A stretch of 64,000 nt of DNA from contig SHYX01000023.1 in assembly GCA_009692585.1 (NCBI GenBank), positions 10,884-74,883 of the forward strand, read 5' to 3'. The position numbers and the translations under genes were made by a program. Numbering within the stretch: position 1 is the stretch's first letter; each line of letters begins with the position of its first letter. A model generated the notes under the pieces. The model worked only from the letters and a program-made list of their open reading frames with translations. It was not told the DNA's origin and made no database searches. Shown here one piece after another: positions 1 through 64,000 of the stretch. The DNA comes from Myxococcales bacterium (GTDB lineage Bacteria > Myxococcota > UBA796 > SXON01).

Positions 1-2
1 GT

Positions 3-161
3 GTCAACTTCGATGCGGAGTCCGATGTCGCCGCCCTCGTCGAGCGCGTCTGGGTGCGAGTGATCGCGGACGAGGACATGCCGGCGGCCGGCGGTGTGTA
101 CCCCGGCGACCTGTACCTTCTGGACGTCTACCTGACCTGCACGCTCGACCGTACGCCTTGA
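3..161 (+). CDS. C-terminal end of an unidentified protein (5' truncated by window edge)
   Basis: An open frame enters from the left edge and stops at the TGA at 159-161. The 52 visible residues are acidic and hydrophobic in alternation, with an ED-MPAAGGVYPGD stretch and an ending in DVYLTCTLDRTP. I do not recognise a family from so short a tail. It runs convergently into, and overlaps by 34 bases, the small membrane protein on the other strand. Either that gene's end or this one's could be mis-set, but the codon composition of both is typical of the window. Confidence 0.5.
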   Translation, partial: VNFDAESDVAALVERVWVRVIADEDMPAAGGVYPGDLYLLDVYLTCTLDRTP

Positions 162-523
162 GCGGAGACCGCGCACGCACGGGCGGCAGCGGCGTCGCAG
201 CGCACCACGAGATCCTTGCGGTCGGCCACCATGAGCGCCCCGGCGGGTGAGCTGTACACCTGGCCGTCGGGGAACTCCACGCGGAAGGCGTAGCTTCCAC
301 GCGCAATCCATCCCGGCGGCATCACCTTCTGTCCGATGAGGACGCCGAGGGTGCCGGGGCCTTCGAGCGACACCTGGGAGCCCGGCGGGTACAGCGCCTG
401 GTCGCGCTGGTCGACCTCGGGCGAATCGTCGGTGAGCGCCTGGACTCCGCCGACGACCAGGACCACCACGATCGCGACGGCGGCGACGAACCAGACGGGG
501 ATGGTATTGGGGGCACCGAGCAT
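128..523 (-). CDS. small single-pass membrane protein, unknown function
   Basis: 131 aa from ATG at 523. Residues about 8-30 form one strongly hydrophobic segment (VWFVAAVAIVVVLVVGGVQA), followed by a hydrophilic domain with VSLEGPGTLGVLIGQKVMPPGW and AFRVEFPDGQVYSSPAG, and three cysteines near the C-terminus. This looks like an N-terminal anchor with a small extracytoplasmic beta-rich domain. The frame stays open well upstream, but upstream residues are the shadow of the opposite-strand lipoprotein, so the ATG just before the hydrophobic segment is preferred. No family is recognised. It is divergent from the lipoprotein at 599 with a 75-base gap that must hold both promoters. Confidence 0.6.
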   Translation of the reverse strand: MLGAPNTIPVWFVAAVAIVVVLVVGGVQALTDDSPEVDQRDQALYPPGSQVSLEGPGTLGVLIGQKVMPPGWIARGSYAFRVEFPDGQVYSSPAGALMVADRKDLVVRCDAAAARACAVSAQGVRSSVQVR

Positions 524-598
524 CGTTCCGGCGCGTAACCGTGCTTCGGGTGGCGCGTGAGGCGCTGAGTTTGTAAGTGTCCGGGCCCCAGGACGCCG

Positions 599-2038
599 AT
601 GTACCTCTTGTTCGCCCTCGCCTGTTCCACCCCCGATGCCGTCGTGTCCCCGCCTTCCTCTCCGGTGGCGACCGCACCGTCGCCAGACGGCGGCTTCGCC
701 AACATCGGCCCCGCCCGGGTGGTCGAGGCGGTGCACGGTGACGGCCGCAGCTACCTGCACATCGAAGAGGCCGGCTACGACTTCTGGGTGTCGGTGCCGA
801 AGCTGCAGGTCAAGGTCGAGGATCGGGTGCTCCTCGGGCAAGGACCGCTCCAGGCGACGTTGACCAGCGCCGAGCTGGCTCGCGAGTTCAAGCCGATCAC
901 CGTCATCGAAGCCGTGCGGGTCGCCGCGCCGGACGAGGCCGCGGGGGCCCTGGCGCCGCTGGAGGGTGGCGTGTCGGTCGGCGACGTGTACGCCCGCAAG
1001 GCGGAGCTTGCCGGGAAGGTGGTCAAGGTTAGGGGGCGTGTGGTCAAGGCGAACAAGGGCATCTTCGGAAAGAACTGGTACCACCTTCGTGATGGCACCG
1101 GAGCCGAGGAGACCAACGACCTGACCGTCACCGGCCTCGCCGACGCAGAGGTGGGGGACACCATCGTTGCCCAGGCCCCCCTCACGCTCGATCGCGACCT
1201 CGGCTTCGGCTACTTCTTCTCCGTGATCCTGGAGGATGCGGAGATCACCGTGGACGGCGCCTCCGCGCCGGCCCCCGCGGACCACGCTCCCGCCCCCCCC
1301 ACGCCTCCCGCCGGCCCGGCGCCGGCCGGCGTGGCGCCTCCCGAAGGCGGGGCGCCTGCCGCGGGGGTGTCCGGCCCGGTTCCGACCGTGGCTGCCCCGG
1401 TCGCGGCGCCTGCCGTCGTCACCCGGCTCACCGGCCCGGTCGACTCGACCCTGCCCAGGGCGCCCTCCCGCAGCTTCCTGGGACTCGAGATCGGCGCGGC
1501 GAGCGGCCCGGCGCTCGACGCCTGGCTCGCCGACAAGAAGCTGGTCTGCGAAACCGACCCGGCGTCACGCCGCGCCACGGTGCGCACGCAGTGCGAGAAG
1601 GACGTTCCCGTCGGCATTCTGGAGGGACGCACGGTGTCAGGGAAGGTGACCCAGATGCTGTTCTCCCGCGGCGACGACGGCCCCATCCACTACGCGGCGA
1701 CCTCCCGTCGTTACTCGTTGCCCAAGGACGCGGTGCTCGATTTCGAGAGCACGATGACGACCCTGTCCACGCTCTTCGGGGCTCCGCCGCGGGTCAAGCC
1801 GGTGGACGTCGCCCGGCTCGATGGCAAGGTCGTCCGCTTCTCGGCGGACTGGACCTTCGCGGACCTCGACGTGAGCTTGTCCCTGTTTCGCGCCGGGACC
1901 GCCTACTGGTCGGTCAATGAGAGCTGGTCGGTTCCTGGCGTTGAGGCTGGAATGAAGCCCCGACCAGGCAGCCGCGGCCACGGAGACGTCGCGTCGCGAC
2001 CTGAAGGATGGAACCCCCACGTCGTCACCGGGCCTTGA
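599..2038 (+). CDS. putative lipoprotein with OB-fold-like domain
   Basis: 479 aa. A very short hydrophobic N-terminus (MYLLFALAC) ends in a cysteine suitable for lipidation, followed by a Pro/Ser linker. Residues about 120-210 (VGDVYARKAELAGKVVKVRG ... YHLRDGTG ... GDTIVAQ) resemble the OB-fold pattern of secreted nucleic-acid-binding-like domains. A long Pro/Ala linker at about 220-280 leads to a second domain (about 290-460) with cysteines and the pattern of a secreted globular domain that I do not recognise. It probably acts in the periplasm or at the outer membrane. The weak AGGAC before the ATG is consistent with this start. The last about 30 residues are low-complexity and may not be conserved. 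Confidence 0.65.
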   Translation: MYLLFALACSTPDAVVSPPSSPVATAPSPDGGFANIGPARVVEAVHGDGRSYLHIEEAGYDFWVSVPKLQVKVEDRVLLGQGPLQATLTSAELAREFKPITVIEAVRVAAPDEAAGALAPLEGGVSVGDVYARKAELAGKVVKVRGRVVKANKGIFGKNWYHLRDGTGAEETNDLTVTGLADAEVGDTIVAQAPLTLDRDLGFGYFFSVILEDAEITVDGASAPAPADHAPAPPTPPAGPAPAGVAPPEGGAPAAGVSGPVPTVAAPVAAPAVVTRLTGPVDSTLPRAPSRSFLGLEIGAASGPALDAWLADKKLVCETDPASRRATVRTQCEKDVPVGILEGRTVSGKVTQMLFSRGDDGPIHYAATSRRYSLPKDAVLDFESTMTTLSTLFGAPPRVKPVDVARLDGKVVRFSADWTFADLDVSLSLFRAGTAYWSVNESWSVPGVEAGMKPRPGSRGHGDVASRPEGWNPHVVTGP

Positions 2039-2062
2039 CACAACGCCGACAATGGATAAACA
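2035..2062 (+). promoter_or_regulatory. candidate sigma-70-type promoter for the globin lipoprotein
   Basis: A perfect TTGACA at 2035-2040 is followed after 14 bases by GATAAA (2055-2060), or after 16 by TAAACA (2057-2062). It lies 58-85 bases before the next start codon and overlaps the stop codon of the upstream gene. The -35 element is exact, but the -10 is imperfect and the spacer short, so this is a candidate only. Confidence 0.3.
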
Positions 2063-2119
2063 GCGGGGCCCGGTAGCGATCCGCGAAGCCACGCGGCGCG
2101 TGCTTGTCCAGGAGACCAG

Positions 2120-3079
2120 ATGACTCGTTTCGCCTTCGCCGCGGTCCTCCCCCTTGCCTTCTTCGCCTGCGATACCGCCAAGGACACGGCCGACACCGCG
2201 GATACCGCCGCGGATACCGCCGCGGATACCGCCGCGGACACCGACACCGGCGACTCCGGCATCCACACGGGGGACACCGACACCGACACCGGCGACACCG
2301 CCGAGGTCACCCTGTACGAGACCATCGGCGGGGAGGACGCGGTCCGCGCGGTCGTGCAGGAATTCGTCAAGCAGGTCGGCTCTGACATTCGCATCAACTG
2401 GTTCTTCGCCAACACCGACCTGCCGGCGCTCGAACGGAAGCTTGAGGAACAGATCTGCGAGGCCACGGGTGGCCCCTGCACCTACACCGGCGGCCAGATG
2501 ATGATCGTCCACCAGGGCATGGCCATCACCGATGGGCAGTTCGGCGCCCTGGTCGAGGACCTGCTCAAGGCGCTTGACGTGCTGGGAGTCCCGTACAGCG
2601 CCACGCTCGACGGCTCGCAGCCGATCGACGCGCTGCTGCTGGCGCTCGTCGGCATGCAGGCCGAGATCGTGACGGACCCCGCGGGCGACACCGTCTACTT
2701 CAACCAGCTGGGCGGGCACGCGGCCGTCGAGGCGGTCATCGACGGGATGCTCGGCAACGTCGCGGCGGATGTCCGGATCAACTCGTTCTTTGCGGCGACG
2801 GACATCCCGACTCTGCGCGGCAACCTGGTCGATCAGGTGTGCCAGGCGACGGGGGGGTACTGTACCTACGAGGGCAGGACGATGTTGGAGACCCACGCCG
2901 GAATGTGCGTCGCCGACGCCGATTTCGACGCCCTGGTCGAGGATCTGTTCAAGTCCCTGGACGACCTCAGCGTCACCCACAGCGAGGCCCTTGACGGCAG
3001 CGGCGCCGCCGACAACCTGATCCTGGCGCTGGCCGGGATGCGCGCCGACATCGTCGAGAACTGCGCCGTCGTCGAATGA
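2120..3079 (+). CDS. lipoprotein with two tandem truncated-globin domains
   Basis: 319 aa, start supported by AGGAG six bases upstream. A signal sequence ends at Cys17, then comes an Asp/Thr/Ala repeat linker (residues 18-61). Residues about 65-185 and 193-313 are two copies of a group-1-like truncated hemoglobin (LYETIGG and YFNQLGG starts, RINWFFANTD and RINSFFAATD at the CD region). The proximal F8 histidines fit His131 (MMIVHQGM) and His259 (MLETHAGM). Each copy has a conserved CX6C (113/120 and 241/248) not typical of the family, perhaps an extracytoplasmic disulfide. The usual B10 tyrosine position reads Val in copy 1 and Met in copy 2. Known family members bind O2 or NO with heme in the cytoplasm; a lipid-anchored exported tandem form is unusual. 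Heme binding here is inferred from the histidines. Confidence 0.85.
   Translation: MTRFAFAAVLPLAFFACDTAKDTADTADTAADTAADTAADTDTGDSGIHTGDTDTDTGDTAEVTLYETIGGEDAVRAVVQEFVKQVGSDIRINWFFANTDLPALERKLEEQICEATGGPCTYTGGQMMIVHQGMAITDGQFGALVEDLLKALDVLGVPYSATLDGSQPIDALLLALVGMQAEIVTDPAGDTVYFNQLGGHAAVEAVIDGMLGNVAADVRINSFFAATDIPTLRGNLVDQVCQATGGYCTYEGRTMLETHAGMCVADADFDALVEDLFKSLDDLSVTHSEALDGSGAADNLILALAGMRADIVENCAVVE
2171..2302 (+). repeat. Asp-Thr-Ala repeat linker within the globin lipoprotein
   Basis: Near-tandem copies of gataccgccgcg and related units encode D-T-A-(A/D) repeats, then D-T-G-D-T. This is a low-complexity acidic spacer between the lipidated cysteine and the first globin domain. Such linkers are common after lipoboxes in myxobacterial surface proteins. 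Confidence 0.8.
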
Positions 3080-3082
3080 CGC

Positions 3083-3916
3083 TCAACGCAGGCTGTCGTG
3101 GCCTGACAGAAGCGGCGTCACCCGGTCTCGCAAGGACTCCGGGAGGCGCCGTTTCAGCGTCTGGGTCACCTGGGCGGGACTGTAGCGGGCGCTGAAGTGG
3201 GTCAGCAGGATGTGCTCGTTTTGGAGAAGGTCCGCGCGCTCCACCAGCTCGTCCAGGTGAACGTGCCCGCTGCCCCGCGCCTTCTCCACCGGGACGCGGT
3301 CGTCCAGGAAGGTGCACTCCATCACCAACAGCCTGGCGGTGCGCACCAGCTCTTCGCGCTCGATCACCTCGGGGAGGGTGTCACCGGTGAAGGCGATCTC
3401 CACCCGCTCCACGGTCTCGGTCACCACCTCGCCTGCGAGTCGCCGCGCGCGCACTTCTGCCTCCGAAAGCCCGATGAGCGCGGGGTGAAGGTGGGTGAGC
3501 CGGCGGCAGAGCGCGTATCCCTGACAGGCAACACGATGCGGGCTGCGGAAGGGGCGCGCGATCCAGCCGCCACCGAGCTCCACGACGTCCCCCGGCCCAC
3601 AGGCGACCAGGGTGGCCGGGAGTTCGGACTTGTCGAGTCGGCGCCAGACGTCGAGCAGCGCCTCGAGGTCGGCGGCGTTTTCCCTCGGCACGTACCAGGT
3701 AGGCACGGGAGCCTTGACGAGGTCGCGCGTGGCCGCGTGGTAGGCGATGCCCCCCGCGTGGTCCATGTGGGTGTGGGTGAGCAGGATTCGCTTACGCTTG
3801 ACCGCAGAATGCGGGCATCGCCCGATGTCGAAGGCGAGGTCCAACTCCGGGAACTGGATGCACGTCTCGATGCCGCCCACGCTGATGGCGTCGATGAGGT
3901 AGCCGCACAACCGCAT
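3083..3916 (-). CDS. RNase Z-like metallo-beta-lactamase-fold hydrolase
   Basis: 277 aa. The metal-binding motif THTHMDH lies at residues 47-53, with further ligands FRSPHR (about 105), AFTGDT (about 170) and LLTHFSARYS near the C-terminus. GGIETC near the N-terminus and the terminal THFS..Y match the ribonuclease Z branch (tRNA 3'-end processing) of the fold. The frame is open further upstream to 3985, but ATG 3916 has AGGAG five bases before it and matches the usual N-terminus. It also leaves an 80-base divergent promoter gap to the HtrA-like gene. The substrate is inferred from the family; other esterase-like activities are possible. Confidence 0.8.
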   Translation of the reverse strand: MRLCGYLIDAISVGGIETCIQFPELDLAFDIGRCPHSAVKRKRILLTHTHMDHAGGIAYHAATRDLVKAPVPTWYVPRENAADLEALLDVWRRLDKSELPATLVACGPGDVVELGGGWIARPFRSPHRVACQGYALCRRLTHLHPALIGLSEAEVRARRLAGEVVTETVERVEIAFTGDTLPEVIEREELVRTARLLVMECTFLDDRVPVEKARGSGHVHLDELVERADLLQNEHILLTHFSARYSPAQVTQTLKRRLPESLRDRVTPLLSGHDSLR

Positions 3917-3996
3917 GGCCGCTCCTATGGCGCCCGGCGACACCTCGCGACAGGCGGTGACTCCCCGATCCGGCTTGAGGTGCATAACTGTGGGTC

Positions 3997-5025
3997 ATGC
4001 GCGTACTCCTCGCCCTGACGCTCCTCGGGTGTGCCGCCACCGCGTCGGATGCCCCCGCCGTCGCTCCGCCGCCTGCCTTCTCACCCTCGGCGACGCTGGC
4101 GCCGCTCGTTGATGTGGTCAAGCCGGCGGTCGTCAATGTCTACACCACCCAGCGCCAACAGGTGCCGCACTTCTACCAGTACGCCTACGGGCTGCCGGCG
4201 GAACAGCTGCAGCAAGGCCAGGGCTCGGGCTTCGTCATCAGCGCCGACGGCTACATCCTCACCAACAATCACGTCGTAGCCGGCGCGACGGAGGTCAAGG
4301 TGAAGTTCGACTCCGGGGAGGAGTTCCCTGCCAATGTGGTTGGCGCCGACCGCGGGAGCGACGTGGCGCTGTTGAAGATCGAAGCCAAGCGGACTCTGCC
4401 GTGGTTGAAGCTTGGCTCAAGCGAGGCCGCACGGGTGGGCGACTGGGTGGTCGCGGTCGGCAATCCCCTCGGACTTGGGCACACCGTCACCGCCGGCATC
4501 GTCTCCGCGAAGGGGCGCGAGGTTCCGGAGCTCGAAGCACTCGAGGCCTTCATCCAGACCGACGCCAGCATCAATCCCGGAAACTCGGGCGGACCGCTCA
4601 TCGGCCTGGACGGGAGCGTCATCGGGATGAATACCGCCATCGTGAGCGGGGCCAACAGCGTGGGCTTTGCGATTCCGTCGGATCACCTGGCTTGGGTCGT
4701 GCCGCAGCTGCGGGAGAAGGGCAGCGTCGCGCGCGGGTGGCTCGGCGTGGGTACGCTGGCGCTCAACGCCCGTGGCCTCCGGGAGTACAAGGTCGAGGCG
4801 GGGTTGCTCGTGACCCAGGTGAGCGACGGGAGCCCCGCCGATGGCTTCGGCTTCGTCCCTGGCGACGTGATCGTGAGCCTGGGCGGCAAGTCCACCAAGA
4901 CTCCCGAGGACCTCTACCGCGCGGTTGCGTCGCGACTTCCAGGTGACGAGATCGCCGTCAAGTACGTCCATGCCGGGAGGATCGTGGAGTCGAAGGTGAA
5001 GCTGGGGGCCCGACCAGCGCAGTAG
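3997..5025 (+). CDS. HtrA/DegP-like serine protease lipoprotein with PDZ domain
   Basis: 342 aa. The signal peptide has lipobox LLGC (Cys12), so the protein is predicted to be lipid-anchored, unlike soluble DegP. The trypsin-like domain carries the expected triad: His92 (NNHVV), Asp122 (SDVALLK) and Ser197 (GNSGGP). A single PDZ domain follows (about 250-335; RGWLGVG ... GSPADGFGFVPGDVIVSLGG). One PDZ resembles DegS more than DegP. The family degrades or senses misfolded envelope proteins. Upstream it is divergent from the RNase Z-like gene, and a second secreted protease follows after 155 bases. Confidence 0.9.
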   Translation: MRVLLALTLLGCAATASDAPAVAPPPAFSPSATLAPLVDVVKPAVVNVYTTQRQQVPHFYQYAYGLPAEQLQQGQGSGFVISADGYILTNNHVVAGATEVKVKFDSGEEFPANVVGADRGSDVALLKIEAKRTLPWLKLGSSEAARVGDWVVAVGNPLGLGHTVTAGIVSAKGREVPELEALEAFIQTDASINPGNSGGPLIGLDGSVIGMNTAIVSGANSVGFAIPSDHLAWVVPQLREKGSVARGWLGVGTLALNARGLREYKVEAGLLVTQVSDGSPADGFGFVPGDVIVSLGGKSTKTPEDLYRAVASRLPGDEIAVKYVHAGRIVESKVKLGARPAQ

Positions 5026-5180
5026 GGGGGCGAGCGGCCGGGCTGCCGGTTCCCCCTCTCGTTGGCCGTGGGCCGTTGCGAGCCAGCGCTACCGTCGGCG
5101 CCCGGGGCCGGGCTGGAGGTACGACCGGCAAAGTAGGATGGTAGCTCGGCTATGATACGAGGATTGGCTCTGGCTCCACC

Positions 5181-6254
5181 ATGCTTCTCGTCTTCCCCGT
5201 AGCCCTCGCCGCCGCGCCGCCGCCGCTCATCAATGGCGACGCGGCGGATGAGGCGCGCTACCCGATGACCGGGGGGCTGTTGATCGACGCTGATTGGGCG
5301 CTCGGGAGCACGACCTACGAACTCGAAGGACTGATGTGTTCGGGAACGCTCATTGCGCCGGATGTGGTGCTGGTCGCGGCACACTGCATCGACCCTGAGG
5401 TGATCACGCTCGGCCAGGGCGAGCTGACATCAGTGGAGTTTCTGTGGTCCCGTCAGGCCGATCTCACCGCGTGGGACTGGAACGCGCCGGTGGTGGGGTG
5501 GCCCGCGGACGCGGTGGTGGCCTGGGACACGGTGATGCACGAGGCGTACGATGGCGCGACGCTCACGTTCGGCATCGGGGTCCAGTTCGACGTGGGACTG
5601 GTATTCCTCCGCGAGCCGATCCTCGACGTGACGCCCGCGGTGCTGGTGACCGAAGCCGAGTCGGAGCAGATTGTGCCGGGCGCGGCGGTCGAGGTCGTCG
5701 GGTGGGGGCAGCAGGTGTCGATGCCCCAGGGCGTGAGTCCACCGGCGGGGACCATCGGTGTCAAGATGTGGGGGCAATCCACGATTGGCGAGGTAGGTGC
5801 GGCCGAGTTCGTGGTGGGCGCCTCTCCCGAGGCGGTCCGTAAATGCTACGGCGACTCCGGCGGCCCCACGTTCATGAAGCTCGACACGACGTCGCCCTCG
5901 ATCCCGCGCCAGATCGGCGTCACTTCGCACCTCTACGACGACACCTACTGCGACTCCCACGGCGCCGTCGACACGCGGCTGGACGTGTACCTGGACTGGA
6001 TCGACGTCGAGATGCGGTCGCGCTGCGATTCGGGCGGGCGCCGATGGTGTGATGAGCCGGGCATCCTTCCGGTTCCGAGCGAGGTGGCTGCGGAGACGGC
6101 CGACGGAGCGGCCGACGACAACATGGATGCCGCGGTCGCGACATGCGCCGCCGCGGGGCCGCCGGTGGCTACATCCGCGGCGCCGATCATGCTCCTGGAC
6201 CTGCTTCGCCGCCGCCGCCCGGCGCGACAGCCCCCGCCGAGGCTACGGGAGTAG
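5181..6254 (+). CDS. secreted trypsin-family (S1) serine protease with C-terminal sorting-like tail
   Basis: 357 aa. Signal peptide MLLVFPVALAAAP. The trypsin domain has the catalytic His68 (AAHC), an Asp in FDVGLVFL (about 138) and Ser226 (GDSGGP), plus SGTLI and paired cysteines. After a Glu/Ala/Asp linker the C-terminus reads CAAAGPPVATSAAP, a short hydrophobic run (IMLLDLL) and RRRRPAR. That is the Cys-hydrophobic-Arg layout of myxobacterial C-terminal sorting tails, although the membrane segment is weak. It is preceded by a 155-base gap with TATGAT at 5151-5156, a plausible -10. The end overlaps the convergent histidine-kinase remnant by 12 bases. Confidence 0.85.
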   Translation: MLLVFPVALAAAPPPLINGDAADEARYPMTGGLLIDADWALGSTTYELEGLMCSGTLIAPDVVLVAAHCIDPEVITLGQGELTSVEFLWSRQADLTAWDWNAPVVGWPADAVVAWDTVMHEAYDGATLTFGIGVQFDVGLVFLREPILDVTPAVLVTEAESEQIVPGAAVEVVGWGQQVSMPQGVSPPAGTIGVKMWGQSTIGEVGAAEFVVGASPEAVRKCYGDSGGPTFMKLDTTSPSIPRQIGVTSHLYDDTYCDSHGAVDTRLDVYLDWIDVEMRSRCDSGGRRWCDEPGILPVPSEVAAETADGAADDNMDAAVATCAAAGPPVATSAAPIMLLDLLRRRRPARQPPPRLRE

Positions 6255-7138
6255 CCGGCGCCCGCGGTGAGCGGCCGTAGAGCTGCGTTCCCGAATTCTC
6301 AGCGCCACGACGAAGCGGGTTTCACCGGGTGTGCTGTGCGCCTGGACGCTGCCGCCGTGGGCCTCGGCCACGGCCTTGACCAGCGCCAACCCCAGGCCGG
6401 TGCCGCCGCGGTCGCGGTCGGTGGTGAAGAAGCGATCGAAGAGCTGGCTCAGGTGCCGCGGGTCGATGCCGGGGCCATCGTCGACGACGTCGAAGCCCGC
6501 GAGCTCGCCGCGACGCCAACGCTCGACACGCACGTGGGGCCCGCCGTGGCGCTTGGCGTTCTCCAAGAGGTTGGTCACCACCGCGGTCAGCTGCTCGCGC
6601 ACCCCCGCCACCGAACCGGCCGACCCGCTGGCGACCACCCCTCCCAAACGCGCCGCCACCTCGTCTGCGAGCGCGTCCACGTCGACATCCTCGTGGGGCC
6701 CACCCTCCTCGGCGCGGGCGAGGCGGAGCAGGCCGCCGACGAGGTTGGAGAGCCGGTCGAGGTCGGCGAGGGCGTTGTCCAGGAAGCGGGCGCGCTGCTC
6801 GGGCGGCATGGCGTCGTCGGCCGGATCGTCACGCAGCAGCTCGATCGTGCCGCGACGCGACGACACCGGCGTCTTGAACTCGTGCGAGACGTTGCCGGCG
6901 AACTCGGAGATGTAGGCCATCCGGGCCCGCAGGCGCGCCGCCATCGCGGCCATGGTCTCGGCAAGCCGAGCGGTCTCGAGGATGCGCGACCCCTTGGCGT
7001 CTTCGAGCGCGGCCTCATCGGTCTGACCGGCCGTGATGCGCTCGCTGGCACGGGCGAGCAGGCCCAGCGAACGCGCCGCGCGCCAGCCGACGAGGAGGGA
7101 CAGCGTCGCTGCGGTCAACAGAGCCAGGACCGCGCCCC
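6243..7138 (-). pseudogene. sensor histidine kinase, N-terminal part missing
   Basis: The frame encodes the second membrane segment (AVLALLTAATLSLLVGW), a HAMP-like linker, the phosphoacceptor helix FAGNVSHEFKTP, and an HATPase_c domain with N box LLENAKRHGG, G1 DDGPGID and G2 GGTGLGLAL. The first membrane segment and sensor domain are absent. Just upstream (about 7138) the DNA changes abruptly to the middle of the response regulator's DNA-binding domain, in a different frame. No start codon or RBS fits, so it probably cannot be translated as a normal membrane sensor. The deletion could be biological or an assembly join. Confidence 0.75.
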
Positions 7139-7659
7139 GGGCGACCGATGAGCACGCGCAACAGCGCAAACTCGGTGACGGTGAGCACGATCTCATGGGC
7201 GCCGCCGTCGTTGTCGACCCAGGTGCGATGCTCGACCGTGTCCATCCGCAAGCCGCCGTTGCGCAGCACGGGCGCCTCGTCGTCGTCGCGTACTTGCGGC
7301 CGCGCGCGTCGCAAGACCACCTTGACCCTGGCGCCCAGCTCTCGCGTCGAAAAGGGCTTGGTGAGGTAGTCGTCACCGCCCATCTCAAGTCCAAGCACGC
7401 GATCCAATTCTTCGTCGCGACTGCTCAGAAACACGACCGGGATGGTGCTCTTCTTGCGCAGCTCGCGGCAGGCTTCGAGGCCGTCCATGCCCGGCATCAC
7501 GATGTCGAGCACCAGGAGGTCCGGCGCCTCGGCGGCGGCAGCACGCAGGGCCTCGGCGCCGTCTTTGGCCTCGCGAACGTCGTGTCCGTCGCGGGTGAGC
7601 GCGTAGCGGAGCACCTCGCGGAGGTGGGGGTCGTCGTCGTCGACGACGATGCGAGCCAT
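7137..7659 (-). pseudogene. OmpR-type response regulator, C-terminus lost
   Basis: The receiver domain (residues 1-120) has an acidic pocket VVDDDDP, phosphoacceptor Asp in LLVLDIVMPGMDG, Ser in FLSSRDE and Lys in YLTKPFS. The winged-helix domain begins (VLRNGGLRMDT ... LTVTEFALLRVLIGRPG) but breaks off at about residue 174, where about 50 residues including the recognition helix should follow. The open frame continues 40 codons into the kinase gene as nonsense. Normal OmpR-family regulators are about 225-235 aa. Without the recognition helix it should not bind DNA, though the receiver may still fold. Confidence 0.75.
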
Positions 7660-7758
7660 GGCTGAGTCTATCTCCCCCTTTGGCGCTGAGCGTGTGCGCG
7701 TCGGGGGGGTGGATCGTGCAGGCGGCGTGCAGGCGGCGCCACCGGTGGGGTCACCACC

Positions 7759-10700
7759 CTAACTCCGCAACCACTCCGCTCCCAGAAAGCGCTCGGCGTC
7801 CGCGGGCGAAAGATTCGCCGCCAACGCGCGCGCCAGAGCGTCCCCAATGCGCGAATGGCGCGCCACCGCCGCCTCGTCCGTGGACAGGGTCGCCGCGAGG
7901 ATGTGCCCCTTGAGCACATAGAGGCGGTAGCCGCAGGCGTCGGCGCGACGGATGGCCGAGTCCGCGTGACGTGCTGCTTCCGCACGGTCTTCCAACAGCC
8001 CATGGACGCGCGCCAGCGCAAGGTCCAGCCGAACCTCCTGATACGGCCAGCGGGGCCCAGGCGTGTCCCGTGCCGCGGCAACCTGGACATGAGCGGCGGC
8101 GGCATCGCCTGCGAGCGCGTGCACGCGCGCTTTCCAGGCGTGGACGATGCCGGTCCAGCCCTCGTGATCGACCTCACGGGCCAGCGCGAGCGCTTCGTCG
8201 ACAAGCGCGGCGGTGGCGGGGTCCCCGCCCTTGGCCCAGGACGCTCGGGTCAGGGGAATGAGCACCGACAGCACGAGGCTCGGATCGGCAAGCTCCCGCG
8301 CCGTCGTCAGCGCGCCCATCGCCTCGGCGAGCGCCTCGCCGGTGCGGCCGAGGTGCGTGAGGACGTCGGCCAATGCCGCGCGCGCCAGCACGATGCCGGC
8401 GGGTTGGTTCACCTCGCGGGCGTGGGCGACCGTCTTTTCCGCCAGCTCGATGCCGCGCCGCAGATTTCCGGTGCACACATGTACCTCGATGAGGTTGCCG
8501 CGCGCGAACACCAGTGGGGCCGCCAGGCCCAACCGCTCGAAGACGGCGGCCGCCTGCTCGAAGTTGCGACGGGCCTCGGCGGCCTGTCCCCGACAGGCCG
8601 CGACCATGCCCAGCCCGTTGTACCCGTACCCGATCGAACGCTCGTCGTGCGCACCCTCCGCCACCGCCAGGCCCTCGACCCAGTGGCGTCGGGCCGCCTC
8701 CAGGTCGCCACACGACCAGAGGACCGTCCCCAGTTGGTTGAGCACGAATCCGCGGGTCGTCTGATCGTTGGCGCGCTCGGCCAGGGCCAGCGCGGCGTGG
8801 AAGTGTTCGCGTGCCAGGGCCAGATCGCCGACCTTTAGGGCGCGGCGGCCCAGCGCGGCCTTCGCGCGGGCGCCAAGCTTCTCGTCGCCCAGCTCGTCCG
8901 CGATGCCGATGGCACGGGCCAGGTCAACATCGAGCCTTCCCCACTCGGCCAGGGCCTCCAGGGCTTCGATGCGCTTGAGGAGCAGCTCGCAGAGCAGGCG
9001 GTCGGCGTCGTCCAGGGGCATGAGCTCGCGGGCTTCCGGTTCCAGCGCCACCGCCCGGTCGAAGACGGAAAGCGCCTCCTTCGTGAACGAACGGCCGAGC
9101 AGGCGGGCGCCGGCGCGCAGCAGGTAGCTGTAGGCTTTCCCCGGCATCTCGCCGGCCTCGAAGTGGATCGCCAGCGCGTCGACGACGAGGTGCAGGCGGC
9201 CCCGCCCCAGACGTTCCAGGGTGTCGCCGATGCGGCGATGCAGGTCGATGCGCTCGGCGTTGCCGATCTCCCGACCCAGGACATCGCGGAAGCGCGCCTG
9301 GGCCACGTCGAGGTGCGTGGTCGTCTCCACGCGCCGCTCCCGGACGAGGCCCGCGGCGCTGAGCGCCTCGACCGCGCTGAGGAGTTCCGTGTGCGCCCCC
9401 CCGACCACGAGCGAGACTGCTTCCAGTGGAAGTTCGTGCCGCGCCAGCGAGAGCACCCGCAACACCGTTACGGCAAACGGACTTTGTCGCGATACGTCGG
9501 CCAGCAGGGCGTCGCGGGCGCTGCGCGGAATGGGCAACGGCACCCGATTCACGGCGGGTTCGTCCAAAAGAAGTCGCCATCCTTCGTCGGCCCAGGTCAG
9601 CACGCGCTCCTCGGCCAGCCCGCGCACCATCTCGACGATGAACGCCGGATTCCCCTCGCTGTCGCGGTGCAGGCGCCGCGCCAGGGCGCGCACCGCAGGC
9701 CCGGTGCCGAGCAGGTCACCCAGTAGCTCCTCCACGGCCTGCAACGCCAGGGGCCCCAGGTTGAGCAGGTGCGGGCGTACCCCGGTGGCGGTCCCGGTCA
9801 CGAGCCCGCCCGCGGTCGGGGCATCAGCCACTCGCGTCATCAGGAACAGGATGGACTCGTCCGACAGCGACCGTGTGGCCCGAATCAGGTACTCCAGGAA
9901 CTCCAGGCTGGCGGGATCCAAGCGGTGCACGTCGTCCACGACGATCAGGCGGGGCGGGCTGTCCGACAGCAGCGTGCGGACGGCGGAGAAGACGGCGAAG
10001 CGCTCGACGACCGCGCCATCCCCGAACGCGCCGAGCAACGCACGCAGCACTTCGGGGGGGTGGGGCACGCCGGCGGCGAGCGCCTCGATCAGCGGGCGGA
10101 AGGCGTCCATCGCGTTGCCGGGGCCGCCGCCGGCGATGACGTGGACCGGAAGCCCAGCCGAGCGGGCTTCGTCGCAGGCGAAGCGGGCGAGCGAGCTCCG
10201 TCCCAGACCGGGCGCCCCCTCAATCATCAACGCGTTGCCATGTCCGTCGAGGCAGGAGGCCACGGAGCCCAAGAGGGTGCCGCGCTCCGTCAGCCGGCCG
10301 ACCAGTGCCCCCGGCCACCGAGCGAGGTTCGCCGTGGCTCGCGGCGCGTCGTCCAAGGCGACCAGGACGTGTCGGGCGCTCGCGTACCGAAGCTCGGGCT
10401 CCTTCTGGAGCAGCCGAACGCACAGCTCGTCGAGGTCGGCGGGAATCGCCGGGTTGAGCTCGCGGGGGGGGCGAACTGGCCGGTGCAGGTGTTTGTCCAG
10501 GTAGCCGGCGATGGTCCGGGCGTGGAACGGCCGACGCCCGGTCAGGAGCAGAAAGACCAGCGCGCCGAGGGAGTACAGGTCGGTGCGCGCATCGATGGCC
10601 GCCCCGCTGATCTGCTCCGGCGACATCCACGCGACCGTGCCCAGGAGTTCGCCGTGCGAGGTCAGCTCGTCGTCGTCGTTGTCGTGCGCGCGTGCACTCT

Positions 10701-11205
10701 CCTTGGCCACGCCGAAGTCCATGAGCACCGCGCTGCCGTCGTCACGGAGCATCACGTTTCCTGGGGTGAGGTCTCGGTGGACCAGGCCCGCGCCGTGCAC
10801 GGATTCGAGAGCGCGCGCGAGGTCCGCGGTGATCTGGCGGACGGCGGCCCACCGGTCGGCGGGCGGCTCGGTCTCCCATCGGTCCACCTCGGTGCGCAGG
10901 TCGTGTCCCGTCACCAGCTCCATCACCAGCCAGTCGGTTTCTTCCCAGCGGCCGGTGTCGAGCACGCCGACGATGTTGGGGTGGTTGAGGCGGGCCAGGG
11001 ACCGCTGCTCGCGTCGGAACCGTTCCTCGACCTCGGTTCGGCTGCCTCCGCGCGGCTGGACCAGCTTGAGCGCCCCGGCGCGACCGGTCTCGTCCCGCAC
11101 CTCGTACACCACGGCCATGCCGCCCCGGCCGACAAGGCGCACCACCTCCCATGGGCCGAGTCGGGCCCCGATCTCCGGAAGCGTTCGGACTGTCGTGTTG
11201 CTCAC
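7759..11205 (-). CDS. Ser/Thr protein kinase fused to AAA-type ATPase and TPR region
   Basis: 1148 aa, GTG start. Residues about 15-280 are a Hanks-type kinase: GRGGMAVVYE glycine loop, ALKLV lysine, HRDLTPGNVML catalytic loop (about 143) and MDFGVA. Residues about 300-560 form a STAND/AAA-like ATPase with P-loop GAPGLGRSS and IVVDDVHRLD. The remainder is helical TPR-like repeats rich in ALA and GDLxxAR. This PknK-like architecture is common in myxobacteria and serves as a cytoplasmic signalling hub. The P-loop has Arg-Ser-Ser where GKS/T is usual, so nucleotide hydrolysis may be altered. It is divergent, across 42 bases, from a PP2C phosphatase, its likely antagonist. Confidence 0.9.
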   Translation of the reverse strand: MSNTTVRTLPEIGARLGPWEVVRLVGRGGMAVVYEVRDETGRAGALKLVQPRGGSRTEVEERFRREQRSLARLNHPNIVGVLDTGRWEETDWLVMELVTGHDLRTEVDRWETEPPADRWAAVRQITADLARALESVHGAGLVHRDLTPGNVMLRDDGSAVLMDFGVAKESARAHDNDDDELTSHGELLGTVAWMSPEQISGAAIDARTDLYSLGALVFLLLTGRRPFHARTIAGYLDKHLHRPVRPPRELNPAIPADLDELCVRLLQKEPELRYASARHVLVALDDAPRATANLARWPGALVGRLTERGTLLGSVASCLDGHGNALMIEGAPGLGRSSLARFACDEARSAGLPVHVIAGGGPGNAMDAFRPLIEALAAGVPHPPEVLRALLGAFGDGAVVERFAVFSAVRTLLSDSPPRLIVVDDVHRLDPASLEFLEYLIRATRSLSDESILFLMTRVADAPTAGGLVTGTATGVRPHLLNLGPLALQAVEELLGDLLGTGPAVRALARRLHRDSEGNPAFIVEMVRGLAEERVLTWADEGWRLLLDEPAVNRVPLPIPRSARDALLADVSRQSPFAVTVLRVLSLARHELPLEAVSLVVGGAHTELLSAVEALSAAGLVRERRVETTTHLDVAQARFRDVLGREIGNAERIDLHRRIGDTLERLGRGRLHLVVDALAIHFEAGEMPGKAYSYLLRAGARLLGRSFTKEALSVFDRAVALEPEARELMPLDDADRLLCELLLKRIEALEALAEWGRLDVDLARAIGIADELGDEKLGARAKAALGRRALKVGDLALAREHFHAALALAERANDQTTRGFVLNQLGTVLWSCGDLEAARRHWVEGLAVAEGAHDERSIGYGYNGLGMVAACRGQAAEARRNFEQAAAVFERLGLAAPLVFARGNLIEVHVCTGNLRRGIELAEKTVAHAREVNQPAGIVLARAALADVLTHLGRTGEALAEAMGALTTARELADPSLVLSVLIPLTRASWAKGGDPATAALVDEALALAREVDHEGWTGIVHAWKARVHALAGDAAAAHVQVAAARDTPGPRWPYQEVRLDLALARVHGLLEDRAEAARHADSAIRRADACGYRLYVLKGHILAATLSTDEAAVARHSRIGDALARALAANLSPADAERFLGAEWLRS

Positions 11206-11247
11206 GGCGCTCTGTATCTATACTCTTTCCAGAGCACGAGGCGGCAG

Positions 11248-12015
11248 GTGAAGCTGGAGGCGTATGCGTGGACCGATCCCGGACCTGTGCGTGACAACAA
11301 CGAAGATGCGTTCCATCTCGACGAAGACGCCGGCCTGTTCATCGTCGCGGACGGCATGGGCGGGCACGCCGCGGGGGAGGTCGCGTCCCGGCTGGCGGTC
11401 GAGACCCTTCGCGAGATGCTCTCGGGCGACGAGCTGGATCCTGATGAAACGCGGCTGGACCGCCAGGTAGGCGATCCGGGCGACCTGTTGCGCGAGCGAC
11501 TTCGTTACGCGATGAACCAGGCCAGCGCCCGGATTCGACGTGAAGCGCTCGCCAATCCGACTTGGGGGGGCATGGGCACCACCGCGGCGGTGCTCCTGGT
11601 CGAGGGCGGGCAGGCGCATGTGGCGCACGTCGGCGACTCGCGCGTGTATCTGCTTCGCGATGGACGATTGTCGAGGTTGACGCGGGACCACACCGTTGTC
11701 CAGCAGGAAATCGACGCCGGGCGGCTCACCGCGGAGATGGCGCGCCGCGTGACGCACCGCAACTACCTCACCCAGTCTGTCGGATACCACGGCCCGGTCG
11801 AGCCCGACACCACCACGCGCACCCTCGAAGTGGGCGACGTCTACATCCTGTGCAGCGACGGCGTCACCGACCCCTTGGACGATCCCCGGATCGCCGAGAT
11901 CGGCAACGAAGCGGACGCGCCCGATCTGGCCGAGCGCCTGGTTCGCGCCGCGATCGCTGCCGGGGGTGAGGACAACATCACCGCCCTGATCGTCCGCGTC
12001 GTTGCCGACAGGTAG
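11248..12015 (+). CDS. PP2C-family Ser/Thr protein phosphatase
   Basis: 255 aa. It carries the PP2C metal and core motifs in order: RDNNEDAF (about 15-22), ADGMGGHAAGEVAS (about 33), GMGTT (about 109), HVGDSRVYLLR (about 127), SDGVTD (about 206) and GEDNIT (about 243). The frame is open upstream, but that part is antisense to the kinase. GTG 11248 with GAGG six bases before gives the canonical N-terminus. The family removes phosphate from Ser/Thr, and the kinase transcribed in the opposite direction is the natural partner. A TATACT at 11219-11224 in the shared gap may be a -10. The TerB-like gene starts 3 bases after the stop. Confidence 0.92.
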   Translation: MKLEAYAWTDPGPVRDNNEDAFHLDEDAGLFIVADGMGGHAAGEVASRLAVETLREMLSGDELDPDETRLDRQVGDPGDLLRERLRYAMNQASARIRREALANPTWGGMGTTAAVLLVEGGQAHVAHVGDSRVYLLRDGRLSRLTRDHTVVQQEIDAGRLTAEMARRVTHRNYLTQSVGYHGPVEPDTTTRTLEVGDVYILCSDGVTDPLDDPRIAEIGNEADAPDLAERLVRAAIAAGGEDNITALIVRVVADR

Positions 12016-12018
12016 GGC

Positions 12019-12870
12019 ATGTCCGGCGCCTTGCAGGTACTGACCGACTGCCCCCACTGTCACGTCGAGAGCGCGCTCGTCGAGCTTGTCGACAGCGTCG
12101 CCCGCCTTCATCTCGCCCGCTGTCGACTGTGTGGGCTGGAGCTGAGCGAGGGGGAGGAGTTGCGGGCCGGCGCGCGCTTCGCGAGTCAGGACGACGTCCG
12201 ATCGGCGCTCCGGGCGTGGGCCGACGATGAGGGGGAGGACCTCGCGGTCTTCGTGAGCGCGAACTTCGCCGCGGGGACCGTCGATGCCGTTTGTTCGGAG
12301 GTCCTGGGCGGGCAGGTGGTTCGCACCAGCTTCGACGTGATCGCGTGGTTGTTCAAGAACCGGATGGCGGGGGCGGTGGCCCTGGGAGCGCCGATGCGCG
12401 AGTCGACGCCTGGGCTCCGGCCATCTGGGGACGGGGGGGAACCTCCGGTAACGCCCCCCCTTCGGCCCGACGTCCGCGGCGCTGCGGCGCCGTCGTCGTC
12501 GGCGCCCGTGCGGGACCCGCGGGCGACCACCCTCGCGCTGGTGGCCACCGCGCTCGCCGACGGCCGGGTTGCGCCCGAAGAGCGTGCGCTTGTCGAGCGC
12601 CTGTGCGCAAGCCTGGGGGCGCCCCTCCCCCGTGCCGATGACTGGCGTGCGTGGCGGCCCAACGAGGTCGGGGTCCCGCCCGATCCGGTCGCGACGGTCG
12701 AAGGCATGCGCCGGGTGGCGCTCGCCGACCGGATCGCCGACCTCGGCGAAGAGCGGGTGATCCGGGAGTTCGCGCGGACCTGGCGGGTGCCGCTGCCTGA
12801 CCCGGTGCTGCCCCCGGTGACGGCGCCGCAGAAGTTGGCCGCGGCCTGGTTGGGCCTGTTCTCGCGCTAA
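12019..12870 (+). CDS. zinc-ribbon and TerB-like domain protein, unknown function
   Basis: 283 aa, starting 3 bases after the phosphatase and so probably cotranscribed. The N-terminus holds two CxxC pairs (CPHCH at about 12-16, CRLCG at about 36-40), a likely zinc ribbon. A Pro/Ser-rich linker at about 130-165 precedes a helical domain (DPRATTLALVATALADGRVA, PEERALVERL) resembling TerB/DjlA-type domains, in which acidic residues bind metal. It lacks a signal peptide. Function is unknown; location suggests a role with the kinase/phosphatase pair. It converges on the ATP-grasp gene with a 4-base overlap. Confidence 0.65.
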   Translation: MSGALQVLTDCPHCHVESALVELVDSVARLHLARCRLCGLELSEGEELRAGARFASQDDVRSALRAWADDEGEDLAVFVSANFAAGTVDAVCSEVLGGQVVRTSFDVIAWLFKNRMAGAVALGAPMRESTPGLRPSGDGGEPPVTPPLRPDVRGAAAPSSSAPVRDPRATTLALVATALADGRVAPEERALVERLCASLGAPLPRADDWRAWRPNEVGVPPDPVATVEGMRRVALADRIADLGEERVIREFARTWRVPLPDPVLPPVTAPQKLAAAWLGLFSR

Positions 12871-14084
12871 GCGGCGAACATCTGGATCGACGCCGCTGCC
12901 TCACGAGCCAACTCCAGGCAGGTGGCATCGTCCGGGTGTCGTACCACCAGGTTGCCATCGGCCAGGAAGGTCTGGGTCCAGTCGCGGCGTTCCGCACCGA
13001 CGGGGAGGAGGTCCACCCGCGCAATCCACTTCCGATGTCGGGTCACGAAGGCCTCCAGTCCGTCGATCTGCGTGACGCGTCCGGTTCCCTGCGCTCGTTT
13101 GAAGACGATGGCGCTGGAATAGCCGCGTGGTCGCCGCTCGGGCAGCGTGCCGTGAACCACCGCCCGGGCCCAGTCGAGGTACAGATCGCCGTCGTCTGCG
13201 AAGTTCATCAGGTCGACCATGTTGGCGCCCGGCGGCCGGCAGGCGATCTCGCCGAAGATCGCGGTACCGTCGGCCTTGCGGAACCACTCCATGTGGGTGA
13301 TCCCCGTCCCCATCCCCAGCGCTCGCACCGCAGCACGCCCGAGGCGGACCCCGGCGGCTTCGTTCGGGCCGTCGTGAGATCGAAGCGCCTGGATGATCGG
13401 GCTGATCCACTCGTTGCGGCGCGCGACCAACACCACCGGCTCGTACCGACACACACTCTGATACAGGATGCGGCCGTCCACGCACAAGGTCTCGTAGGTC
13501 AGCTCTTCGCCGTCGACGAACTCCTCCACCGTCGCCTCGGCGACATGGCGCATCGTCGCGACTGCGGCTTCGAACTCGGCGAGGTCGTCGACGCGGTGGG
13601 TGTCGGCGCACCCGGCGCCGTCCACGGGCTTCAGGATCGCGGGGAAGCCCACTATCGCCAGGGCGGCGAGGGCCTCGGCGACGGATCGCACCCGGATGGT
13701 TTTGGGGATGCGTAGCCCGGTTCGTTCGACCCGGGCGCGCATCAGCGGCTTGTCGCGGAAGCCGTGGACGGCGTCCGGCGACATGCCGGGCAGGCCGAAC
13801 TCCTGACGCAGTTCGGCCGCGAGCATCGTCATCGGTTCCCACAGCGTCTCCAGCCGATCGGGCCGCCTCCCTCCCAACCAGCTCGAGATGCGGCGGCGCA
13901 CGTCCTCGGTGTCGCCCATGGCCGGGGCATGGAGGTAGCTCGCCAGGCTGCGTCGAAGCTCAGGACTGAGCTGGTGAACGGGAGTGTCGCCGACGCCGTG
14001 GACCCGCGCGCCCGCCTCGCGCAGCCCTCGTGAGAACTGCTGCATCTCGGGTGGGTAGTTCGGCGAGAGGAACAGCACGTCCAT
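12867..14084 (-). CDS. ATP-grasp-domain enzyme
   Basis: 405 aa. After an N-terminal Rossmann-like part (MDVLFLSPNYPPEMQQFS) the ATP-grasp core follows: FRDKPLMRARVERTGLRIPKT (about 108), AILKPVDGAG nucleotide loop (about 149), VEEFVDGEELTYE (about 186) and the metal-binding EIACRPPGANMVDLMN (about 278). This is the layout of carboxylate-amine or -thiol ligases that go through an acyl phosphate. The partner substrates cannot be named from the sequence. It does not resemble carbamoyl-phosphate or biotin carboxylases closely, and no biosynthetic cluster surrounds it. Confidence 0.75.
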   Translation of the reverse strand: MDVLFLSPNYPPEMQQFSRGLREAGARVHGVGDTPVHQLSPELRRSLASYLHAPAMGDTEDVRRRISSWLGGRRPDRLETLWEPMTMLAAELRQEFGLPGMSPDAVHGFRDKPLMRARVERTGLRIPKTIRVRSVAEALAALAIVGFPAILKPVDGAGCADTHRVDDLAEFEAAVATMRHVAEATVEEFVDGEELTYETLCVDGRILYQSVCRYEPVVLVARRNEWISPIIQALRSHDGPNEAAGVRLGRAAVRALGMGTGITHMEWFRKADGTAIFGEIACRPPGANMVDLMNFADDGDLYLDWARAVVHGTLPERRPRGYSSAIVFKRAQGTGRVTQIDGLEAFVTRHRKWIARVDLLPVGAERRDWTQTFLADGNLVVRHPDDATCLELAREAAASIQMFAA

Positions 14085-14126
14085 GGGGCCGGAGTGTAGC
14101 TCGCCGTGCCAGTGACCTGCGTCGCC

Positions 14127-15272
14127 TCAGGCGGGCGGGTCGTCCGGGACGCCGAACTCCAGGTCACCGAGGTCGATGCCGGCCGGCAGTCCCTCCAGGA
14201 ATCCCGACTGGCGCAGCAGGTCTTGCAGGGCGGCATCCTCGGAGGAGGCCGAGTCCGAAGCGCCGTCGATCGGCGGGGGCGCGACCGGAGCGGCTTCTTC
14301 GGGCCCGGCAATCGCCCGCACCAACGTCGCTGTCGCCAGCCTGAGCTGCGCCTGGAGCATGCTGAGGATGGACTCCTGCCACCAGATCGCGGCCGGTCCC
14401 TTCAGCCCTTCGCTCGCCGTCGCATCGAGCCGGTACGCCCATCCCGCGCTTGCGGCCACACAGGAGGCGGTGCGCGAGCCGCCGGCCACCAGGGCATTGA
14501 TGCCGAACAAGTCGCCGGGTTTGAGTTGGGTGAGTCGCTCCGCGCGCGCGCCTCGCACCTGGCGCAGCACGTCCACGATGCCATCCGCGAGTAGCCACGC
14601 CGAGTCGGCCCGGTCCTGCTCCAGAAAAAGGATTTCTCCCTGGGCGAAGGACACGGGCTGAAACGCCACGCTCAAGTGCATCACCGTCCCCGGATCGGTG
14701 GAACGGAGCCGGGGCAGCGCCCGCAGGAGCGGGTGAATCGGCGGGCAGGGATGAGCCGGCCCGCCAGGCTTGAGCGCGCGCCACAGCCGCGCCAGCGCCG
14801 ACGGATCCTTCCGGACCGGCCGCGCGTGGCTACCCTCGACCAGGCGACTCAGGCGGTCGTTCGCGCGCAGCACCCGGCGGCCGAGCTCCTGGCACGCCCG
14901 TTTCAACAACGCGGCGTAGACTGGGCTCTCTCCGGCACGCAGGCGCGAGAGGCGGTGATTGCTCAGGGTGTAGAAGCTGGAGGGCACTTCGGCGATGAGC
15001 GTCGCCGAACGAAGATCACCCACGAAGAACGCTGATACTTCCCCCAACATCTCGCCCGGCAGGATCCGGTTGACGACCACGCCGCTGACCGTCACTGAGC
15101 ACTCACCCGTCGCCAGGAGCGCAAGGGAGTCGCCCGGGTCGCCTTGCTGACAGAATGTTCCGCCAGCGTCGAGGTGTGTGATGGCCCATAGGGGTTCCGT
15201 CGCGTCGAGCGCGGCACGCGGCACGCCAGCAAAGACGGGGGACCGGAAAAACTCGGCGGGGAGCTTGCCCAT
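14127..15272 (-). CDS. protein with two cyclic nucleotide-binding domains
   Basis: 381 aa. Two cNMP-binding-like beta-barrels are visible: about 10-120 (FCQQGDPGDSLALLATGECSV, PGEMLGEVSAFF) and about 205-320 (FAQGEILFLEQDRADSAWLLADG, KPGDLFGINALVAGG). The phosphate-binding cassettes are degenerate, as in many regulatory copies. The Ser/Asp-rich tail has no DNA-binding helix-turn-helix, so it is not a Crp-type activator. It is divergent across 54 bases from the PilT-like ATPase that carries the same kind of domain, suggesting both belong to one cyclic-nucleotide or nucleotide-sensing motility circuit. Confidence 0.75.
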   Translation of the reverse strand: MGKLPAEFFRSPVFAGVPRAALDATEPLWAITHLDAGGTFCQQGDPGDSLALLATGECSVTVSGVVVNRILPGEMLGEVSAFFVGDLRSATLIAEVPSSFYTLSNHRLSRLRAGESPVYAALLKRACQELGRRVLRANDRLSRLVEGSHARPVRKDPSALARLWRALKPGGPAHPCPPIHPLLRALPRLRSTDPGTVMHLSVAFQPVSFAQGEILFLEQDRADSAWLLADGIVDVLRQVRGARAERLTQLKPGDLFGINALVAGGSRTASCVAASAGWAYRLDATASEGLKGPAAIWWQESILSMLQAQLRLATATLVRAIAGPEEAAPVAPPPIDGASDSASSEDAALQDLLRQSGFLEGLPAGIDLGDLEFGVPDDPPA

Positions 15273-15326
15273 GCTCTTCTGTTAGCCGATTCCGCGTTGT
15301 CGTCGCGGCTGTGGTAGCGTCGCCCG

Positions 15327-17159
15327 ATGGAAAGTTGTCCGCTCGAAGGTGCCGTGCTGCGCCGTGTGCTGCCCGAACTGGCCCGGTCCCCGCTGTTCGA
15401 AAGCCTGACCTCCGAACAGCTCAGTCAGCTCGCGGCGCACGGCACGTTGTGCACCTTCGAACCGGGAGAGCTGCTGATGGAGCAGGGGGCGCGCTCAGAC
15501 TCGTTCTTCGTACTGCTGCGCGGGAGCGTCTCCATCCGCATCACCAACGCGGGGGGCGAACCCGTGGAGATCGCGGCCCACGGCCCGGTCACCACCCTCG
15601 GCGAGATCGGCCTGCTCCTGGAGCAGCCCCGCTCGGCCTCGGTAGTGGTGATCGAGCCCGCCGAGGCCATGCGATTCGAGGCGAAGATATTCTCGGCGAT
15701 AGTACAGAAAATTCCCGCGTTCGGCTTGGCGTTGTGTCGCGTACTCGCGTCTCGCGCCACGGGGAGGCAGGCACCGGGACCGGACAGCAACGTGCCGGAC
15801 CCTGCCGCCGCCACGCTCCTGCCGATCGAGCTGATGCAACGCCATCAGATGTTGCCGCTGAAACTGGTGGGCAACGTGCTCACCGTGGGCTTCGTCCACG
15901 AGCCGACCCCAGCCGCACTCAGCGCGGTGCGGATTCACACCCCGGGCATGGAGCTGCGCACCTGCGGCGCGAGCGCCCGGCTGCTCGAAGTTGCGCTCGC
16001 GTCGCGTGCGGCGACCCCGGGCTGGAGTGCAGTCGCGACCGGCGCCGCCACGGCCACCGGCGCGGCGCCTGCCCAATCCGCGGCGCCTCGCTCGCCTCGC
16101 TTGGATGCCCTCCTGCGTCGCATGGTGGCGGAGGGCGCGTCCGATCTGCACCTGTCCGGAGGGCAGCGCCCGCATTGGCGCGTCGACGGCGAAATCCATG
16201 AACTGGCCGACGTGGCGCCGCTCGCGGCGAACGAGGTGCTCGAGCTGCTCACGCCGGTGATGCAGGCTCGGGCGGTCGAAGAGTTCGCGCGGGACCATGA
16301 CGCCGACTTCGCCTACGCGCTGCCGGGCACCGCACGCTTCCGGACCAACCTGTTCCGTGATCACCGCGGCGTCAGCGCCGTCCTGCGCCAGATTCCTGAC
16401 AAAATACTCAGCTTCGAACAGCTCGGCCTGCCACCGGCCGCCAGGGCCCTCTGCGAGTTCCCGAAGGGCCTAGTCCTGGTCACCGGGCCGTCGGGCAGCG
16501 GCAAGTCGACGACGCTCGCGGCGATGGTCGACTTCATCAACCGGACCCGTCGCGCCCACATCATCACCCTCGAGGACCCCATCGAGTTCGTCCACCCCAG
16601 CCGGATGTCGCTGGTCAACCAGCGGGAGGTGGGCGCCCACACCACCAGCTTCGCCCGCGCGCTCAAGGCCGCGCTCCGGGAGGACCCCGACATCGTGCTG
16701 GTCGGGGAGATGCGAGACCTGGAGACGGTGTCGCTCGCGCTCGAGACGGCCAACACCGGCCACCTGGTCTTCGGAACCCTTCACACGTCGACGGCGGTCA
16801 GCACGGTCGACCGGATCGTGAACGTCTTCCGAGCCGAGCAGCAGGCACAGATCCGGGCAACGCTGGCCGACGTGCTCCGCGGGGTGATCGCCCAGACCTT
16901 GTGCCGGAAGACGGGCGGCGGGCGCATCGCCGCACTCGAGATCCTGATGTCGAGCTCCGCCGTCGCCAACCTCATCCGCGAGGGCAAGACCCAGCAGATC
17001 CCGACCGCGATGACGACGGGAAAGGCAGCCGGAAACCAGATGCTCAACGAAGAGCTCGCGCGCCTCGTACTGGCCAAGAAGGTGGAGCCCAACGAAGCGC
17101 TGCACAAGGCCGTCGACAAGGCGGACCTGGTGCGCCGCCTGGGCGTGGCCGCGAGCTGA
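15327..17159 (+). CDS. PilT-like ATPase with N-terminal cyclic nucleotide-binding and MshEN-like domains
   Basis: 610 aa, against about 350-400 for ordinary PilT. Residues about 18-140 form a cNMP-binding barrel (EPGELLMEQGARSDSFFVLL, LGEIGLLLEQPRSASVV). About 165-235 resemble the GspE N-terminal/MshEN fold (LLPIELMQRHQMLPLKLVG, NVLTVGF). About 255-605 are a PilT-type secretion ATPase: SDLHLSGGQRPHWRVDG, Walker A GPSGSGKST (about 388-396), LEDPIEFVH, Walker B IVLVGEMRD, and HTSTAVSTVDRIV. PilT retracts type IV pili. The fused sensor domains would let a nucleotide second messenger gate the motor. No other pilus motor genes are adjacent. Confidence 0.9.
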   Translation: MESCPLEGAVLRRVLPELARSPLFESLTSEQLSQLAAHGTLCTFEPGELLMEQGARSDSFFVLLRGSVSIRITNAGGEPVEIAAHGPVTTLGEIGLLLEQPRSASVVVIEPAEAMRFEAKIFSAIVQKIPAFGLALCRVLASRATGRQAPGPDSNVPDPAAATLLPIELMQRHQMLPLKLVGNVLTVGFVHEPTPAALSAVRIHTPGMELRTCGASARLLEVALASRAATPGWSAVATGAATATGAAPAQSAAPRSPRLDALLRRMVAEGASDLHLSGGQRPHWRVDGEIHELADVAPLAANEVLELLTPVMQARAVEEFARDHDADFAYALPGTARFRTNLFRDHRGVSAVLRQIPDKILSFEQLGLPPAARALCEFPKGLVLVTGPSGSGKSTTLAAMVDFINRTRRAHIITLEDPIEFVHPSRMSLVNQREVGAHTTSFARALKAALREDPDIVLVGEMRDLETVSLALETANTGHLVFGTLHTSTAVSTVDRIVNVFRAEQQAQIRATLADVLRGVIAQTLCRKTGGGRIAALEILMSSSAVANLIREGKTQQIPTAMTTGKAAGNQMLNEELARLVLAKKVEPNEALHKAVDKADLVRRLGVAAS

Positions 17160-17218
17160 ACGCGCCGACGGCCTTGGCACCGAGGGGTCTCGACGCCAGG
17201 GCCGCCATCCGTCTCTCG

Positions 17219-18034
17219 CTACTTCGGCGCTACCGGAGTGGGCTCCGGCGCCTTGGCGTCCGGCGCCTTGGCGTCCGGCGCCTTGGCGTCGTCTTTCGCG
17301 CCGTCGATCTTCTGCTGGGCCGCCTTCGCCTCGGCTTTGTAGTCCTCGACCAACGCGACCTCTTCGGCCTCGTTGGCCTGGGCTACGACGCCGAGCCACG
17401 CGACGAGCAGCTCCCGTTCGCGGGGATCACCGCCCTTGCGGGCCATGATCTTGAGCTGGGCGTCGATCTTCTTGAGCTGAACCAGCGCCGCGCCGATGTG
17501 CTGCCGCGGGGTGACGCCCTCTTCGTCCGGCAACTCCATCGCGTCGTTCAGGATGCCGTCGATCCGCGCCACCGCGGCGTCGGCGCCAGCTTGAATGGCG
17601 TCGGACGAGGAGTACCTGGCGGATGGATCGCCAGCGTGGGTGGACAGCTCCTTGACCGCCGTCGTGGCCAGTACCATCGCCACCTCGTCGAACACCGGGT
17701 CGATCTCCTCCTGCAACATCAGCCGGTAGCCGGGAACCATGGCGATGATCTGGTCCGAGCCGGCGCGCACCAGGTCGGGCGCACCGTCCACAACCAGCAC
17801 ACGCACGTGCTGCGCGGCCTCGGGCACCGCGCCGATGGCGAACCCGCTGGCCGCATGTGCGAGGCCCGTCGGGTCGAGGAGTTCCGAGATCGCCCAGCTG
17901 ACCCACGTCAAGTAGATCGCCACGAAGCCACCGAAGCCCACGCCGAGCTTCATCGTGCGCCGGTTGGCGGCCCCCTCTTTGTCCAACTCGACCTGCAGCA
18001 GGCCCTCAATCTCCGTGACCGCGGCTTCGCTCAT
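17219..18034 (-). CDS. membrane-anchored protein of unknown function, Ala/Lys/Asp/Pro tail
   Basis: 271 aa. A short N-terminal helix precedes one membrane segment (about 30-50, LGVGFGGFVAIYLTWVSWA). The rest is mostly alpha-helical, ending in coiled-coil-like sequence and a tail with three PDAKA repeats plus PEPTPVAPK. The ATG overlaps the stop codon of the upstream gene (18031-18034), so the pair is translationally coupled. The partner is also a single-pass helical protein of similar size, suggesting a heteromeric membrane complex. No family is recognised. Confidence 0.6.
   Translation of the reverse strand: MSEAAVTEIEGLLQVELDKEGAANRRTMKLGVGFGGFVAIYLTWVSWAISELLDPTGLAHAASGFAIGAVPEAAQHVRVLVVDGAPDLVRAGSDQIIAMVPGYRLMLQEEIDPVFDEVAMVLATTAVKELSTHAGDPSARYSSSDAIQAGADAAVARIDGILNDAMELPDEEGVTPRQHIGAALVQLKKIDAQLKIMARKGGDPRERELLVAWLGVVAQANEAEEVALVEDYKAEAKAAQQKIDGAKDDAKAPDAKAPDAKAPEPTPVAPK
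17251..17290. repeat. 15-bp tandem repeat encoding DAKAP units
   Basis: The unit ccttggcgtccggcg occurs twice in full and a third time in part. On the minus strand it encodes the repeated DAKAP of the C-terminal tail. The number of units may vary between strains, as for most short in-frame tandem repeats. Confidence 0.85.
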
Positions 18035-18723
18035 TTGCCACCCCCTTCGAGCCGGGCGTTCATGATTTCGAGGAATAGCTCCATCACCTGCGCGGCCTCC
18101 GGATCGCCGTTCTTCTCACGATCTTCGGCGGAGACCTTGCCCAGCGCCGTCACCTGCTCGTTGATCGACTGCAGCACGTCCATGTGTTCCTTGAAGGTGG
18201 TGTCGAGTTGCCCCTGCGCCCAGAGCTGTGCGGCGACGTTCAGGCGAGCCACCAGCTCGTCGTAGCGGGTCTGATCGTCCGCGAACTGCGGGAACCGCGC
18301 CTTGAGCTTGTCCATGTCCTGTTTCGCCGCCGCGACGAAGGCGGTGTCGAGCGACAGCTTCATCCGCGCGTGCAGATGTTCGGAGAACGCAATGGCCTCC
18401 ACGGCGATCTTGTCGGAGAGCTTCGGCGCGAGCGCCGACGCCTCGGCGGCCAGCGCGGCGCTGAGGGCGGGCGCGGCGTCCCGCGCGATCCCGTCCATCT
18501 CCCGCTGAACCAGCGGCCAGACGGTGGCACTCGTCTGACGGTCCAGCTCGGCCACGAAGGTCTCGACGTCGAAGTTCTTTACCTTGAAGTAGGCATTACC
18601 TACGGCGAGGGCGAACATGCCCAGCACGGCGTAGGTGACGCCGCGGCGGATGTTCGTGCCCTTCTGTCGTTCTGCCGCCAACTGCTCGAGCAGTTGGCGG
18701 GCTCGGCTCGCATCACTCATCAA
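18031..18723 (-). CDS. single-pass helical membrane protein, unknown function
   Basis: 230 aa. An amphipathic N-terminal helix (SRARQLLEQLAAERQKGTNI) precedes one membrane segment (about 28-45, VTYAVLGMFALAVGNAYF). A long helical, extracytoplasmic or cytoplasmic domain follows with many Ala, Glu and Leu. The stop overlaps the next gene's ATG by four bases, so the two are coupled. The architecture (N-terminal helix, one anchor, helical rod) matches its partner. I recognise no family. Confidence 0.6.
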   Translation of the reverse strand: MMSDASRARQLLEQLAAERQKGTNIRRGVTYAVLGMFALAVGNAYFKVKNFDVETFVAELDRQTSATVWPLVQREMDGIARDAAPALSAALAAEASALAPKLSDKIAVEAIAFSEHLHARMKLSLDTAFVAAAKQDMDKLKARFPQFADDQTRYDELVARLNVAAQLWAQGQLDTTFKEHMDVLQSINEQVTALGKVSAEDREKNGDPEAAQVMELFLEIMNARLEGGGK

Positions 18724-18941
18724 CGCTCCTGCGGGTTTTTGCCCTGCGGGGACTGCCGGGCGTCGGGGACTCTACAACGAGTTCGCCGGAAATTGATAGG
18801 TCGGGAGCGAACCAGCGCAACGCCGTATTGTTGGTGCGGTGAAAACGGCGCGCCGGACTATTCTGGCGCCGTTCGGGTGGTCGGGGGGGGGCGCCGGAGG
18901 CCGGAAAGCGAAGCTTGGAGGCCGGAGGAGATGGCGCGGTA

Positions 18942-18970
18942 GGGGGAGAGGGCGGCGAGCCCTCTCCCCC
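18942..18970. other. perfect 11-bp stem-loop upstream of the aminotransferase gene
   Basis: gggggagaggg (18942-18952) pairs perfectly with ccctctccccc (18960-18970) across a 7-base loop. There is no T-run on either side, so it is not a classical intrinsic terminator. It lies 24 bases before ATG 18994 in a 270-base gap between divergent genes and could be a leader structure or a terminator-like barrier. The gap also contains gtcgggggggggcgcc, a G9 run. Confidence 0.5.
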
Positions 18971-18993
18971 CGGTACCGTGTTAGCCGCCCGGC

Positions 18994-20286
18994 GTGCCGA
19001 AACTCGCCGATCACCTCCCCGCCGATTCCCGTCGCTTCGCCGCCGCGGCGCTCACCCGCGTGTCGCGGGAAATGCAAGGCTCGCTGATCCTCGGAATCGC
19101 CGCCGAAGTCCGCGCGCTGGCGGCCTCCGGGGCGGTCGTTTGCAATCTGACGGTCGGCGATTTCGACCCCAAGCAGTTCCCGGTCCCGCGCGTGCTCGCC
19201 CAGGGCGTCAAGGATGCGCTGGACGCCGCCCAGACCAACTACCCTCCGGCGGAGGGCATCCCCGAGCTGCGAAAGGCGGTGTGCGCATGGTACGGGCGTG
19301 CGTTCGGGATCGAGGTGTCGCCCGACTGGGTGGTCATCGCCAGCGGCGCGCGGCCGGTCATGTACGCCACCTACCGGCTTTTCCTGGAGCCTGGGGACAC
19401 CCTGGTGTACTGCGTACCCAGTTGGAACAATGGGTACTACGGCCAGCTCACCGATGCGGTGCAGGAAGCTGTCGCGACGCATGCAGAAAACGACTTCTTC
19501 CCCACCGCGGAGGATCTCGCCGAGCCACTGACCCGTGCGCGCCTGTTCACGCTGAACTCTCCCCAGAACCCGACGGGCACGGTCATCCGTCCCGACCGGC
19601 TGGCCGAGATCGCGCGGCTGGTCGTGCGCGAGAATGTTCGCCGTGCGGAAACCGGGGCGCGGCCGCTGTTGTGGATGTGGGACCAGGTGTACTGGACGCT
19701 CACCTACGGCGACGCGGTGCACGCCCACCCCTGTGCGTTGGTGCCCGAGTGTGCGCCGTACGTCGTGACCGTCGATGCGATCAGCAAGAGCTTCGCCGCG
19801 ACGGGGTTGCGCGTGGGCTGGGCGGTGCTGCCCCCGGTGTTCGCGGAGCGCATGAAGGCCCTGATCGGGCACATCGGTGCGTGGGCGCCGAAGCCAGAGC
19901 AGGTGGCGACCGCAGCCTTACTTGGAAACGACGCGGTCATCAGCGCCTTCACGTCGGAGTTTCGCGCGGCGCTCCGCGAGCGACTCGCGGTGCTCGACGA
20001 GGGCCTGTCCCGGCTTGGGGTGCATCACCTTGTTCCACAGGGCGCGATGTACCTGTCGGTGCGCTTCGACCTGTTCGGGCGACCCGGCAGGGACGGCGCG
20101 CCCATGTCGACCAACGAAGAGGTGCGGCGGTGGCTGCTTCACCGGGCTGGCGTCGCGGTGGTGCCCTTCCAGGCCTTCGATCTGCTGAGCGACACGGGGT
20201 GGTTCAGGATGTCGGTGGGGGCAGTCAGCGTTTCGGCGCTGCGGGCGGCCCTCGATCGGCTCGGGACGGCGCTGGCCGAAGGCTGA
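18994..20286 (+). CDS. class I/II PLP-dependent aminotransferase
   Basis: 430 aa. Fold type I motifs are present: NLTVGDFDP near the N-terminus, NYPPAEGIPELRKAV (about 76), NSPQNPTGTV (about 188), an Asp in MWDQVYWTL (about 230), PLP-lysine loop VDAISKSFAATGLRVGW (about 257) and the substrate-carboxylate arginine in GWFRMSVG near the C-terminus. The aspartate aminotransferase superfamily moves amino groups between amino and 2-oxo acids. The exact substrate cannot be told from the sequence, and the gene stands alone. Between 18724 and its start is a stem-loop but no clear promoter. Confidence 0.88.
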   Translation: MPKLADHLPADSRRFAAAALTRVSREMQGSLILGIAAEVRALAASGAVVCNLTVGDFDPKQFPVPRVLAQGVKDALDAAQTNYPPAEGIPELRKAVCAWYGRAFGIEVSPDWVVIASGARPVMYATYRLFLEPGDTLVYCVPSWNNGYYGQLTDAVQEAVATHAENDFFPTAEDLAEPLTRARLFTLNSPQNPTGTVIRPDRLAEIARLVVRENVRRAETGARPLLWMWDQVYWTLTYGDAVHAHPCALVPECAPYVVTVDAISKSFAATGLRVGWAVLPPVFAERMKALIGHIGAWAPKPEQVATAALLGNDAVISAFTSEFRAALRERLAVLDEGLSRLGVHHLVPQGAMYLSVRFDLFGRPGRDGAPMSTNEEVRRWLLHRAGVAVVPFQAFDLLSDTGWFRMSVGAVSVSALRAALDRLGTALAEG

Positions 20287-20301
20287 TTCCGTGCCGGCCA
20301 C

Positions 20302-20826
20302 CTACTCTGAAATCGGCGTCATCCACAGATACTCCGCAGGCACGCCAAGGCGGGCGAGCGCGCTGTCGTAGCGGTCGCCGATCGCCGTGTCGAACACGAC
20401 GTCGGACGCGGCGTCCACGTAGACCCAACTGCCCTCGGCCAACTCCTTGTCGAGCTGGCCGGGACCCCAGCCGGCGTACCCCAGGCAGAGGTGGAATTCG
20501 GCGCCGGCGCCGATGAGCGCGGCCAGCCGTTCCTTGCTGGGCGAGACCGCCACGTTGCCGGCGCTCCACCCTTCGGGCGCGACGCCCCGATAGAGCACGA
20601 AGCCCGAACCCCGCTCCACCGGCCCCCCCCACAACGCCGGCCGGTTGAGCCGGGGGTTGGAGGGGAGGTCCAGGTGCCCCACCACTTCCCCCACGCGCAC
20701 GCTGGCTTCGCGGGTGATGACCAGGCCGAGCGCCCCTTGGGTCGTGTGCTGAACCAGCAGCACCACCGCGCGCTCAAAGTTGGGATCGCGCATCTGAGGA
20801 CTCGCGACGAGAAGGCCGGGCTCCAC
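20302..20826 (-). CDS. YqgE/AlgH family protein
   Basis: 174 aa from a GTG that overlaps the clpX stop codon (TAGTG), so translation is probably coupled. The family hallmarks are clear: GLLVASPQMRDPNFERAVVLL at the start, GALGLVITREAS, ALWGGPVERGSGFVLY, LCLGYAGWGPGQLDKEL and the closing RYDSALARLGV. YqgE/AlgH (UPF0301) proteins are soluble and widespread, with a putative regulatory role that remains undefined. Location directly after clpX is consistent with a link to proteolysis but does not prove it. Confidence 0.9.
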   Translation of the reverse strand: MEPGLLVASPQMRDPNFERAVVLLVQHTTQGALGLVITREASVRVGEVVGHLDLPSNPRLNRPALWGGPVERGSGFVLYRGVAPEGWSAGNVAVSPSKERLAALIGAGAEFHLCLGYAGWGPGQLDKELAEGSWVYVDAASDVVFDTAIGDRYDSALARLGVPAEYLWMTPISE

Positions 20827-22091
20827 TACGCTCCCGGCGCCCCGGCAACCGGGGTGCGCTCGATCCGAGGCTGTCCGCCGGAGGTGACGACCTCCTCGGT
20901 GATTTCCACTTCCTTGATGTCGTCCTGGCTCGGCAGCTCGAACATGATGTCGAGCATGACCGATTCGATGATGGTGCGCAGGCCACGGGCGCCCGCCTTG
21001 CGGGTGGTGCCCCTCTCGGCGATCGCCCGCAGGGCCTCGGGCGTGAAGCTGAGCTTGACCTTCTCGAACTTGAAGAGCTTCTGGTACTGCTTCACCAGGC
21101 TGTTGCGGGGTTCGGTGAGCACGTGGACCATGTCGTCGACGGTCAGCGCGTTCATGCACGCGATGACGGGGACACGGCCGATGAATTCGGGGATCAGGCC
21201 GAATCGCTCGAGGTCTTCCGGCTGGACGTGCTTCATCAGCGCTTCCGGCTTCTCCCCCTCTTCGCCACGGTTGTGGGTGAAGCCGACCGTCTTGCGCCCC
21301 AATCGGTCCTGGATCAGTTTTTCGATGCCCTCGAACGCGCCGCCGCAGATGAAGAGGATGTTGGTGGTGTCGACCTGGAGGAATTCCTGGTTGGGCAGCC
21401 GCTTGTTGCCCTTGATCTGGATGTTGCAGCTCGTGCCTTCGAGAATCTTCAGCAGGGCCTGCTGAACGCCCTCGCCGCTGACGTCGCGGCTCACGGCGCT
21501 GGAAAAGCTCTTCCGGGCGAGCTTGTCGATCTCGTCGATGTAGACGATGCCGCGTTGCGTCTTTTCCACGCTGTTCCCCGAGGCGTGGAAAAGGTTCAGG
21601 ACGATGTTTTCGACGTCCTCGCCGACGTAGCCGGCTTCCGTCAGGGTGGTGGCATCCGCGATCACGAAGGGGACGTCCAACATGCGGGCCATCGTCTGTG
21701 CCAGGAGCGTCTTGCCGGTCCCCGTCGGGCCCAGCAGCATCACGTTGGACTTCTGGACCTCGACCTCGTCGCCCGGCTTGGTGCCCTTGCTGGCGTTGGC
21801 TTCCAACCGCTTGTAGTGGTTGTAGACCGCCACCGCGAGGCGGCGTTTCGCCGCGTCCTGGCCGATGACGTACTGGTCGAGGAAGGACTTGATCCGCGAC
21901 GGCTGCGGAATCTTGCCCGTACCGAAGTTCACCCCGGTGGTGCCCTTGTTTTCACGGATGATGTCAAGGCACAGGCGGATGCACTCGTTGCAGATATAGA
22001 CGTTCGGTCCGGCAACGATCTTCTCCACGTCCCGCTGGGGCTTGTGGCAGAAGCTGCAGGAGAGGCCCGTGGGACTTGTATACTTCGGCAT
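20826..22091 (-). CDS. clpX: ClpX, ATP-dependent Clp protease ATP-binding subunit
   Basis: 421 aa. The N-terminal zinc-binding domain has four cysteines (CSFCHKP ... CNECIRLC). The AAA+ module has Walker A GPTGTGKT, Walker B/DEID ([12 protein letters not shown]), the IGF-like loop region and sensor [10 protein letters not shown] near the C-terminus. ClpX unfolds tagged substrates and feeds them to ClpP, which is not in this window. ATG 22091 is chosen because it places the zinc domain at the usual distance and has GAGGAG just before it. An in-frame GTG at 22109 is the alternative. Its promoter shares the gap with the divergent J-domain gene. Confidence 0.97.
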
Positions 22092-22211
22092 GAACTCCTC
22101 AACGAGCACGCGTCAGCCGGCACCATAAGCGTAGCGGGAAGGCCCCGTCAATCCGGTTCGGCCCTGAATCGTCAGCCTTGAGGGGGCTATGATGCGTTCG
22201 GGAGACCCCGA

Positions 22212-23426
22212 ATGGCGTATCTGGGCGACTACTACGCCGTGCTCGGTGTCGCGCGGGATGCGACCGACGCCGAGGTCAAGGCGGCCTTTCGCAAACTGGC
22301 CCACGAATTCCACCCCGACCGCGTCGGTGACGACGCCTCGAAGATCGAGCGGTTCAAGGCGGTGAGGGAGGCGTACGAGACGCTGGCCGACGCGAAGAAG
22401 CGGGCGTCCTACGACCGCCGGCACGACCGCCGGACTGCCCAGAGCCCTTTTTACGGAAGCCACTGGCGACATGCCGGCCAGCCGGCTGCGGGCGACGGGG
22501 TGGGCACGAAGAAGACGGCGGCGGCGGGGAACAACATCAACCTCGAGGACATCTTCAACGACTTCGGTGGCGTGGATCTCGGCGCCGGACGTCGCGGACG
22601 CACGGAGGGGCCGCCGAAGGCGCGGTCCAGGGGCGCGGGGTTCGACCCCATGCGCGACGGGCCGCGTGGTTTTCGCGAGGCGGCCGACCGCGACAGCTGG
22701 CCGGGCGCCGGCGAAGGCGGCGGAGCGCCTGCGTCCGCGTCCAATCCGCGCGCGCAGGGCTTCGGGTTCTCCGATGGCGGCTGGTCAAGCGGCGCGGACG
22801 CCAAGAAGGCTACTCGACCGGCTGACGCCGCGCGGCGGGACCCCGAAGGGGGTGACGACATCCGCGTGGACGTCAGCATCGCCAGTACGCTGCTCGGGAT
22901 CGGCGGGCTGGTCACGGTAGAGTACCAGCGGCACGTTCGCTCTGACGACGGCGTGTCGCTCCTGTCCATCCGCGAGTTGCACGAGCTGCGTGTGCCGCCG
23001 GACGTGCGCGAGGGCGAGGAGCTGCGCGTGCCCAAACAAGGCCACGCCGGGGGCGGGGGGGGCCCCTACGGGGACCTCGTCGCGACCATGCACATCGTGG
23101 CCGTGGGTCCGCGCATGAAGATGCCCAGGACCGAGGCGCGGGACGCGCCGTCGGGAGAGGTCCTGGTGGTGGACGTGCCCTTCACCGACGCGATCCTCGG
23201 CGGCCGCGTCGAGGTGGAGACCCCACAGGGTCGGGTCCGGCTGTCGATCCCCGCTGGCAGCTCGTCGGGGACGCGCTTTCGGCTACGCGGCAAAGGAAAG
23301 TCGGACGCGACGGGCCAGCCTGGGGACGCCTTTGCCGAGGTGCGCGTGACGGTGCCCAAGGGGCTCGATGAAGAGTCGCGGCTGCTGATCGAGCAGTTCG
23401 CGCAGCGGAACCCGACGACCGAGTGA
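22212..23426 (+). CDS. CbpA/DnaJ-type co-chaperone without zinc finger
   Basis: 404 aa. A J domain (residues 4-72) contains the essential HPD (HEFHPDRVGD) that stimulates Hsp70 ATPase. A long Gly/Arg-rich linker (about 80-215) replaces the zinc-finger region. Two DnaJ C-terminal beta domains follow (DIRVDVSIASTLLG ... VTVEYQRHVRS; LVVDVPFTDAILGGRVEVET; GDAFAEVRVTVPKGL). This is the class II J-protein layout. A TATGAT at 22188-22193 is a possible -10. The hsp70 in this window (57695) is 34 kb away and has its own J partner. Confidence 0.88.
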   Translation: MAYLGDYYAVLGVARDATDAEVKAAFRKLAHEFHPDRVGDDASKIERFKAVREAYETLADAKKRASYDRRHDRRTAQSPFYGSHWRHAGQPAAGDGVGTKKTAAAGNNINLEDIFNDFGGVDLGAGRRGRTEGPPKARSRGAGFDPMRDGPRGFREAADRDSWPGAGEGGGAPASASNPRAQGFGFSDGGWSSGADAKKATRPADAARRDPEGGDDIRVDVSIASTLLGIGGLVTVEYQRHVRSDDGVSLLSIRELHELRVPPDVREGEELRVPKQGHAGGGGGPYGDLVATMHIVAVGPRMKMPRTEARDAPSGEVLVVDVPFTDAILGGRVEVETPQGRVRLSIPAGSSSGTRFRLRGKGKSDATGQPGDAFAEVRVTVPKGLDEESRLLIEQFAQRNPTTE

Positions 23427-24074
23427 TCAGCCGCCAGCGGTGTCCTCGTCGGTGTCGCCGGCGTTGAGCATGGTGAACTCGGGCGTGGCCGGGCATTCGG
23501 CCGGCTCGGTCTCACACTCGCCGGTCGCGCTTTCGTGCCCGCACTTGCTGCTCGCGATGCAGGTCGCGACCGGGACCGCCGGCATCACCAGCAGATTGCC
23601 GAACCACGCCGCCTCTGTCGCGCAGCTCTCTTCGGCGCACGGGAGAATATCGGCGAAGGTCACGGTGCCATCGGCGCGTACGCCCTGCACGTGGAGACCC
23701 GTCTCGCAGGTGGGCGCCGTGTACTCCCAGGCGATGATCACCTGCTCGTCGTCGAAGTCGAGGGTCTCGTGGGCACCAAGCGTGACGCCGATGACCGCCA
23801 GACGGGACTGAAGCGTCGTCCAGTCGTGGAAGACCTCCACCACCGCGTCGGTGACCTCGTCCGCCGACGGTGAAGGGGTCGCGCTCACCGACGGACCGGC
23901 GTCGGACACCAGGAAACGAAGCGCCAGCGTGGCGTCGTCGTCCGGGCACGACGACCACTCGGCGAACCAGCACCGCTCCGGCTGGCATTCTGCCACCGGC
24001 TCGTCGACGATGCAGCCCGCCAGCACGGCGAACATCGCGCGGGTGACGACCTCAGCGCGGACGGGGCGGGCCAT
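23427..24074 (-). CDS. putative cysteine-rich lipoprotein, unknown function
   Basis: 215 aa. An N-terminal signal with VLAGC lipobox (Cys about 21) is followed by a domain containing many cysteines (CQPERCWFAEWSSC, CETG, PCAEESC, CIASSKCGHE, CETEPAEC), consistent with extracytoplasmic disulfides. The C-terminus ends in an Asp/Thr-rich DTDEDTAGG. No family is recognised. Its stop codon directly abuts the stop of the convergent J-protein gene. A shorter start at ATG 24035 would still give a signal peptide. Confidence 0.6.
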   Translation of the reverse strand: MARPVRAEVVTRAMFAVLAGCIVDEPVAECQPERCWFAEWSSCPDDDATLALRFLVSDAGPSVSATPSPSADEVTDAVVEVFHDWTTLQSRLAVIGVTLGAHETLDFDDEQVIIAWEYTAPTCETGLHVQGVRADGTVTFADILPCAEESCATEAAWFGNLLVMPAVPVATCIASSKCGHESATGECETEPAECPATPEFTMLNAGDTDEDTAGG

Positions 24075-24086
24075 CGACGCACGATA

Positions 24087-24311
24087 TCACTCGCGGTAGC
24101 CGAGCTGCTCCAATCGCTCGATCGCCAGCTCCCGCTGCCGGCGTTCCTCGGCGGGAAGGTCGTCGCCGGCCCGCGTCGCGCGTGCGTGTGCCAGCGCCTC
24201 CAGCGCCCCGCGGGCGCGAGATCGTGTACGCGGGTTGGCACTTTCGCCGGGCTCCACCGCGAAGGCGTACAGGCGTGACGAGCCGCCGTCGTCCTCGGTG
24301 ACAGCGGCCAT
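24087..24311 (-). CDS. small ORF, perhaps the end of a frameshifted gene
   Basis: 74 codons from ATG 24311 encode a mostly helical, charged peptide ending in RRQRELAIERLEQLGYRE. Immediately upstream, a second frame reads ATRRIADLKRQLAASKNDVG followed by a Gly/Ala run. The two together look like one helical protein interrupted by a frameshift near 24320. There is no ribosome-binding site at the ATG. The remaining 240 bases to 24551 hold nothing else I can support. Confidence 0.3.
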   Translation of the reverse strand: MAAVTEDDGGSSRLYAFAVEPGESANPRTRSRARGALEALAHARATRAGDDLPAEERRQRELAIERLEQLGYRE

Positions 24312-24551
24312 TGGCGGGCCACGCCGAAACGGTGTCCGCGACCGCGGCGGCCCCGCCGCTCGCACCGCCCCCACCGCCCACGTCGTTCTTGGACGCGGCG
24401 AGTTGCCGCTTGAGGTCGGCGATCCGCCGCGTCGCGGACGCGAGGTCAGTGGCTGGCCTCGTCGGTCCGGCGTGGCCTCGACCCGCGGGCACAGGGCTGT
24501 TCACGCAGGAGCGGGGGGGCACGACGCGCGCCGATTCCGGCGCCGAGCGCG

Positions 24552-25430
24552 TCAGCCAACGAACCGCTGCCCGCTGCCATCCAGCTCGGCGGTCAGCGCT
24601 TCGAGGCGGGCCACCCGCTGCTCCGTGCTGGGATGGGTGCGGAACAAGCTCAGGAAGCCGCGACCCGTGAGCGGGCTGACGATGAACATGTGCGCGGTGG
24701 CGGGCTCGACGTGGTTCGGCACGGCGTGGACACCGACCTCAAGCCGTTGGAGCGCGCGCGCGAGGGGGCGGCCGTCGCCGATGAGGCGGGCGGCGTACTC
24801 GTCGGCCGCGTACTCGCGGGAGCGGCTGATGGCGAGCTGGATCAGGGTGGCGACGAAGGGCGCCAGCAGGATGGTCGCGAGGCTGCCCATGGCGCTGCCG
24901 CGCTCGTCCTCGCTCCCGCGCCCGCCGCCGAAGATGAGCGCCCACTGCGCCCAGTTGGCGAGCATCGCGATCGCGCCCGCGGCGACGGCGGCCACCGCGC
25001 TGATCAGGGTGTCGCGGTTCTTCACGTGGGCCAGCTCGTGGGCCAGCACCCCCCGCAGCTCGTCGATGGGCATGATCTGGAGGATGCCTTCGGTCACGGC
25101 GACCGCAGCGTGGTCCGGGTCGCGGCCGGTGGCAAACGCATTTGGCATCGCGCCGGGCACCACATAGATCTTGGGCATGGGCAGCCGGGCGCGCTCGGCC
25201 AGCTCGGCGACGACGGCGTGGAGTTTCGGGGCTTGCCCTGCGGTCACCTCCTTGGCGCCGTACATGGACAGGACGATGCGGTCGCTGAACCACCAGCTGC
25301 CCAGGTTCATGACGATCGCCAAGCCAAAGGCGAGGATCATTCCAACGTTGCCGCCCAGGCTGCGTCCGACGACGACCAGCAGCGCGGTCAGGAGGGCCAG
25401 GAGGACGGTGGTCTTGATGGAATTCTTCAT
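24552..25430 (-). CDS. htpX: HtpX-like M48 membrane metalloprotease
   Basis: 292 aa. Two membrane segments lie at the N-terminus (TTVLLALLTALLVVVG and MILAFGLAIVMNLGSWWFS) and two more after the active site. The zinc motif is HELAHVKN (about 140), with the third ligand Glu in SREYAADEYAARL (about 220). The C-terminus has THPSTEQRVARLEAL, which is typical. HtpX degrades damaged inner-membrane proteins alongside FtsH. It is divergent from flhA across 85 bases. Length and all motifs match the family. Confidence 0.93.
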   Translation of the reverse strand: MKNSIKTTVLLALLTALLVVVGRSLGGNVGMILAFGLAIVMNLGSWWFSDRIVLSMYGAKEVTAGQAPKLHAVVAELAERARLPMPKIYVVPGAMPNAFATGRDPDHAAVAVTEGILQIMPIDELRGVLAHELAHVKNRDTLISAVAAVAAGAIAMLANWAQWALIFGGGRGSEDERGSAMGSLATILLAPFVATLIQLAISRSREYAADEYAARLIGDGRPLARALQRLEVGVHAVPNHVEPATAHMFIVSPLTGRGFLSLFRTHPSTEQRVARLEALTAELDGSGQRFVG

Positions 25431-25515
25431 GCATCGAGTCTAGGGACGGCAGCCTCGATCGAAAAGGGGATCGTTGGGACGGGATGGGCGACTAAACTAT
25501 TCGTGACCGTGACCG

Positions 25516-27681
25516 ATGGGGGGCTCGATGGCGACTGTCGGCTCCCCTCCACGAAACCGCCCCGTCTCGAACGCCGCCTCGATGATGGGCAGCCTGCGTC
25601 GCAACTCCGACGCGGTGTTGGCGTTCGGTGTCTTCGGCGTGGTCGCGATCATGATGGTACCGCTGCCGCCGGTCATCCTCGACCTGCTGCTCGCGAGCAG
25701 CATCACCGTCTCGTTGCTGATCTTCCTCGTGGCGCTCTACGCCAAGAAGCCCGTCGATTTCTCCGTGTTCCCCACGGTGCTCCTCATCACCACGCTTTTC
25801 CGGCTGAGCCTCGGCGTGGCGAGCACGCGGCTGATTCTCACCCACGGCGCCGAGGGTCCGGGCGCGGCCGGGCACGTCATCGAGGCAGTCGGGAACTTCC
25901 TGGTCGGGGGCAACTACGTCGTCGGCCTGATCATCTTCTCGATCCTCGTCGTCATCAACTTCATGGTGGTGACCAAGGGTGCGGGCCGGGTCGCGGAGGT
26001 GGCGGCGCGCTTCACCCTCGATGCGATGCCCGGCAAGCAGATGGCCATCGACGCCGAGCTCAACGCCGGCCTCATCGACGAGAAGGTGGCCAAGCGCCGC
26101 CGCGCCGAGGTCGGACGGGAGGCGGACTTCTACGGCGCGATGGACGGTGCCAGCAAGTTCATCAAGGGGGACGCCATCGCGGCGATCCTCATCATCCTCA
26201 TCAACATCCTCGGCGGCATCATCATCGGCGTGGGGATGAACGGCCTCGACATCAAGACCGCGGTCTCCAACTACACCATCCTGACCATCGGCGACGGCCT
26301 CGCCAACCAGTTTCCGGCGCTGATCACCAGCGCCGCGGCCGGCATGTTGGTGACGCGCGTCAACGACGTCGAAGAGAGCTCGCTGGACAGCCAGCTGAGC
26401 CGCCAGGTGCTCGGAAATCCCCGCGTCCTGGCCATCCTCGCGGTGCTCGCGGGCATGTTCGTCCTGGTGCCCGGCCTGCGGCTGGTGTTCTTCGTCATCT
26501 CGGTTGGCCTCGGCCTGGCGGCGTGGTTCTTCAAGGACGGGGTCCCGCTCGCGGCGCCGGTCGAGGACGATGCGCCCGCGCTCGCGACGGAGGCGCCGAT
26601 CGAGGACCTGCTCAAGATCGACCCGGTGGCCGTCGAGCTCGGCCTCGACCTCATCTACCTGGGCGACGAGGCTCGAGGTGGCCAGCTGGTCGAGCGCGTG
26701 CAGCGCATCCGTCGGCAGCTCGCCCAAGACCTCGGCCTCATCCTGCCGACGGTGCGCCTGCGCGACAACGTGAGGCTCGGCGCTGGCCAGTACCGCGTGC
26801 TCCTGCGTGGTGAGGTTGTCGCGACGGGAAATGTCGTCGCTCGCCAGAACCTCGCGCTCGACCCAGGGGGGGTCACCGGCCCGCTGCGCGGTGTCGACGG
26901 TCAGGATCCGGTGTTCGGGATGAAGGGCATCTGGGTGCCCGACAGCGCCCGCGCCAAGGCCCAGCAGCTCGGCTACACCGTGGTGGACGTGCCGACGGTG
27001 CTCACCACGCACCTTGACGATCTCCTCAAGCGCTTCGCCCACGAGCTCTTCGGACGCCAGAACCTCGCGGAAGCCTTGGAGCGCGTGTCACAGGCCAACC
27101 CCAAGCTGGTCGAGGAGCTGACACCGGACCCGCTGCCCCGCGCGGTGGTGCTGCGCGTCTTCCGCAACCTCATTGCGGAGGGCATCGGCGTGCGCGACAC
27201 CCAGGGGATTCTCGAAGCGCTGGCGGAGTTCGCCCCGCGCACTCGCGACGCCGATGTGCTCACGGAGTTCGTCCGCCAGCGGCTCAGCCGAGCCGTGACC
27301 GCTCGCTTTGTCGGTGACGACGGCACCCTTCGCTACATGGGCCTCGCCGCCGATGCGGAAGACGCCGTCAGCCGTGGGTTGCAGGGCGGTGACGGCGGCG
27401 CGATGACCCTGGTCCTCGACCCCGACGCCACCCGCAAGCTCATCCAGGCCGTACGCGCCGCGGGCGAGCGGTTCGCCGGCCCCGGAGAGGCCGTGCTGTT
27501 GGTGCCGCCGCTGGCCCGTGTTCCGATGCGACGGCTCCTGGAAAAGGTGCTTCCTCGGGTACCCGTGCTCTCCCCTGGCGAGATCGTCCCGGGCACCGGC
27601 ATCGAGCGCGTGGCCGAAATCAGCCTCGGTGGCCGTGCGCCGAAGGACGGAGGGGCGGCTCATGCGTCCGCCGCGTCATGA
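25516..27681 (+). CDS. flhA: flagellar biosynthesis protein FlhA
   Basis: 721 aa. Eight or so membrane helices occupy residues about 35-335, with the conserved RLSLGVASTRLIL and the FHIPEP-type cytosolic loop (RVAEVAARFTLDAMPGKQMAIDAELNAG). A large cytosolic domain follows, with LRDNVRLGAGQYRV and a C-terminal export-gate domain. FlhA is the ring-forming gate of the flagellar type III export apparatus. A second ATG (25528) has GGGGGG just before it and may be the real start. It heads a co-oriented flagellar cluster. No sigma-54 promoter was seen upstream. Confidence 0.96.
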   Translation: MGGSMATVGSPPRNRPVSNAASMMGSLRRNSDAVLAFGVFGVVAIMMVPLPPVILDLLLASSITVSLLIFLVALYAKKPVDFSVFPTVLLITTLFRLSLGVASTRLILTHGAEGPGAAGHVIEAVGNFLVGGNYVVGLIIFSILVVINFMVVTKGAGRVAEVAARFTLDAMPGKQMAIDAELNAGLIDEKVAKRRRAEVGREADFYGAMDGASKFIKGDAIAAILIILINILGGIIIGVGMNGLDIKTAVSNYTILTIGDGLANQFPALITSAAAGMLVTRVNDVEESSLDSQLSRQVLGNPRVLAILAVLAGMFVLVPGLRLVFFVISVGLGLAAWFFKDGVPLAAPVEDDAPALATEAPIEDLLKIDPVAVELGLDLIYLGDEARGGQLVERVQRIRRQLAQDLGLILPTVRLRDNVRLGAGQYRVLLRGEVVATGNVVARQNLALDPGGVTGPLRGVDGQDPVFGMKGIWVPDSARAKAQQLGYTVVDVPTVLTTHLDDLLKRFAHELFGRQNLAEALERVSQANPKLVEELTPDPLPRAVVLRVFRNLIAEGIGVRDTQGILEALAEFAPRTRDADVLTEFVRQRLSRAVTARFVGDDGTLRYMGLAADAEDAVSRGLQGGDGGAMTLVLDPDATRKLIQAVRAAGERFAGPGEAVLLVPPLARVPMRRLLEKVLPRVPVLSPGEIVPGTGIERVAEISLGGRAPKDGGAAHASAAS

Positions 27682-27841
27682 AGATGACGTTGGCCGCAGA
27701 TGATTGGCGTCGGCGGCCCCCTGCCGCACGGCCTCCGCGATGATGAGAAAAACGGAGCACCGGGGGGCCCCCGATTTGATCGATCGTTCGCCCTCAACTT
27801 CCCGCAGCATCGACCGATGGGGGGGGATGGGCGGAGGGGCA

Positions 27842-28624
27842 ATGGTCACCAACATGATTCCCCGGGCATATTCCGCGCCACGCGAGCGGCTCGTCGACGG
27901 GATGACCCGTGACGACGCGTGCCGTCGATTCCAGAAGAAGATCCTCGCGGTGGCCCGCAAGGTGTGGACCCACGTACGTGACGATGCCAGCATCGACCTC
28001 GAAGACCTGACCAGCTTCGGCGTGGTCGGCCTGCTCGAAGCCTTCGAGCGATACCAGGACGGCCACGGCATGGAGTTCGCGGCCTTTGCCGAGTACCGGA
28101 TCCGCGGTGCGATGCTCGACGCGCTGCGCACGATGGACACCTTCACGCGCCGTCGGCGCGACACGGCCCGAAAGCTGAAGGCCGCCGAGATCAAGGCCCG
28201 CGCCGACAACAACCGCGAGCCCTCGCCCACCGAGGTCGCGGCCGCGATGGGCGCCAGCATCGAAGAGTATTGGCTGGCGCTCGAAATCGCGACGCCGGTC
28301 TCGCTGGTGCCCATCGACGACGCCATCGACGTCAACGGGTTCATCCGGATGGCGGTTTCGTCGGACGGCGAGAATGAAGCCCCGGCGCGCATCGCGGAAG
28401 AAGAAGTGCGGATCGCGCTGCGGCGCGCCGTCCAGGGCCTTCCGGAGCGAGAGCGACAGGTGACCCTGCTCTACTACGGTCGCGACATGAATCTTGCCGA
28501 GATCGGCGAGGTGTTTGCGGTCTCGCCGTCCCGCATCTGCCAGGTGCTCGGCATCGCCCGCGGCAAGCTCCGCGCGGCGCTGCTGCTCGCGCTGGATGCC
28601 GACGCGCAGCGGGTGGCGGGATGA
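27842..28624 (+). CDS. fliA: RNA polymerase sigma factor for flagellar operon (FliA/sigma-28)
   Basis: 260 aa from ATG 27842, preceded by GGAGG with a four-base spacer. Region 2 reads DLEDLTSFGVVGLLEAFERY and FAAFAEYRIRGAMLDALRTMD. Region 3 has RRRRDTARKLKAAEIKA and EPSPTEVAAAMG. Region 4 has LPERERQVTLLYYGRDMNLAEIGEVFAVSPSRICQ, split by family-typical residues. Sigma-28 directs late flagellar and motility genes. Between flhA and this gene are 160 bases with no gene; the usual flhF and flhG are missing. The stop overlaps flgF by four bases. Confidence 0.93.
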   Translation: MVTNMIPRAYSAPRERLVDGMTRDDACRRFQKKILAVARKVWTHVRDDASIDLEDLTSFGVVGLLEAFERYQDGHGMEFAAFAEYRIRGAMLDALRTMDTFTRRRRDTARKLKAAEIKARADNNREPSPTEVAAAMGASIEEYWLALEIATPVSLVPIDDAIDVNGFIRMAVSSDGENEAPARIAEEEVRIALRRAVQGLPERERQVTLLYYGRDMNLAEIGEVFAVSPSRICQVLGIARGKLRAALLLALDADAQRVAG

Positions 28625-29307
28625 GGGACCTCTACGTCGCGCTGAGCGGCGCGAGCGCGGCCTGGGACGGCATGTCGGGGATCGCGCAGAACCTCGCCAA
28701 CAGCAAGACCCAGGGCTACCGCGAGCAGCGCACCAGCTTCGAGCTGGTCGGCCCCCCCGGCGGTGAGCTGTACGCCGGGGTCGGCCAGGTCATCTACTCC
28801 ACGGCCGACGGCCCGCTTGAGCTCGACCAGGTGCCCACGCACCTTGCCCTGCGGGGCGACGGCTTCTTCGCGCTCGAAGACGGCACCTACACCCGCGACG
28901 GCAGCTTCCGGATCGACGGCGAGCGTCGGCTGGTGACCGGCGACGGGGTTCCGGTGCTCGGCGATCGCGGCGCCATCCAGCTTGAGCCCGGCGAGACGTT
29001 CACGGTCGGGCCGGACGGGACGCTCACCGCGTCGCTCACCGCGAGCACGTCGCGGGTCCTGGGCGCGGTGAAGATCGTGTCGCTCCGCCAGGCCGAGGCG
29101 CTCGGCGGCAACCGCTGGGGTGGCATCGAGGGCGAGCCGCTCCCCGAGACCACGATCGTGCAGGGCGCGGTCGAGGGCTCCAACGCCGACATCATGCGCG
29201 GCATGATCGAGATGATGGAAGCCAGCCATTTCTTCGAAGCCCAACAGAAGGCAATCCAGGCGAGCGACGAGACCCGCGCCCGCCTCAACCGAATCGGAGG
29301 AAGCTGA
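28621..29307 (+). CDS. flgF: flagellar basal-body rod protein FlgF
   Basis: 228 aa. N-terminal rod-protein signature LSGASAAWDGMSGIAQNLAN and the C-terminal SNADIMRGMIEMMEASHFFEAQQK form the coiled termini. The core contains LRGDGFFALEDGTYTRDGSF, the flagellar-hook-domain motif. FlgF builds the proximal rod with FlgG. Its start overlaps fliA by four bases and its stop is the first base of flgG. The set of overlaps indicates one tightly coupled operon. Confidence 0.94.
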   Translation: MRDLYVALSGASAAWDGMSGIAQNLANSKTQGYREQRTSFELVGPPGGELYAGVGQVIYSTADGPLELDQVPTHLALRGDGFFALEDGTYTRDGSFRIDGERRLVTGDGVPVLGDRGAIQLEPGETFTVGPDGTLTASLTASTSRVLGAVKIVSLRQAEALGGNRWGGIEGEPLPETTIVQGAVEGSNADIMRGMIEMMEASHFFEAQQKAIQASDETRARLNRIGGS

Positions 29308-30092
29308 TGCGTGCTCTCTACACGGCGGCAAGCGGCATGACCGCGTACCAGACCAAGATCGATAACATCGCGAACAACCTTGCGAATGCCAACACAACCG
29401 GCTTCAAGAAGGTGCGGGAGCACTTCGAAGACCTGGTGTACCAGAGCATGGGCGCGCGCGGTGGAGCCAACGGCGCCTCGGCGACCAACCCGCTGCAGAT
29501 GGGCAGCGGCGTGCGCCTCGCCTCGCTGATTCGCGACACCCGCACCGGCGACGCCACCGTGACGGGCAACCAGTTCGACATGATGGTCAGCGGTGAGGGG
29601 TTCTTCGTCGTCGAGACGCCCTCCGGCGAAGAGCTTTACACCCGCGACGGCGCCTTCACCGCCGACAACGAAGGCAACCTCATCACGGCCGCCGGCTACC
29701 GCGTCTCGCCGGGCATCCAGGTTCCCGAGGGGACGACCGAGCTGTTGATCGGGGAGGATGGCAATGTCACCGCGCGGGTGCAGGGGACCTCGGGCATCGA
29801 GGACACCGCGCTCGGTCAGTTCGAGCTGGCCCGCTTCCCCAATGCGGGCGGGCTCAGTGCCAGCGGTGGCAACTACTTCCGCGCCACCGTCGCCAGCGGC
29901 GAAGGCCAGCGGGGCACGCCCGGCAGTGAGGGCATGGGCATCATCCGCCAGGGTGCGCTCGAGGCCAGCAACGTCGACGTGGCCGAAGAGTTGGTGGGTA
30001 TGATCACCGCGCAGCGCAGCTTCGAGCTGTCGTCCAAGGTCATCCAGGCCGCCGACGAGATGATGTCGACCGCCGTCAACCTGAGGCGCTGA
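29307..30092 (+). CDS. flgG: flagellar distal rod protein FlgG
   Basis: 261 aa, the typical length. The N-terminus MRALYTAASGMTAYQTKIDN with IANNLANANTTGFKK is the classical rod/hook signature. The centre has MVSGEGFFVVETPSGEELYT and the C-terminus ALEASNVDVAEELVGMITAQ, with RSFELSSKVIQAADEMM following. FlgG forms the distal rod that passes through the LP rings. It directly follows flgF and precedes flgA. Confidence 0.97.
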   Translation: MRALYTAASGMTAYQTKIDNIANNLANANTTGFKKVREHFEDLVYQSMGARGGANGASATNPLQMGSGVRLASLIRDTRTGDATVTGNQFDMMVSGEGFFVVETPSGEELYTRDGAFTADNEGNLITAAGYRVSPGIQVPEGTTELLIGEDGNVTARVQGTSGIEDTALGQFELARFPNAGGLSASGGNYFRATVASGEGQRGTPGSEGMGIIRQGALEASNVDVAEELVGMITAQRSFELSSKVIQAADEMMSTAVNLRR

Positions 30093-30754
30093 TGCACCGG
30101 AAGTGGCTCGAACTGTGGCCGCTCCTGTTCCTCGCCGGAGCGCTCGCGCCCGCGGCCGCTTCGGCGGCGACCCCGGAAGCCGCGATCCGAACCGCGGTGG
30201 CCGCTCGGCTCGGTCTGCCCGAGGCGGACGTGTCGCTCACCGACCTCGACTCCCCAGAAGGGCTGCCGGCCGACGCCGACTTCACCGTGGAGTTGCCCGG
30301 GTACGCGCTGCGCGAGGGCCACCTCTCGGTGGAGCTCAAGTCGCGGCGTGGCAGTTGGCGCCTGCGTCCTGACGTCGCCCTGTGGGTCACGGTCCCGGTC
30401 GCGTCCAAGGCGATCGCGCGTGGGGAGCCGGTAGAGTCGAGCCCGATGCGGGTGCGGATGCGCGAACTGCGCGGAAGCACGCCGGTGGACGCCGACCTTT
30501 CCTGGGAGGCGACCACCAGCATCGCCGCCGGCCAGCCCGTCACCGTCGGGCGCGTACGGCGTCTGCCCGACCTCCGCGATGGCGCCCGCGTCAGCGTCGT
30601 GGTCAGCCGCGGCGGCATCTCGGTCCGCGCCCCCGGAGAGCTGCTCGCCGACGCCGTGATCGGGCAGACGGTCGCGGTGCTCAATCTCGCCACCCGCAGC
30701 CAGCAGCTCGGTACGCTCCAAGCCGATGGCACCGTCACCCTCGGAGGTTCCTGA
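30092..30754 (+). CDS. flgA: flagella basal body P-ring formation protein FlgA
   Basis: 220 aa. Signal peptide about residues 1-26 (LLFLAGALAPAAASAAT). The C-terminal SAF-like domain shows VASKAIARGEPVESS, DLSWEATTSIAAGQPVT, and GARVSVVVSRGGISVRAPGE. The ending VLNLATRSQQLGTLQADGTV is diagnostic. FlgA is a periplasmic chaperone for P-ring (FlgI) assembly. flgI itself is not found after flgH in this window. The stop codon shares a base with flgH's ATG. Confidence 0.9.
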   Translation: MHRKWLELWPLLFLAGALAPAAASAATPEAAIRTAVAARLGLPEADVSLTDLDSPEGLPADADFTVELPGYALREGHLSVELKSRRGSWRLRPDVALWVTVPVASKAIARGEPVESSPMRVRMRELRGSTPVDADLSWEATTSIAAGQPVTVGRVRRLPDLRDGARVSVVVSRGGISVRAPGELLADAVIGQTVAVLNLATRSQQLGTLQADGTVTLGGS

Positions 30755-31419
30755 TGCTCGTGGTCCTCGCCTTGGGCTGTGCGGTCGGACCCATGGGGCT
30801 CCTGGCGGCCCCGCCCCCCCCTCTCCCCGAGCCCGACGAGTACGTCGACGAGCCCGAGCCCGGCGCGTCGCTCTGGGCCAGCGCCGGCAGTCGCGCCGCC
30901 CTCGGCAACAACAACGCCCGCGCCGTCGGCGACGTGGTGACGATCAAGATCGACGAGTCGGTGGCGACCCAGTTGGGAGCGGACACCAACACCGCTCGCG
31001 ACACCAAGTCGAACTTCGCCATCGAGGCGCTGCTCGGCCTCGACACCTCGCTCCTACGTGACAACCCCAACATGGGCGGCAGCATCGGCCTGGGTGGCAG
31101 CAGCGGCACGTCGCTGGCGGGAAGCGGGCGGACATCGCGAGACGGATCGATGCAGACGACGCTATCCTGCACCGTCAAGGCGGTGTATCCGAACGGGACC
31201 ATCTTGCTGGAGGGCCGCAAGCGGGTCGGCGTCAACAACGAGACCCAGTTCGTCACCTTCCGCGGCGTGGCCCGGCCACGCGACATCAGCCTGGCCAACA
31301 CCATCGACTCCTACCGCCTTGCCGATGTGCAGGTCGAGGTGACCGGCGGCGGCGTGCTGGCCAACCAGCAGGGGCAGGGGTGGGCGACGTCCATCGCGAA
31401 TGTGTTGTGGCCGTTCTGA
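30754..31419 (+). CDS. flgH: flagellar L-ring protein FlgH
   Basis: 221 aa lipoprotein; signal MLVVLALGC with lipidated Cys9. FlgH signature motifs: SLWASAGSRAALGNNNARAV near residue 45, VGDVVTIKIDESVATQ, and a C-terminal region LLEGRKRVGVNNETQFVTFRG with IDSYRLADVQVEVTGGG. GGAGG precedes the ATG. It forms the L ring in the outer membrane, confirming a diderm cell envelope. The flagellar cluster ends here; downstream are fragments and unrelated genes. Confidence 0.94.
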   Translation: MLVVLALGCAVGPMGLLAAPPPPLPEPDEYVDEPEPGASLWASAGSRAALGNNNARAVGDVVTIKIDESVATQLGADTNTARDTKSNFAIEALLGLDTSLLRDNPNMGGSIGLGGSSGTSLAGSGRTSRDGSMQTTLSCTVKAVYPNGTILLEGRKRVGVNNETQFVTFRGVARPRDISLANTIDSYRLADVQVEVTGGGVLANQQGQGWATSIANVLWPF

Positions 31420-31508
31420 GCGTGGACGGGTGAACGGTTCCGGTGGGCGCGGGCGGGTGAGTCGCGGGGGCCCCACCGCGAGGCTGCGCTCGGCATGACC
31501 TTCGGCGC

Positions 31509-31865
31509 TCAGTCGTCATCCACCCAGGGGGGCAACTCGACTCGGGATGGCCCCACGAACAGCTCGTCGGATTGCACCTGGTGAAAGTTCCGGACGATCT
31601 GCGGCAGGTCGTCGGCCCTCGAATCATGCCACCACCGCTGAGTAGCGGACCGAAAGCGTTCGGCGAACCGTTGCGGTTCGATCAGTTCAAGCGCGGCCAT
31701 CGCCGCGATGTCGTCGCGATCCGTTTTATGGAAGCGGGCCAACTTCGCAATCTGGATGTTCGTGTCCTTTCCCGCGACCGCCAGGAGCGCGCCGGCCCGC
31801 CGTCCGGTGACCGCGGGCCCGCCCACGGCCCCGGTCTCCGCTCCGATCGCCGAAGAGGCAAGCAC
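31509..31865 (-). pseudogene. remnant of a nucleotidyltransferase-like (TA-type) protein
   Basis: The C-terminal part (about residues 30-118) reads KDTNIQIAKLARFHKTDRDD, IAAMAALELIEPQRF and ends WVDDD. IAKLARFxxxDRxDI is the conserved segment of nucleotidyltransferase/DUF6036-like proteins found in toxin-antitoxin loci. The catalytic GSxxxD N-terminal half is missing: the first about 28 residues look like antisense of unrelated plus-strand sequence at 31790-31953. It is therefore a fragment. A 50-codon GTG-started plus-strand frame (31801-31953) with a terminal hydrophobic segment overlaps its upstream end and is equally unsupported. Confidence 0.45.
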
Positions 31866-31966
31866 CCTCGATCCAACCGGCGTCGCCTTTGCGGTGGCAG
31901 CCGTCGTCCTCGCCGCGGGCGTGGTCGACCGGGTGGTGATGCGAGCGGGGTGATACCGGAGGGGCG

Positions 31967-33193
31967 ATGCTCCTGGCCGACCGCTGGTACCGCGAGTTCG
32001 TTCGCCGCCCAGACCTCCCCTGGGGGCTCCGAGCCGCGCTGGTCTACCTCGCCGTGCTGATCCGCAAGATGACTCGCGACGCGGTCTTCGTGCGCGCCGG
32101 GACGCTCTCCTACTGGTCGCTGGTGGCCCTCGTTCCGGCGCTGGTGCTCACCGCCCTGGTGCTGCGCGCGCTTGGCCTGGAGGCGTGGTTGGACTTCCAG
32201 ACCTTCGCGGGGCGGGCGCTGGCGACCCTGCTTCCGGATTGGAACGCGGTCGGTCTTCCCGCCGAGCTCGACGCGCGCAGCATCGGTGTCGCCGGCTTCA
32301 TGGTGGCCTTCGGCGCCAGCACCCGCATCTTCCTTGCCGCGGAAGAGGCGTACACCCGCATCTGGAACTCCCGGGTGCGTAGCGCGCTGACGACGCGCCT
32401 CGCGTTGTACTACGCCACCCTGACTGCCGGTCCGGCCGTCATCGCGCTGGGGCTCTCACTCACGGCCGAGGCGGAGGCGGTCACGACACCCGCCCTGCAC
32501 GTGGTCGCACCCATCGTGGTGTCGATGGCTGCGTTTTCGTTTGCCATCCGCGCGCTCCCGGACGCCGATGTCCGTTTTCGCAGCGCGGTGCTGGGCGGGG
32601 CGGTCTCGGCGATTGCGTTCGAGGTGGCCAAGGCGGGCTTCACCACCTACATCGACATTTTTCGGGGTGAGGGAGCGGCCACCCTCATCTACGGTTCGCT
32701 GGCCTTCGTCCCGGTGTTGCTCTTCTTCGTCTTCGTCCTGTGGGTGATCGTGCTGGCGGGGGTCGAGGTGGCCAGCGTCGACCAGCGGTGGCCCGAACTC
32801 CTGAGGGCCGAGGAGCGCATCGTCGAGGGCGCCGAGCATCGGAAGTCGGACGGGTTCTTCGCGCTGCAGGTGATGCTGGTGATTGTCCGGCGCTTTCTGG
32901 CGGGCGCGGGGCCGACGTCGTTGCCCCAGGCCACCGAGGCGCTGGTCTCCGATGCCGATCACGTCGCGTCGGCGCTCCGCACGCTGGAGGTCTCCGGGCT
33001 CATCGACGCGACGGCGCGCGGGTTTCTGCCGGCCGGTCCCCCGCAGGAGCTCAGCGCCGCCGAGGTGGTTCGGCAGTACCGCGAGCACACGCGGCCGTTC
33101 ACGGAGCCCGGCGCCGCCGGCGGCGCGCTCTTCGCGGCCGCCTTGGACGCGCCGGAGCTGGCGCACTCCCTCGCCGTCCTCGCCACGAGGTAG
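31967..33193 (+). CDS. YihY/BrkB family inner-membrane protein
   Basis: 408 aa. Six membrane segments span residues about 40-270, including TLSYWSLVALVPALVLTALV, RIFLAAEEAYTRIW (conserved between helices), FRSAVLGGAVSAIAFEVAK and LIYGSLAFVPVLLFFVFVLW. The C-terminal about 130 residues are a cytosolic winged-helix-like extension (VSDADHVASALRTLEVSGLI). The YihY/UPF0761 family is of unproven transport function. The next gene begins three bases after its stop, so the two are cotranscribed. Confidence 0.85.
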   Translation: MLLADRWYREFVRRPDLPWGLRAALVYLAVLIRKMTRDAVFVRAGTLSYWSLVALVPALVLTALVLRALGLEAWLDFQTFAGRALATLLPDWNAVGLPAELDARSIGVAGFMVAFGASTRIFLAAEEAYTRIWNSRVRSALTTRLALYYATLTAGPAVIALGLSLTAEAEAVTTPALHVVAPIVVSMAAFSFAIRALPDADVRFRSAVLGGAVSAIAFEVAKAGFTTYIDIFRGEGAATLIYGSLAFVPVLLFFVFVLWVIVLAGVEVASVDQRWPELLRAEERIVEGAEHRKSDGFFALQVMLVIVRRFLAGAGPTSLPQATEALVSDADHVASALRTLEVSGLIDATARGFLPAGPPQELSAAEVVRQYREHTRPFTEPGAAGGALFAAALDAPELAHSLAVLATR

Positions 33194-33195
33194 CG

Positions 33196-34719
33196 GTGCG
33201 GCGCTCCACGATTGCCGCGGTCGCGGTTCTGGCGGTGCTGGTTCCGATCGCAGCGATGCTGCCAGGGCTGGTGCCCACCGCCGCGCGCGCGCACGGCTTG
33301 GCCGTGAGGGAGGCGGGTTGGTGCCGCCGGGGACTGTGCGTCGACGGCGCCAGCGCCGGCCGGATCACCGCCCGAGCCGCCTACCTGGGTTGGGACGGCG
33401 TGCTGCACCTGGTCGACGTGAACATCGCCGACGAGCACGCGGCCGGGGGCGTCCTCGCGCGTGCCCAGCCCTCCGCCGACCTGAGCGCCGCCCGACTCCC
33501 GGACCTTCCCTTCGTGCGCCGGGTCGATGTCGAAAACCTCGTGGTCGAGGGCACGCCGCTGCCGCCGCTGTCGGGCCAGGTGCTCCCCGAGCGGCACCTC
33601 GTCGGCCAGGATGCCCGCGTCGACGGCGACCAGGCCGAGCTGATGCTCCACACCGAATTCGGCGACGTCCAGCTGACCGTGAGCCCGGGAGTTGCCGGGA
33701 GCCGCGCCGTCGCCGCGCGTTGTCGATGCACGCTGGAGCATCCTTCGCTCGGCGGCGCCCTGGTCGACCGCGACCTCCGCATCGCCGGCAACCTCGATGG
33801 CAGCACCTTCACCGGGGAGGTGATGGTGGAAGGCGTGCGGGTGGCGGTCGAGGCCCACCTCGGTGGGCCGGCACGCCTGACGGGGCGGTTTGCCCTGCGG
33901 CCGACGCCCATCGCGCAGGTGTACGCCATCTTCGCGCCGGTCGTGCCGGAGTTGGACCGCGCCGAGCTGCGGGGCACGATCTCCGGTACGGGTCGGCTGA
34001 CGATCGAGCCGCTGTCCGTCCACTTCGAACCGAAGATCGAGGCGTTCGCCGTGGATGGGCTCGTCGGTCCGGAGTACCGCTACGGCTCGTTCACCTGGTT
34101 GGGCCACGATGCGACCGGGGGGCCGACGCCGATCACCGGCGGGGACGAGGTCCCGGGCTGGATCTCGTTGCAGAACGTGGGCGAGCTGTTGCCCATGGCG
34201 ATCATCTCGGCGGAAGACGCTTCTTTTCTTCAGCATCCCGGCTTCGACGTCCAGGGAATGCTCGCGGCGGCGGACGCCAACGCGGAGGCACACGAGGTGG
34301 TGCGCGGGGGCAGCACGCTGACGCAGCAGCTCGCCAAGAACCTCTTCCTGACCGGCGATCGCTCCTACGCGAGGAAGCTGCGCGAGCTGCTCTATGCGGT
34401 GGAAATGGAACGTGAACTTGGGAAATCCAGGATACTGGAGCTGTACCTGAACGTCGTGGAGTGGGGCCCCGCCATCCACGGTGCCCGCGCGGCGTCCGAG
34501 GCGTACTTCCTCAAGGAACCGCGCGGATTGCTGACGGAGGAGGCTGCGTTTCTGGCCAGCATCCTCCGAAACCCCCGTGGCGGCTGGGCGCGACAGTACG
34601 TCGGCGGTCGGCTCAACGCCACACGCCTTGGGTGGATCATCGACAACATGGTGGGCCTGCACCCGGTCTTGCGCCGCGAGGCGCTGGCGCGCGAGGTGCG
34701 CTTCGTGCCGCCGGAGTAG
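33196..34719 (+). CDS. monofunctional peptidoglycan transglycosylase (GT51) with large N-terminal domain
   Basis: 507 aa, GTG start three bases after yihY. An N-terminal membrane anchor (about 5-30) precedes a beta-rich extracytoplasmic domain of about 280 residues. The C-terminal part (about 330-490) is GT51: ISAEDASFLQHPGFD with the catalytic Glu-Asp, RGGSTLTQQLAKNLFL, RKLRELLYAVEMER and ELYLNVVEWGPAIHG. There is no transpeptidase domain. The enzyme should polymerise lipid II into glycan strands. The long N-terminal extension is not part of MtgA-type enzymes and resembles AsmA-like beta sheets only loosely. Confidence 0.85.
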   Translation: MRRSTIAAVAVLAVLVPIAAMLPGLVPTAARAHGLAVREAGWCRRGLCVDGASAGRITARAAYLGWDGVLHLVDVNIADEHAAGGVLARAQPSADLSAARLPDLPFVRRVDVENLVVEGTPLPPLSGQVLPERHLVGQDARVDGDQAELMLHTEFGDVQLTVSPGVAGSRAVAARCRCTLEHPSLGGALVDRDLRIAGNLDGSTFTGEVMVEGVRVAVEAHLGGPARLTGRFALRPTPIAQVYAIFAPVVPELDRAELRGTISGTGRLTIEPLSVHFEPKIEAFAVDGLVGPEYRYGSFTWLGHDATGGPTPITGGDEVPGWISLQNVGELLPMAIISAEDASFLQHPGFDVQGMLAAADANAEAHEVVRGGSTLTQQLAKNLFLTGDRSYARKLRELLYAVEMERELGKSRILELYLNVVEWGPAIHGARAASEAYFLKEPRGLLTEEAAFLASILRNPRGGWARQYVGGRLNATRLGWIIDNMVGLHPVLRREALAREVRFVPPE

Positions 34720-34758
34720 CGATAGACGCCGGCACCGGCGAGTTACCCGGCCGCGCCC

Positions 34759-35976
34759 ATGGTCCATCACACCCTCCTCGCCGCGCTCCTCCTCGGCGGC
34801 TGTGCCGCGCAGGCCGCTCCCGTGCTCGGGGTGCCCACGCCGGTCGTCGACCCGGGCCACAAAGGCCTCGCCCACTGGCTCGGCGCCCTCAAAGAGGCCG
34901 AAGCCAAGGCCGGCGTCGCGCGCGCCATCCAGTACGGCGACTCGACCATCGCGGCCGACGGATTCACCAAGACCATCCGCGCCCGATTGAGCGCGCGATT
35001 CGGCGATGCCGGCCCCGGCTTCGTGACCGCGTCGCTCAACCCGGCGTGGCACCAGCGCAGCGACATCAGCTCGACTCGGAGCGGCGGCTGGGAGTGGAGG
35101 ACCATCCTCTTGGGCGGAGGAGGAGGTCGCTACGGTCTCGGTGGCATCGTCGCGATCGTACGTCCGGGCGGATACGCAACCGTACGCGCGTTGGACGCTG
35201 CGAAGGCCCCGACGCCGATGAAACACGTGGAGCTGTGGTACCAGGGCGGCCAGGGCTACGGCAGCTATTGGGTCACCGCAGACGATCGGGAGCTCGGCCG
35301 GGGCTCGGCCGCCGCTGCCGCCACCGACGACCGCCGCTTCACTTTCGACGTGCCCGAGGGGTTCACCAAGCTCGCGTTCGGCGCCAGCGGCGGGACCGTA
35401 CCCATCTACGGCGTGGTGTTGGAAACCGGGACGCCCGGCATCACCTGGGAGTCGCTGGGCGTCATCGGCGTCGGGAGCAAGTCCTTCACCACCTACGCCA
35501 AGGACTCGCTCTGGCCACAGGTCGCCCAACGCGGCGCGGACCTGGTGGTGGTGATGCTCGGCGGCAACGAGGCGGGGTACCCCGCGCTCCTTGGCAAGGG
35601 CGGCGACGCCTACGCCCCCATCTACGCGGGCGCGCTCGACACCATCCTGGCCGGAAAGGGCGATGCGTCCTGCCTCGTGGTCACGCCGCTGGACCAGGGA
35701 TTCGCCGACGAGATGGACAACGGCACCGTGAAGGCGCGTCCGGGGATGAAGAACCTCGTTGCCGTGCAGGAACGCATCGCGATGGAGAAAGGGTGCGCCT
35801 TCTGGAGCACCTACGCCGCGATGGGCGGCGCGGGCAGCGCGCTCACCTGGGCACGCGCCCGGGGCGTCGGCACCGGCGACTACGTCCACGTTACCGCCAA
35901 GGGCCTCGAGATCCTCGGAAACCTCGCTGCAGACGCGCTCCTGGCCGAGTACGACGCGTGGGGGGCGGGGCGGTAG
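34759..35976 (+). CDS. SGNH-hydrolase-like lipoprotein
   Basis: 405 aa. Signal with lipobox LLGGC (Cys15). The SGNH-type blocks are QYGDSTIAADGF (block I, nucleophile Ser about 57), VVMLGGNEAGYPA (block III Asn, about 256) and DYVHVTAKG (block V Asp-His, about 374). These are the catalytic positions of GDSL/SGNH esterases and of cell-wall or exopolysaccharide O-acetyl-modifying enzymes. It follows the peptidoglycan transglycosylase by 39 bases, so envelope polysaccharide is a likely substrate. The central beta-rich insert (about 90-220) is probably a carbohydrate-binding module. Confidence 0.75.
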   Translation: MVHHTLLAALLLGGCAAQAAPVLGVPTPVVDPGHKGLAHWLGALKEAEAKAGVARAIQYGDSTIAADGFTKTIRARLSARFGDAGPGFVTASLNPAWHQRSDISSTRSGGWEWRTILLGGGGGRYGLGGIVAIVRPGGYATVRALDAAKAPTPMKHVELWYQGGQGYGSYWVTADDRELGRGSAAAAATDDRRFTFDVPEGFTKLAFGASGGTVPIYGVVLETGTPGITWESLGVIGVGSKSFTTYAKDSLWPQVAQRGADLVVVMLGGNEAGYPALLGKGGDAYAPIYAGALDTILAGKGDASCLVVTPLDQGFADEMDNGTVKARPGMKNLVAVQERIAMEKGCAFWSTYAAMGGAGSALTWARARGVGTGDYVHVTAKGLEILGNLAADALLAEYDAWGAGR

Positions 35977-36012
35977 GGTTCGGTCAGGGCACCGCCACCC
36001 GGTTCGGTCAGG
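35977..36012. repeat. direct repeat ggttcggtcagg
   Basis: A 12-base repeat occurs at 35977-35988 and 36001-36012, just after the SGNH gene and before the decayed vapBC locus. Such short repeats flanking a remnant fit an old deletion or insertion boundary, but two copies in a GC-rich genome could be chance. Confidence 0.4.
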
Positions 36013-36045
36013 ACCGGTCGCTGGGGGGCAGAGCTTCGTCCTGGG

Positions 36046-36168
36046 TCGACGACGACGGGCCTCGTCAAGGCCGGACTCCAGGTGCTCATCGAGCGCGAGG
36101 CCGCGGAACGTCTCGCCGCGATGGAAGGGTCGGCGCCCGTTTACGTGCGTCCCCCGCGGTCGGGTTGA
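36046..36168 (+). pseudogene. remnant of VapB-type antitoxin (C-terminal part)
   Basis: The frame encodes TTGLVKAGLQVLIEREAAER followed by LAAMEGSAPVYVRPPRSG and a stop. The segment LIEREAAxRLAAMxGS is the conserved end of VapB antitoxins with a toxin-binding tail. The N-terminal DNA-binding part is missing and there is no start codon. The stop overlaps a TTG that begins vapC-like sequence, the usual coupled arrangement. Confidence 0.55.
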
Positions 36169-36376
36169 TCCTGGTCGACCCGACGCCTCGCTAACGCTGG
36201 CGTTCCTCGATCGGCATGCCGATACGGTCAGCGCCGCGGGCATCGGCTGGGCCGACCTCCAGGTGATCGTGGCCGCCGTGCGCGCCGGCGCGGTCCTGTA
36301 CTCGGAAGATCGCGCGATGCGGGCAGTGTGGCTCGGCCTGGGGTGCCGCCTGGCCGACGGTGGGCCGCGGGCGTGA
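36165..36376 (+). pseudogene. remnant of VapC-type PIN-domain toxin
   Basis: The first codons from TTG 36165 read LILVD, the PIN-domain start, but the frame then closes at 36194. A second frame from about 36191 carries LDRHADTVSAAGIGWADLQV and VRAGAVLYSEDRAMRAVWLG, with the acidic residues of the PIN C-terminal half. The middle of the domain is deleted, so no active nuclease can be made. Together with the vapB remnant this is a decayed toxin-antitoxin locus. Confidence 0.55.
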
Positions 36377-36493
36377 CGCCTTCCGCCAGGAGTCCGCTGA
36401 CGAGTTGGACGGCGCCCCCCCGCCGGCCGCGACATCCAGATCAGCCTGTCGATCGCGCCCACTCCAGGCTACCCTGAGCACGTCGGAGCGTTC

Positions 36494-38038
36494 ATGTTGC
36501 TTTTGAGCCTGCTCGTCGCCTGCCCGGTCGAAAACGTCATCAACGTCTCGAACAAGGACAAGGGCGACACCGAGCTCGAACCCGACATCGAGCTGGAGCC
36601 CGATTCCCTGACCTTCGACATGGCCGATCCGGGGTCGGTGGGCACAAAGAACATCGTCATCGAAAACCGTGGCGACCTCGACCTGCACATCACCAACCTC
36701 GTGCTCCAGGGGACCACCGCGTTCACGGTGGGCACCGAAGAGACCGCCGCCACCATCGCCCCGGGCTCCAGCATCACCGTGCCGATCAACTTCACACCGG
36801 TCAACCCTGAGGACTTCGCCAGCCTCGTCGTGACCAGTGACGACCCGGACAGCGCCCTCCTCGAAGTGCCGCTCATGGGCGCCGGCAAGATCCCGCAGCT
36901 GTACGTTTCGCCGAATCCGTACACCTTTGGCTCCGTACTCCTGGAGTGCCAGCGCGAACAGCCGCTCACCCTGACCAACATCGGCAATGGCACGCTCATC
37001 GTCGATCAGGCGGTCACCGTCGCCGCCGGCTTCACCCTCGGGTCCGGCACGCTCCCGGCGTACCTGGGTCCGGACGAGTCCGCGCAGGTGATGCTGACCT
37101 TCCGCCCCACCGAAGTGGCCGATTACGGTGGCGAGGTCTGGGTCAGCAGCAACTCCCTGGTCCCCAACACCATCGCGCCGGTCAGCGGGCACGGCACCAC
37201 GGACAAGGGCGTCGTCGACGAGTTCTGGCAGGGCGACGGGCCGTGGGATCGCACCGACATCTTCTTCTACGTGGACCAGTCGGGGAGCATGGCCGACGAT
37301 CAGGACAACATGATCGCCAACTTCTCCCACTTCGTCGACGCGCTGACCCTGCTCGACCTCGACTGGCAGATCATCATCTCCACGCGGGACACCGGGTGCA
37401 GCAACACCGGGATTCTGACCCCCGAAACGCCCAATCTCGAAACGGCCTTCCTCGAGGGCGTCCGCGGCGCGGGAGGCCGGTTCACCGAGGCTGGGTTGGT
37501 CGTGGCGTCCGAAGCGATGGAGCGTTCGGTCCCGGGCGAGTGCAACGACGGCTTCCTGCGGGAGGACAGCAAGACGTCGATCGTGATCGTCTCGGACGAG
37601 CCTGATCAGTCACCGGGAAGCTTCGCGACCTATGTCGCGACCATCCAGTCGTACGCCCCCACCGCGGCGATCACCGCCATCGTGGGCGACATTCCCAGCG
37701 GCTGCCTCTCCGACGTCGGCAGCGCCGACCCTGGTCACGGGTACTACGAGGCGGCGCTGGCCACCCATGGCGCCTTCCTGAGCATCTGCGAGCAGGACTG
37801 GACGACCTACTTCGACGCCATCGCGACCCTGTCGGCCACGGGCAAGACCGACCGATTCGCGCTGAGCACCCCCGCCGACCCGGCCACCATCGTGGTCTTG
37901 ATCGACAACGAGGTTCAGACGCGGGGCTGGACCTATGACGCCGACGGTCAGGCCATCGTCTTCGATGCCGACCACATCCCCGCCTCGGGCGCCTACATCC
38001 AGGTCCAGTACGAGCTGCTCGGCGACTGCGAGGGCTGA
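36494..38038 (+). CDS. lipoprotein with hydin-like Ig domains and a VWA domain
   Basis: 514 aa. Signal MLLLSLLVAC with lipidated Cys10. Two abnormal-spindle/hydin-type Ig-like domains (choice-of-anchor D; about 35-130 and 135-235) show LTFDMADPGSVGTKNIVIEN and YTFGSVLLECQREQPLTLTN. A von Willebrand A domain follows with an intact MIDAS DQSGSMADD (about 260). Extra cysteines suggest exported folding. Such proteins mediate adhesion or surface assembly. It is preceded by a decayed toxin-antitoxin locus and is probably monocistronic. Confidence 0.8.
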   Translation: MLLLSLLVACPVENVINVSNKDKGDTELEPDIELEPDSLTFDMADPGSVGTKNIVIENRGDLDLHITNLVLQGTTAFTVGTEETAATIAPGSSITVPINFTPVNPEDFASLVVTSDDPDSALLEVPLMGAGKIPQLYVSPNPYTFGSVLLECQREQPLTLTNIGNGTLIVDQAVTVAAGFTLGSGTLPAYLGPDESAQVMLTFRPTEVADYGGEVWVSSNSLVPNTIAPVSGHGTTDKGVVDEFWQGDGPWDRTDIFFYVDQSGSMADDQDNMIANFSHFVDALTLLDLDWQIIISTRDTGCSNTGILTPETPNLETAFLEGVRGAGGRFTEAGLVVASEAMERSVPGECNDGFLREDSKTSIVIVSDEPDQSPGSFATYVATIQSYAPTAAITAIVGDIPSGCLSDVGSADPGHGYYEAALATHGAFLSICEQDWTTYFDAIATLSATGKTDRFALSTPADPATIVVLIDNEVQTRGWTYDADGQAIVFDADHIPASGAYIQVQYELLGDCEG

Positions 38039-38067
38039 TACCCGCCGAGCGCGGCTTGGGCGCGCCC

Positions 38068-39242
<1,175 letters not shown>

Positions 39243-39246
<4 letters not shown>

Positions 39247-40733
39247 GGGGCCTCCTCCTCGTCGAAGGTGTGCTCGTCAGGGAGGGCGCCCGGCGGGGTG
39301 GCCGGGATCGGCTTGCCGTCGGGACCGAGGGGTACCGGCGGCGCCGGCGGGGGCGGCGGCGCCGGCAGCGTCGTCGGCTCGCCGGTCCACGGTTTCTTGA
39401 TCTCGAGCTTGTAGGGCGGCGGCAGTTCGCCCGGCGCCAAGCGCTTCACGATGTGGAAGATGACTCGCCGGTTTTCGGCGAGCGACGCTTCGTCCGTCGC
39501 CTCGTTGCGCGGCTCGACCTCGCCCAAGGAACGGGTCGAGATGCGCGTCGGCGAGACACCCGCTTCGATGAGCGCCCTCCAGATCGCGTCGGCGCGCTTT
39601 TTGGCCAGGTCATAGTTGTAGTAGAAGCTTCCTTCTTCGCTGGCATGGCCCTCGATGACCAGGTGGACGATCTCCGGATGGTTCTGGAGCAGCCGGCCCA
39701 TGAACGACAACGTCGGCGCCGAGATCGGAAGGATCACGTCCTTGGCGAACTCGAACTGGATCGGATCCCGGATGACGATCTGGTCCTGCTCCACGCGCGC
39801 CAACTCGGTGGCTCGCCACTCGACCTTCTTCGGCTTGCCGATCTGCTCGATGATCAGCTCGTCGGGCACCGAGTCGGGGGGCAGTTCGTATCTGGCCACC
39901 ACCGGTGCGGGCTTCGGCGGCCGGGGCGCGCGCGACCACGTGACCCCCGCGAACACCCGATAGCGCGTGGTGCCATAGCCCTCGGTCAGCCCGCGCCCGA
40001 CGCCCAGATCGACGGTCCAGTCCCGCGCCGGCTGAACCTGCGCCCCGACCAGCAGCTCCGCCACGTTTTCGGCCCCGCCGGCGGTGAGGGTGGCGAGTCC
40101 CACCCGGGAGGTGACGCTGGTGTGGATGGCGAGGTGGTCGCTCCAGACGTCGGCGACCAGCGCCGCGTTCTGAACGAGTTCGGAACCGAGGGTGAAATCG
40201 GCGCCGGTCTCGACCGGTGGCCGCAACATGAACGCGGTGTCGGAGCGCAACGACAGCGGCCCCAGGTGCGCAGCGACCAGCAGGCCGGGCAACCCCCGCA
40301 CCATCCCCTCGCCCTTCCACGCTGCCGTCGTGCCGACCGGAACGAGCAGATCGGCGTGCGCCCCGAGATCGAGCGGACCCCACCGCCAGATGTGGGCGCG
40401 CAGGCCGATGCCCATGTCTCCGGCGCCAAACGCCGTGCCCTCGTAGTCCGGTTGGTTGCCGGGCACGTCGTAGGCGAGCGGGATGGTGAGCCGTGCGCCG
40501 AACCGCCTGCTGAAGTCGAGGCTGGCGCCGAGCGTCAGGGCCGCGCGGCCCTCGATCACCGTGCCGTCCTCATCCCCGTAGCGGTACAACACCAGCGGCG
40601 ACTGCTCATACTGGAAGAGCGAGCCCACGGTGATCGTTCCCGGCATCCCGGGGTGCGGCGCCTCGACGCCCGGCGTGTCACCCGGCGTGAACGCAGGACG
40701 CACCAGCTCGATGTCAGCGGAGAACCCGGGCAC
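39243..40733 (-). CDS. OmpA-family outer-membrane protein
   Basis: 496 aa. The N-terminal half (about 1-270) is beta-strand-rich, like an outer-membrane barrel. The C-terminal OmpA domain (about 320-440) has IQFEFAKDVILPISAPTLSF, VIEGHASEEGSFYYNYDLA with LAKKRADAIWRAL, and ENRRVIFHIVKR, which bind peptidoglycan. A Pro-rich tail follows. The GTG start overlaps the previous stop (TAGTG). No signal peptide is visible, and the 25 codons upstream in frame are not hydrophobic either. Either the real N-terminus is missing or export is by an unusual route. Confidence 0.82.
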
Positions 40734-41962
40734 TAGAAGCGCCCCGTGACACCGACCCAGGCGGGACCGAGCAGCGGACGCAGGTGTAGACCCGATGGCA
40801 CGCGGAGGTCATCGAAGGTGCGTTCGTCAGGCACGCCTTCGTTGCGGTCGGGCACGCGCGACTCCGGCGGTGGCGTCGCGCGCGCTGATCCGGGCGGGGG
40901 CTGAGGTACGGGCGGCTGCCCATCGTCGTCTGGGATGGGCGCCGGCGCTGCGAGCGGCGCGGCGGCCGGGGGCAGGTGCGCGGTATTATAGGCGGCCACC
41001 AGTTCGGCGGCGCGCGCGTGGCTGTAGACGAGGTGGGGCCGATCCTCCCGCGCGTCACTGTCGCGACCGACAAATGGCGCCGAGGCCAAGGCCACCCCCC
41101 CGCTGCCGACCAGAAACAGGGTGGTTCCCAGCCGCTGAGATTGCCAGCTGGCGAGCGCCTTGTCGTACTGACCCCGCTCGAAGTCGGCCGCGGCCATGTA
41201 CGAGGCCTCGGAGGTGTAGTTGGTGGGGTCGACCGAGTAGTCGTCGACGTTCGGGACTCCCACGTCGCCAAGGACCACGACCAGGCCCGCCAGCAGGAGC
41301 GCCCCGCCGCCGACTCCGACGGCGATCTGCCCGATCTTGCCGAACTCGCGTTCATTGTCGAGCCGACGCAACATCTCCTTGTCACCGACGATCCGCGCGA
41401 ACTGGACGCTGGTGTAACGATGGTCGGCGGCGTCGTACAGCCGCCAGCGCCCCGCCGGATCTCCTTCGACCCGAAGTCCTACCCCCGCCACGGGGGGGGG
41501 CGGGGGGGGGCGCGGCGGCGCGGGGATCGAGAGCGATGGGACCGCCGCGGGCGCCTCCCGTGGCGGGGGCGGTACGACGGCCGGCGTCGGCGTCCGCGGC
41601 GGCGTGATGTCGCCGCCCGTCGCCGGCGGTGCGCCCCGGGGAGGCGTCGTCGTCGGGGCCGTGGACGTGCCAGCGGGTGCTGGGGCGGCGGGCCGGACCA
41701 CGGTCACGTCGAAAACCGGGGCCGCCGAGGGCGTTGCGGCGACCGGCGGAGCGGCCGAGGGCGTCGTCGCGCCGGGCGCTGCGGCCGGGGTGATGGTTCC
41801 TCCCGGAGCGCCCTTCTTCACGACAATGACGTCGAACACAGGAGCAGCCGGCGGTGGCGCCGGTGCCGGGTCCTGCGCCCCCGTCGCGTCGCCGGTGTCT
41901 ACGTCGTCCGGTTCTTCGGCGAACGCCAGGCGGGCGACAAGGACGAGGACCATCGCGCTCAT
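40733..41962 (-). CDS. Pro-rich envelope protein, unknown function
   Basis: 409 aa from ATG 41962; a GTG at 41977 is also in frame. Signal peptide MSAMVLVLVARLAFAEEP. A long Pro/Ala-rich region (about 20-170) contains two APVFDV(I/T)VV motifs. After this come RVEGDPAGRWRLYDAADHRY, a membrane segment (IAVGVGGGALLLAGLVVVLG at about 215-235) and a second (FLVGSGGVALASAPFVG). The tail is again Pro-rich. Two G9 runs (41492-41500 and 41502-41510) encode its poly-Pro. It is the first gene of the OmpA/TSP3 operon. Confidence 0.65.
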   Translation of the reverse strand: MSAMVLVLVARLAFAEEPDDVDTGDATGAQDPAPAPPPAAPVFDVIVVKKGAPGGTITPAAAPGATTPSAAPPVAATPSAAPVFDVTVVRPAAPAPAGTSTAPTTTPPRGAPPATGGDITPPRTPTPAVVPPPPREAPAAVPSLSIPAPPRPPPPPPVAGVGLRVEGDPAGRWRLYDAADHRYTSVQFARIVGDKEMLRRLDNEREFGKIGQIAVGVGGGALLLAGLVVVLGDVGVPNVDDYSVDPTNYTSEASYMAAADFERGQYDKALASWQSQRLGTTLFLVGSGGVALASAPFVGRDSDAREDRPHLVYSHARAAELVAAYNTAHLPPAAAPLAAPAPIPDDDGQPPVPQPPPGSARATPPPESRVPDRNEGVPDERTFDDLRVPSGLHLRPLLGPAWVGVTGRF

Positions 41963-41996
41963 GCTATCGCTGAACACGGCCTGCCGTCGTTGGGAA

Positions 41997-43349
41997 TCAG
42001 AACATCACCCCGCGCCCGAGAATCCCCGCCGGATCGACCCGCGCCTTGAGCGCCCTCCACCCGTCGATGACCGCGGGGGGCACCATCAACGCCAGGTGGG
42101 CGCGCTTCAACCGACCGATGCCGTGTTCGCCGCTGACGCTGCCGCCCATGGCCACCGCGGCTTTCGCCAGGTCCAAGTACAGGTCGCGCGCGTGCGCCAG
42201 CTCCGCGTCATTGCGGGGCAGCAGGTTCAGGTGGAGGTGGCTGTCTCCGATGTGACCGAAGCAGACCGAGGCCATCGGGACGGCGTCGTAGAGCGCCAGC
42301 AGGTCGCCGAGGCGGTCGGCCGGAACCGAGAAGTCGGTGCCGACCTTCTGGACATGATGGCTCGCGATCAGCTCGTTGACGGTCGCCGGAAGGGCGTGCC
42401 GAATGGCGTGCAAGCGTGCGAGCTGAGTCTCGTCGGTCGCGACGATCGAGTGGTCGAGCAGCGCGTCGACGTCCCCGAGCAGCTCGAACCATGGGTCCAG
42501 GGGCGGTTCACCCTCGTGCTCGACCTCGATGAGGATGGCGGAGTCGGCCTCGGGCACCTCGGGAAGCCGGCCGCGGATGAGGTCGAGCGCCTTCCGGTCG
42601 AAGCTCTCGATCGCGCGCGGACCCAGCGCGCGGGCTCGAGGGAGGAACGCCAGGAGGCTCTCGCGCGTGGGCAGAAAGACCAGCATGGCGAGTACCGCGA
42701 TGGGCTTCGCGATCAGGCGCAACCGCGCCCGCGTGACGACGCCCAGGATGCCCTCGGAGCCGATCAGCAGATCGAGCAGGTTGTCCGCGGGGTACAGGCC
42801 GGCGGCGGTCTTGACCTTGGGCTCCACCCACTGCGGAACCGGCCAGGGGGGGGGACTCGACCGGTCAGCACGGACGCGGGTGCCGTCGGCGAGCACGGCC
42901 TCGACCGACTCCACCCACGGGCGCATGGGACCGTACTTGAACGTCCGCGAGCCGCTCGCGTTGCAGGCGATCGCGCCTCCGACCGAACACTCGTGTCGCG
43001 AGGTGGGATCGGGCGGGAAGAACTGGCCGGCGGCCTCCACCGCCGCCTGGAACTCCCCCAGCAGCACGCCACCCTCGACATCGTGGAGGCCGTGTATGCG
43101 GTTGAGATGCTCGGTCGACAGGATCGCGCCCCCCATGGGCACCGGCGCGCCGGTGGTGGAGGTGCGGCGGGCGACGACGGTAACCGGCATCGCGCGCGCC
43201 TGGCACCACGACAGGACCTCGGCGACCTCGTCGGCGTCGCGCGGACGGAAGAGCAGCTCCGCGTGTCCGTGCAGGTTGCTGGCATCGCGGAGGTAGGCCT
43301 CGAGGATGGCCGGGTCGCGGACAGGTTCGGTCACGGCTTCGGGTATCAT
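41997..43349 (-). CDS. FAD-linked oxidase (GlcD/D-lactate dehydrogenase type)
   Basis: 450 aa from ATG 43349; ATG 43379 is a possible earlier start. The FAD-binding PCMH domain has LFRPRDADEVAEVLSWC, VPMGGAILSTEHLN, SVGGAIACNASGSRTFKYG and DLLIGSEGILGVVT. The C-terminal oxidase domain has CFGHIGDSHLHLNL and SVSGEHGIGRLKRAH, the metal-binding His/Glu motifs. These enzymes oxidise D-2-hydroxy acids such as glycolate or D-lactate. It is divergent from the selenoprotein gene across 50 bases. Confidence 0.9.
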   Translation of the reverse strand: MIPEAVTEPVRDPAILEAYLRDASNLHGHAELLFRPRDADEVAEVLSWCQARAMPVTVVARRTSTTGAPVPMGGAILSTEHLNRIHGLHDVEGGVLLGEFQAAVEAAGQFFPPDPTSRHECSVGGAIACNASGSRTFKYGPMRPWVESVEAVLADGTRVRADRSSPPPWPVPQWVEPKVKTAAGLYPADNLLDLLIGSEGILGVVTRARLRLIAKPIAVLAMLVFLPTRESLLAFLPRARALGPRAIESFDRKALDLIRGRLPEVPEADSAILIEVEHEGEPPLDPWFELLGDVDALLDHSIVATDETQLARLHAIRHALPATVNELIASHHVQKVGTDFSVPADRLGDLLALYDAVPMASVCFGHIGDSHLHLNLLPRNDAELAHARDLYLDLAKAAVAMGGSVSGEHGIGRLKRAHLALMVPPAVIDGWRALKARVDPAGILGRGVMF

Positions 43350-43399
43350 GTCCCCCGCGGGAGGTGGCCCGCACGGCATGGCCCGGCTACCCGCCTGAC

Positions 43400-43996
43400 A
43401 TGACGCTTCTCTCTTTGCTCGCGTGCACCTCCGGTGCCCCCGTCGCCGACGGCGACACCCAGCCGATCGCCGACTCCGGAAACTCCGACGATTCCGGCGA
43501 CGGCACGCCCGTCGACACCGACCTCGAGCTCAACGGCACCTGGGCGACGAATCGGGCTCCTGCCCCCGATTTCGTGGCGACCAACCGTGATAAGAGCGGA
43601 CGGAGCCGCGTCGACCTGATCGGCCATCCCACCGTCGTCTGGTTCTACCCGGCCGCCGGGACCTCTGGGTGAACCACCGAGGGTTGCGGGTACCGCGACC
43701 AACAGGAGGAATTCGACGCGTTGGGTGTGCACATCGTGGGAGTGAGCTTCGACCGCCCTTCCGCCAACCAGGCATGGGCCGAGGACCAATCCTACCTGTT
43801 CGAGCTCTGGACTGACGACGACAAGACCCTCGCCATCACCTACGGCGCCGCAGCCGACGTGTCGGCGATCTGGGCCGACAGGCTGACGATGCTCCTGGAC
43901 GCCGAGGGCGTGCTGTTGGTGGAGTACCAACAGGTGTCCGTGGGCACGCATCCGGCCCAGGTGCTCGAGGACTGCCAGGCGATCTTCGGCGATTAG
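43400..43996 (+). CDS. selenocysteine-containing peroxiredoxin lipoprotein (in-frame TGA at 43670-43672)
   Basis: 198 codons read through one TGA. Signal MTLLSLLAC has lipidated Cys9, then an Asp/Thr/Ser linker. The peroxiredoxin (AhpC/TSA, Bcp-like) domain starts near NRAPAPDFVAT. Codon 91 is TGA in the context YPAAGTSG-U-TTEGCGYRD. This matches PxxxTxxC, with Sec in place of the peroxidatic cysteine and the Bcp-type resolving Cys at +5. VGVSFDRPSANQAWAED and GVLLVEYQQVSVG follow. An 8-bp hairpin begins 10 bases after the TGA. Selenocysteine peroxiredoxins are known in deltaproteobacteria. The role is inferred: reduction of peroxides in the periplasm. A nonsense mutation is unlikely because homology resumes in frame. 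Confidence 0.88.
43682..43700 (+). promoter_or_regulatory. putative bacterial SECIS hairpin
   Basis: ggttgcgg (43682-43689) pairs with ccgcgacc (43693-43700), seven Watson-Crick pairs plus one G-T, with a small gta loop (or ggtac if the last pair opens). It begins 10 bases after the UGA within the same coding frame. Bacterial SECIS elements sit just 3' of the UGA, with a G and U in the apical loop that SelB reads. The sequence meets the distance and loop expectations, but binding is inferred. Confidence 0.7.
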
Positions 43997-45489
43997 CGCC
44001 GATACACCGCGCGCAGCTTGACCTGCCACCCGGTGAGGGTCGCCGGGCCGGAAACGCGGGTGGTCCCGTCAAGCTGGTAAGCCTCCTTGAAGCCATGCCC
44101 CAGCGCGTCCGACGGGAGCACGGCTACATCGAAATCGGCGGCGATGGCCGCGTCGATCCGCTTGACGTCAGGGCGAAAAAAGCCGCCCGTGTAATCGATG
44201 TCCCACAGGCAGATGAGCGCGAACGACGGCTCCTTTCCGGCCATCACCGCGTACCAGGGCGCATGCGGGATGAGCACGCGTCCCTCGAGCGCCCGGATCG
44301 ACTCGACCACGGATTTCGCCTGCTCGACGCTGAGCTCGGTCGGTGTGTAGCGACTGAGGCTGCGCTGGGCGTCGGTCCAGGCGGCGAGGGGGGATTGCGA
44401 TGCCCGCAGCCGTTTGACGAACCTGGCGGCGTCCAACTGCCAACCCAGAAGTTGAAGGGCCACCAGACAGCCGGCTACAACCCGCGCAATCGGCGTACCC
44501 ACCGCTCCCGATGCGATGGCGGGCAGCAGACTGAGCACCCAGAACATCGGAATGAGCACGTTGAGGTACCCACCGGTGTGTCCCCGCATGACCGTGACGG
44601 TGACGAAGGTCATCGCGACGATCCCCGCCCAATACCGCCGCCGCCAGAACCAGAGCGGTAGGATCAGGGCCGCAGTCGTCGTCAGCGGCAGCGAACGCCA
44701 CATCTCGAGCTGCGCGCCGGGGAAGAACCGGTCGGCGTCCATGCCGTGCTTCGCCGGCACCAGCACCAACCAGGCGAAGAAACGTCCCCCGGTCAGCGCG
44801 GTCATGGCGACCAGGAAGGTCAGGGCGGGCAGCACGCTGGCCATCGCGAATCGTTTGGCCTCGCCGCGTCCGCGGGACCACCAGACCCAGGCGACCATCG
44901 GGATGCCAAGGAGCGCGACGTGCTGCTTGGCCGCGAAGGCGACGGCGAGCAGGATGCCGCTCGCGAGCGTCGCCCGGCGGTCGGGTACGGGCAAGAGGAC
45001 CACCGACCAGCTGACGATCGCCAGCGAAAGGGAGTCGGTCCGGACGAGGTCGTAGAAGGTGCCCCCATCGTCCCAGCAGGAGGCGAAGAGTCCCACCAGT
45101 GCCAGCGCGAACGGCCAGCTCGCGCCCTCGCGCCGCGCGCCGAAGACCAGCGCTCCGGACGCCACCAGCGTGGCGATGATGCTGACCGCGCGGCCCAGGG
45201 CGTACCCGAGCGGGAACAGGTGCGCGAGCCCGCCCAGGAGCCACGCCAAGAGCGGCGGGTAGATGAACGGGATGTACTCGGGTGCGGGCGCATCGTAGAG
45301 CGAGAGGCCGTCGCGCGCGCGCATGGCCGAGACGAGCGTGGCCCCCTCCATCCACTCGATGTCGCCTGGAAAGAAGAGGCGCGCGGCCATCGCCGTGCCC
45401 ACCGCCCACACCACCGGAACGGCGCACGCCAGCGCCAGCCAGGCGGCGGCGTGCTCGAAGTAGCGGACGACGGCGGCGCGGGGCGGCAA
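43993..45489 (-). CDS. polytopic membrane protein, GT-C/GT39-like glycosyltransferase
   Basis: 498 aa, apparent TTG start at 45489 because no ATG or GTG fits. About ten membrane helices occupy residues 10-370. The first loop contains FPGDIEWMEGATL with acidic residues, and SLYDAPAPEYIPFIYPPLLA, the pattern of dolichyl-phosphate mannosyl/arabinosyl-type GT-C enzymes. The C-terminal domain is soluble. Such proteins transfer sugars from polyprenyl carriers across the inner membrane. It overlaps the selenoprotein's stop by four bases on the opposite strand. The sugar is unknown. Confidence 0.7.
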   Translation of the reverse strand: MPPRAAVVRYFEHAAAWLALACAVPVVWAVGTAMAARLFFPGDIEWMEGATLVSAMRARDGLSLYDAPAPEYIPFIYPPLLAWLLGGLAHLFPLGYALGRAVSIIATLVASGALVFGARREGASWPFALALVGLFASCWDDGGTFYDLVRTDSLSLAIVSWSVVLLPVPDRRATLASGILLAVAFAAKQHVALLGIPMVAWVWWSRGRGEAKRFAMASVLPALTFLVAMTALTGGRFFAWLVLVPAKHGMDADRFFPGAQLEMWRSLPLTTTAALILPLWFWRRRYWAGIVAMTFVTVTVMRGHTGGYLNVLIPMFWVLSLLPAIASGAVGTPIARVVAGCLVALQLLGWQLDAARFVKRLRASQSPLAAWTDAQRSLSRYTPTELSVEQAKSVVESIRALEGRVLIPHAPWYAVMAGKEPSFALICLWDIDYTGGFFRPDVKRIDAAIAADFDVAVLPSDALGHGFKEAYQLDGTTRVSGPATLTGWQVKLRAVYRR

Positions 45490-45579
45490 GCGCCGGCCTT
45501 AGCGGTTTTGGAGCGCGAGCGCGAGGGGTGTAAGCCGCGGTGGTCTGCCGGCGTTGTGGCCGCGCCCCACGGAGAAAAC

Positions 45580-46830
45580 ATGACTCTCTCACTGCTCCTC
45601 GCCCTCGCCACCCCCCACGCCGAAGCCGGTTGGCAGGAGCGCTTTGCGTCGACCATCCAGACCGTCGAGCAGATGGTGTGGAATCCCCAGGCCCAGGCGC
45701 TCGCGGGCAAGTACGGCCTCAACGTGATGAACGTGACGTGGGAGGACACCGGTCGCTACAAAGGCAGCTCTGTCGGTCCCAACATCTCCGACATGACCAT
45801 TGGCGTGCGGGACCAGAACGGCAACCTGCACCCCATGCCCGTGATCCGGTTCGACAACTTCTCGGACAAGACCGCGGACGTGCGCTCGGAGGAATTCTAC
45901 CTGCGGACCGGCAACGAAGACGGGCGTTCGCTGCGGACCACTTCGCTGGCCAATCTGCTCCAGAACCCCCGCCGTTACCTGCACGATCCGGACAGCTGGT
46001 CGGGCTCCCGGGACTCGCTCTGGGCCTCCCGCGACGAACACGTGCTGGTCAGCGCCCAGGCGTGCTTCCTGCCCATCCCCGAAAAGGGCGAGGCGACGTT
46101 CACCCCCGTCTTGTACAACTACCAGTCCTCGCCGGGAAATCCCGCCGTGCTCGCCATCCTGGCCACCCGCGAAGGCACCAGCATGCAGGTGGTCGAGAAC
46201 GACGGCGGCTACCTGTCCGAGGCGCTCTACTTCAACGCCGACGGCGAGCGGGCCCCGTTTCAGGCCGAGCGCGTGAGCCAGTGGGCCGCCGACCGCGGCA
46301 TCGATGTAGACGCGATTTCGGAGGAGGCGGGACTTGACGTGGTGTTGCTCATCCAGGTCCCGCTGAAGCAGCGCGAGGTGCGCCGCCAGTGGTACGACTA
46401 CGATGGCGACGGATGGGGATACGGCGCCAGCGGCGACGCGCCGTCCGCCAGCGCACCAGCGATGGAGAGCTCGGCCAGCAAGGTCAGCGACGTCGAGATG
46501 GCCGTCGTCGGGCACGGCGACCCGGAGGGCCCGTTCACCGAGTTCCACGACCTCGCGATCGAGCGCGACACCCGTTTCCCAGTCCGGGTCACCGTGCAAT
46601 TCTACAAGGCGACCAGCAATGGCGTGGTGAGCAGCGCGGACATCGCCCACGTGCGCAAACAGATCGACCGCGTCTACGCGAAGGGCTCGTACGTGGGCAG
46701 CCTCGTCACCGGCGGCAACACCGGCCGCCCCACCGAATGGGCGCCCCAGCCCAAACCCCCGAAGACCTACACCGGCGACGGCGGCGCCAGCTGGGCCGAC
46801 CCCTTCTGGAGCTGGCACAAGGCGTGGTAG
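45580..46830 (+). CDS. secreted protein of unknown function
   Basis: 416 aa from ATG 45580, preceded by GGAG six bases upstream. Signal peptide MTLSLLLALATPHAEA. The mature protein has NVMNVTWEDTGRYKGSSVGP, SDMTIGVRDQNGNLHPMPVI, many aromatic residues, and a C-terminal YVGSLVTGGNTGRPTEWAP with Asp/Trp at the end. It contains only one cysteine and no transmembrane segment. I recognise no family. It is divergent from the GT-C-like gene and precedes an exopolysaccharide priming enzyme by 40 bases. Confidence 0.65.
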   Translation: MTLSLLLALATPHAEAGWQERFASTIQTVEQMVWNPQAQALAGKYGLNVMNVTWEDTGRYKGSSVGPNISDMTIGVRDQNGNLHPMPVIRFDNFSDKTADVRSEEFYLRTGNEDGRSLRTTSLANLLQNPRRYLHDPDSWSGSRDSLWASRDEHVLVSAQACFLPIPEKGEATFTPVLYNYQSSPGNPAVLAILATREGTSMQVVENDGGYLSEALYFNADGERAPFQAERVSQWAADRGIDVDAISEEAGLDVVLLIQVPLKQREVRRQWYDYDGDGWGYGASGDAPSASAPAMESSASKVSDVEMAVVGHGDPEGPFTEFHDLAIERDTRFPVRVTVQFYKATSNGVVSSADIAHVRKQIDRVYAKGSYVGSLVTGGNTGRPTEWAPQPKPPKTYTGDGGASWADPFWSWHKAW

Positions 46831-46870
46831 GCCCGTGGTAGGCGCCGGCGCCGGCCCAAAGCGATAGACC

Positions 46871-46899
46871 GTGGCCTGGATGCAGAGAGTCCAGGCCAC
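46871..46899 (+). promoter_or_regulatory. perfect 10-bp hairpin spanning the start codon of the sugar-transferase gene
   Basis: gtggcctgga (46871-46880) pairs exactly with tccaggccac (46890-46899) across a 9-base loop. Both plausible start codons, GTG 46871 and ATG 46880, lie in or at the edge of the stem. The codons it spans also encode MAWMQRVQAT. It would sequester the initiation region in mRNA and could tune translation of the downstream enzyme. Confidence 0.5.
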
Positions 46900-48313
46900 G
46901 TCACTCGGCTGGTGGACACGGGCGATCGACGCCGCGGTGGTCGCGATCACCTTCGTGGCCGTCGCGTTCGTGCGCGAGCATGCGCGTGAATTCTGGTCGT
47001 TCGACGTGGTGCCCGGCGAGCCGGTGCTCGCGGCGGTCACGCTGCGGAGCCAGTTCCACCTGGTGTTTGCGGTGGTACCGCTGTGGCTCTTCAGCCTCTC
47101 CCAGCATCGGCTGTACGACGACTTCCGCCGCCTGCGCGCTGACATCCTCCTGTTGCGCATCGCCAGTGCGGTCGCGGTGGGGTTCGGCCTCCTGGTCGCG
47201 GTGTTGTTCGTCTTCCCGCCAGCGGTGCCGACCTCGCGCTCCTTCCTGCTCGGCTTTGCGATCGTCAGCGTGGTCAGCCTCTTTTTGGCCCGGCGTGGCG
47301 AGGTGCGTCGCGCCCGGCGGCGTCAGCCGACGTGGAACATCCTGGTCGTCGGCGGCGCGCTGGAGGCCTCCCCCTTCGTCGACACCGTGCTCCGCCACCC
47401 GCAATGGGGGCTTCGGGTGGCGGGCGTCATCGTACCGCAGGACGAAGACGTCACCAGTGTTCACGGCGTGAAGGTGCTCGGCCGACTCCCCCAGTTGACC
47501 CAGATCATCGAGGACGAGCGGATCGCCCAGGTCTTCATGACCGGCCGTGCGTGGGATACCGGCACGCTTCGTTTCGTCGCCGACCGCTGTGAGGAGGTAG
47601 GCGTCACCTTCTCGATGGACGCGAACTTCCTCGGCCTGTCGATCGCGCGTGCCGACGTCAACGATCTCGGCGGCTGGAGTGTGCTGTCGTTTTCGTCGGT
47701 GCCGTCGGACGGCACGGCGCTCCTGGTGAAGCGAGCGGCGGACGTCCTGTTGGCGGTCTTGGGGCTCCTGGTTCTCTGGCCGGCCATGCTGCTGGCGGCG
47801 GTCGCCATCAAGCTCGAAGATCGCGGACCGGTTCTCTTCGTGCAGGAGCGGAGTGGGCTTTTCGGGCGTACCTTCCCCATGCTGAAGTTCCGGTCGATGG
47901 TGGTGGACGCCGAGGCCCAGAAAGCCTCGCTCTTGGCTGAAAACGAGATGAGCGGCCCGGTGTTCAAGATGCGCAGCGACCCCCGGGTCACCAGGGTCGG
48001 CGCCATCCTCCGCAAGACCAGCATCGACGAATTGCCCCAATTGTGGAACGTGCTCCGCGGGGAGATGAGCGTGGTCGGGCCCCGGCCGCCCCTGCCCGCC
48101 GAAGTGGCGCGCTACGAGCGTTGGCAGATGCGACGGTTGTCCATGCGCCCGGGACTCACCTGCATCTGGCAGGTCAGCGGCCGCAACAAGGTCGACTTCG
48201 ACGGCTGGATGCGCTTGGACCTCGAGTACATCGACACCTGGTCGTTGTTTCTCGATGCCCGACTCATCGTGCTCACCGTGCCGGCCGTGCTCACCGGCCG
48301 CGGTGCGTCCTGA
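46871..48313 (+). CDS. polyprenyl glycosylphosphotransferase (exopolysaccharide priming enzyme)
   Basis: 480 aa from GTG 46871 (ATG 46880 is an alternative). Four N-terminal membrane helices (about 20-130) precede a CoA-binding-like domain (about 145-270) and a fifth helix (LLVLWPAMLLAAVAIKL). The catalytic PssY/WbaP-type domain follows: RTFPMLKFRSMVVDAE, LRKTSIDELPQLWNVLRGEM, VGPRPPLPAEVARYERWQ and RPGLTCIWQVSGRNK. The family transfers a sugar-1-phosphate to undecaprenyl phosphate to start exopolysaccharide repeat units. A perfect hairpin spans its start codon. It probably shares a transcript with the following ATP-grasp gene (14-base gap). Confidence 0.92.
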   Translation: MAWMQRVQATSLGWWTRAIDAAVVAITFVAVAFVREHAREFWSFDVVPGEPVLAAVTLRSQFHLVFAVVPLWLFSLSQHRLYDDFRRLRADILLLRIASAVAVGFGLLVAVLFVFPPAVPTSRSFLLGFAIVSVVSLFLARRGEVRRARRRQPTWNILVVGGALEASPFVDTVLRHPQWGLRVAGVIVPQDEDVTSVHGVKVLGRLPQLTQIIEDERIAQVFMTGRAWDTGTLRFVADRCEEVGVTFSMDANFLGLSIARADVNDLGGWSVLSFSSVPSDGTALLVKRAADVLLAVLGLLVLWPAMLLAAVAIKLEDRGPVLFVQERSGLFGRTFPMLKFRSMVVDAEAQKASLLAENEMSGPVFKMRSDPRVTRVGAILRKTSIDELPQLWNVLRGEMSVVGPRPPLPAEVARYERWQMRRLSMRPGLTCIWQVSGRNKVDFDGWMRLDLEYIDTWSLFLDARLIVLTVPAVLTGRGAS

Positions 48314-48327
48314 CGCCGGCGTCTGCT

Positions 48328-49857
48328 ATGCTCGTCCCGATGTTGCCCGGCTCCGCAGAAGAGATCACCGCGTTCGCCTCGCTCCAGGCGCAGCTGCCCA
48401 TCCTGTTCGGGAAGGTGACCTCTCGCCGCACCCAGGAGCAGACCGTCGTGGTCGTCCCCAGCCTCTCGTTGGACCCCGAAGAGCTGGCCAAGGTCACCGG
48501 CGTGCACCACTACGAAGAGCGCATGCTCTACATGTTGATGCTCCTGCGTCGGCCACGCACGCGGGTGATCTTCGTCACGTCCCAACAACTCGACCCCATC
48601 GTCGTCGACTACTTCCTGCACCTGCTGACCGGGGTGCCCTCTTCGCATGCGCGCGAGCGCCTGCTGCTCCTCCATTGCTCGGATGCCAGCAAGACGCCGC
48701 TGACCGCCAAGGTGCTGGCCCGCCCGCGGCTGATCGAGCGGATCCGCGCGGCGATCCCCGACGTCTCGCTGGCCCACCTGGTGTGCTTCAACAGCTCGGG
48801 GTTGGAGCGATCGTTGGCGGTCCGGCTCGGTATTCCGCTGTACGCCAACGACCCAGCGCTGTACCACCTGGGCACCAAGTCCGGGTGCCGCAAGGTCTTC
48901 CGCGACTCAGGGGTCCTCTTCCCCGACGGCTTCGAAGATCTACGCGATGGGAACGACGTGACCGAGGCGTTGGCGGTGCTCCGTGAGCGCACGCCGACGA
49001 TGCGACGAGCGGTGGTCAAGCTCAACGACGGATTCTCCGGCGAGGGCAACGCGCTCTTCTACTACGACGGTGCCGACGGGCTCAAAGGCGCCGACCTGCG
49101 CGGTTGGATCCACGATCGCCTGCCGACGTTGCGCTTCGAGGCTCCGGGCGAACACTGGGAACGCTACCACGCCAAGTTCCGGGAGATGCAGGGGGTCGTG
49201 GAGAGCTTCGTCGAGGGCGCGGAGAAGCGGTCGCCCTCGTCCCAGAACCGGGTCAACGCGCGCGGCGAGGCCATGTCCATCTCCACCCACGATCAGCTCC
49301 TCGGGGGCCCCAGCGGGCAGGTCTTCCTGGGGTGCACCTTCCCGGCGGACGACGAATACCGGCTCCAGATCCAGGAGTCAGGGCTCCGCGTGGCCGAAGC
49401 CCTGGCCGCGCGCGGCGTCATCGGCCGCTTCGCCACCGATTTCGTGTCGGTCAAAGAGAACGGGGTGTGGCAGCACCATGCCATCGAGGTGAACCTCCGC
49501 AAGGGCGGAACGACGCACCCCTTCCTCACCCTGCGCTTTTTGACCGATGGCAACTACAGCACCGACGACGGCCTGTTCTACAGTCAGACCGGGCGCCCCA
49601 AGTACTACTATGCCTCGGACAGCCTCCAGAGCGACGCGTACAAGGGGCTTGGCCCCGCCGATCTCGTCGACCTCGCGGTGCTCAACGAGCTTCACTTCCA
49701 CTCCAGCTCGGAGCGAGGGGTGGTCTTCCACCTCATCGGCGCGTTGTCAGAGTTCGGAAAGCTGGGGCTGGTCTGCATCGGTGACAACTGGCAGCAGGCA
49801 CGCTTTCTCTATCGAAAGACGAAGGACACGCTGGATCAGGCCACGCGCCGCGCTTGA
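48328..49857 (+). CDS. PGM1-like ATP-grasp ligase
   Basis: 509 aa from ATG 48328; ATG 48340 is an alternative. The N-terminal part (FASLQAQLPILFGKVTSRRT, SLSLDPEELAKVTGVHHYEE) and the ATP-grasp centre (KLNDGFSGEGNALFYYDG; MQGVVESFVEGAEKRSPSSQ with the VNARGEAMSISTHDQLLGGP segment) match the PGM1/pheganomycin-type carboxylate-amine ligase group. HHAIEVNLRKGGTTHPF is the metal-binding block. Family members join an amino acid-like substrate to a peptide or carrier. The adjacent sugar-phosphotransferase suggests modification of a polysaccharide or secreted metabolite; that link is inference. Confidence 0.75.
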   Translation: MLVPMLPGSAEEITAFASLQAQLPILFGKVTSRRTQEQTVVVVPSLSLDPEELAKVTGVHHYEERMLYMLMLLRRPRTRVIFVTSQQLDPIVVDYFLHLLTGVPSSHARERLLLLHCSDASKTPLTAKVLARPRLIERIRAAIPDVSLAHLVCFNSSGLERSLAVRLGIPLYANDPALYHLGTKSGCRKVFRDSGVLFPDGFEDLRDGNDVTEALAVLRERTPTMRRAVVKLNDGFSGEGNALFYYDGADGLKGADLRGWIHDRLPTLRFEAPGEHWERYHAKFREMQGVVESFVEGAEKRSPSSQNRVNARGEAMSISTHDQLLGGPSGQVFLGCTFPADDEYRLQIQESGLRVAEALAARGVIGRFATDFVSVKENGVWQHHAIEVNLRKGGTTHPFLTLRFLTDGNYSTDDGLFYSQTGRPKYYYASDSLQSDAYKGLGPADLVDLAVLNELHFHSSSERGVVFHLIGALSEFGKLGLVCIGDNWQQARFLYRKTKDTLDQATRRA

Positions 49858-49891
49858 GGCCGAGCGCGGTTGGGCGTACAATGCGTCCCCA

Positions 49892-51508
49892 ATGCGCCCG
49901 ATGCTCCTGCTTGCGACCGCGGTCTTTTTTGCTTGCGACGGTGAGGACCATCTGACCGCCGCCGACCGGGTGCTCGACGGCTTCTCCTACGTCGATGCCG
50001 GCGCGGTTGCGGTCAACGATCGGCAGGTGTTCACCGTGCCGCTGTTCTCCAAGGGCTCACAGGTCCGCATCTTCGAGATCGAGGCCGAAGACGTGACCGT
50101 GCCCGAAGGTGCGGTCTCCCCGGCGTTCCTGGTCGACGATTCGACGTGGGCCGACGCCTGCGACGCCGACGCCGACGGCATTTTCGACTGCCGCGATCTC
50201 GCGAAGTACACCGACGACAGCGACGACGACACCCTCCCGCTGCAAGTGGTCTTCGCCCCCACGGTCAAGGGCTACTACGAAGCGCTCTTGACCATCTGGT
50301 CCAACGACAACACCTCGTCGGAGGTGGCGGCGCTTCCGGGAGACGAGACCCGTGAGTGGGCCATCTGGCGCGTGCAGCTCCGCGGCCTGTCGGATTACGC
50401 CTGTGGCAGGATATACCCTGATTATATAGATTTCGGGCCCCGCAACGTCGGCGGGGACTTCAGCACGGCGGTCATCCTGACCAACTGCGGGATCGTCCCC
50501 GTGACCGTGGCGGACATCCAGATCGTCGGCGACGGCATGGAGTCGCGGACGCTCCCGCCCTTGACCGTGCTGGCGGGGCGCGCCGCCGAGGTGTCGATCG
50601 GCTGGCGGGTGCCCTCCTCGGCGGCCGTGGACGGGGTCCTCAGCTTCGTCAGCAATTCGGAGGCGCTCGGCACCGCCGCCATCCGTGTCGTGGGCAACAG
50701 TTGCGAGAACTCGCTGGGTCCGGCCTCGTGGGACGACGACTTCGACGGGTGGCCGGCGTGCGGCGGGGACTGTGACGACGGCGACCTCGACACCAACCCC
50801 TCCCGCAACGAGTTCGTCGGCGACGGGCTCGACAACGACTGTGACGGGGAGATCGACGAACTGGGGGACGACAGCGTCAACGACGACGACGACGAGGACG
50901 GCTGCAGCGAAGCGGGCGCCGAGTGCGGCGGGATCGGCGACTGCGACGACAACGACCCCCTCGTCGGCCCCGACGCCGAGGAGGTGCACAACCTCCGCGA
51001 CGACGACTGCGACGCGCTCATCGACGAGGGCACCGAGGCCTACGATGACGACGGCGACGGGTGGAACGAGCTCGAAGGCGACTGCGATGACACCGACCCG
51101 CTGGTGAGCCTCACCGGGGTCGAGATCGTCGACGGTCGTGACAACGACTGCAACGGCACGGTGGACGAAGGGGGCCCCGCGGTCGACGACGATCGCGACA
51201 GCTTCAAGGACGTGGAGCCGGACCTGTCGCAGAACGACTGCGATGACGAGGATCCCTGGGTGTTCACCGGCGCGCGGGAGTACTGCGACGGCTACGACAA
51301 CGACTGCGATGGCCTGGTGGACGACGGGGAGGCCGACGAGGTCGACGGCGCCTGCCACTTCCAGCCCTCGCGGTCCACCGAGGGAACCGGGCAGGATACC
51401 GGCGAGGCGAAGGCCGGCGGGTGCGCGACGGCTGGTCTCGGGCTGTCGTTGTTCGGCGCCGTGGCGGGTCTTGTGCTTGTCCGGCCCCGTCGCCGTGCGT
51501 ATCGCTAA
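49892..51508 (+). CDS. MopE-motif lipoprotein with hydin-like domain and MYXO-CTERM-like tail
   Basis: 538 aa. Signal with FFAC (Cys15). An Ig-like choice-of-anchor domain (about 165-265; IDFGPRNVGGDFSTAVILTN) is followed by five or so MopE-like repeats with DCDDxD and DNDCDGxID motifs (about 280-500). These are calcium- or copper-binding acidic repeats. The C-terminus has GGCATAG, a hydrophobic helix (LSLFGAVAGLVLV) and RPRRRAYR. TACAAT at 49877-49882 lies nine bases before the ATG, a possible -10 giving a very short leader. A patch of A/T-rich codons lies at 50408-50431. It is followed by ftsH after three bases. Confidence 0.85.
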   Translation: MRPMLLLATAVFFACDGEDHLTAADRVLDGFSYVDAGAVAVNDRQVFTVPLFSKGSQVRIFEIEAEDVTVPEGAVSPAFLVDDSTWADACDADADGIFDCRDLAKYTDDSDDDTLPLQVVFAPTVKGYYEALLTIWSNDNTSSEVAALPGDETREWAIWRVQLRGLSDYACGRIYPDYIDFGPRNVGGDFSTAVILTNCGIVPVTVADIQIVGDGMESRTLPPLTVLAGRAAEVSIGWRVPSSAAVDGVLSFVSNSEALGTAAIRVVGNSCENSLGPASWDDDFDGWPACGGDCDDGDLDTNPSRNEFVGDGLDNDCDGEIDELGDDSVNDDDDEDGCSEAGAECGGIGDCDDNDPLVGPDAEEVHNLRDDDCDALIDEGTEAYDDDGDGWNELEGDCDDTDPLVSLTGVEIVDGRDNDCNGTVDEGGPAVDDDRDSFKDVEPDLSQNDCDDEDPWVFTGAREYCDGYDNDCDGLVDDGEADEVDGACHFQPSRSTEGTGQDTGEAKAGGCATAGLGLSLFGAVAGLVLVRPRRRAYR

Positions 51509-51511
51509 GCC

Positions 51512-53341
51512 GTGCGTATCAACCTCGCGAATGGCCTCGTCATCGGCCTCCTCCTCGCCCTCGCTTTCGCTTTTTTATGGGCGAAGATGAACTCCGGCGA
51601 GGAAAAGACACAGACGGAGCTCATCCAGCTGATCGAGAGCGGTCAGGTCCAGAAGGCCACCTTCGACGGCAGCACCCGCGTGGAGGTCACCCTCCCCCCT
51701 GAGCGGCCGGGTCAGGCGGCCCGGCGCATCAGCGCCGTGGTGGTGGCGAACGACGACGCGGTGGTCCAGGCGTTGCGTACCGCCAAGGTCCCCTATGGCG
51801 CCACCCAGGCGGGCAACTGCGGGGAGGCGATGCCGCTGACCCTGCTCTTGCTGCTCGCAATGGGGTTCATGATGTTCAACACGCTCCGGCCCCAGACCGA
51901 CGCGCCGAACGCAGCGCGGATCGCGCGGTCACAGGCGAAGCTGGCGCCGGAGGAAGGGACAGGCGTGACCTTCAAGGACGTCGCCGGCATCGACGAGGCC
52001 GAGGAGGAACTCAACGAGCTCGTGCAGTTCCTCAAGACGCCCGAACGTTTCACTCGCCTGGGCGGCAAGATCCCCAAAGGTGTGCTCCTGGTCGGGCCGC
52101 CGGGCACCGGCAAGACCCTGCTGGCGCGCGCCGTCGCTGGCGAGGCCGGCGTGCCCTTCTTCTCGCTGTCCGGCTCGGACTTCATGGAGTTGTACGTCGG
52201 CGTCGGCGCGGCGCGCGTACGCGATCTCTTCAAGCAGGCGGCCGAGCGCGCGCCCACCATCGTGTTCATCGACGAGATCGACGCCATCGGCAAGGCGCGG
52301 ATGGCCGGCGTTCCCGGCGGGGGCGAGGGCGAGCGCGACCAGACGCTCAACCAGCTGCTGGTCGAGATGGACGGCTTCGACGGGCGCAAGGGCATCATCC
52401 TGATGGCGGCCACCAACCGGCCCGACACCCTCGATGCGGCGCTCCTTCGCCCGGGGCGCTTCGATCGCCAGGTGCTCGTCGATCGCCCCGACGTGCGCGG
52501 TCGCGAGGCGATCCTGCGCGTCCACGCGGCCAAGCTGGCGCTGGCTCCGGAAGTGGACCTCAAGCGGATCGCGCAGGTCACGCCCGGGTTCGTCGGCGCT
52601 GACCTGGGCACCGCGCTCAACGAGGCGGCCCTCCTTGCCGCCCGCCGCAACAAGGATCAGGTCGGTCAGATCGAGATCGAAGACGCAGTAGAGCGGATCT
52701 CGATGGGGCTCGAGCGCCGCAGCCGGAGGCTCTCGGAGGAAGAACGTCACTCCACGGCCATCCACGAAGCCGGGCACGCCATCGTCGCGGCGGGCACGCC
52801 CGGCGCGCCTCAGGTGCAGAAGGTGACCATCATCCCTCGCGGCATCGGCGCGCTCGGGTACACCAGCTTCCGCGACCCGGAAGAACGCTACACCCACTCG
52901 CGCGCCCAGCTGCTCGCGATGATGACGATGTCGTTCGGCGGGCGCTGCGCCGAGGAACTGATTTTTGGCGAGCACAACAACGGGGCCGCCAACGACATCC
53001 AACAGGCCACCGACCTCGCGCGGCGCATGGTCACCGAGTACGGGATGTCCGCGGTGCTCGGTCCCATCAACTACTCCAGCGAGCGCCGCAGCCCCTTCGG
53101 AATGAGCTCCCGGCACATCGACAACGAGCGGAGCGAGGACACCTCGCGGCTCATCGACACCGAGATCCGCTCGCTCATCGAGGGAGCCCAGGCGCGCGCG
53201 CGCACGCTGCTCGCGTTGAACCGAGAGGTGCTGGAGGCCATGGCCGCCGCCCTGCTCAAGGAGGAGTCGTTGTCCGGTGAACGGCTCGGCGAGCTGCTGG
53301 GCATGGTCAACCGCGTTGAGCCGGTACCGGTCGTGGCCTAA
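51512..53341 (+). CDS. ftsH: FtsH, membrane-bound ATP-dependent zinc metalloprotease
   Basis: 609 aa, GTG start. Membrane helices at about 8-25 and 112-127 enclose a periplasmic segment of some 85 residues. The AAA+ domain has Walker A GPPGTGKT (about 193), Walker B IVFIDEID and the second-region-of-homology [19 protein letters not shown]. The peptidase has HEAGH (about 415) and the third ligand in [12 protein letters not shown]. FtsH degrades misassembled membrane proteins and short-lived regulators. Its start region repeats the 12 bases gccgtgcgtatc also found at the end of the previous gene (51492-51503 and 51509-51520). It converges on a membrane-protein gene with a four-base overlap. Confidence 0.96.
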
Positions 53342-54336
53342 TCTTCCCAGCGCTCAGATGCCCACCCGGCAACCTCGGTGGGTGGGCGGGTCAGGCGCAA
53401 GAAGCCCTCGGTGTAGCCGAAGTCCCGGAGCATCACGCCCAGTGGGCGGGTGATGAGCACCCCCACGCAGCACAGGCAGTAGCCCGGCAGCGTCGCCAGG
53501 AGGCCCAGGAAACTGAGCAGCGCCATGTACAGGAGCAGCCAGGCGCGCCCGCCCCGCGTCAGCGCCACCGACCGATCGATGGCCGCCATGATCCCCTGGC
53601 CTTCGAGCGCGATGATGTGCGGCACGAAGGCGAGGCACAAGCGCATCCAGATCGACGCCACCACCACTCCGACCGCCCAGAGCCCGCACGCGGCGCCCAC
53701 CAGGAGCATCATCGAGGGCTCGTCGACGAAGAACAACGCGCCCAGCGGGAGGGCGGCGATGACGATGGTTGCGAGACCCAGGAGTCCGGACAGCAGCCCC
53801 CACCCCAGCGAACGCAAGAAGACGTCCCCCGCCCCGAAGAGCGTACCGAATCGCCCCGTGCCGTCGCGCAGGATCTCCTGATGGAGCCGGATCCAGCCCG
53901 GCGTGATCCACGCGTTGAGCGCGAGAATGAGCAACACCAGGACGACCACCAGCGCCACCACCGCCACCATCAATCCCATTCCAAGCCCGCCGAAGAGAAT
54001 GGCGGGATCGAAAGGGAGTTCGTCCGCGATCCACGGGCCCACGGGCGGTCCCATGTTCGACCCGAGCGAGATCCTGCTCGGGTCGAACGAACCGTCGGCC
54101 AGCTTCTTGAGGGTCTCGATGTCGTCGGGCGAAACGCTGTTCCCGCCGCTGCCACCGCCCTCGCTGCACGACTTCAGCAGGCCGCCGCCCAGGACCACCC
54201 AGAAATTGCGTCGTATGGCGTGAACGCCGTTGCGGATGCCCCGCTCGATGTCGAAAGCGACACTGACGGCCATCTGCGCCCCGCCTCCGGGAGGCTCGGC
54301 CGCGCCGGCGGGGAGTTCATCGTATGTAGAGTCCAT
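53338..54336 (-). CDS. polytopic membrane protein, unknown function
   Basis: 332 aa with about six hydrophobic segments: NFWVVLGGGLLKS, LMVAVVALVVVLVLLILAL, LLSGLLGLATIVIAALPLGA, MLLVGAACGLWAVGVVVASI, LLLYMALLSFLGLLATLPGY and CVGVLITRPLGVML. The loop GQGIMAAIDRSVALTRGGRA resembles the helix-breaking loop of multi-pass membrane domains found with glycerophosphodiesterases (DUF4013-like). There is no catalytic signature. It lies three bases after the pseudopilin gene on the same strand. Confidence 0.65.
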   Translation of the reverse strand: MDSTYDELPAGAAEPPGGGAQMAVSVAFDIERGIRNGVHAIRRNFWVVLGGGLLKSCSEGGGSGGNSVSPDDIETLKKLADGSFDPSRISLGSNMGPPVGPWIADELPFDPAILFGGLGMGLMVAVVALVVVLVLLILALNAWITPGWIRLHQEILRDGTGRFGTLFGAGDVFLRSLGWGLLSGLLGLATIVIAALPLGALFFVDEPSMMLLVGAACGLWAVGVVVASIWMRLCLAFVPHIIALEGQGIMAAIDRSVALTRGGRAWLLLYMALLSFLGLLATLPGYCLCCVGVLITRPLGVMLRDFGYTEGFLRLTRPPTEVAGWASERWED

Positions 54337-54339
54337 GGC

Positions 54340-55056
54340 CTACGAGCCGCCGGCGTACCCGCTGGAGGTCGCGCCTGGAGTCGAGGTGATCGCCGAACCC
54401 GACGCCGAACCCACGGCCTCCTCCTCACCGTGGAACATCCTCGCCATCCCTGCGCGCGAGATCGCCACGATCCAACGATCCTCAGTCCCACCGGCGGCGG
54501 CCTTGGTGTTGACGAAGGTCACGCAGATGAACCCGGTCGCGCCGCTCCCGTTGGTGTCGCAGCCGAAGTCCGTGGCCGGATTGTCGAGCTGGCCGCGGGG
54601 GTTGAAGACGATGCTGTCGGCGTAGCCGTCGGCCCCGGCCAGCGCCGCGGCGGGCGTCTCGAGGCTGACCCAGGGCAGGCTGTCTTCCTGGCCTGTCCCA
54701 ATGTTGACGTACCCCTCGCCGTTCAGGGTGTCGACGCCGCTCATGTCGACCGGGAGGACGTCCCACGCGGTGGAGGCGGCGGCGAGGTCGCCCTTTTCGA
54801 CCGAGTACTCCCCCTCGTTGTCTCCCGAGGCGGCGTCACTGTCGGTGGTGATGATGTGGATCCGGTACTGCACGGAATCGGCGATGGCCATCGCGCGCGA
54901 CTGGTTCACCGCAGCCGCGAAGTCGAGCGCGGCGCGGCGGGTACGCCACTTGGGCATGGTCTCGGTGAGCATGCCGGCGCCGATGGCGGCGAGGATGCCG
55001 ATGATGGCGATGACGATGGCGATCTCGACGAGGGTTACACCACGACGCCTGTGCAT
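54340..55056 (-). CDS. GspH/FimT-like pseudopilin
   Basis: 238 aa from ATG 55056, with GGAG upstream. The prepilin signature is MHRRRGVTLVEIAIVIAIIG: a short basic leader, Gly cleavage site and Glu5 of the mature chain, followed by a hydrophobic helix. The frame is open further upstream but only this start gives a valid prepilin leader. The body contains two cysteines (FGCDTNGSGATGFICV) near the C-terminus. Pseudopilins of this type assemble in type II secretion or type IV pilus tips. No secretion operon is adjacent; the only companion is the downstream membrane protein. Confidence 0.85.
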   Translation of the reverse strand: MHRRRGVTLVEIAIVIAIIGILAAIGAGMLTETMPKWRTRRAALDFAAAVNQSRAMAIADSVQYRIHIITTDSDAASGDNEGEYSVEKGDLAAASTAWDVLPVDMSGVDTLNGEGYVNIGTGQEDSLPWVSLETPAAALAGADGYADSIVFNPRGQLDNPATDFGCDTNGSGATGFICVTFVNTKAAAGGTEDRWIVAISRAGMARMFHGEEEAVGSASGSAITSTPGATSSGYAGGS

Positions 55057-55175
55057 GCTCCGCTCCGCGGGGCTGCCAGTGTACACGAACCCGGCACGGG
55101 GAGGGAAGGGTTCGCGCCCCGGACCGTCCCGGCGGCCTCTCCCCCCTTCGCAGCTCCCCATGCCACCTGGACGTG

Positions 55176-55658
55176 TCAAGGACGCTCCAGGAGGATGTCC
55201 CGGAGCCGGGCACCGGCCATGCCGCGCCACTCTTCCGCCCGGCGCGTGGACAGCCTGGCCAACACCTTCTCCACGTCGGCGCCCTCCTGCTTCAGCGCGC
55301 GGTAGGTCTTCTCGGGCAATCCCAGCTCTTCGAACCTGCCCTTCACCGCCTCCCAGGCCCTCTTTTCCCGCCGGCGGACGAACTCGTCCCGGGCCTGAAT
55401 GAGCGCGCGGGCGTCATGCTTGCGGCCGCCGGCCTCCAGCGCCCGCACCGCTCCGGCCGTGCGTTGGACCCACGACGCGACCGGCGCCCCGCGGTCGATT
55501 CGTACGCCCGCCGCCGAGAGAAGCCGTTCCCACTCGCCGTCCTCTGGTCGCGGGAGGGCGCTGACGCCGAGAGGGGCGCCCGATTCTCGCGCCACCAGCG
55601 TCGTCTCCGAGGCGGCGGGCGCCAGCGCGCCCTTCAGTGCATCCTTCAGGGAGTTCAT
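55176..55658 (-). CDS. small helical cytoplasmic protein, unknown function
   Basis: 160 aa, charged and mostly alpha-helical (ARALIQARDEFVRRREKRAW, LKQEGADVEKVLARLSTRRA). There are no membrane or signal segments. The start ATG is a reasonable one but not backed by a strong ribosome-binding site. I recognise no family. It sits between the pseudopilin and the DUF3105 operon on the same strand, with gaps of 119 and 63 bases. Confidence 0.5.
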   Translation of the reverse strand: MNSLKDALKGALAPAASETTLVARESGAPLGVSALPRPEDGEWERLLSAAGVRIDRGAPVASWVQRTAGAVRALEAGGRKHDARALIQARDEFVRRREKRAWEAVKGRFEELGLPEKTYRALKQEGADVEKVLARLSTRRAEEWRGMAGARLRDILLERP

Positions 55659-55721
55659 CCTCCCGACGTAGCCGGCTCATGCGGGGATGGGAAGAAGGCC
55701 CCCTGACGCCCGGTGCGCTCG

Positions 55722-56243
55722 CTACATGCAGGCTGCGGATGGCTCGCTGAGCACGTCTTCCGGGCTCTTGCCTACGTGCTCGTCGAAGAAGGCCGCCAGG
55801 CTCGGTTGGTCGAAGCATGCCAATTCGAGTTTGTGTTCCCACGCAACCGCAGTGAACTGGGCGACAGACGGCGCGTACGCGGTCAGCACCGCCCGGCCCA
55901 ACGTCAGGCCGGAGACGTAGGTTGTCAGCTCGGCCAGGTCGTCGTCGCAACCACCGGGGCAGTCGTAGAGGAACACGATGCCACCATGCTCAAGGTTGTG
56001 CACCCAATTCTCGGCCGGGACGGCCTCGGTGTGGACGCCCCAGCTCGCCCAGCACGGATGGTGATCGCCCGACGTCGGCGGTTCGTCAACGTAGGTGAGG
56101 TCGCCGGTGTCGTGCTGTGCCGAGGTCGCCGACGTGAACGTCGTGAGACAGTCGCCCTCGCATGCCTCGCACCCCTCGGTGGCCGGGGTGGCCTCGACGG
56201 GGTCGGTCGCACCGGGGCACCCGAACAGGGCGACCACGATCAT
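55722..56243 (-). CDS. DUF3105-family lipoprotein
   Basis: 173 aa from ATG 56243, whose first bases overlap the moaC stop. Signal MIVVALFGC with Cys9 as the lipidation site. The DUF3105 core is clear: [40 protein letters not shown] and a C-terminal [14 protein letters not shown]. The conserved His, Glu and Cys residues hint at metal binding, but the family function is unknown. The coupled position with moaC is notable, although no functional link is known. Confidence 0.85.
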
Positions 56244-56710
56244 GGCGCACGCCAGGTGCCCGATCGGCCGCCCGACTTCTGTAGCAGACGTACCCCTTCG
56301 ATGACCATGCCCCGGTCGAGCGCCTTGAGCATGTCGATCACCGTCAGCGCCGCCACGGCCACCGCGGTCAACGCTTCCATCTCGACCCCAGTGCGCCCCG
56401 TGCACCGCACCGAAGCCTCGATCCGCACGCTGCCGTCGTCCACCTCGAGCCGCACGTCGACGCCGTCGAGCGGGAGCGGGTGGCAGAGCGGGATCAACTC
56501 TCCGGTGCGCTTGGCGCCCCCAATGCCCGCGAGTTGGGCGATCGACAGCACGTCGCCCTTGCGCGCGGTGCGCTCGACGACGGCGGCGAGGGCGGCGGCG
56601 GACATGCGCACCCGACCCTCCGCGACCGCCTCCCGCTGGGTGACGGGCTTGTCGCCGACTTCGACCATGCGGGCATCCCCGCTCGCGCTCACGTGCGTCA
56701 GCTCAGCCAT
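56240..56710 (-). CDS. moaC: MoaC, cyclic pyranopterin monophosphate synthase
   Basis: 156 aa, the usual length. Family blocks: [80 protein letters not shown] and [20 protein letters not shown] with SGGRSG. MoaC acts with MoaA in the first steps of molybdenum cofactor synthesis. moaA is not in this window. The start overlaps the DUF6165-like gene by eight bases, and the stop overlaps the DUF3105 start. Confidence 0.96.
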
Positions 56711-57101
56711 TGCCGGTCTCGTAATGCGGGTGGAGCTTCTCCTCGACCAGCGCGCTTCCGTAGCGAATGTTCACCGCACGCTTGATCGCCGCCCGGCGGT
56801 CGTTGAGGCGGTAGACCGCGCGCGCCTCCTCCACGAAGCCCGGCCCGAACTGGCCGGCGGCCTCGGCCGCGCGAAGCCGGTCTTCCGTGGCCCACAGCTG
56901 ACGATTCACCTGGTCGAGCGCGCCGAACTCGGGCACTGACTCTGGCGTGGGCAGGCCGGCGTCCGTCCACGCGGCGAGGAGCGCGGCCAACTCGCGGCTG
57001 ACGTTGTCGGCAGGCGCCCCGACCGCGCGCGCGCGCTTGTGCGCGAGGATGGTGAGGCGGTCGAGCCCATCCCCGACCGAGGCCGGCGCGAAAATCGTCA
57101 C
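56703..57101 (-). CDS. DUF6165-like protein
   Basis: 132 aa, GTG start three bases after the J-protein stop. It has [33 protein letters not shown], and [20 protein letters not shown] with EEKLHPHY. The VG-LD-LTIL-K pattern near the N-terminus followed by a helical body resembles DUF6165-type proteins. It is cytoplasmic. Function unknown; it is part of the hsp70/J/moaC operon. Confidence 0.65.
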
Positions 57102-57104
57102 GGG

Positions 57105-57680
57105 CTAGAGGCGAATCTTATAAGCATTTGCGGTGGACTTTTCCTTTTTTACCTCTTCCTTTCCGGCCTTCGCCTTGGCCAGATGCTCCTTGAAGACCTC
57201 GTTGTCGGGTTCGAAGGACAGCGCGAATTGGATGTTCATGCTGGCGCCGTTGTAGTCCTTCTCGGCCAGCCCCTGGAGGGCCAGCTTCCAGAATTTGCCG
57301 CCCTTTTCGGTGCGAGCCGCCTTGTTCGGGTCGTTGCGGGCGGCGGCCTCGGCCTCCGCCACTTTGCGTGCCTCGGTGTCCATCCGCAGCCTGCCGGTTC
57401 GGAGTTCGTGGTCGTAGTGGGCGCGGGCATCGGGATCGCGGAGCACACGGTAGGCGTCGTTGACCGCTTTGAACACGGTGTTGGCGGTGCCACGGAACTC
57501 TGGCGGCGCACCCGCGAGTGTCCGGTCCGGGTGCAGGCGCCGTCCCTCGGTGCGGAACGCCGAATCGACCTCGCCTTGGGGACAGCCGAACTTCACGCCG
57601 AGAAGCTGGTAGTAGTCCAGCTGCGGTAGCAGCTCGTGCATGGTCTCGATCTCGAAGCGGAGGCGAAGGCGCGGGTCCAT
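57105..57680 (-). CDS. J-domain co-chaperone
   Basis: 191 aa. The J domain (about 20-95) has YYQLLGVKFGCPQGEVDSAF, the HPD motif (LHPDRTL) and VNDAYRVLRDPDARAHYD. The rest is a helical Lys/Ala-rich tail with a TPR-like stretch (LALQGLAEKDYNGASMNIQF). It ends 15 bases before the Hsp70 gene's stop in the same orientation, so the pair is almost certainly a chaperone/co-chaperone unit. It is not a full DnaJ because it lacks G/F and substrate domains. Confidence 0.85.
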   Translation of the reverse strand: MDPRLRLRFEIETMHELLPQLDYYQLLGVKFGCPQGEVDSAFRTEGRRLHPDRTLAGAPPEFRGTANTVFKAVNDAYRVLRDPDARAHYDHELRTGRLRMDTEARKVAEAEAAARNDPNKAARTEKGGKFWKLALQGLAEKDYNGASMNIQFALSFEPDNEVFKEHLAKAKAGKEEVKKEKSTANAYKIRL

Positions 57681-57694
57681 TCCGACATCCTACC

Positions 57695-59257
57695 CTAGAA
57701 CTCGATGTCGTCGAAGCGAGCGGAGCGAAGCTCGTCCGGGGTCGCCCCGGAGCGGGCTTCGATCCGGATGGCCTGCTCGGCGCCGTTGGCGTTGTCGAGC
57801 GCGCGCACGTGCACGATGCCGTCGTTGTCGATCTCGAAGGTGACACGCACCTTGATCTGGCCCCGTGGCTTGGGAGGCAGGCCTTTGAGGACAAATTCCC
57901 CGAGAAGTTCGTTGTCATCCGAAAGTCGGCTTTCTCCCTGGTAAGCGGAGATGCGGACCTCGGTCTGGGCGTCGAACGCGGTGTGGAAGACCTTGGCGGA
58001 TTCGGTGGGAATGGCGGTGTTGCGCGGGATCAGCGTCTCGCAGAAGCCCCCCACGGTGCGGATGCCCAACGACTGCGGCGTGACGTCCAGCAGCACGGAG
58101 CTGCCGGCCTCGGCATCATTCGTAAGGTTATAGGCCTGAATAGCTGCGCCAATGGCCACGACCTCGTCGGGGTTCAGGCTCGCGTTGGCCGGCTTCCCGA
58201 AGAATTCCCCCACCGAGTCGCGCACCAGCGGGAACCGCGTCATGCCGCCGACGAGGAGCGCGTGGTCGATCTGGCGCGGTGACATATTCGCCGCCTTCAA
58301 CGCGTCTTCGCAAACGTCGAGCGTGCGCTGCACCAGCGGCAGCACCCACTGCGCGTACGTGAAGCGGTCGAGCGTGGTCGAGAAGTCGTACTCCTTGCCG
58401 TCGGGGGACCGGTACAACGCGGGAACCGTGACCTCGACCTCGTCGCCCGAGCACAGCGCCACCTTGGCGCTCTCCGCCGCTTCGCGCAGCTTCATCCGGA
58501 CGGTGCGGTTGGCCGCGAGGTCCAGCGCGTGCTGGGTGCAGAACAGGCGCATGAACTCGTCCGCGGCGCGGTAGTCGAAGTCGTCGCCGCCCAGGAACGT
58601 GTCGCCCGCTGTCGCGACGACCTCGAAGAAGTCACCGTCGATGCGGAGAATCGAGATGTCGAAGGTGCCCCCGCCGAGGTCGTACACCGCGACATGCTGG
58701 CGTTTTCCCTGCTTGAAGCCGTAGGCAAGGGCTGCGGCCGTCGGCTCGTTGAGAATGCGCAGGCAGTCCAGGCCCGCCATCGTGGCGGCGTCACGCGTGG
58801 CCTGGCGTTGGCTGTCGTTGAAGTACGCGGGCACGGTGATCACCGCCTTTTCAACGGTTTCGCCGAGGGCCTGCTCGGCGATCCGCTTCATGTGCACCAG
58901 GACGTGCGCGCTGATCTCTGTTGGGGAAAAGAGCTTTCCCTGGACGCGGATGCGAACGTCCCCGTTCTCGCCTTCGGTGATGCCGAAGGCACTCTGCGCC
59001 TTCATCTTTTGCACCTCCTCCGAACCGGCGCGCCTCCCGATGAGGCGCTTGGCGCTGACCACGGTGCTCTCCGGCGCGTACATCAGCTGACGACGGGCCT
59101 TCCAGCCGACAACCGCGCTCTTTCCGTAGCCGAAGGCGACCACCGAGGGCTGCGTCCGACGCCCCTCGGGGTCCGCGAACACGACCACCTCACCGTCACG
59201 AATCGCCGCGACGCAGGAGTTGCTCGTCCCCAGATCGATGCCGACAACCACCGCCAT
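57695..59257 (-). CDS. Hsp70-like chaperone lacking the C-terminal lid
   Basis: 520 aa; DnaK is normally about 610-640. The ATPase domain has [59 protein letters not shown] and [14 protein letters not shown]. The substrate domain has [28 protein letters not shown], and [20 protein letters not shown]. The protein stops after the beta-sandwich; only a short linker and ARFDDIEF tail follow, with no alpha-helical lid. It should bind substrate but release it faster. Its J partner is next downstream. Confidence 0.9.
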
Positions 59258-59332
59258 GGCGTTCGGCTAACATGTACTGGGCGGAAAGGCGTTGCCGGCC
59301 TCTCCCCCTACCGCGGGCGGCATGGGTGGCTA

Positions 59333-60118
59333 TCACGCGCTCCGGTCCCCGGACGCGAGGTCGGCGAACAGGGCGACCACCGCGTCGTGGAGCCAGGGGT
59401 TGGTCGCCAGCACGCTCGGCGCCCCTGGCCGGTGTGGGGTACCCGACAGCCGCGACACGATGCCACCCGCCTCGACGACGAGGAGCTGGCCGGCGGCAGT
59501 GTCCCACGCCTTGAGTCCGAACTCCCAGAAGATGTCCACCTGCCCGGCGGCCAGGGTGACCATGTCCATCGCCGCGCTGCCGCTGCGGCGCATCCCCTGG
59601 GTGTGGCGCAGCACCCGGTCGACGTACGCAAGGTAGACGTGGGCGTGGTCGCGGCGATCGTAGGGAAAGCCGGTGACGCAGAGCGCTTCGTCCAGGGTGC
59701 GGGTGTCGGAGACGGCCAACACCTCGCCATTCCGACGCGCTCCACAGCCCGCCGCCCCTTCGTACAGCTGGTCGCGCACCGGGTCATAGATGACGCCCAC
59801 GACCGGGCCGCCACCGTGGACGAGCGCGATACTGACGCAATAGTGGGGATACCCGTGCACGAAGTTGGTTGTGCCGTCCAAGGGGTCCACGACCCAGCGG
59901 TCGCCGGAGTCGTCACCCCCGCCCTCCTCGCCCTGGACGGGAATGCCCAGTGGCGCGAGCATCTCCCGAATGCAACGTTCACTGGCGAGGTCGATCTCGG
60001 TGACCAGGTCGATGGCACCTTTGTGGCGAACCTCGGTCGGACGCTGGCGAAGCAGCTCCCCGGCGCGACGGGCCGCCACCGCCGCATGGTCCATGTAGGC
60101 GAGCAGCTCCTGGTTCAT
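59333..60118 (-). CDS. inositol monophosphatase family protein
   Basis: 261 aa. The Mg2+-dependent phosphatase motifs are DLVTEIDLASERCIREML, GEEGGGDDSG, VVDPLDGTTNFVHGYPHYCV (metal ligands DPLDGT), GMRRSGSAAMDMVTLAAG and LKAWDTAAGQLLVVEAGG. The family removes phosphate from inositol-1-phosphate or related sugars and PAP. The exact substrate is not certain. Length and all motifs are typical. It is separated from the hsp70 gene by 75 bases and from the divergent SDR gene by 52 bases. Confidence 0.93.
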   Translation of the reverse strand: MNQELLAYMDHAAVAARRAGELLRQRPTEVRHKGAIDLVTEIDLASERCIREMLAPLGIPVQGEEGGGDDSGDRWVVDPLDGTTNFVHGYPHYCVSIALVHGGGPVVGVIYDPVRDQLYEGAAGCGARRNGEVLAVSDTRTLDEALCVTGFPYDRRDHAHVYLAYVDRVLRHTQGMRRSGSAAMDMVTLAAGQVDIFWEFGLKAWDTAAGQLLVVEAGGIVSRLSGTPHRPGAPSVLATNPWLHDAVVALFADLASGDRSA

Positions 60119-60170
60119 CCGCGCTCCGCCTGCATGGCCACCCTCTACCCCGCCGGATTAGCAGCGTGGC

Positions 60171-60980
60171 ATGTCCATCGAGCGCTACTTCAAAGGCAAG
60201 CACGTCGTCGTCACCGGCGGCTCCAGCGGTATCGGCCTTGCAACGGCCGAGCGGCTCTGCGGGGTAGGCGCCACCGTCACGATCGTGGCACGGCGCGCGG
60301 ATGTGCTCGAGGCGGCGCGCGCCCGGTTGGGCCCCAACGCCCAAGCGCTCGCCCTCGACATCGCGAACGAAGCGGCCGTCCACGAGACGCTCGGCGCGCA
60401 TGCGGCCGCTCACCCGGTCGACATGCTCATCAACAACGCGGGCGTGGTGATGCCGGGCCGGTTTCTCGACCTGCCAACCGAGCAGTTCCGCTGGATGATG
60501 GATATCAACTACTTCGGCACCGTGTACTGTTGCAAGGCGTTGATTCCGTCGATGCAGGCGCGCGGCGGTGGCCACATCCTGAACGTCTCCTCGATGGCCG
60601 GCTGCATCGGTATCTACGGATACACGGCCTACTCGGCCACGAAGTTCGCGCTGTGTGGCTTTTCGCAGTGCCTGCGTGCCGAGATGTGGCCGCACCACAT
60701 CCAGGTGAGCGTGTGCCTCCCGCCCGACACCGACACCCCGCAACTCGCGTTCGAGAACCAGTATAAACCCGCCGAGACCAAGGCGATCGCGGGAAACGTC
60801 AAGACGCTTCCGGCCGCCGCCGTGGCGGAGGCGATGCTCGTCGGGATGGCGAAGGGCAGCTTCGAGATCATCCCCGGCTTCGACGGGTGGAGCTCGGCGC
60901 TTGCCCAGCGCCTCGTTCCCGGTGTGGTCCGGATGGTCTGTGACTCCGCCCAGAAAAAGGCGGCTACACTCAGGCCGTGA
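60171..60980 (+). CDS. SDR oxidoreductase, 3-ketodihydrosphingosine reductase-like
   Basis: 269 aa. Nucleotide-binding TGGSSGIGLAT (about 15-25), NNAGVV (about 85), catalytic Ser-Tyr-Lys (NVSSMAG ... YTAYSATKFALCG) and the segment PPDTDTPQLAFENQYKPAET. PPDTDTP-x-x-E/N is characteristic of ketosphinganine reductases (KDSR), which make sphinganine from 3-ketosphinganine. Myxobacteria are known to contain sphingolipids. A serine palmitoyltransferase was not seen here, so the assignment rests on the motif. Confidence 0.78.
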   Translation: MSIERYFKGKHVVVTGGSSGIGLATAERLCGVGATVTIVARRADVLEAARARLGPNAQALALDIANEAAVHETLGAHAAAHPVDMLINNAGVVMPGRFLDLPTEQFRWMMDINYFGTVYCCKALIPSMQARGGGHILNVSSMAGCIGIYGYTAYSATKFALCGFSQCLRAEMWPHHIQVSVCLPPDTDTPQLAFENQYKPAETKAIAGNVKTLPAAAVAEAMLVGMAKGSFEIIPGFDGWSSALAQRLVPGVVRMVCDSAQKKAATLRP

Positions 60981-61522
60981 GCGTCCTCCTGCTGCTGCTG
61001 GTCGGGTGCCCGGTCCCAACCGACAAGCTCGCCGACACCGCGCCCGTGGGGTGTCTCGACGTCGATGCCACGGTGATGGCGGGAAGCAGCGACTTCGACG
61101 ATCTCGACCGGCCCATCTGGGTCGAGATGCCCGAAGGCAGCGAGCAGATCATGGTCCACGGCCCGCAGGGGGGCTGGCACATCCTCGGCGCCGCCGACGT
61201 CCGCCACGCGGGCCAGATCGTCGGGCTGCAATACGCGATCACCTGGCCGGCGCGCGACGTGCGCCTCAGCTACGGCAACTTCAAGGTCATGCTGGTCCCC
61301 CATGACGACGGGTGTGGCGGCACCTACGCCGGAATGCTCGGCGTGCTCGACGTCGCCGACGTGAAGTCTGGGGACGCCGACACCCCGCCGGAGCTGCTGG
61401 CCGGCGAGACCCTGCTGGTGACCATGGACGCCGAGGACCTGTCCGGTCGCACGGCTCACCATGAGCTGAGCGTGATCGCGGCGCTTGACCCGGCGGACAA
61501 GGACACCGCGGAGGCGCGGTAG
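60977..61522 (+). CDS. small lipoprotein, unknown function
   Basis: 181 aa. GTG start overlaps the SDR stop by four bases. The signal MSVLLLLLVGC has Cys11 as lipid anchor. The mature part has three more cysteines, an SDFDDLDRPIWVEMPEGSEQ segment, and a beta-rich body. The C-terminus is an Asp/Thr stretch. I recognise no family. A terminator for the opposite-strand rpsD follows directly. Confidence 0.6.
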   Translation: MSVLLLLLVGCPVPTDKLADTAPVGCLDVDATVMAGSSDFDDLDRPIWVEMPEGSEQIMVHGPQGGWHILGAADVRHAGQIVGLQYAITWPARDVRLSYGNFKVMLVPHDDGCGGTYAGMLGVLDVADVKSGDADTPPELLAGETLLVTMDAEDLSGRTAHHELSVIAALDPADKDTAEAR

Positions 61523-61524
61523 CC

Positions 61525-61558
61525 AAAAACGACGGCGCCCAGCCGAAGCCGGGCGTCG
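61525..61558 (-). terminator. intrinsic terminator of rpsD
   Basis: On the minus strand a GC-rich hairpin (61533-61543 pairing with 61548-61558, one mismatch and one G-T, CGAA/TTCG loop) is followed by TTTTT at 61525-61529. It lies 16 bases after the rpsD stop codon, which is a textbook arrangement for a rho-independent terminator. The facing lipoprotein gene ends just beyond it. Confidence 0.75.
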
Positions 61559-61573
61559 GAGCGCAGGAGTCGC

Positions 61574-62191
61574 TCAGATCTGCTGCGAGTAGAACTCGAC
61601 GATCTTCTGCGGATCACACTCGAGGGGCATGTCCTCGCGCTGGGGCTCGGTCACGATCTTCCCGATGGCGGTGGCCGGGTTGAAGTCGAGGTAGCCGGGG
61701 CGGATGCGGGTCGCACCCACTTCGAGGGCGGCCTGGATGAAGGGCTTGGCACGCGACTTTTCGTGTACCGAGACCGACTGGTTGGGCTTGACGTGGAAGC
61801 TGGGGCGATCGACCCGCGCGCCGTCGACGGTGATGTGACCATGCACCACGAGCTGACGCGCCGCCGGAATTGTCGCGGCGAGGCCGAGGCGCCAGATGAC
61901 GTTGTCGAGCCGGGACTCAAGCAGCGTGACCAGGATGCGGCCGGTTGGGCCTTTGCGACGGGAGGCCTCCACCACGTACTTCCGGAACTGCTTTTCCAGA
62001 ATGCCGTAGTGCCAGCGCATCTTCTGCTTTTCGATCAGGCGGTCTTTGTAGTCGGATGACTTGCCCTTGCGGCGAGCGCCGTGCTGTCCTGGAGGGGTTG
62101 CACGGTCCAGCGTTGCCGCCGTGGTCAAACCAGGAAGCACCACACCCACACGGCGGCAACGAGCCATCCGCGGTCCACGATAACGTGCCAT
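61574..62191 (-). CDS. rpsD: 30S ribosomal protein S4
   Basis: 205 aa from ATG 62191, with AAGGAG eight bases upstream. An open frame extends upstream, but only this start gives MARYRGPRMARCRRVG. Other S4 motifs: PPGQHGARRKGKSSDYKDRL, EKQKMRWHYGILEKQFRKYV, the S4 RNA-binding domain SRLDNVIWRLGLAATIPAAR with QLVVHGHITVDG, and the terminal IVEFYSQQI. The zinc-cysteine N-terminus is absent, making it the C-minus form. S4 often stands in the alpha operon; here it is alone, with its own terminator. Confidence 0.96.
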   Translation of the reverse strand: MARYRGPRMARCRRVGVVLPGLTTAATLDRATPPGQHGARRKGKSSDYKDRLIEKQKMRWHYGILEKQFRKYVVEASRRKGPTGRILVTLLESRLDNVIWRLGLAATIPAARQLVVHGHITVDGARVDRPSFHVKPNQSVSVHEKSRAKPFIQAALEVGATRIRPGYLDFNPATAIGKIVTEPQREDMPLECDPQKIVEFYSQQI

Positions 62192-62450
62192 TTTATTGGC
62201 TCCTTGAGGTGCGAAGTACGGCGCCCGGGGGGTTCGAGAGGAGTCTCGTGGGCCGGTCACCGACCGCTCAGGATCGAGCGGACCCGCGGGCTAACACTTG
62301 GGGTGGCGATCGTCCACCGGTGGGGGACGGCGGGACCGCGGGACGCGGGTGCTCCTCTCGCGTGCCGCGCACGGTGAATCACGCGTCATCCGAACGCGGC
62401 TCCGGTGGAAACGAAGATTTGATTTTCGATCCATGCCGAGAGTAGGATCC
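62192..62450. other. noncoding region upstream of rpsD
   Basis: No gene is supported in these 259 bases. The half nearest rpsD would be its leader mRNA and carries the Shine-Dalgarno sequence. It has short inverted repeats such as cgcgggaccgcgggacgcg. An AT-richer stretch near 62415-62435 could hold the promoter on the minus strand, but no clear -35/-10 pair was found. S4 leaders often hold a translational operator; no pseudoknot match was established. Confidence 0.35.
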
Positions 62451-62452
62451 CG

Positions 62453-62705
62453 AATGGCCCTCCCGCGGCCGAACCCACGATGCCGTAGGATCGCGCAGTG
62501 GTATCCGGTGGTGCGTCACTGGTCCCCGGCAGAGCGGCAAGTCCACCCTCTGCCGCCTCGTCCGGCCCGACCTCCCGTACGTCAACCGAGTGCCCTGCAG
62601 GTGGCGGTCGACAGCAACGCGGCGCCGGGGCGATGGCTGCTGACGGGATCGGAGAACCTCGTCATCCGGTCGCGCGTCGGGCAGTCGCTCGCGGGACGTA
62701 GCGGC
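62453..62705 (+). pseudogene. decayed AAA ATPase of the DUF4143 type
   Basis: Three frames are needed to read the homology. One gives IAQWYPVV, the next TGPRQSGKSTLCRLVRPDLP (the Walker A segment) and the last ALQVAVDSNAAPGRWLLTGS with ENLVIRSRVGQSLAGR. These are ordered segments of the P-loop ATPases that carry DUF4143. Frameshifts and a deletion of the Walker B region leave no functional enzyme. The pieces occupy about a quarter of the normal gene. Confidence 0.55.
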
Positions 62706-62708
62706 CAC

Positions 62709-63017
62709 CTAGGTGACGAGGGGCGTCCGAGACATTCTCAACGTCAGACCCGCGGCGAAGCGGCCGTCCGGCGTGGTCCCCCGTCGCGTGAGCGCGACGC
62801 GTTCGGCGTCGATCCAGGTGCCCTCTGTCGCGTCGGCGGCATGGAACAGGACGTAGACCACGCCGTCGCCATCGAGGTCGCCAGCGGCAAGGCGCTGCCC
62901 GAACCCGGCGCCGCCGTCCAACCCGGCCACGCCGCCGTTGTCGGTCTCCGAAAGGTCGCGAAACGTGCCGTCGTCGCCGTCGTCGCCATCGGTGCCGTCC
63001 AGGACGCGCCAGGGCCG
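62709..63017 (-). pseudogene. remnant of an FG-GAP repeat protein
   Basis: One frame encodes AGLDGGAGFGQRLAAGDLDG then DGVVYVLFHAAD. GFGxxLAAGDLDGDG is the FG-GAP calcium-binding signature, and VYVLF is the strand that should come about 20 residues later, so an internal stretch is deleted. The piece has no start codon and lies right after the stop of the glycine-rich gene. It seems to be the end of a lost surface protein. Confidence 0.45.
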
Positions 63018-63019
63018 GC

Positions 63020-64000
63020 CTACATGTCGATGGTGACCGCGCCCATTCCCGTCTGCACTCCCGACGTGGACGAGGTGGAGGAGCCAGAACTGTCGACATA
63101 GGACCCACCGCCACCGGCCACACGACCGCCGTCGCCGCCCGAGTAGCCGCCACCACCACCGCCGCCGGCGCAGCCGTTCCCGCTGCCGCCGCCGCCGAAG
63201 CCACCGTCCCCGCGGTAGCACGCCGAGTGGCCCAGCCCGCCGTTCATGCCCGCCGAGTACCGGTAGCCGCCGTAGCCGCCCCACGATGGGTAGGTGCTGA
63301 TCTCGCCGGTACCGTTCCCGTTGAACCCGGCGCCGCCCGAGCCCCAGGAGGCGCTGGACACGATGCCGCCGGTGCCGAGGCCGGAGGTCTTGGCGGCGCA
63401 GGAGTGGGTGGTGGCCGCCCCGGACGCGGTGCCGGCGTAGGTGGTCGAGCGCCCGTCACAGCCGTTCTGTGACACCTCCCGCCGGGTACCGCCGCCGCCG
63501 CCTGCGGCCACCAACGGGCTCCCAGAGCTGTTCACGACGAAGCTGCCGCCGCCGCCGCCCCCGTTGTAGTAGCTCGTCGTCGGCGCGCGCTGGCCGACGA
63601 TGATGTAGAGCGTGTCTCCCGCGGTGAGCGTGAAGGTGCCGGTGGCGTAGGCGCCCAGTCCCCCGGTGCGAGACGGCTCGGCGGCGAAGGCCTGGGCGCC
63701 CCAGGCCTCGATGATGTAGTCGCCGTCGGTGGGCACCTCCCAGGCCTGGATGCCCGCAGACACGGTGACTTCGCCGTCGAGCGTGGTGCTGGCGTAGGAG
63801 GTGTCGCATTGCGCCTGCGTCGGTCCCGTCGCGCCGGACCCGCTGCAGTTGTCGAACTCGCGGGGGCCCGAGAAGCAGAGGCTGGTGCCGCCCGAGGTGT
63901 CGATGGTGCCGTCGCAGTCGTTGTCGACCGAGTCGCACACCTCGGTCTCGTCGGGGCTGATGGTGTCGTCGGCGTCGTCGCAGTCGCCGCTGACGGGGGC
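63020..64000 (-). CDS. glycine-rich surface protein with MopE motif (5' truncated)
   Basis: 327 codons enter from the right edge and stop at 63020. The visible part begins with a MopE-like unit (GDCDDADDTISPDETEVCDS, DNDCDGTIDTSGGTS). It continues with a domain having DGDYIIEAWGAQAF, GAYATGTFTLTAGDTLYIIV, LVAAGGGGG and repeated Gly/Ser blocks. That pattern matches the ALK-type glycine-rich domain. Conserved cysteines occur in pairs. A signal peptide would lie beyond the window. It is likely an extracellular protein. Confidence 0.7.
   Translation of the reverse strand, partial: APVSGDCDDADDTISPDETEVCDSVDNDCDGTIDTSGGTSLCFSGPREFDNCSGSGATGPTQAQCDTSYASTTLDGEVTVSAGIQAWEVPTDGDYIIEAWGAQAFAAEPSRTGGLGAYATGTFTLTAGDTLYIIVGQRAPTTSYYNGGGGGGSFVVNSSGSPLVAAGGGGGTRREVSQNGCDGRSTTYAGTASGAATTHSCAAKTSGLGTGGIVSSASWGSGGAGFNGNGTGEISTYPSWGGYGGYRYSAGMNGGLGHSACYRGDGGFGGGGSGNGCAGGGGGGGYSGGDGGRVAGGGGSYVDSSGSSTSSTSGVQTGMGAVTIDM

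Follow-up and report, generated by a model that had tools for sequence, protein, structure and literature searches.

A likely selenocysteine-containing peroxiredoxin of the PrxQ/Bcp type with a predicted lipoprotein signal in a Myxococcales bacterium

Peroxiredoxins of the PrxQ/Bcp type (PF00578), such as Xanthomonas PrxQ (5iph) and Sulfolobus Bcp1 (3drn), have in common with the protein described here the fold, the PxxxTxxC motif and a resolving Cys at +5. Enzymes of this kind with selenocysteine (Sec) in a TxxU motif have long been known: PMC1088965 describes a Prx family of 43 Sargasso Sea genes within COG1225, and the Sec peroxiredoxin of Eubacterium acidaminophilum, also with TxxU, is cited in PMC13188914. 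Judged by these descriptions, the bacterial Sec peroxiredoxins have Sec at the same site, and the same TxxU, as our gene. The gene lies in a stretch of 64,000 nucleotides from a Myxococcales bacterium, hereafter the window, and positions refer to the plus strand unless stated otherwise.

The coding sequence (43400..43996) specifies 198 amino acids including residue 91, followed by the stop TAG. Its translation, MTLLSLLAC...PAAGTSG-TGA-TTEGCGYRD..., is interrupted only once, by an in-frame TGA (43670..43672) that the preliminary description had equated with the peroxidatic Cys. This placement holds, as the TGA is codon 91, homologues have Cys there, and TGA stands at the equivalent codon in 76 further copies. 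The PxxxTxxC motif and the resolving Cys proposed alongside it are present as PAAGTSGU and Cys96, the codon of the latter (43685..43687) falling inside the hairpin described below. The AhpC-TSA profile PF00578 runs across the TGA over residues 54–172, well above its gathering score (79.7 bits, cut-off 26), so the in-frame homology asserted past the TGA was found, while the number of codons given for it, about 108, becomes 107 sense codons. GC content by codon position is 0.63/0.58/0.84 upstream of the TGA and 0.67/0.40/0.88 downstream, with a high third position on both sides. The peroxiredoxin domain occupies residues 49–198 (43544..43993) and is preceded by an Asp/Ser/Thr/Gly-rich linker of residues 10–48 (43427..43543), where model confidence is mostly low. 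The protein scores 66.6 bits against the NCBIfam Bcp equivalog PRK09437, whose cut-off is 140, and by these profile scores is a relative of Bcp outside that equivalog. The peroxiredoxin domain is also common to PrxU (NF040737), of which the window protein is not a member (29 bits, cut-off 270).

A protein search returned 22 hits, among them nine full-length Cys forms (P0002–P0010), one protein with Trp (P0011) and four distant Cys homologues (P0019–P0022). The preliminary description had looked to relatives for Cys at codon 91 and had held that Trp or a stop there, with no Cys, would speak against Sec; the nine full-length forms supply the Cys, and Trp occurs in P0011 alone. In alignment A1, the rows lacking TGA have Cys in 13 of 14 cases. 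The remaining hits are fragments: seven of 108–110 amino acids (P0012–P0018) start two codons past the TGA position, and P0023 stops just before it. They match the expectation that gene callers would split such a gene, a reading that is taken from the proteins alone and not from their DNA.

Scanning of genome contigs confirmed nine loci, L001–L009, and because all nine share TGA at the same codon, the TGA is not there by chance. The closest two, L001 and L002, are 83–84% identical in nucleotides to the window over long stretches around the gene. By the phylum labels in their records, L001, L002, L003 and L008 belong to Myxococcota, and L004–L007 and L009 to Pseudomonadota.

Copies were then counted more widely. 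Matches at E <= 1e-25 were obtained from 59 of the 71 genomes belonging to the class of the nearest genome. The class census comprised 30 loci, 40 of 47 other matches, L001–L009 and the window, all read for the catalytic motif. The motif scan, which permitted TGA, TAA, TAG or a Cys codon at the site, yielded 67 TGA and 10 TGC rows, duplicates included, and neither TAA nor TAG in any of them. After removal of duplicates, 58 Sec and 10 Cys copies were retained, and L059, a Sec copy missed by the motif, was added to give 59 Sec copies with the window. Three loci not fitted by the motif were left out of the counts: L091 and L092, which are ordinary Cys Bcp-like genes, and L081, whose catalytic site holds neither Sec nor Cys although its genome (G024) has tRNA-Sec and SelB hits. 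Seven further class matches also stand outside the counts, six being ordinary Cys Bcp-like genes (one listed with TAG has Cys at the site) and the seventh L152. A draw of 377 genomes across the phylum, in which no more than eight candidates were scored in each, found matches at E <= 1e-38 in 72 genomes; 18 of these lie outside the class, and each of the 18 has one TGA. The motif fits 17 of the 18 copies, and the other, L131, has Sec with Leu instead of the resolving Cys. The distinct TGA-bearing copies thereby number 77 including the window, 59 for the class and 18 elsewhere in the phylum. Bcp-like paralogues account for seven of the 10 Cys copies, and in the tree only L024, L027 and L069 group within the lipoprotein clade. 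On this tree of 80 rows, built without P0006, P0022, the fragments and the partial gene in L007, parsimony requires at least 11 changes between Sec and other states, four of them forced by well-supported branches, with bootstrap values that are not settled. A tblastn search against phage records matched 17 records, all below 60% identity, one of which, H2 (29%), is annotated as a selenocysteine-containing peroxiredoxin.

Nine nucleotides after the UGA lies a SECIS-like hairpin, GGUUGCGG-GUA-CCGCGACC (43682..43700), of 8 bp closed by a triloop. The consensus over the Sec copies is GGTTGCGGGT[A/T]CCGCGACC, starting nine bases past the TGA. Its 18-base core GGTTGCGGGTWCCGCGAC (GGTTGCGGGT[A/T]CCGCGAC) is identical in 74 of the 77 Sec copies (58/59 in the class, 16/18 outside it) and in none of the 10 Cys copies; because the Sec copies are related by descent, these 74 cores are not 74 independent events. 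The exact 18-mer was found at 57 places in 50 of the 71 class genomes scanned. Two Cys copies of the lipoprotein clade, L024 and L027, have the same residues GCGYRD with different codons. GGT and GGG, the Gly codons fixed in the core, account for 16% and 19% of Gly codons elsewhere in the in-class Sec genes. Moreover, the stem-closing base that follows the core is C in 74 of 76 copies, though it is the first base of codons for several residues. In 72 of 76 Sec copies the 19-mer folds into 8 pairs and a triloop at -11.9 kcal/mol, and the corresponding 19-mer folds at -1.0 to -5.6 kcal/mol in nine of the 10 Cys copies. The exception, L083 (G071, minus strand; -10.0 kcal/mol), is a Cys copy with an almost intact SECIS-like hairpin, which is probably the relic of a Sec ancestor after a Sec-to-Cys change. 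The identical core is also present in L084 and L085, two distant Bcp-like Sec copies without a lipobox.

Three Sec copies deviate from the core, and two of them, L131 and L136, stay paired through compensatory changes on both sides of the stem. In L131 (1289–1339, minus strand), the codon of the resolving Cys has been lost to Leu, and the hairpin is re-paired by two-sided changes. A covariation test on 18 of the 77 sequences, chosen to hold all deviants, found 97.9% of cells paired and two double-changed pairs; the first ten sequences alone contain no covariation. One of 500 shuffles attained the observed value on four measures, and 34 did so on further pair types. When the structure was slid along the alignment, the real position outperformed all but one of the six slid versions whichever measure was used. 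The remaining one, a slide of +3, ties on pair types and has a higher covariation score (0.119 vs 0.096) with 52% of cells paired. Rfam at gathering score gave no family anywhere in the window. Two other Sec candidates of the window, picked out by a loose TGA-hairpin pattern, are on the minus strand, and both were rejected: at 33811 the codon-position composition is unlike that of coding sequence, and at 53393 the open frames are short.

The genomes of the nine relatives contain Sec machinery above cut-off: tRNA-Sec in 7/9, SelB in 7/9, SelA in 8/9 and SelD in 9/9. All seven tRNA-Sec have the anticodon TCA by ARAGORN. The nearest relative, G001, has tRNA-Sec, SelA, SelB and a TGA-bearing SelD; the second-nearest, G002, gave no SelB hit. 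Among 14 control genomes, the cut-offs were passed by tRNA-Sec in five, SelB in two, SelA in one and SelD in two. Across the 71 class genomes, tRNA-Sec is above cut-off in 52 and SelB in 59. Sec copy and tRNA-Sec occur together in 43 genomes, the Sec copy only in eight, the tRNA only in nine and neither in 11 (Fisher p 0.002, only a guide, as the genomes are related and their completeness is unstated). A tRNA-Sec hit is therefore missing from eight of the 51 class genomes with a Sec copy, three of which (G018, G023 and G062) also lack a SelB hit, in assemblies of unstated completeness. We considered that loss of tRNA-Sec might be tied to the Cys form, since G012 and G013 have Cys orthologues and no tRNA-Sec hit, and dropped the idea because both have SelB above cut-off. 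A SelD copy with one TGA is found in six of the nine relatives, and the SelD proteins of G004, G001, G002 and G008 (L144, L145, L146 and L148) are themselves likely selenoproteins. In the window itself, ARAGORN called a 93-nt tRNA-Ala(ggc) at 9624–9716, which matches no Rfam family at gathering score and is probably false. As to the genetic code, the 58 in-class Sec genes with a visible end terminate in TGA (31), TAG (21, the window gene having this stop) or TAA (6); because TGA is the terminator in 31 of them, it is not globally reassigned.

The preliminary description read the N-terminus as a lipobox and the enzyme as lipid-anchored. In the window the putative signal is MTLLSLLA-C9 (43400..43426), with Cys9 predicted to be lipidated. 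The lipobox has the form [LVI][ASTVI][GAS]C near the N-terminus, and bacterial lipoprotein signals are of ordinary length with a positively charged n-region. Compared with this motif, LLAC at residues 6–9 conforms at -3 (Leu) and -1 (Ala) but has Leu at -2, and only eight residues, none of them Lys or Arg, precede the Cys. A permissive lipobox pattern, whose background rate was not computed, recurs in 50 of the 59 in-class Sec copies, its Cys preceded by 6 to 23 residues; it is absent from nine, among which L084 and L085 look cytosolic. In the out-of-class copies, judged by eye and unscored, the signals are longer, look ordinary and end in a lipobox-like Cys. The lipobox thus stands as a recurring pattern, but the signal is unusually short and uncharged, and the anchor itself is a prediction. 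Apparent lipoprotein signals with only six or seven residues before the Cys also occur in L004, L037 and L050, where an in-frame TAG lies a few codons upstream, and a second protein of the window (36494–38038) likewise looks like a lipoprotein with a short signal, MLLLSLLVAC.

The region before the start codon is conserved as well. NTA begins 12–14 bases upstream of the ATG in 23 of the 42 Sec copies that start with ATG (GGCTACCC and variants), a count without a shuffled control, and in three copies with a doubled ATG it keeps this distance from the first ATG. In ten copies (L004, L031, L033, L035, L037, L038, L039, L042, L045 and L050) an in-frame stop sits three to four codons upstream of the ATG. 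This rules out a longer N-terminus in these ten, and because the stop falls within the conserved element, the element is DNA rather than protein. A -10 hexamer at -12/-11 places the transcription start on the ATG. The window has a probable -10 element, TACCCG (43388..43393), with TA at -12/-11 from the ATG, and this suggests a leaderless mRNA starting at or next to the ATG. When the window and six loci were scanned for TANNNT elements together with short lipoprotein signals, the cases were too sparse to tell.

Based on these comparisons, we consider it likely that the gene encodes a selenoprotein, namely an envelope lipoprotein of the PrxQ/Bcp peroxiredoxin type in which Sec serves as the peroxidatic residue. 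Sequence comparison shows the recoding geometry, the conserved RNA element, the fold and motif, the recurring lipobox pattern and the machinery of close relatives. The assignment of residue 91 as Sec is supported by the TGA copies, the Cys homologues, the SECIS-like hairpin and the relatives' machinery together. A nonsense mutation, a pseudogene or a sequencing error would also leave a gene split by an in-frame stop and split-looking fragments in the databases; an accident of this kind would hardly recur as TGA in 77 distinct copies and as TAA or TAG in none of the motif-scan rows, and the synonymous sites downstream are frozen in the Sec copies and not in the Cys copies, so we reject it. Global reassignment of TGA to Trp, Gly or Cys in this lineage, which the Trp of homologue P0011 might recall, is rejected with equal firmness, given the use of TGA to end 31 of 58 in-class Sec genes, the tRNA-Sec with anticodon TCA and the SelA, SelB and SelD of relatives, and the predominance of Cys in the non-TGA rows of A1 (13/14). 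A selenium-dependent switch, in which UGA would terminate under low selenium and a 90-residue lipopeptide with a role of its own would be the main product, draws on the fact that the stretch from the tether through to Sec91 forms a complete open unit. We regard it as very improbable, as ordinary peroxiredoxin conservation continues on both sides of the codon and nothing was found that favours a function of the short product.

The anchor invites a more serious alternative, in which the protein is a Sec peroxiredoxin in the cytoplasm, either because the eight-residue N-terminus is no working signal or because translation starts elsewhere. Many copies with only 6–9 residues before the Cys, the lack of Lys and Arg in the window and the plain N-termini of the two distant Sec copies L084 and L085 would all fit such a protein. 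On the other hand, the permissive lipobox of 50/59 in-class Sec copies, the longer signals seen by eye outside the class, the low-complexity tether that follows the Cys, and the upstream in-frame stops that exclude a longer N-terminus in ten copies favour export, and we think a cytoplasmic protein unlikely. The lipoprotein selenoprotein is therefore retained as the preferred reading.

As an envelope selenoprotein, the enzyme may work as follows. The mRNA probably begins at or next to the ATG and translation would start from 43400; SelB, presumably bound to the hairpin at 43682–43700, would deliver Sec-tRNASec at UGA91 instead of termination. MTLLSLLAC would be exported and Cys9 lipidated, leaving the domain outside the cytoplasm on an acidic, flexible tether of about 40 residues. 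By analogy with the family, Sec91 would attack the peroxide and be converted to a selenenic acid, which Cys96 would resolve to a selenenylsulfide, and a putative thioredoxin-like thiol partner outside the cytoplasm would reduce the latter. We looked in the window for this reductant as an operon partner, and the gene is flanked by two minus-strand ORFs with no partner visible. Cys192 in the C-terminal helix (codon 43973..43975) is a possible third redox Cys; Cys is found there in 40 of the 59 in-class Sec copies, a further 10 being unscored by the pattern.

Should the enzyme indeed be lipid-anchored, selenium would be invested in clearing peroxides from the membrane surface, and whether bacteria repair lipid peroxides then becomes a testable question. 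One speculative and rather doubtful extension is that the protein is a membrane-tethered selenoperoxidase repairing lipid hydroperoxides of the envelope, a convergent bacterial counterpart of eukaryotic GPX4 kept across the class and other lineages of the phylum. Selection would then have been sufficiently strong to keep an 18-base SECIS core unchanged in 74/77 copies. The protein would extend the bacterial selenoproteome by a peroxidase anchored to the envelope, from a gene family that annotation tends to split in two. The near-invariant hairpin, with its natural compensatory variants and Cys copies, also provides an unusually clean data set for SelB recognition.

The hairpin can be compared with the SECIS of E. 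coli fdhF, which is likewise a stem-loop just past the UGA; both contain GGTTGCxGGT. The first ten bases of the fdhF stem-loop GGTTGCAGGT are one base off those of the window hairpin, and the 5' side and loop resemble each other. The two differ in geometry: fdhF has an 11-nt spacer, a bulged U and a 4-nt loop, whereas the window hairpin has a 9-nt spacer, 8 bp and a triloop. The hairpin of the TGA-bearing SelD genes (G001, G002, G004 and G008), with triloop GGC, forms by eye 8 pairs from 9 nt after the TGA like that of the peroxiredoxin, but is unlike it in stem sequence and loop. We therefore rejected the idea that the peroxiredoxin hairpin is one lineage-wide SECIS, as SelD in the same genomes has a different hairpin sequence.

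With regard to the literature, the words lipoprotein and signal peptide are absent from the main texts of PMC1088965, PMC13188914 and PMC9312934, and these two words and peroxiredoxin are absent from PMC12013277. No title among the matches listed, in a literature from which subscription journals are mostly missing, describes a lipoprotein Sec peroxiredoxin, and none of the papers found there with both selenoprotein and Myxococcota is a selenoproteome study, judged by title. Compared with PrxQ/Bcp, the window enzyme differs in Sec in place of the peroxidatic Cys, an N-terminal lipobox and an acidic tether. Thus, TxxU enzymes are known, and what our work adds to the literature covered is a conserved clade of lipoprotein-type Sec PrxQ.
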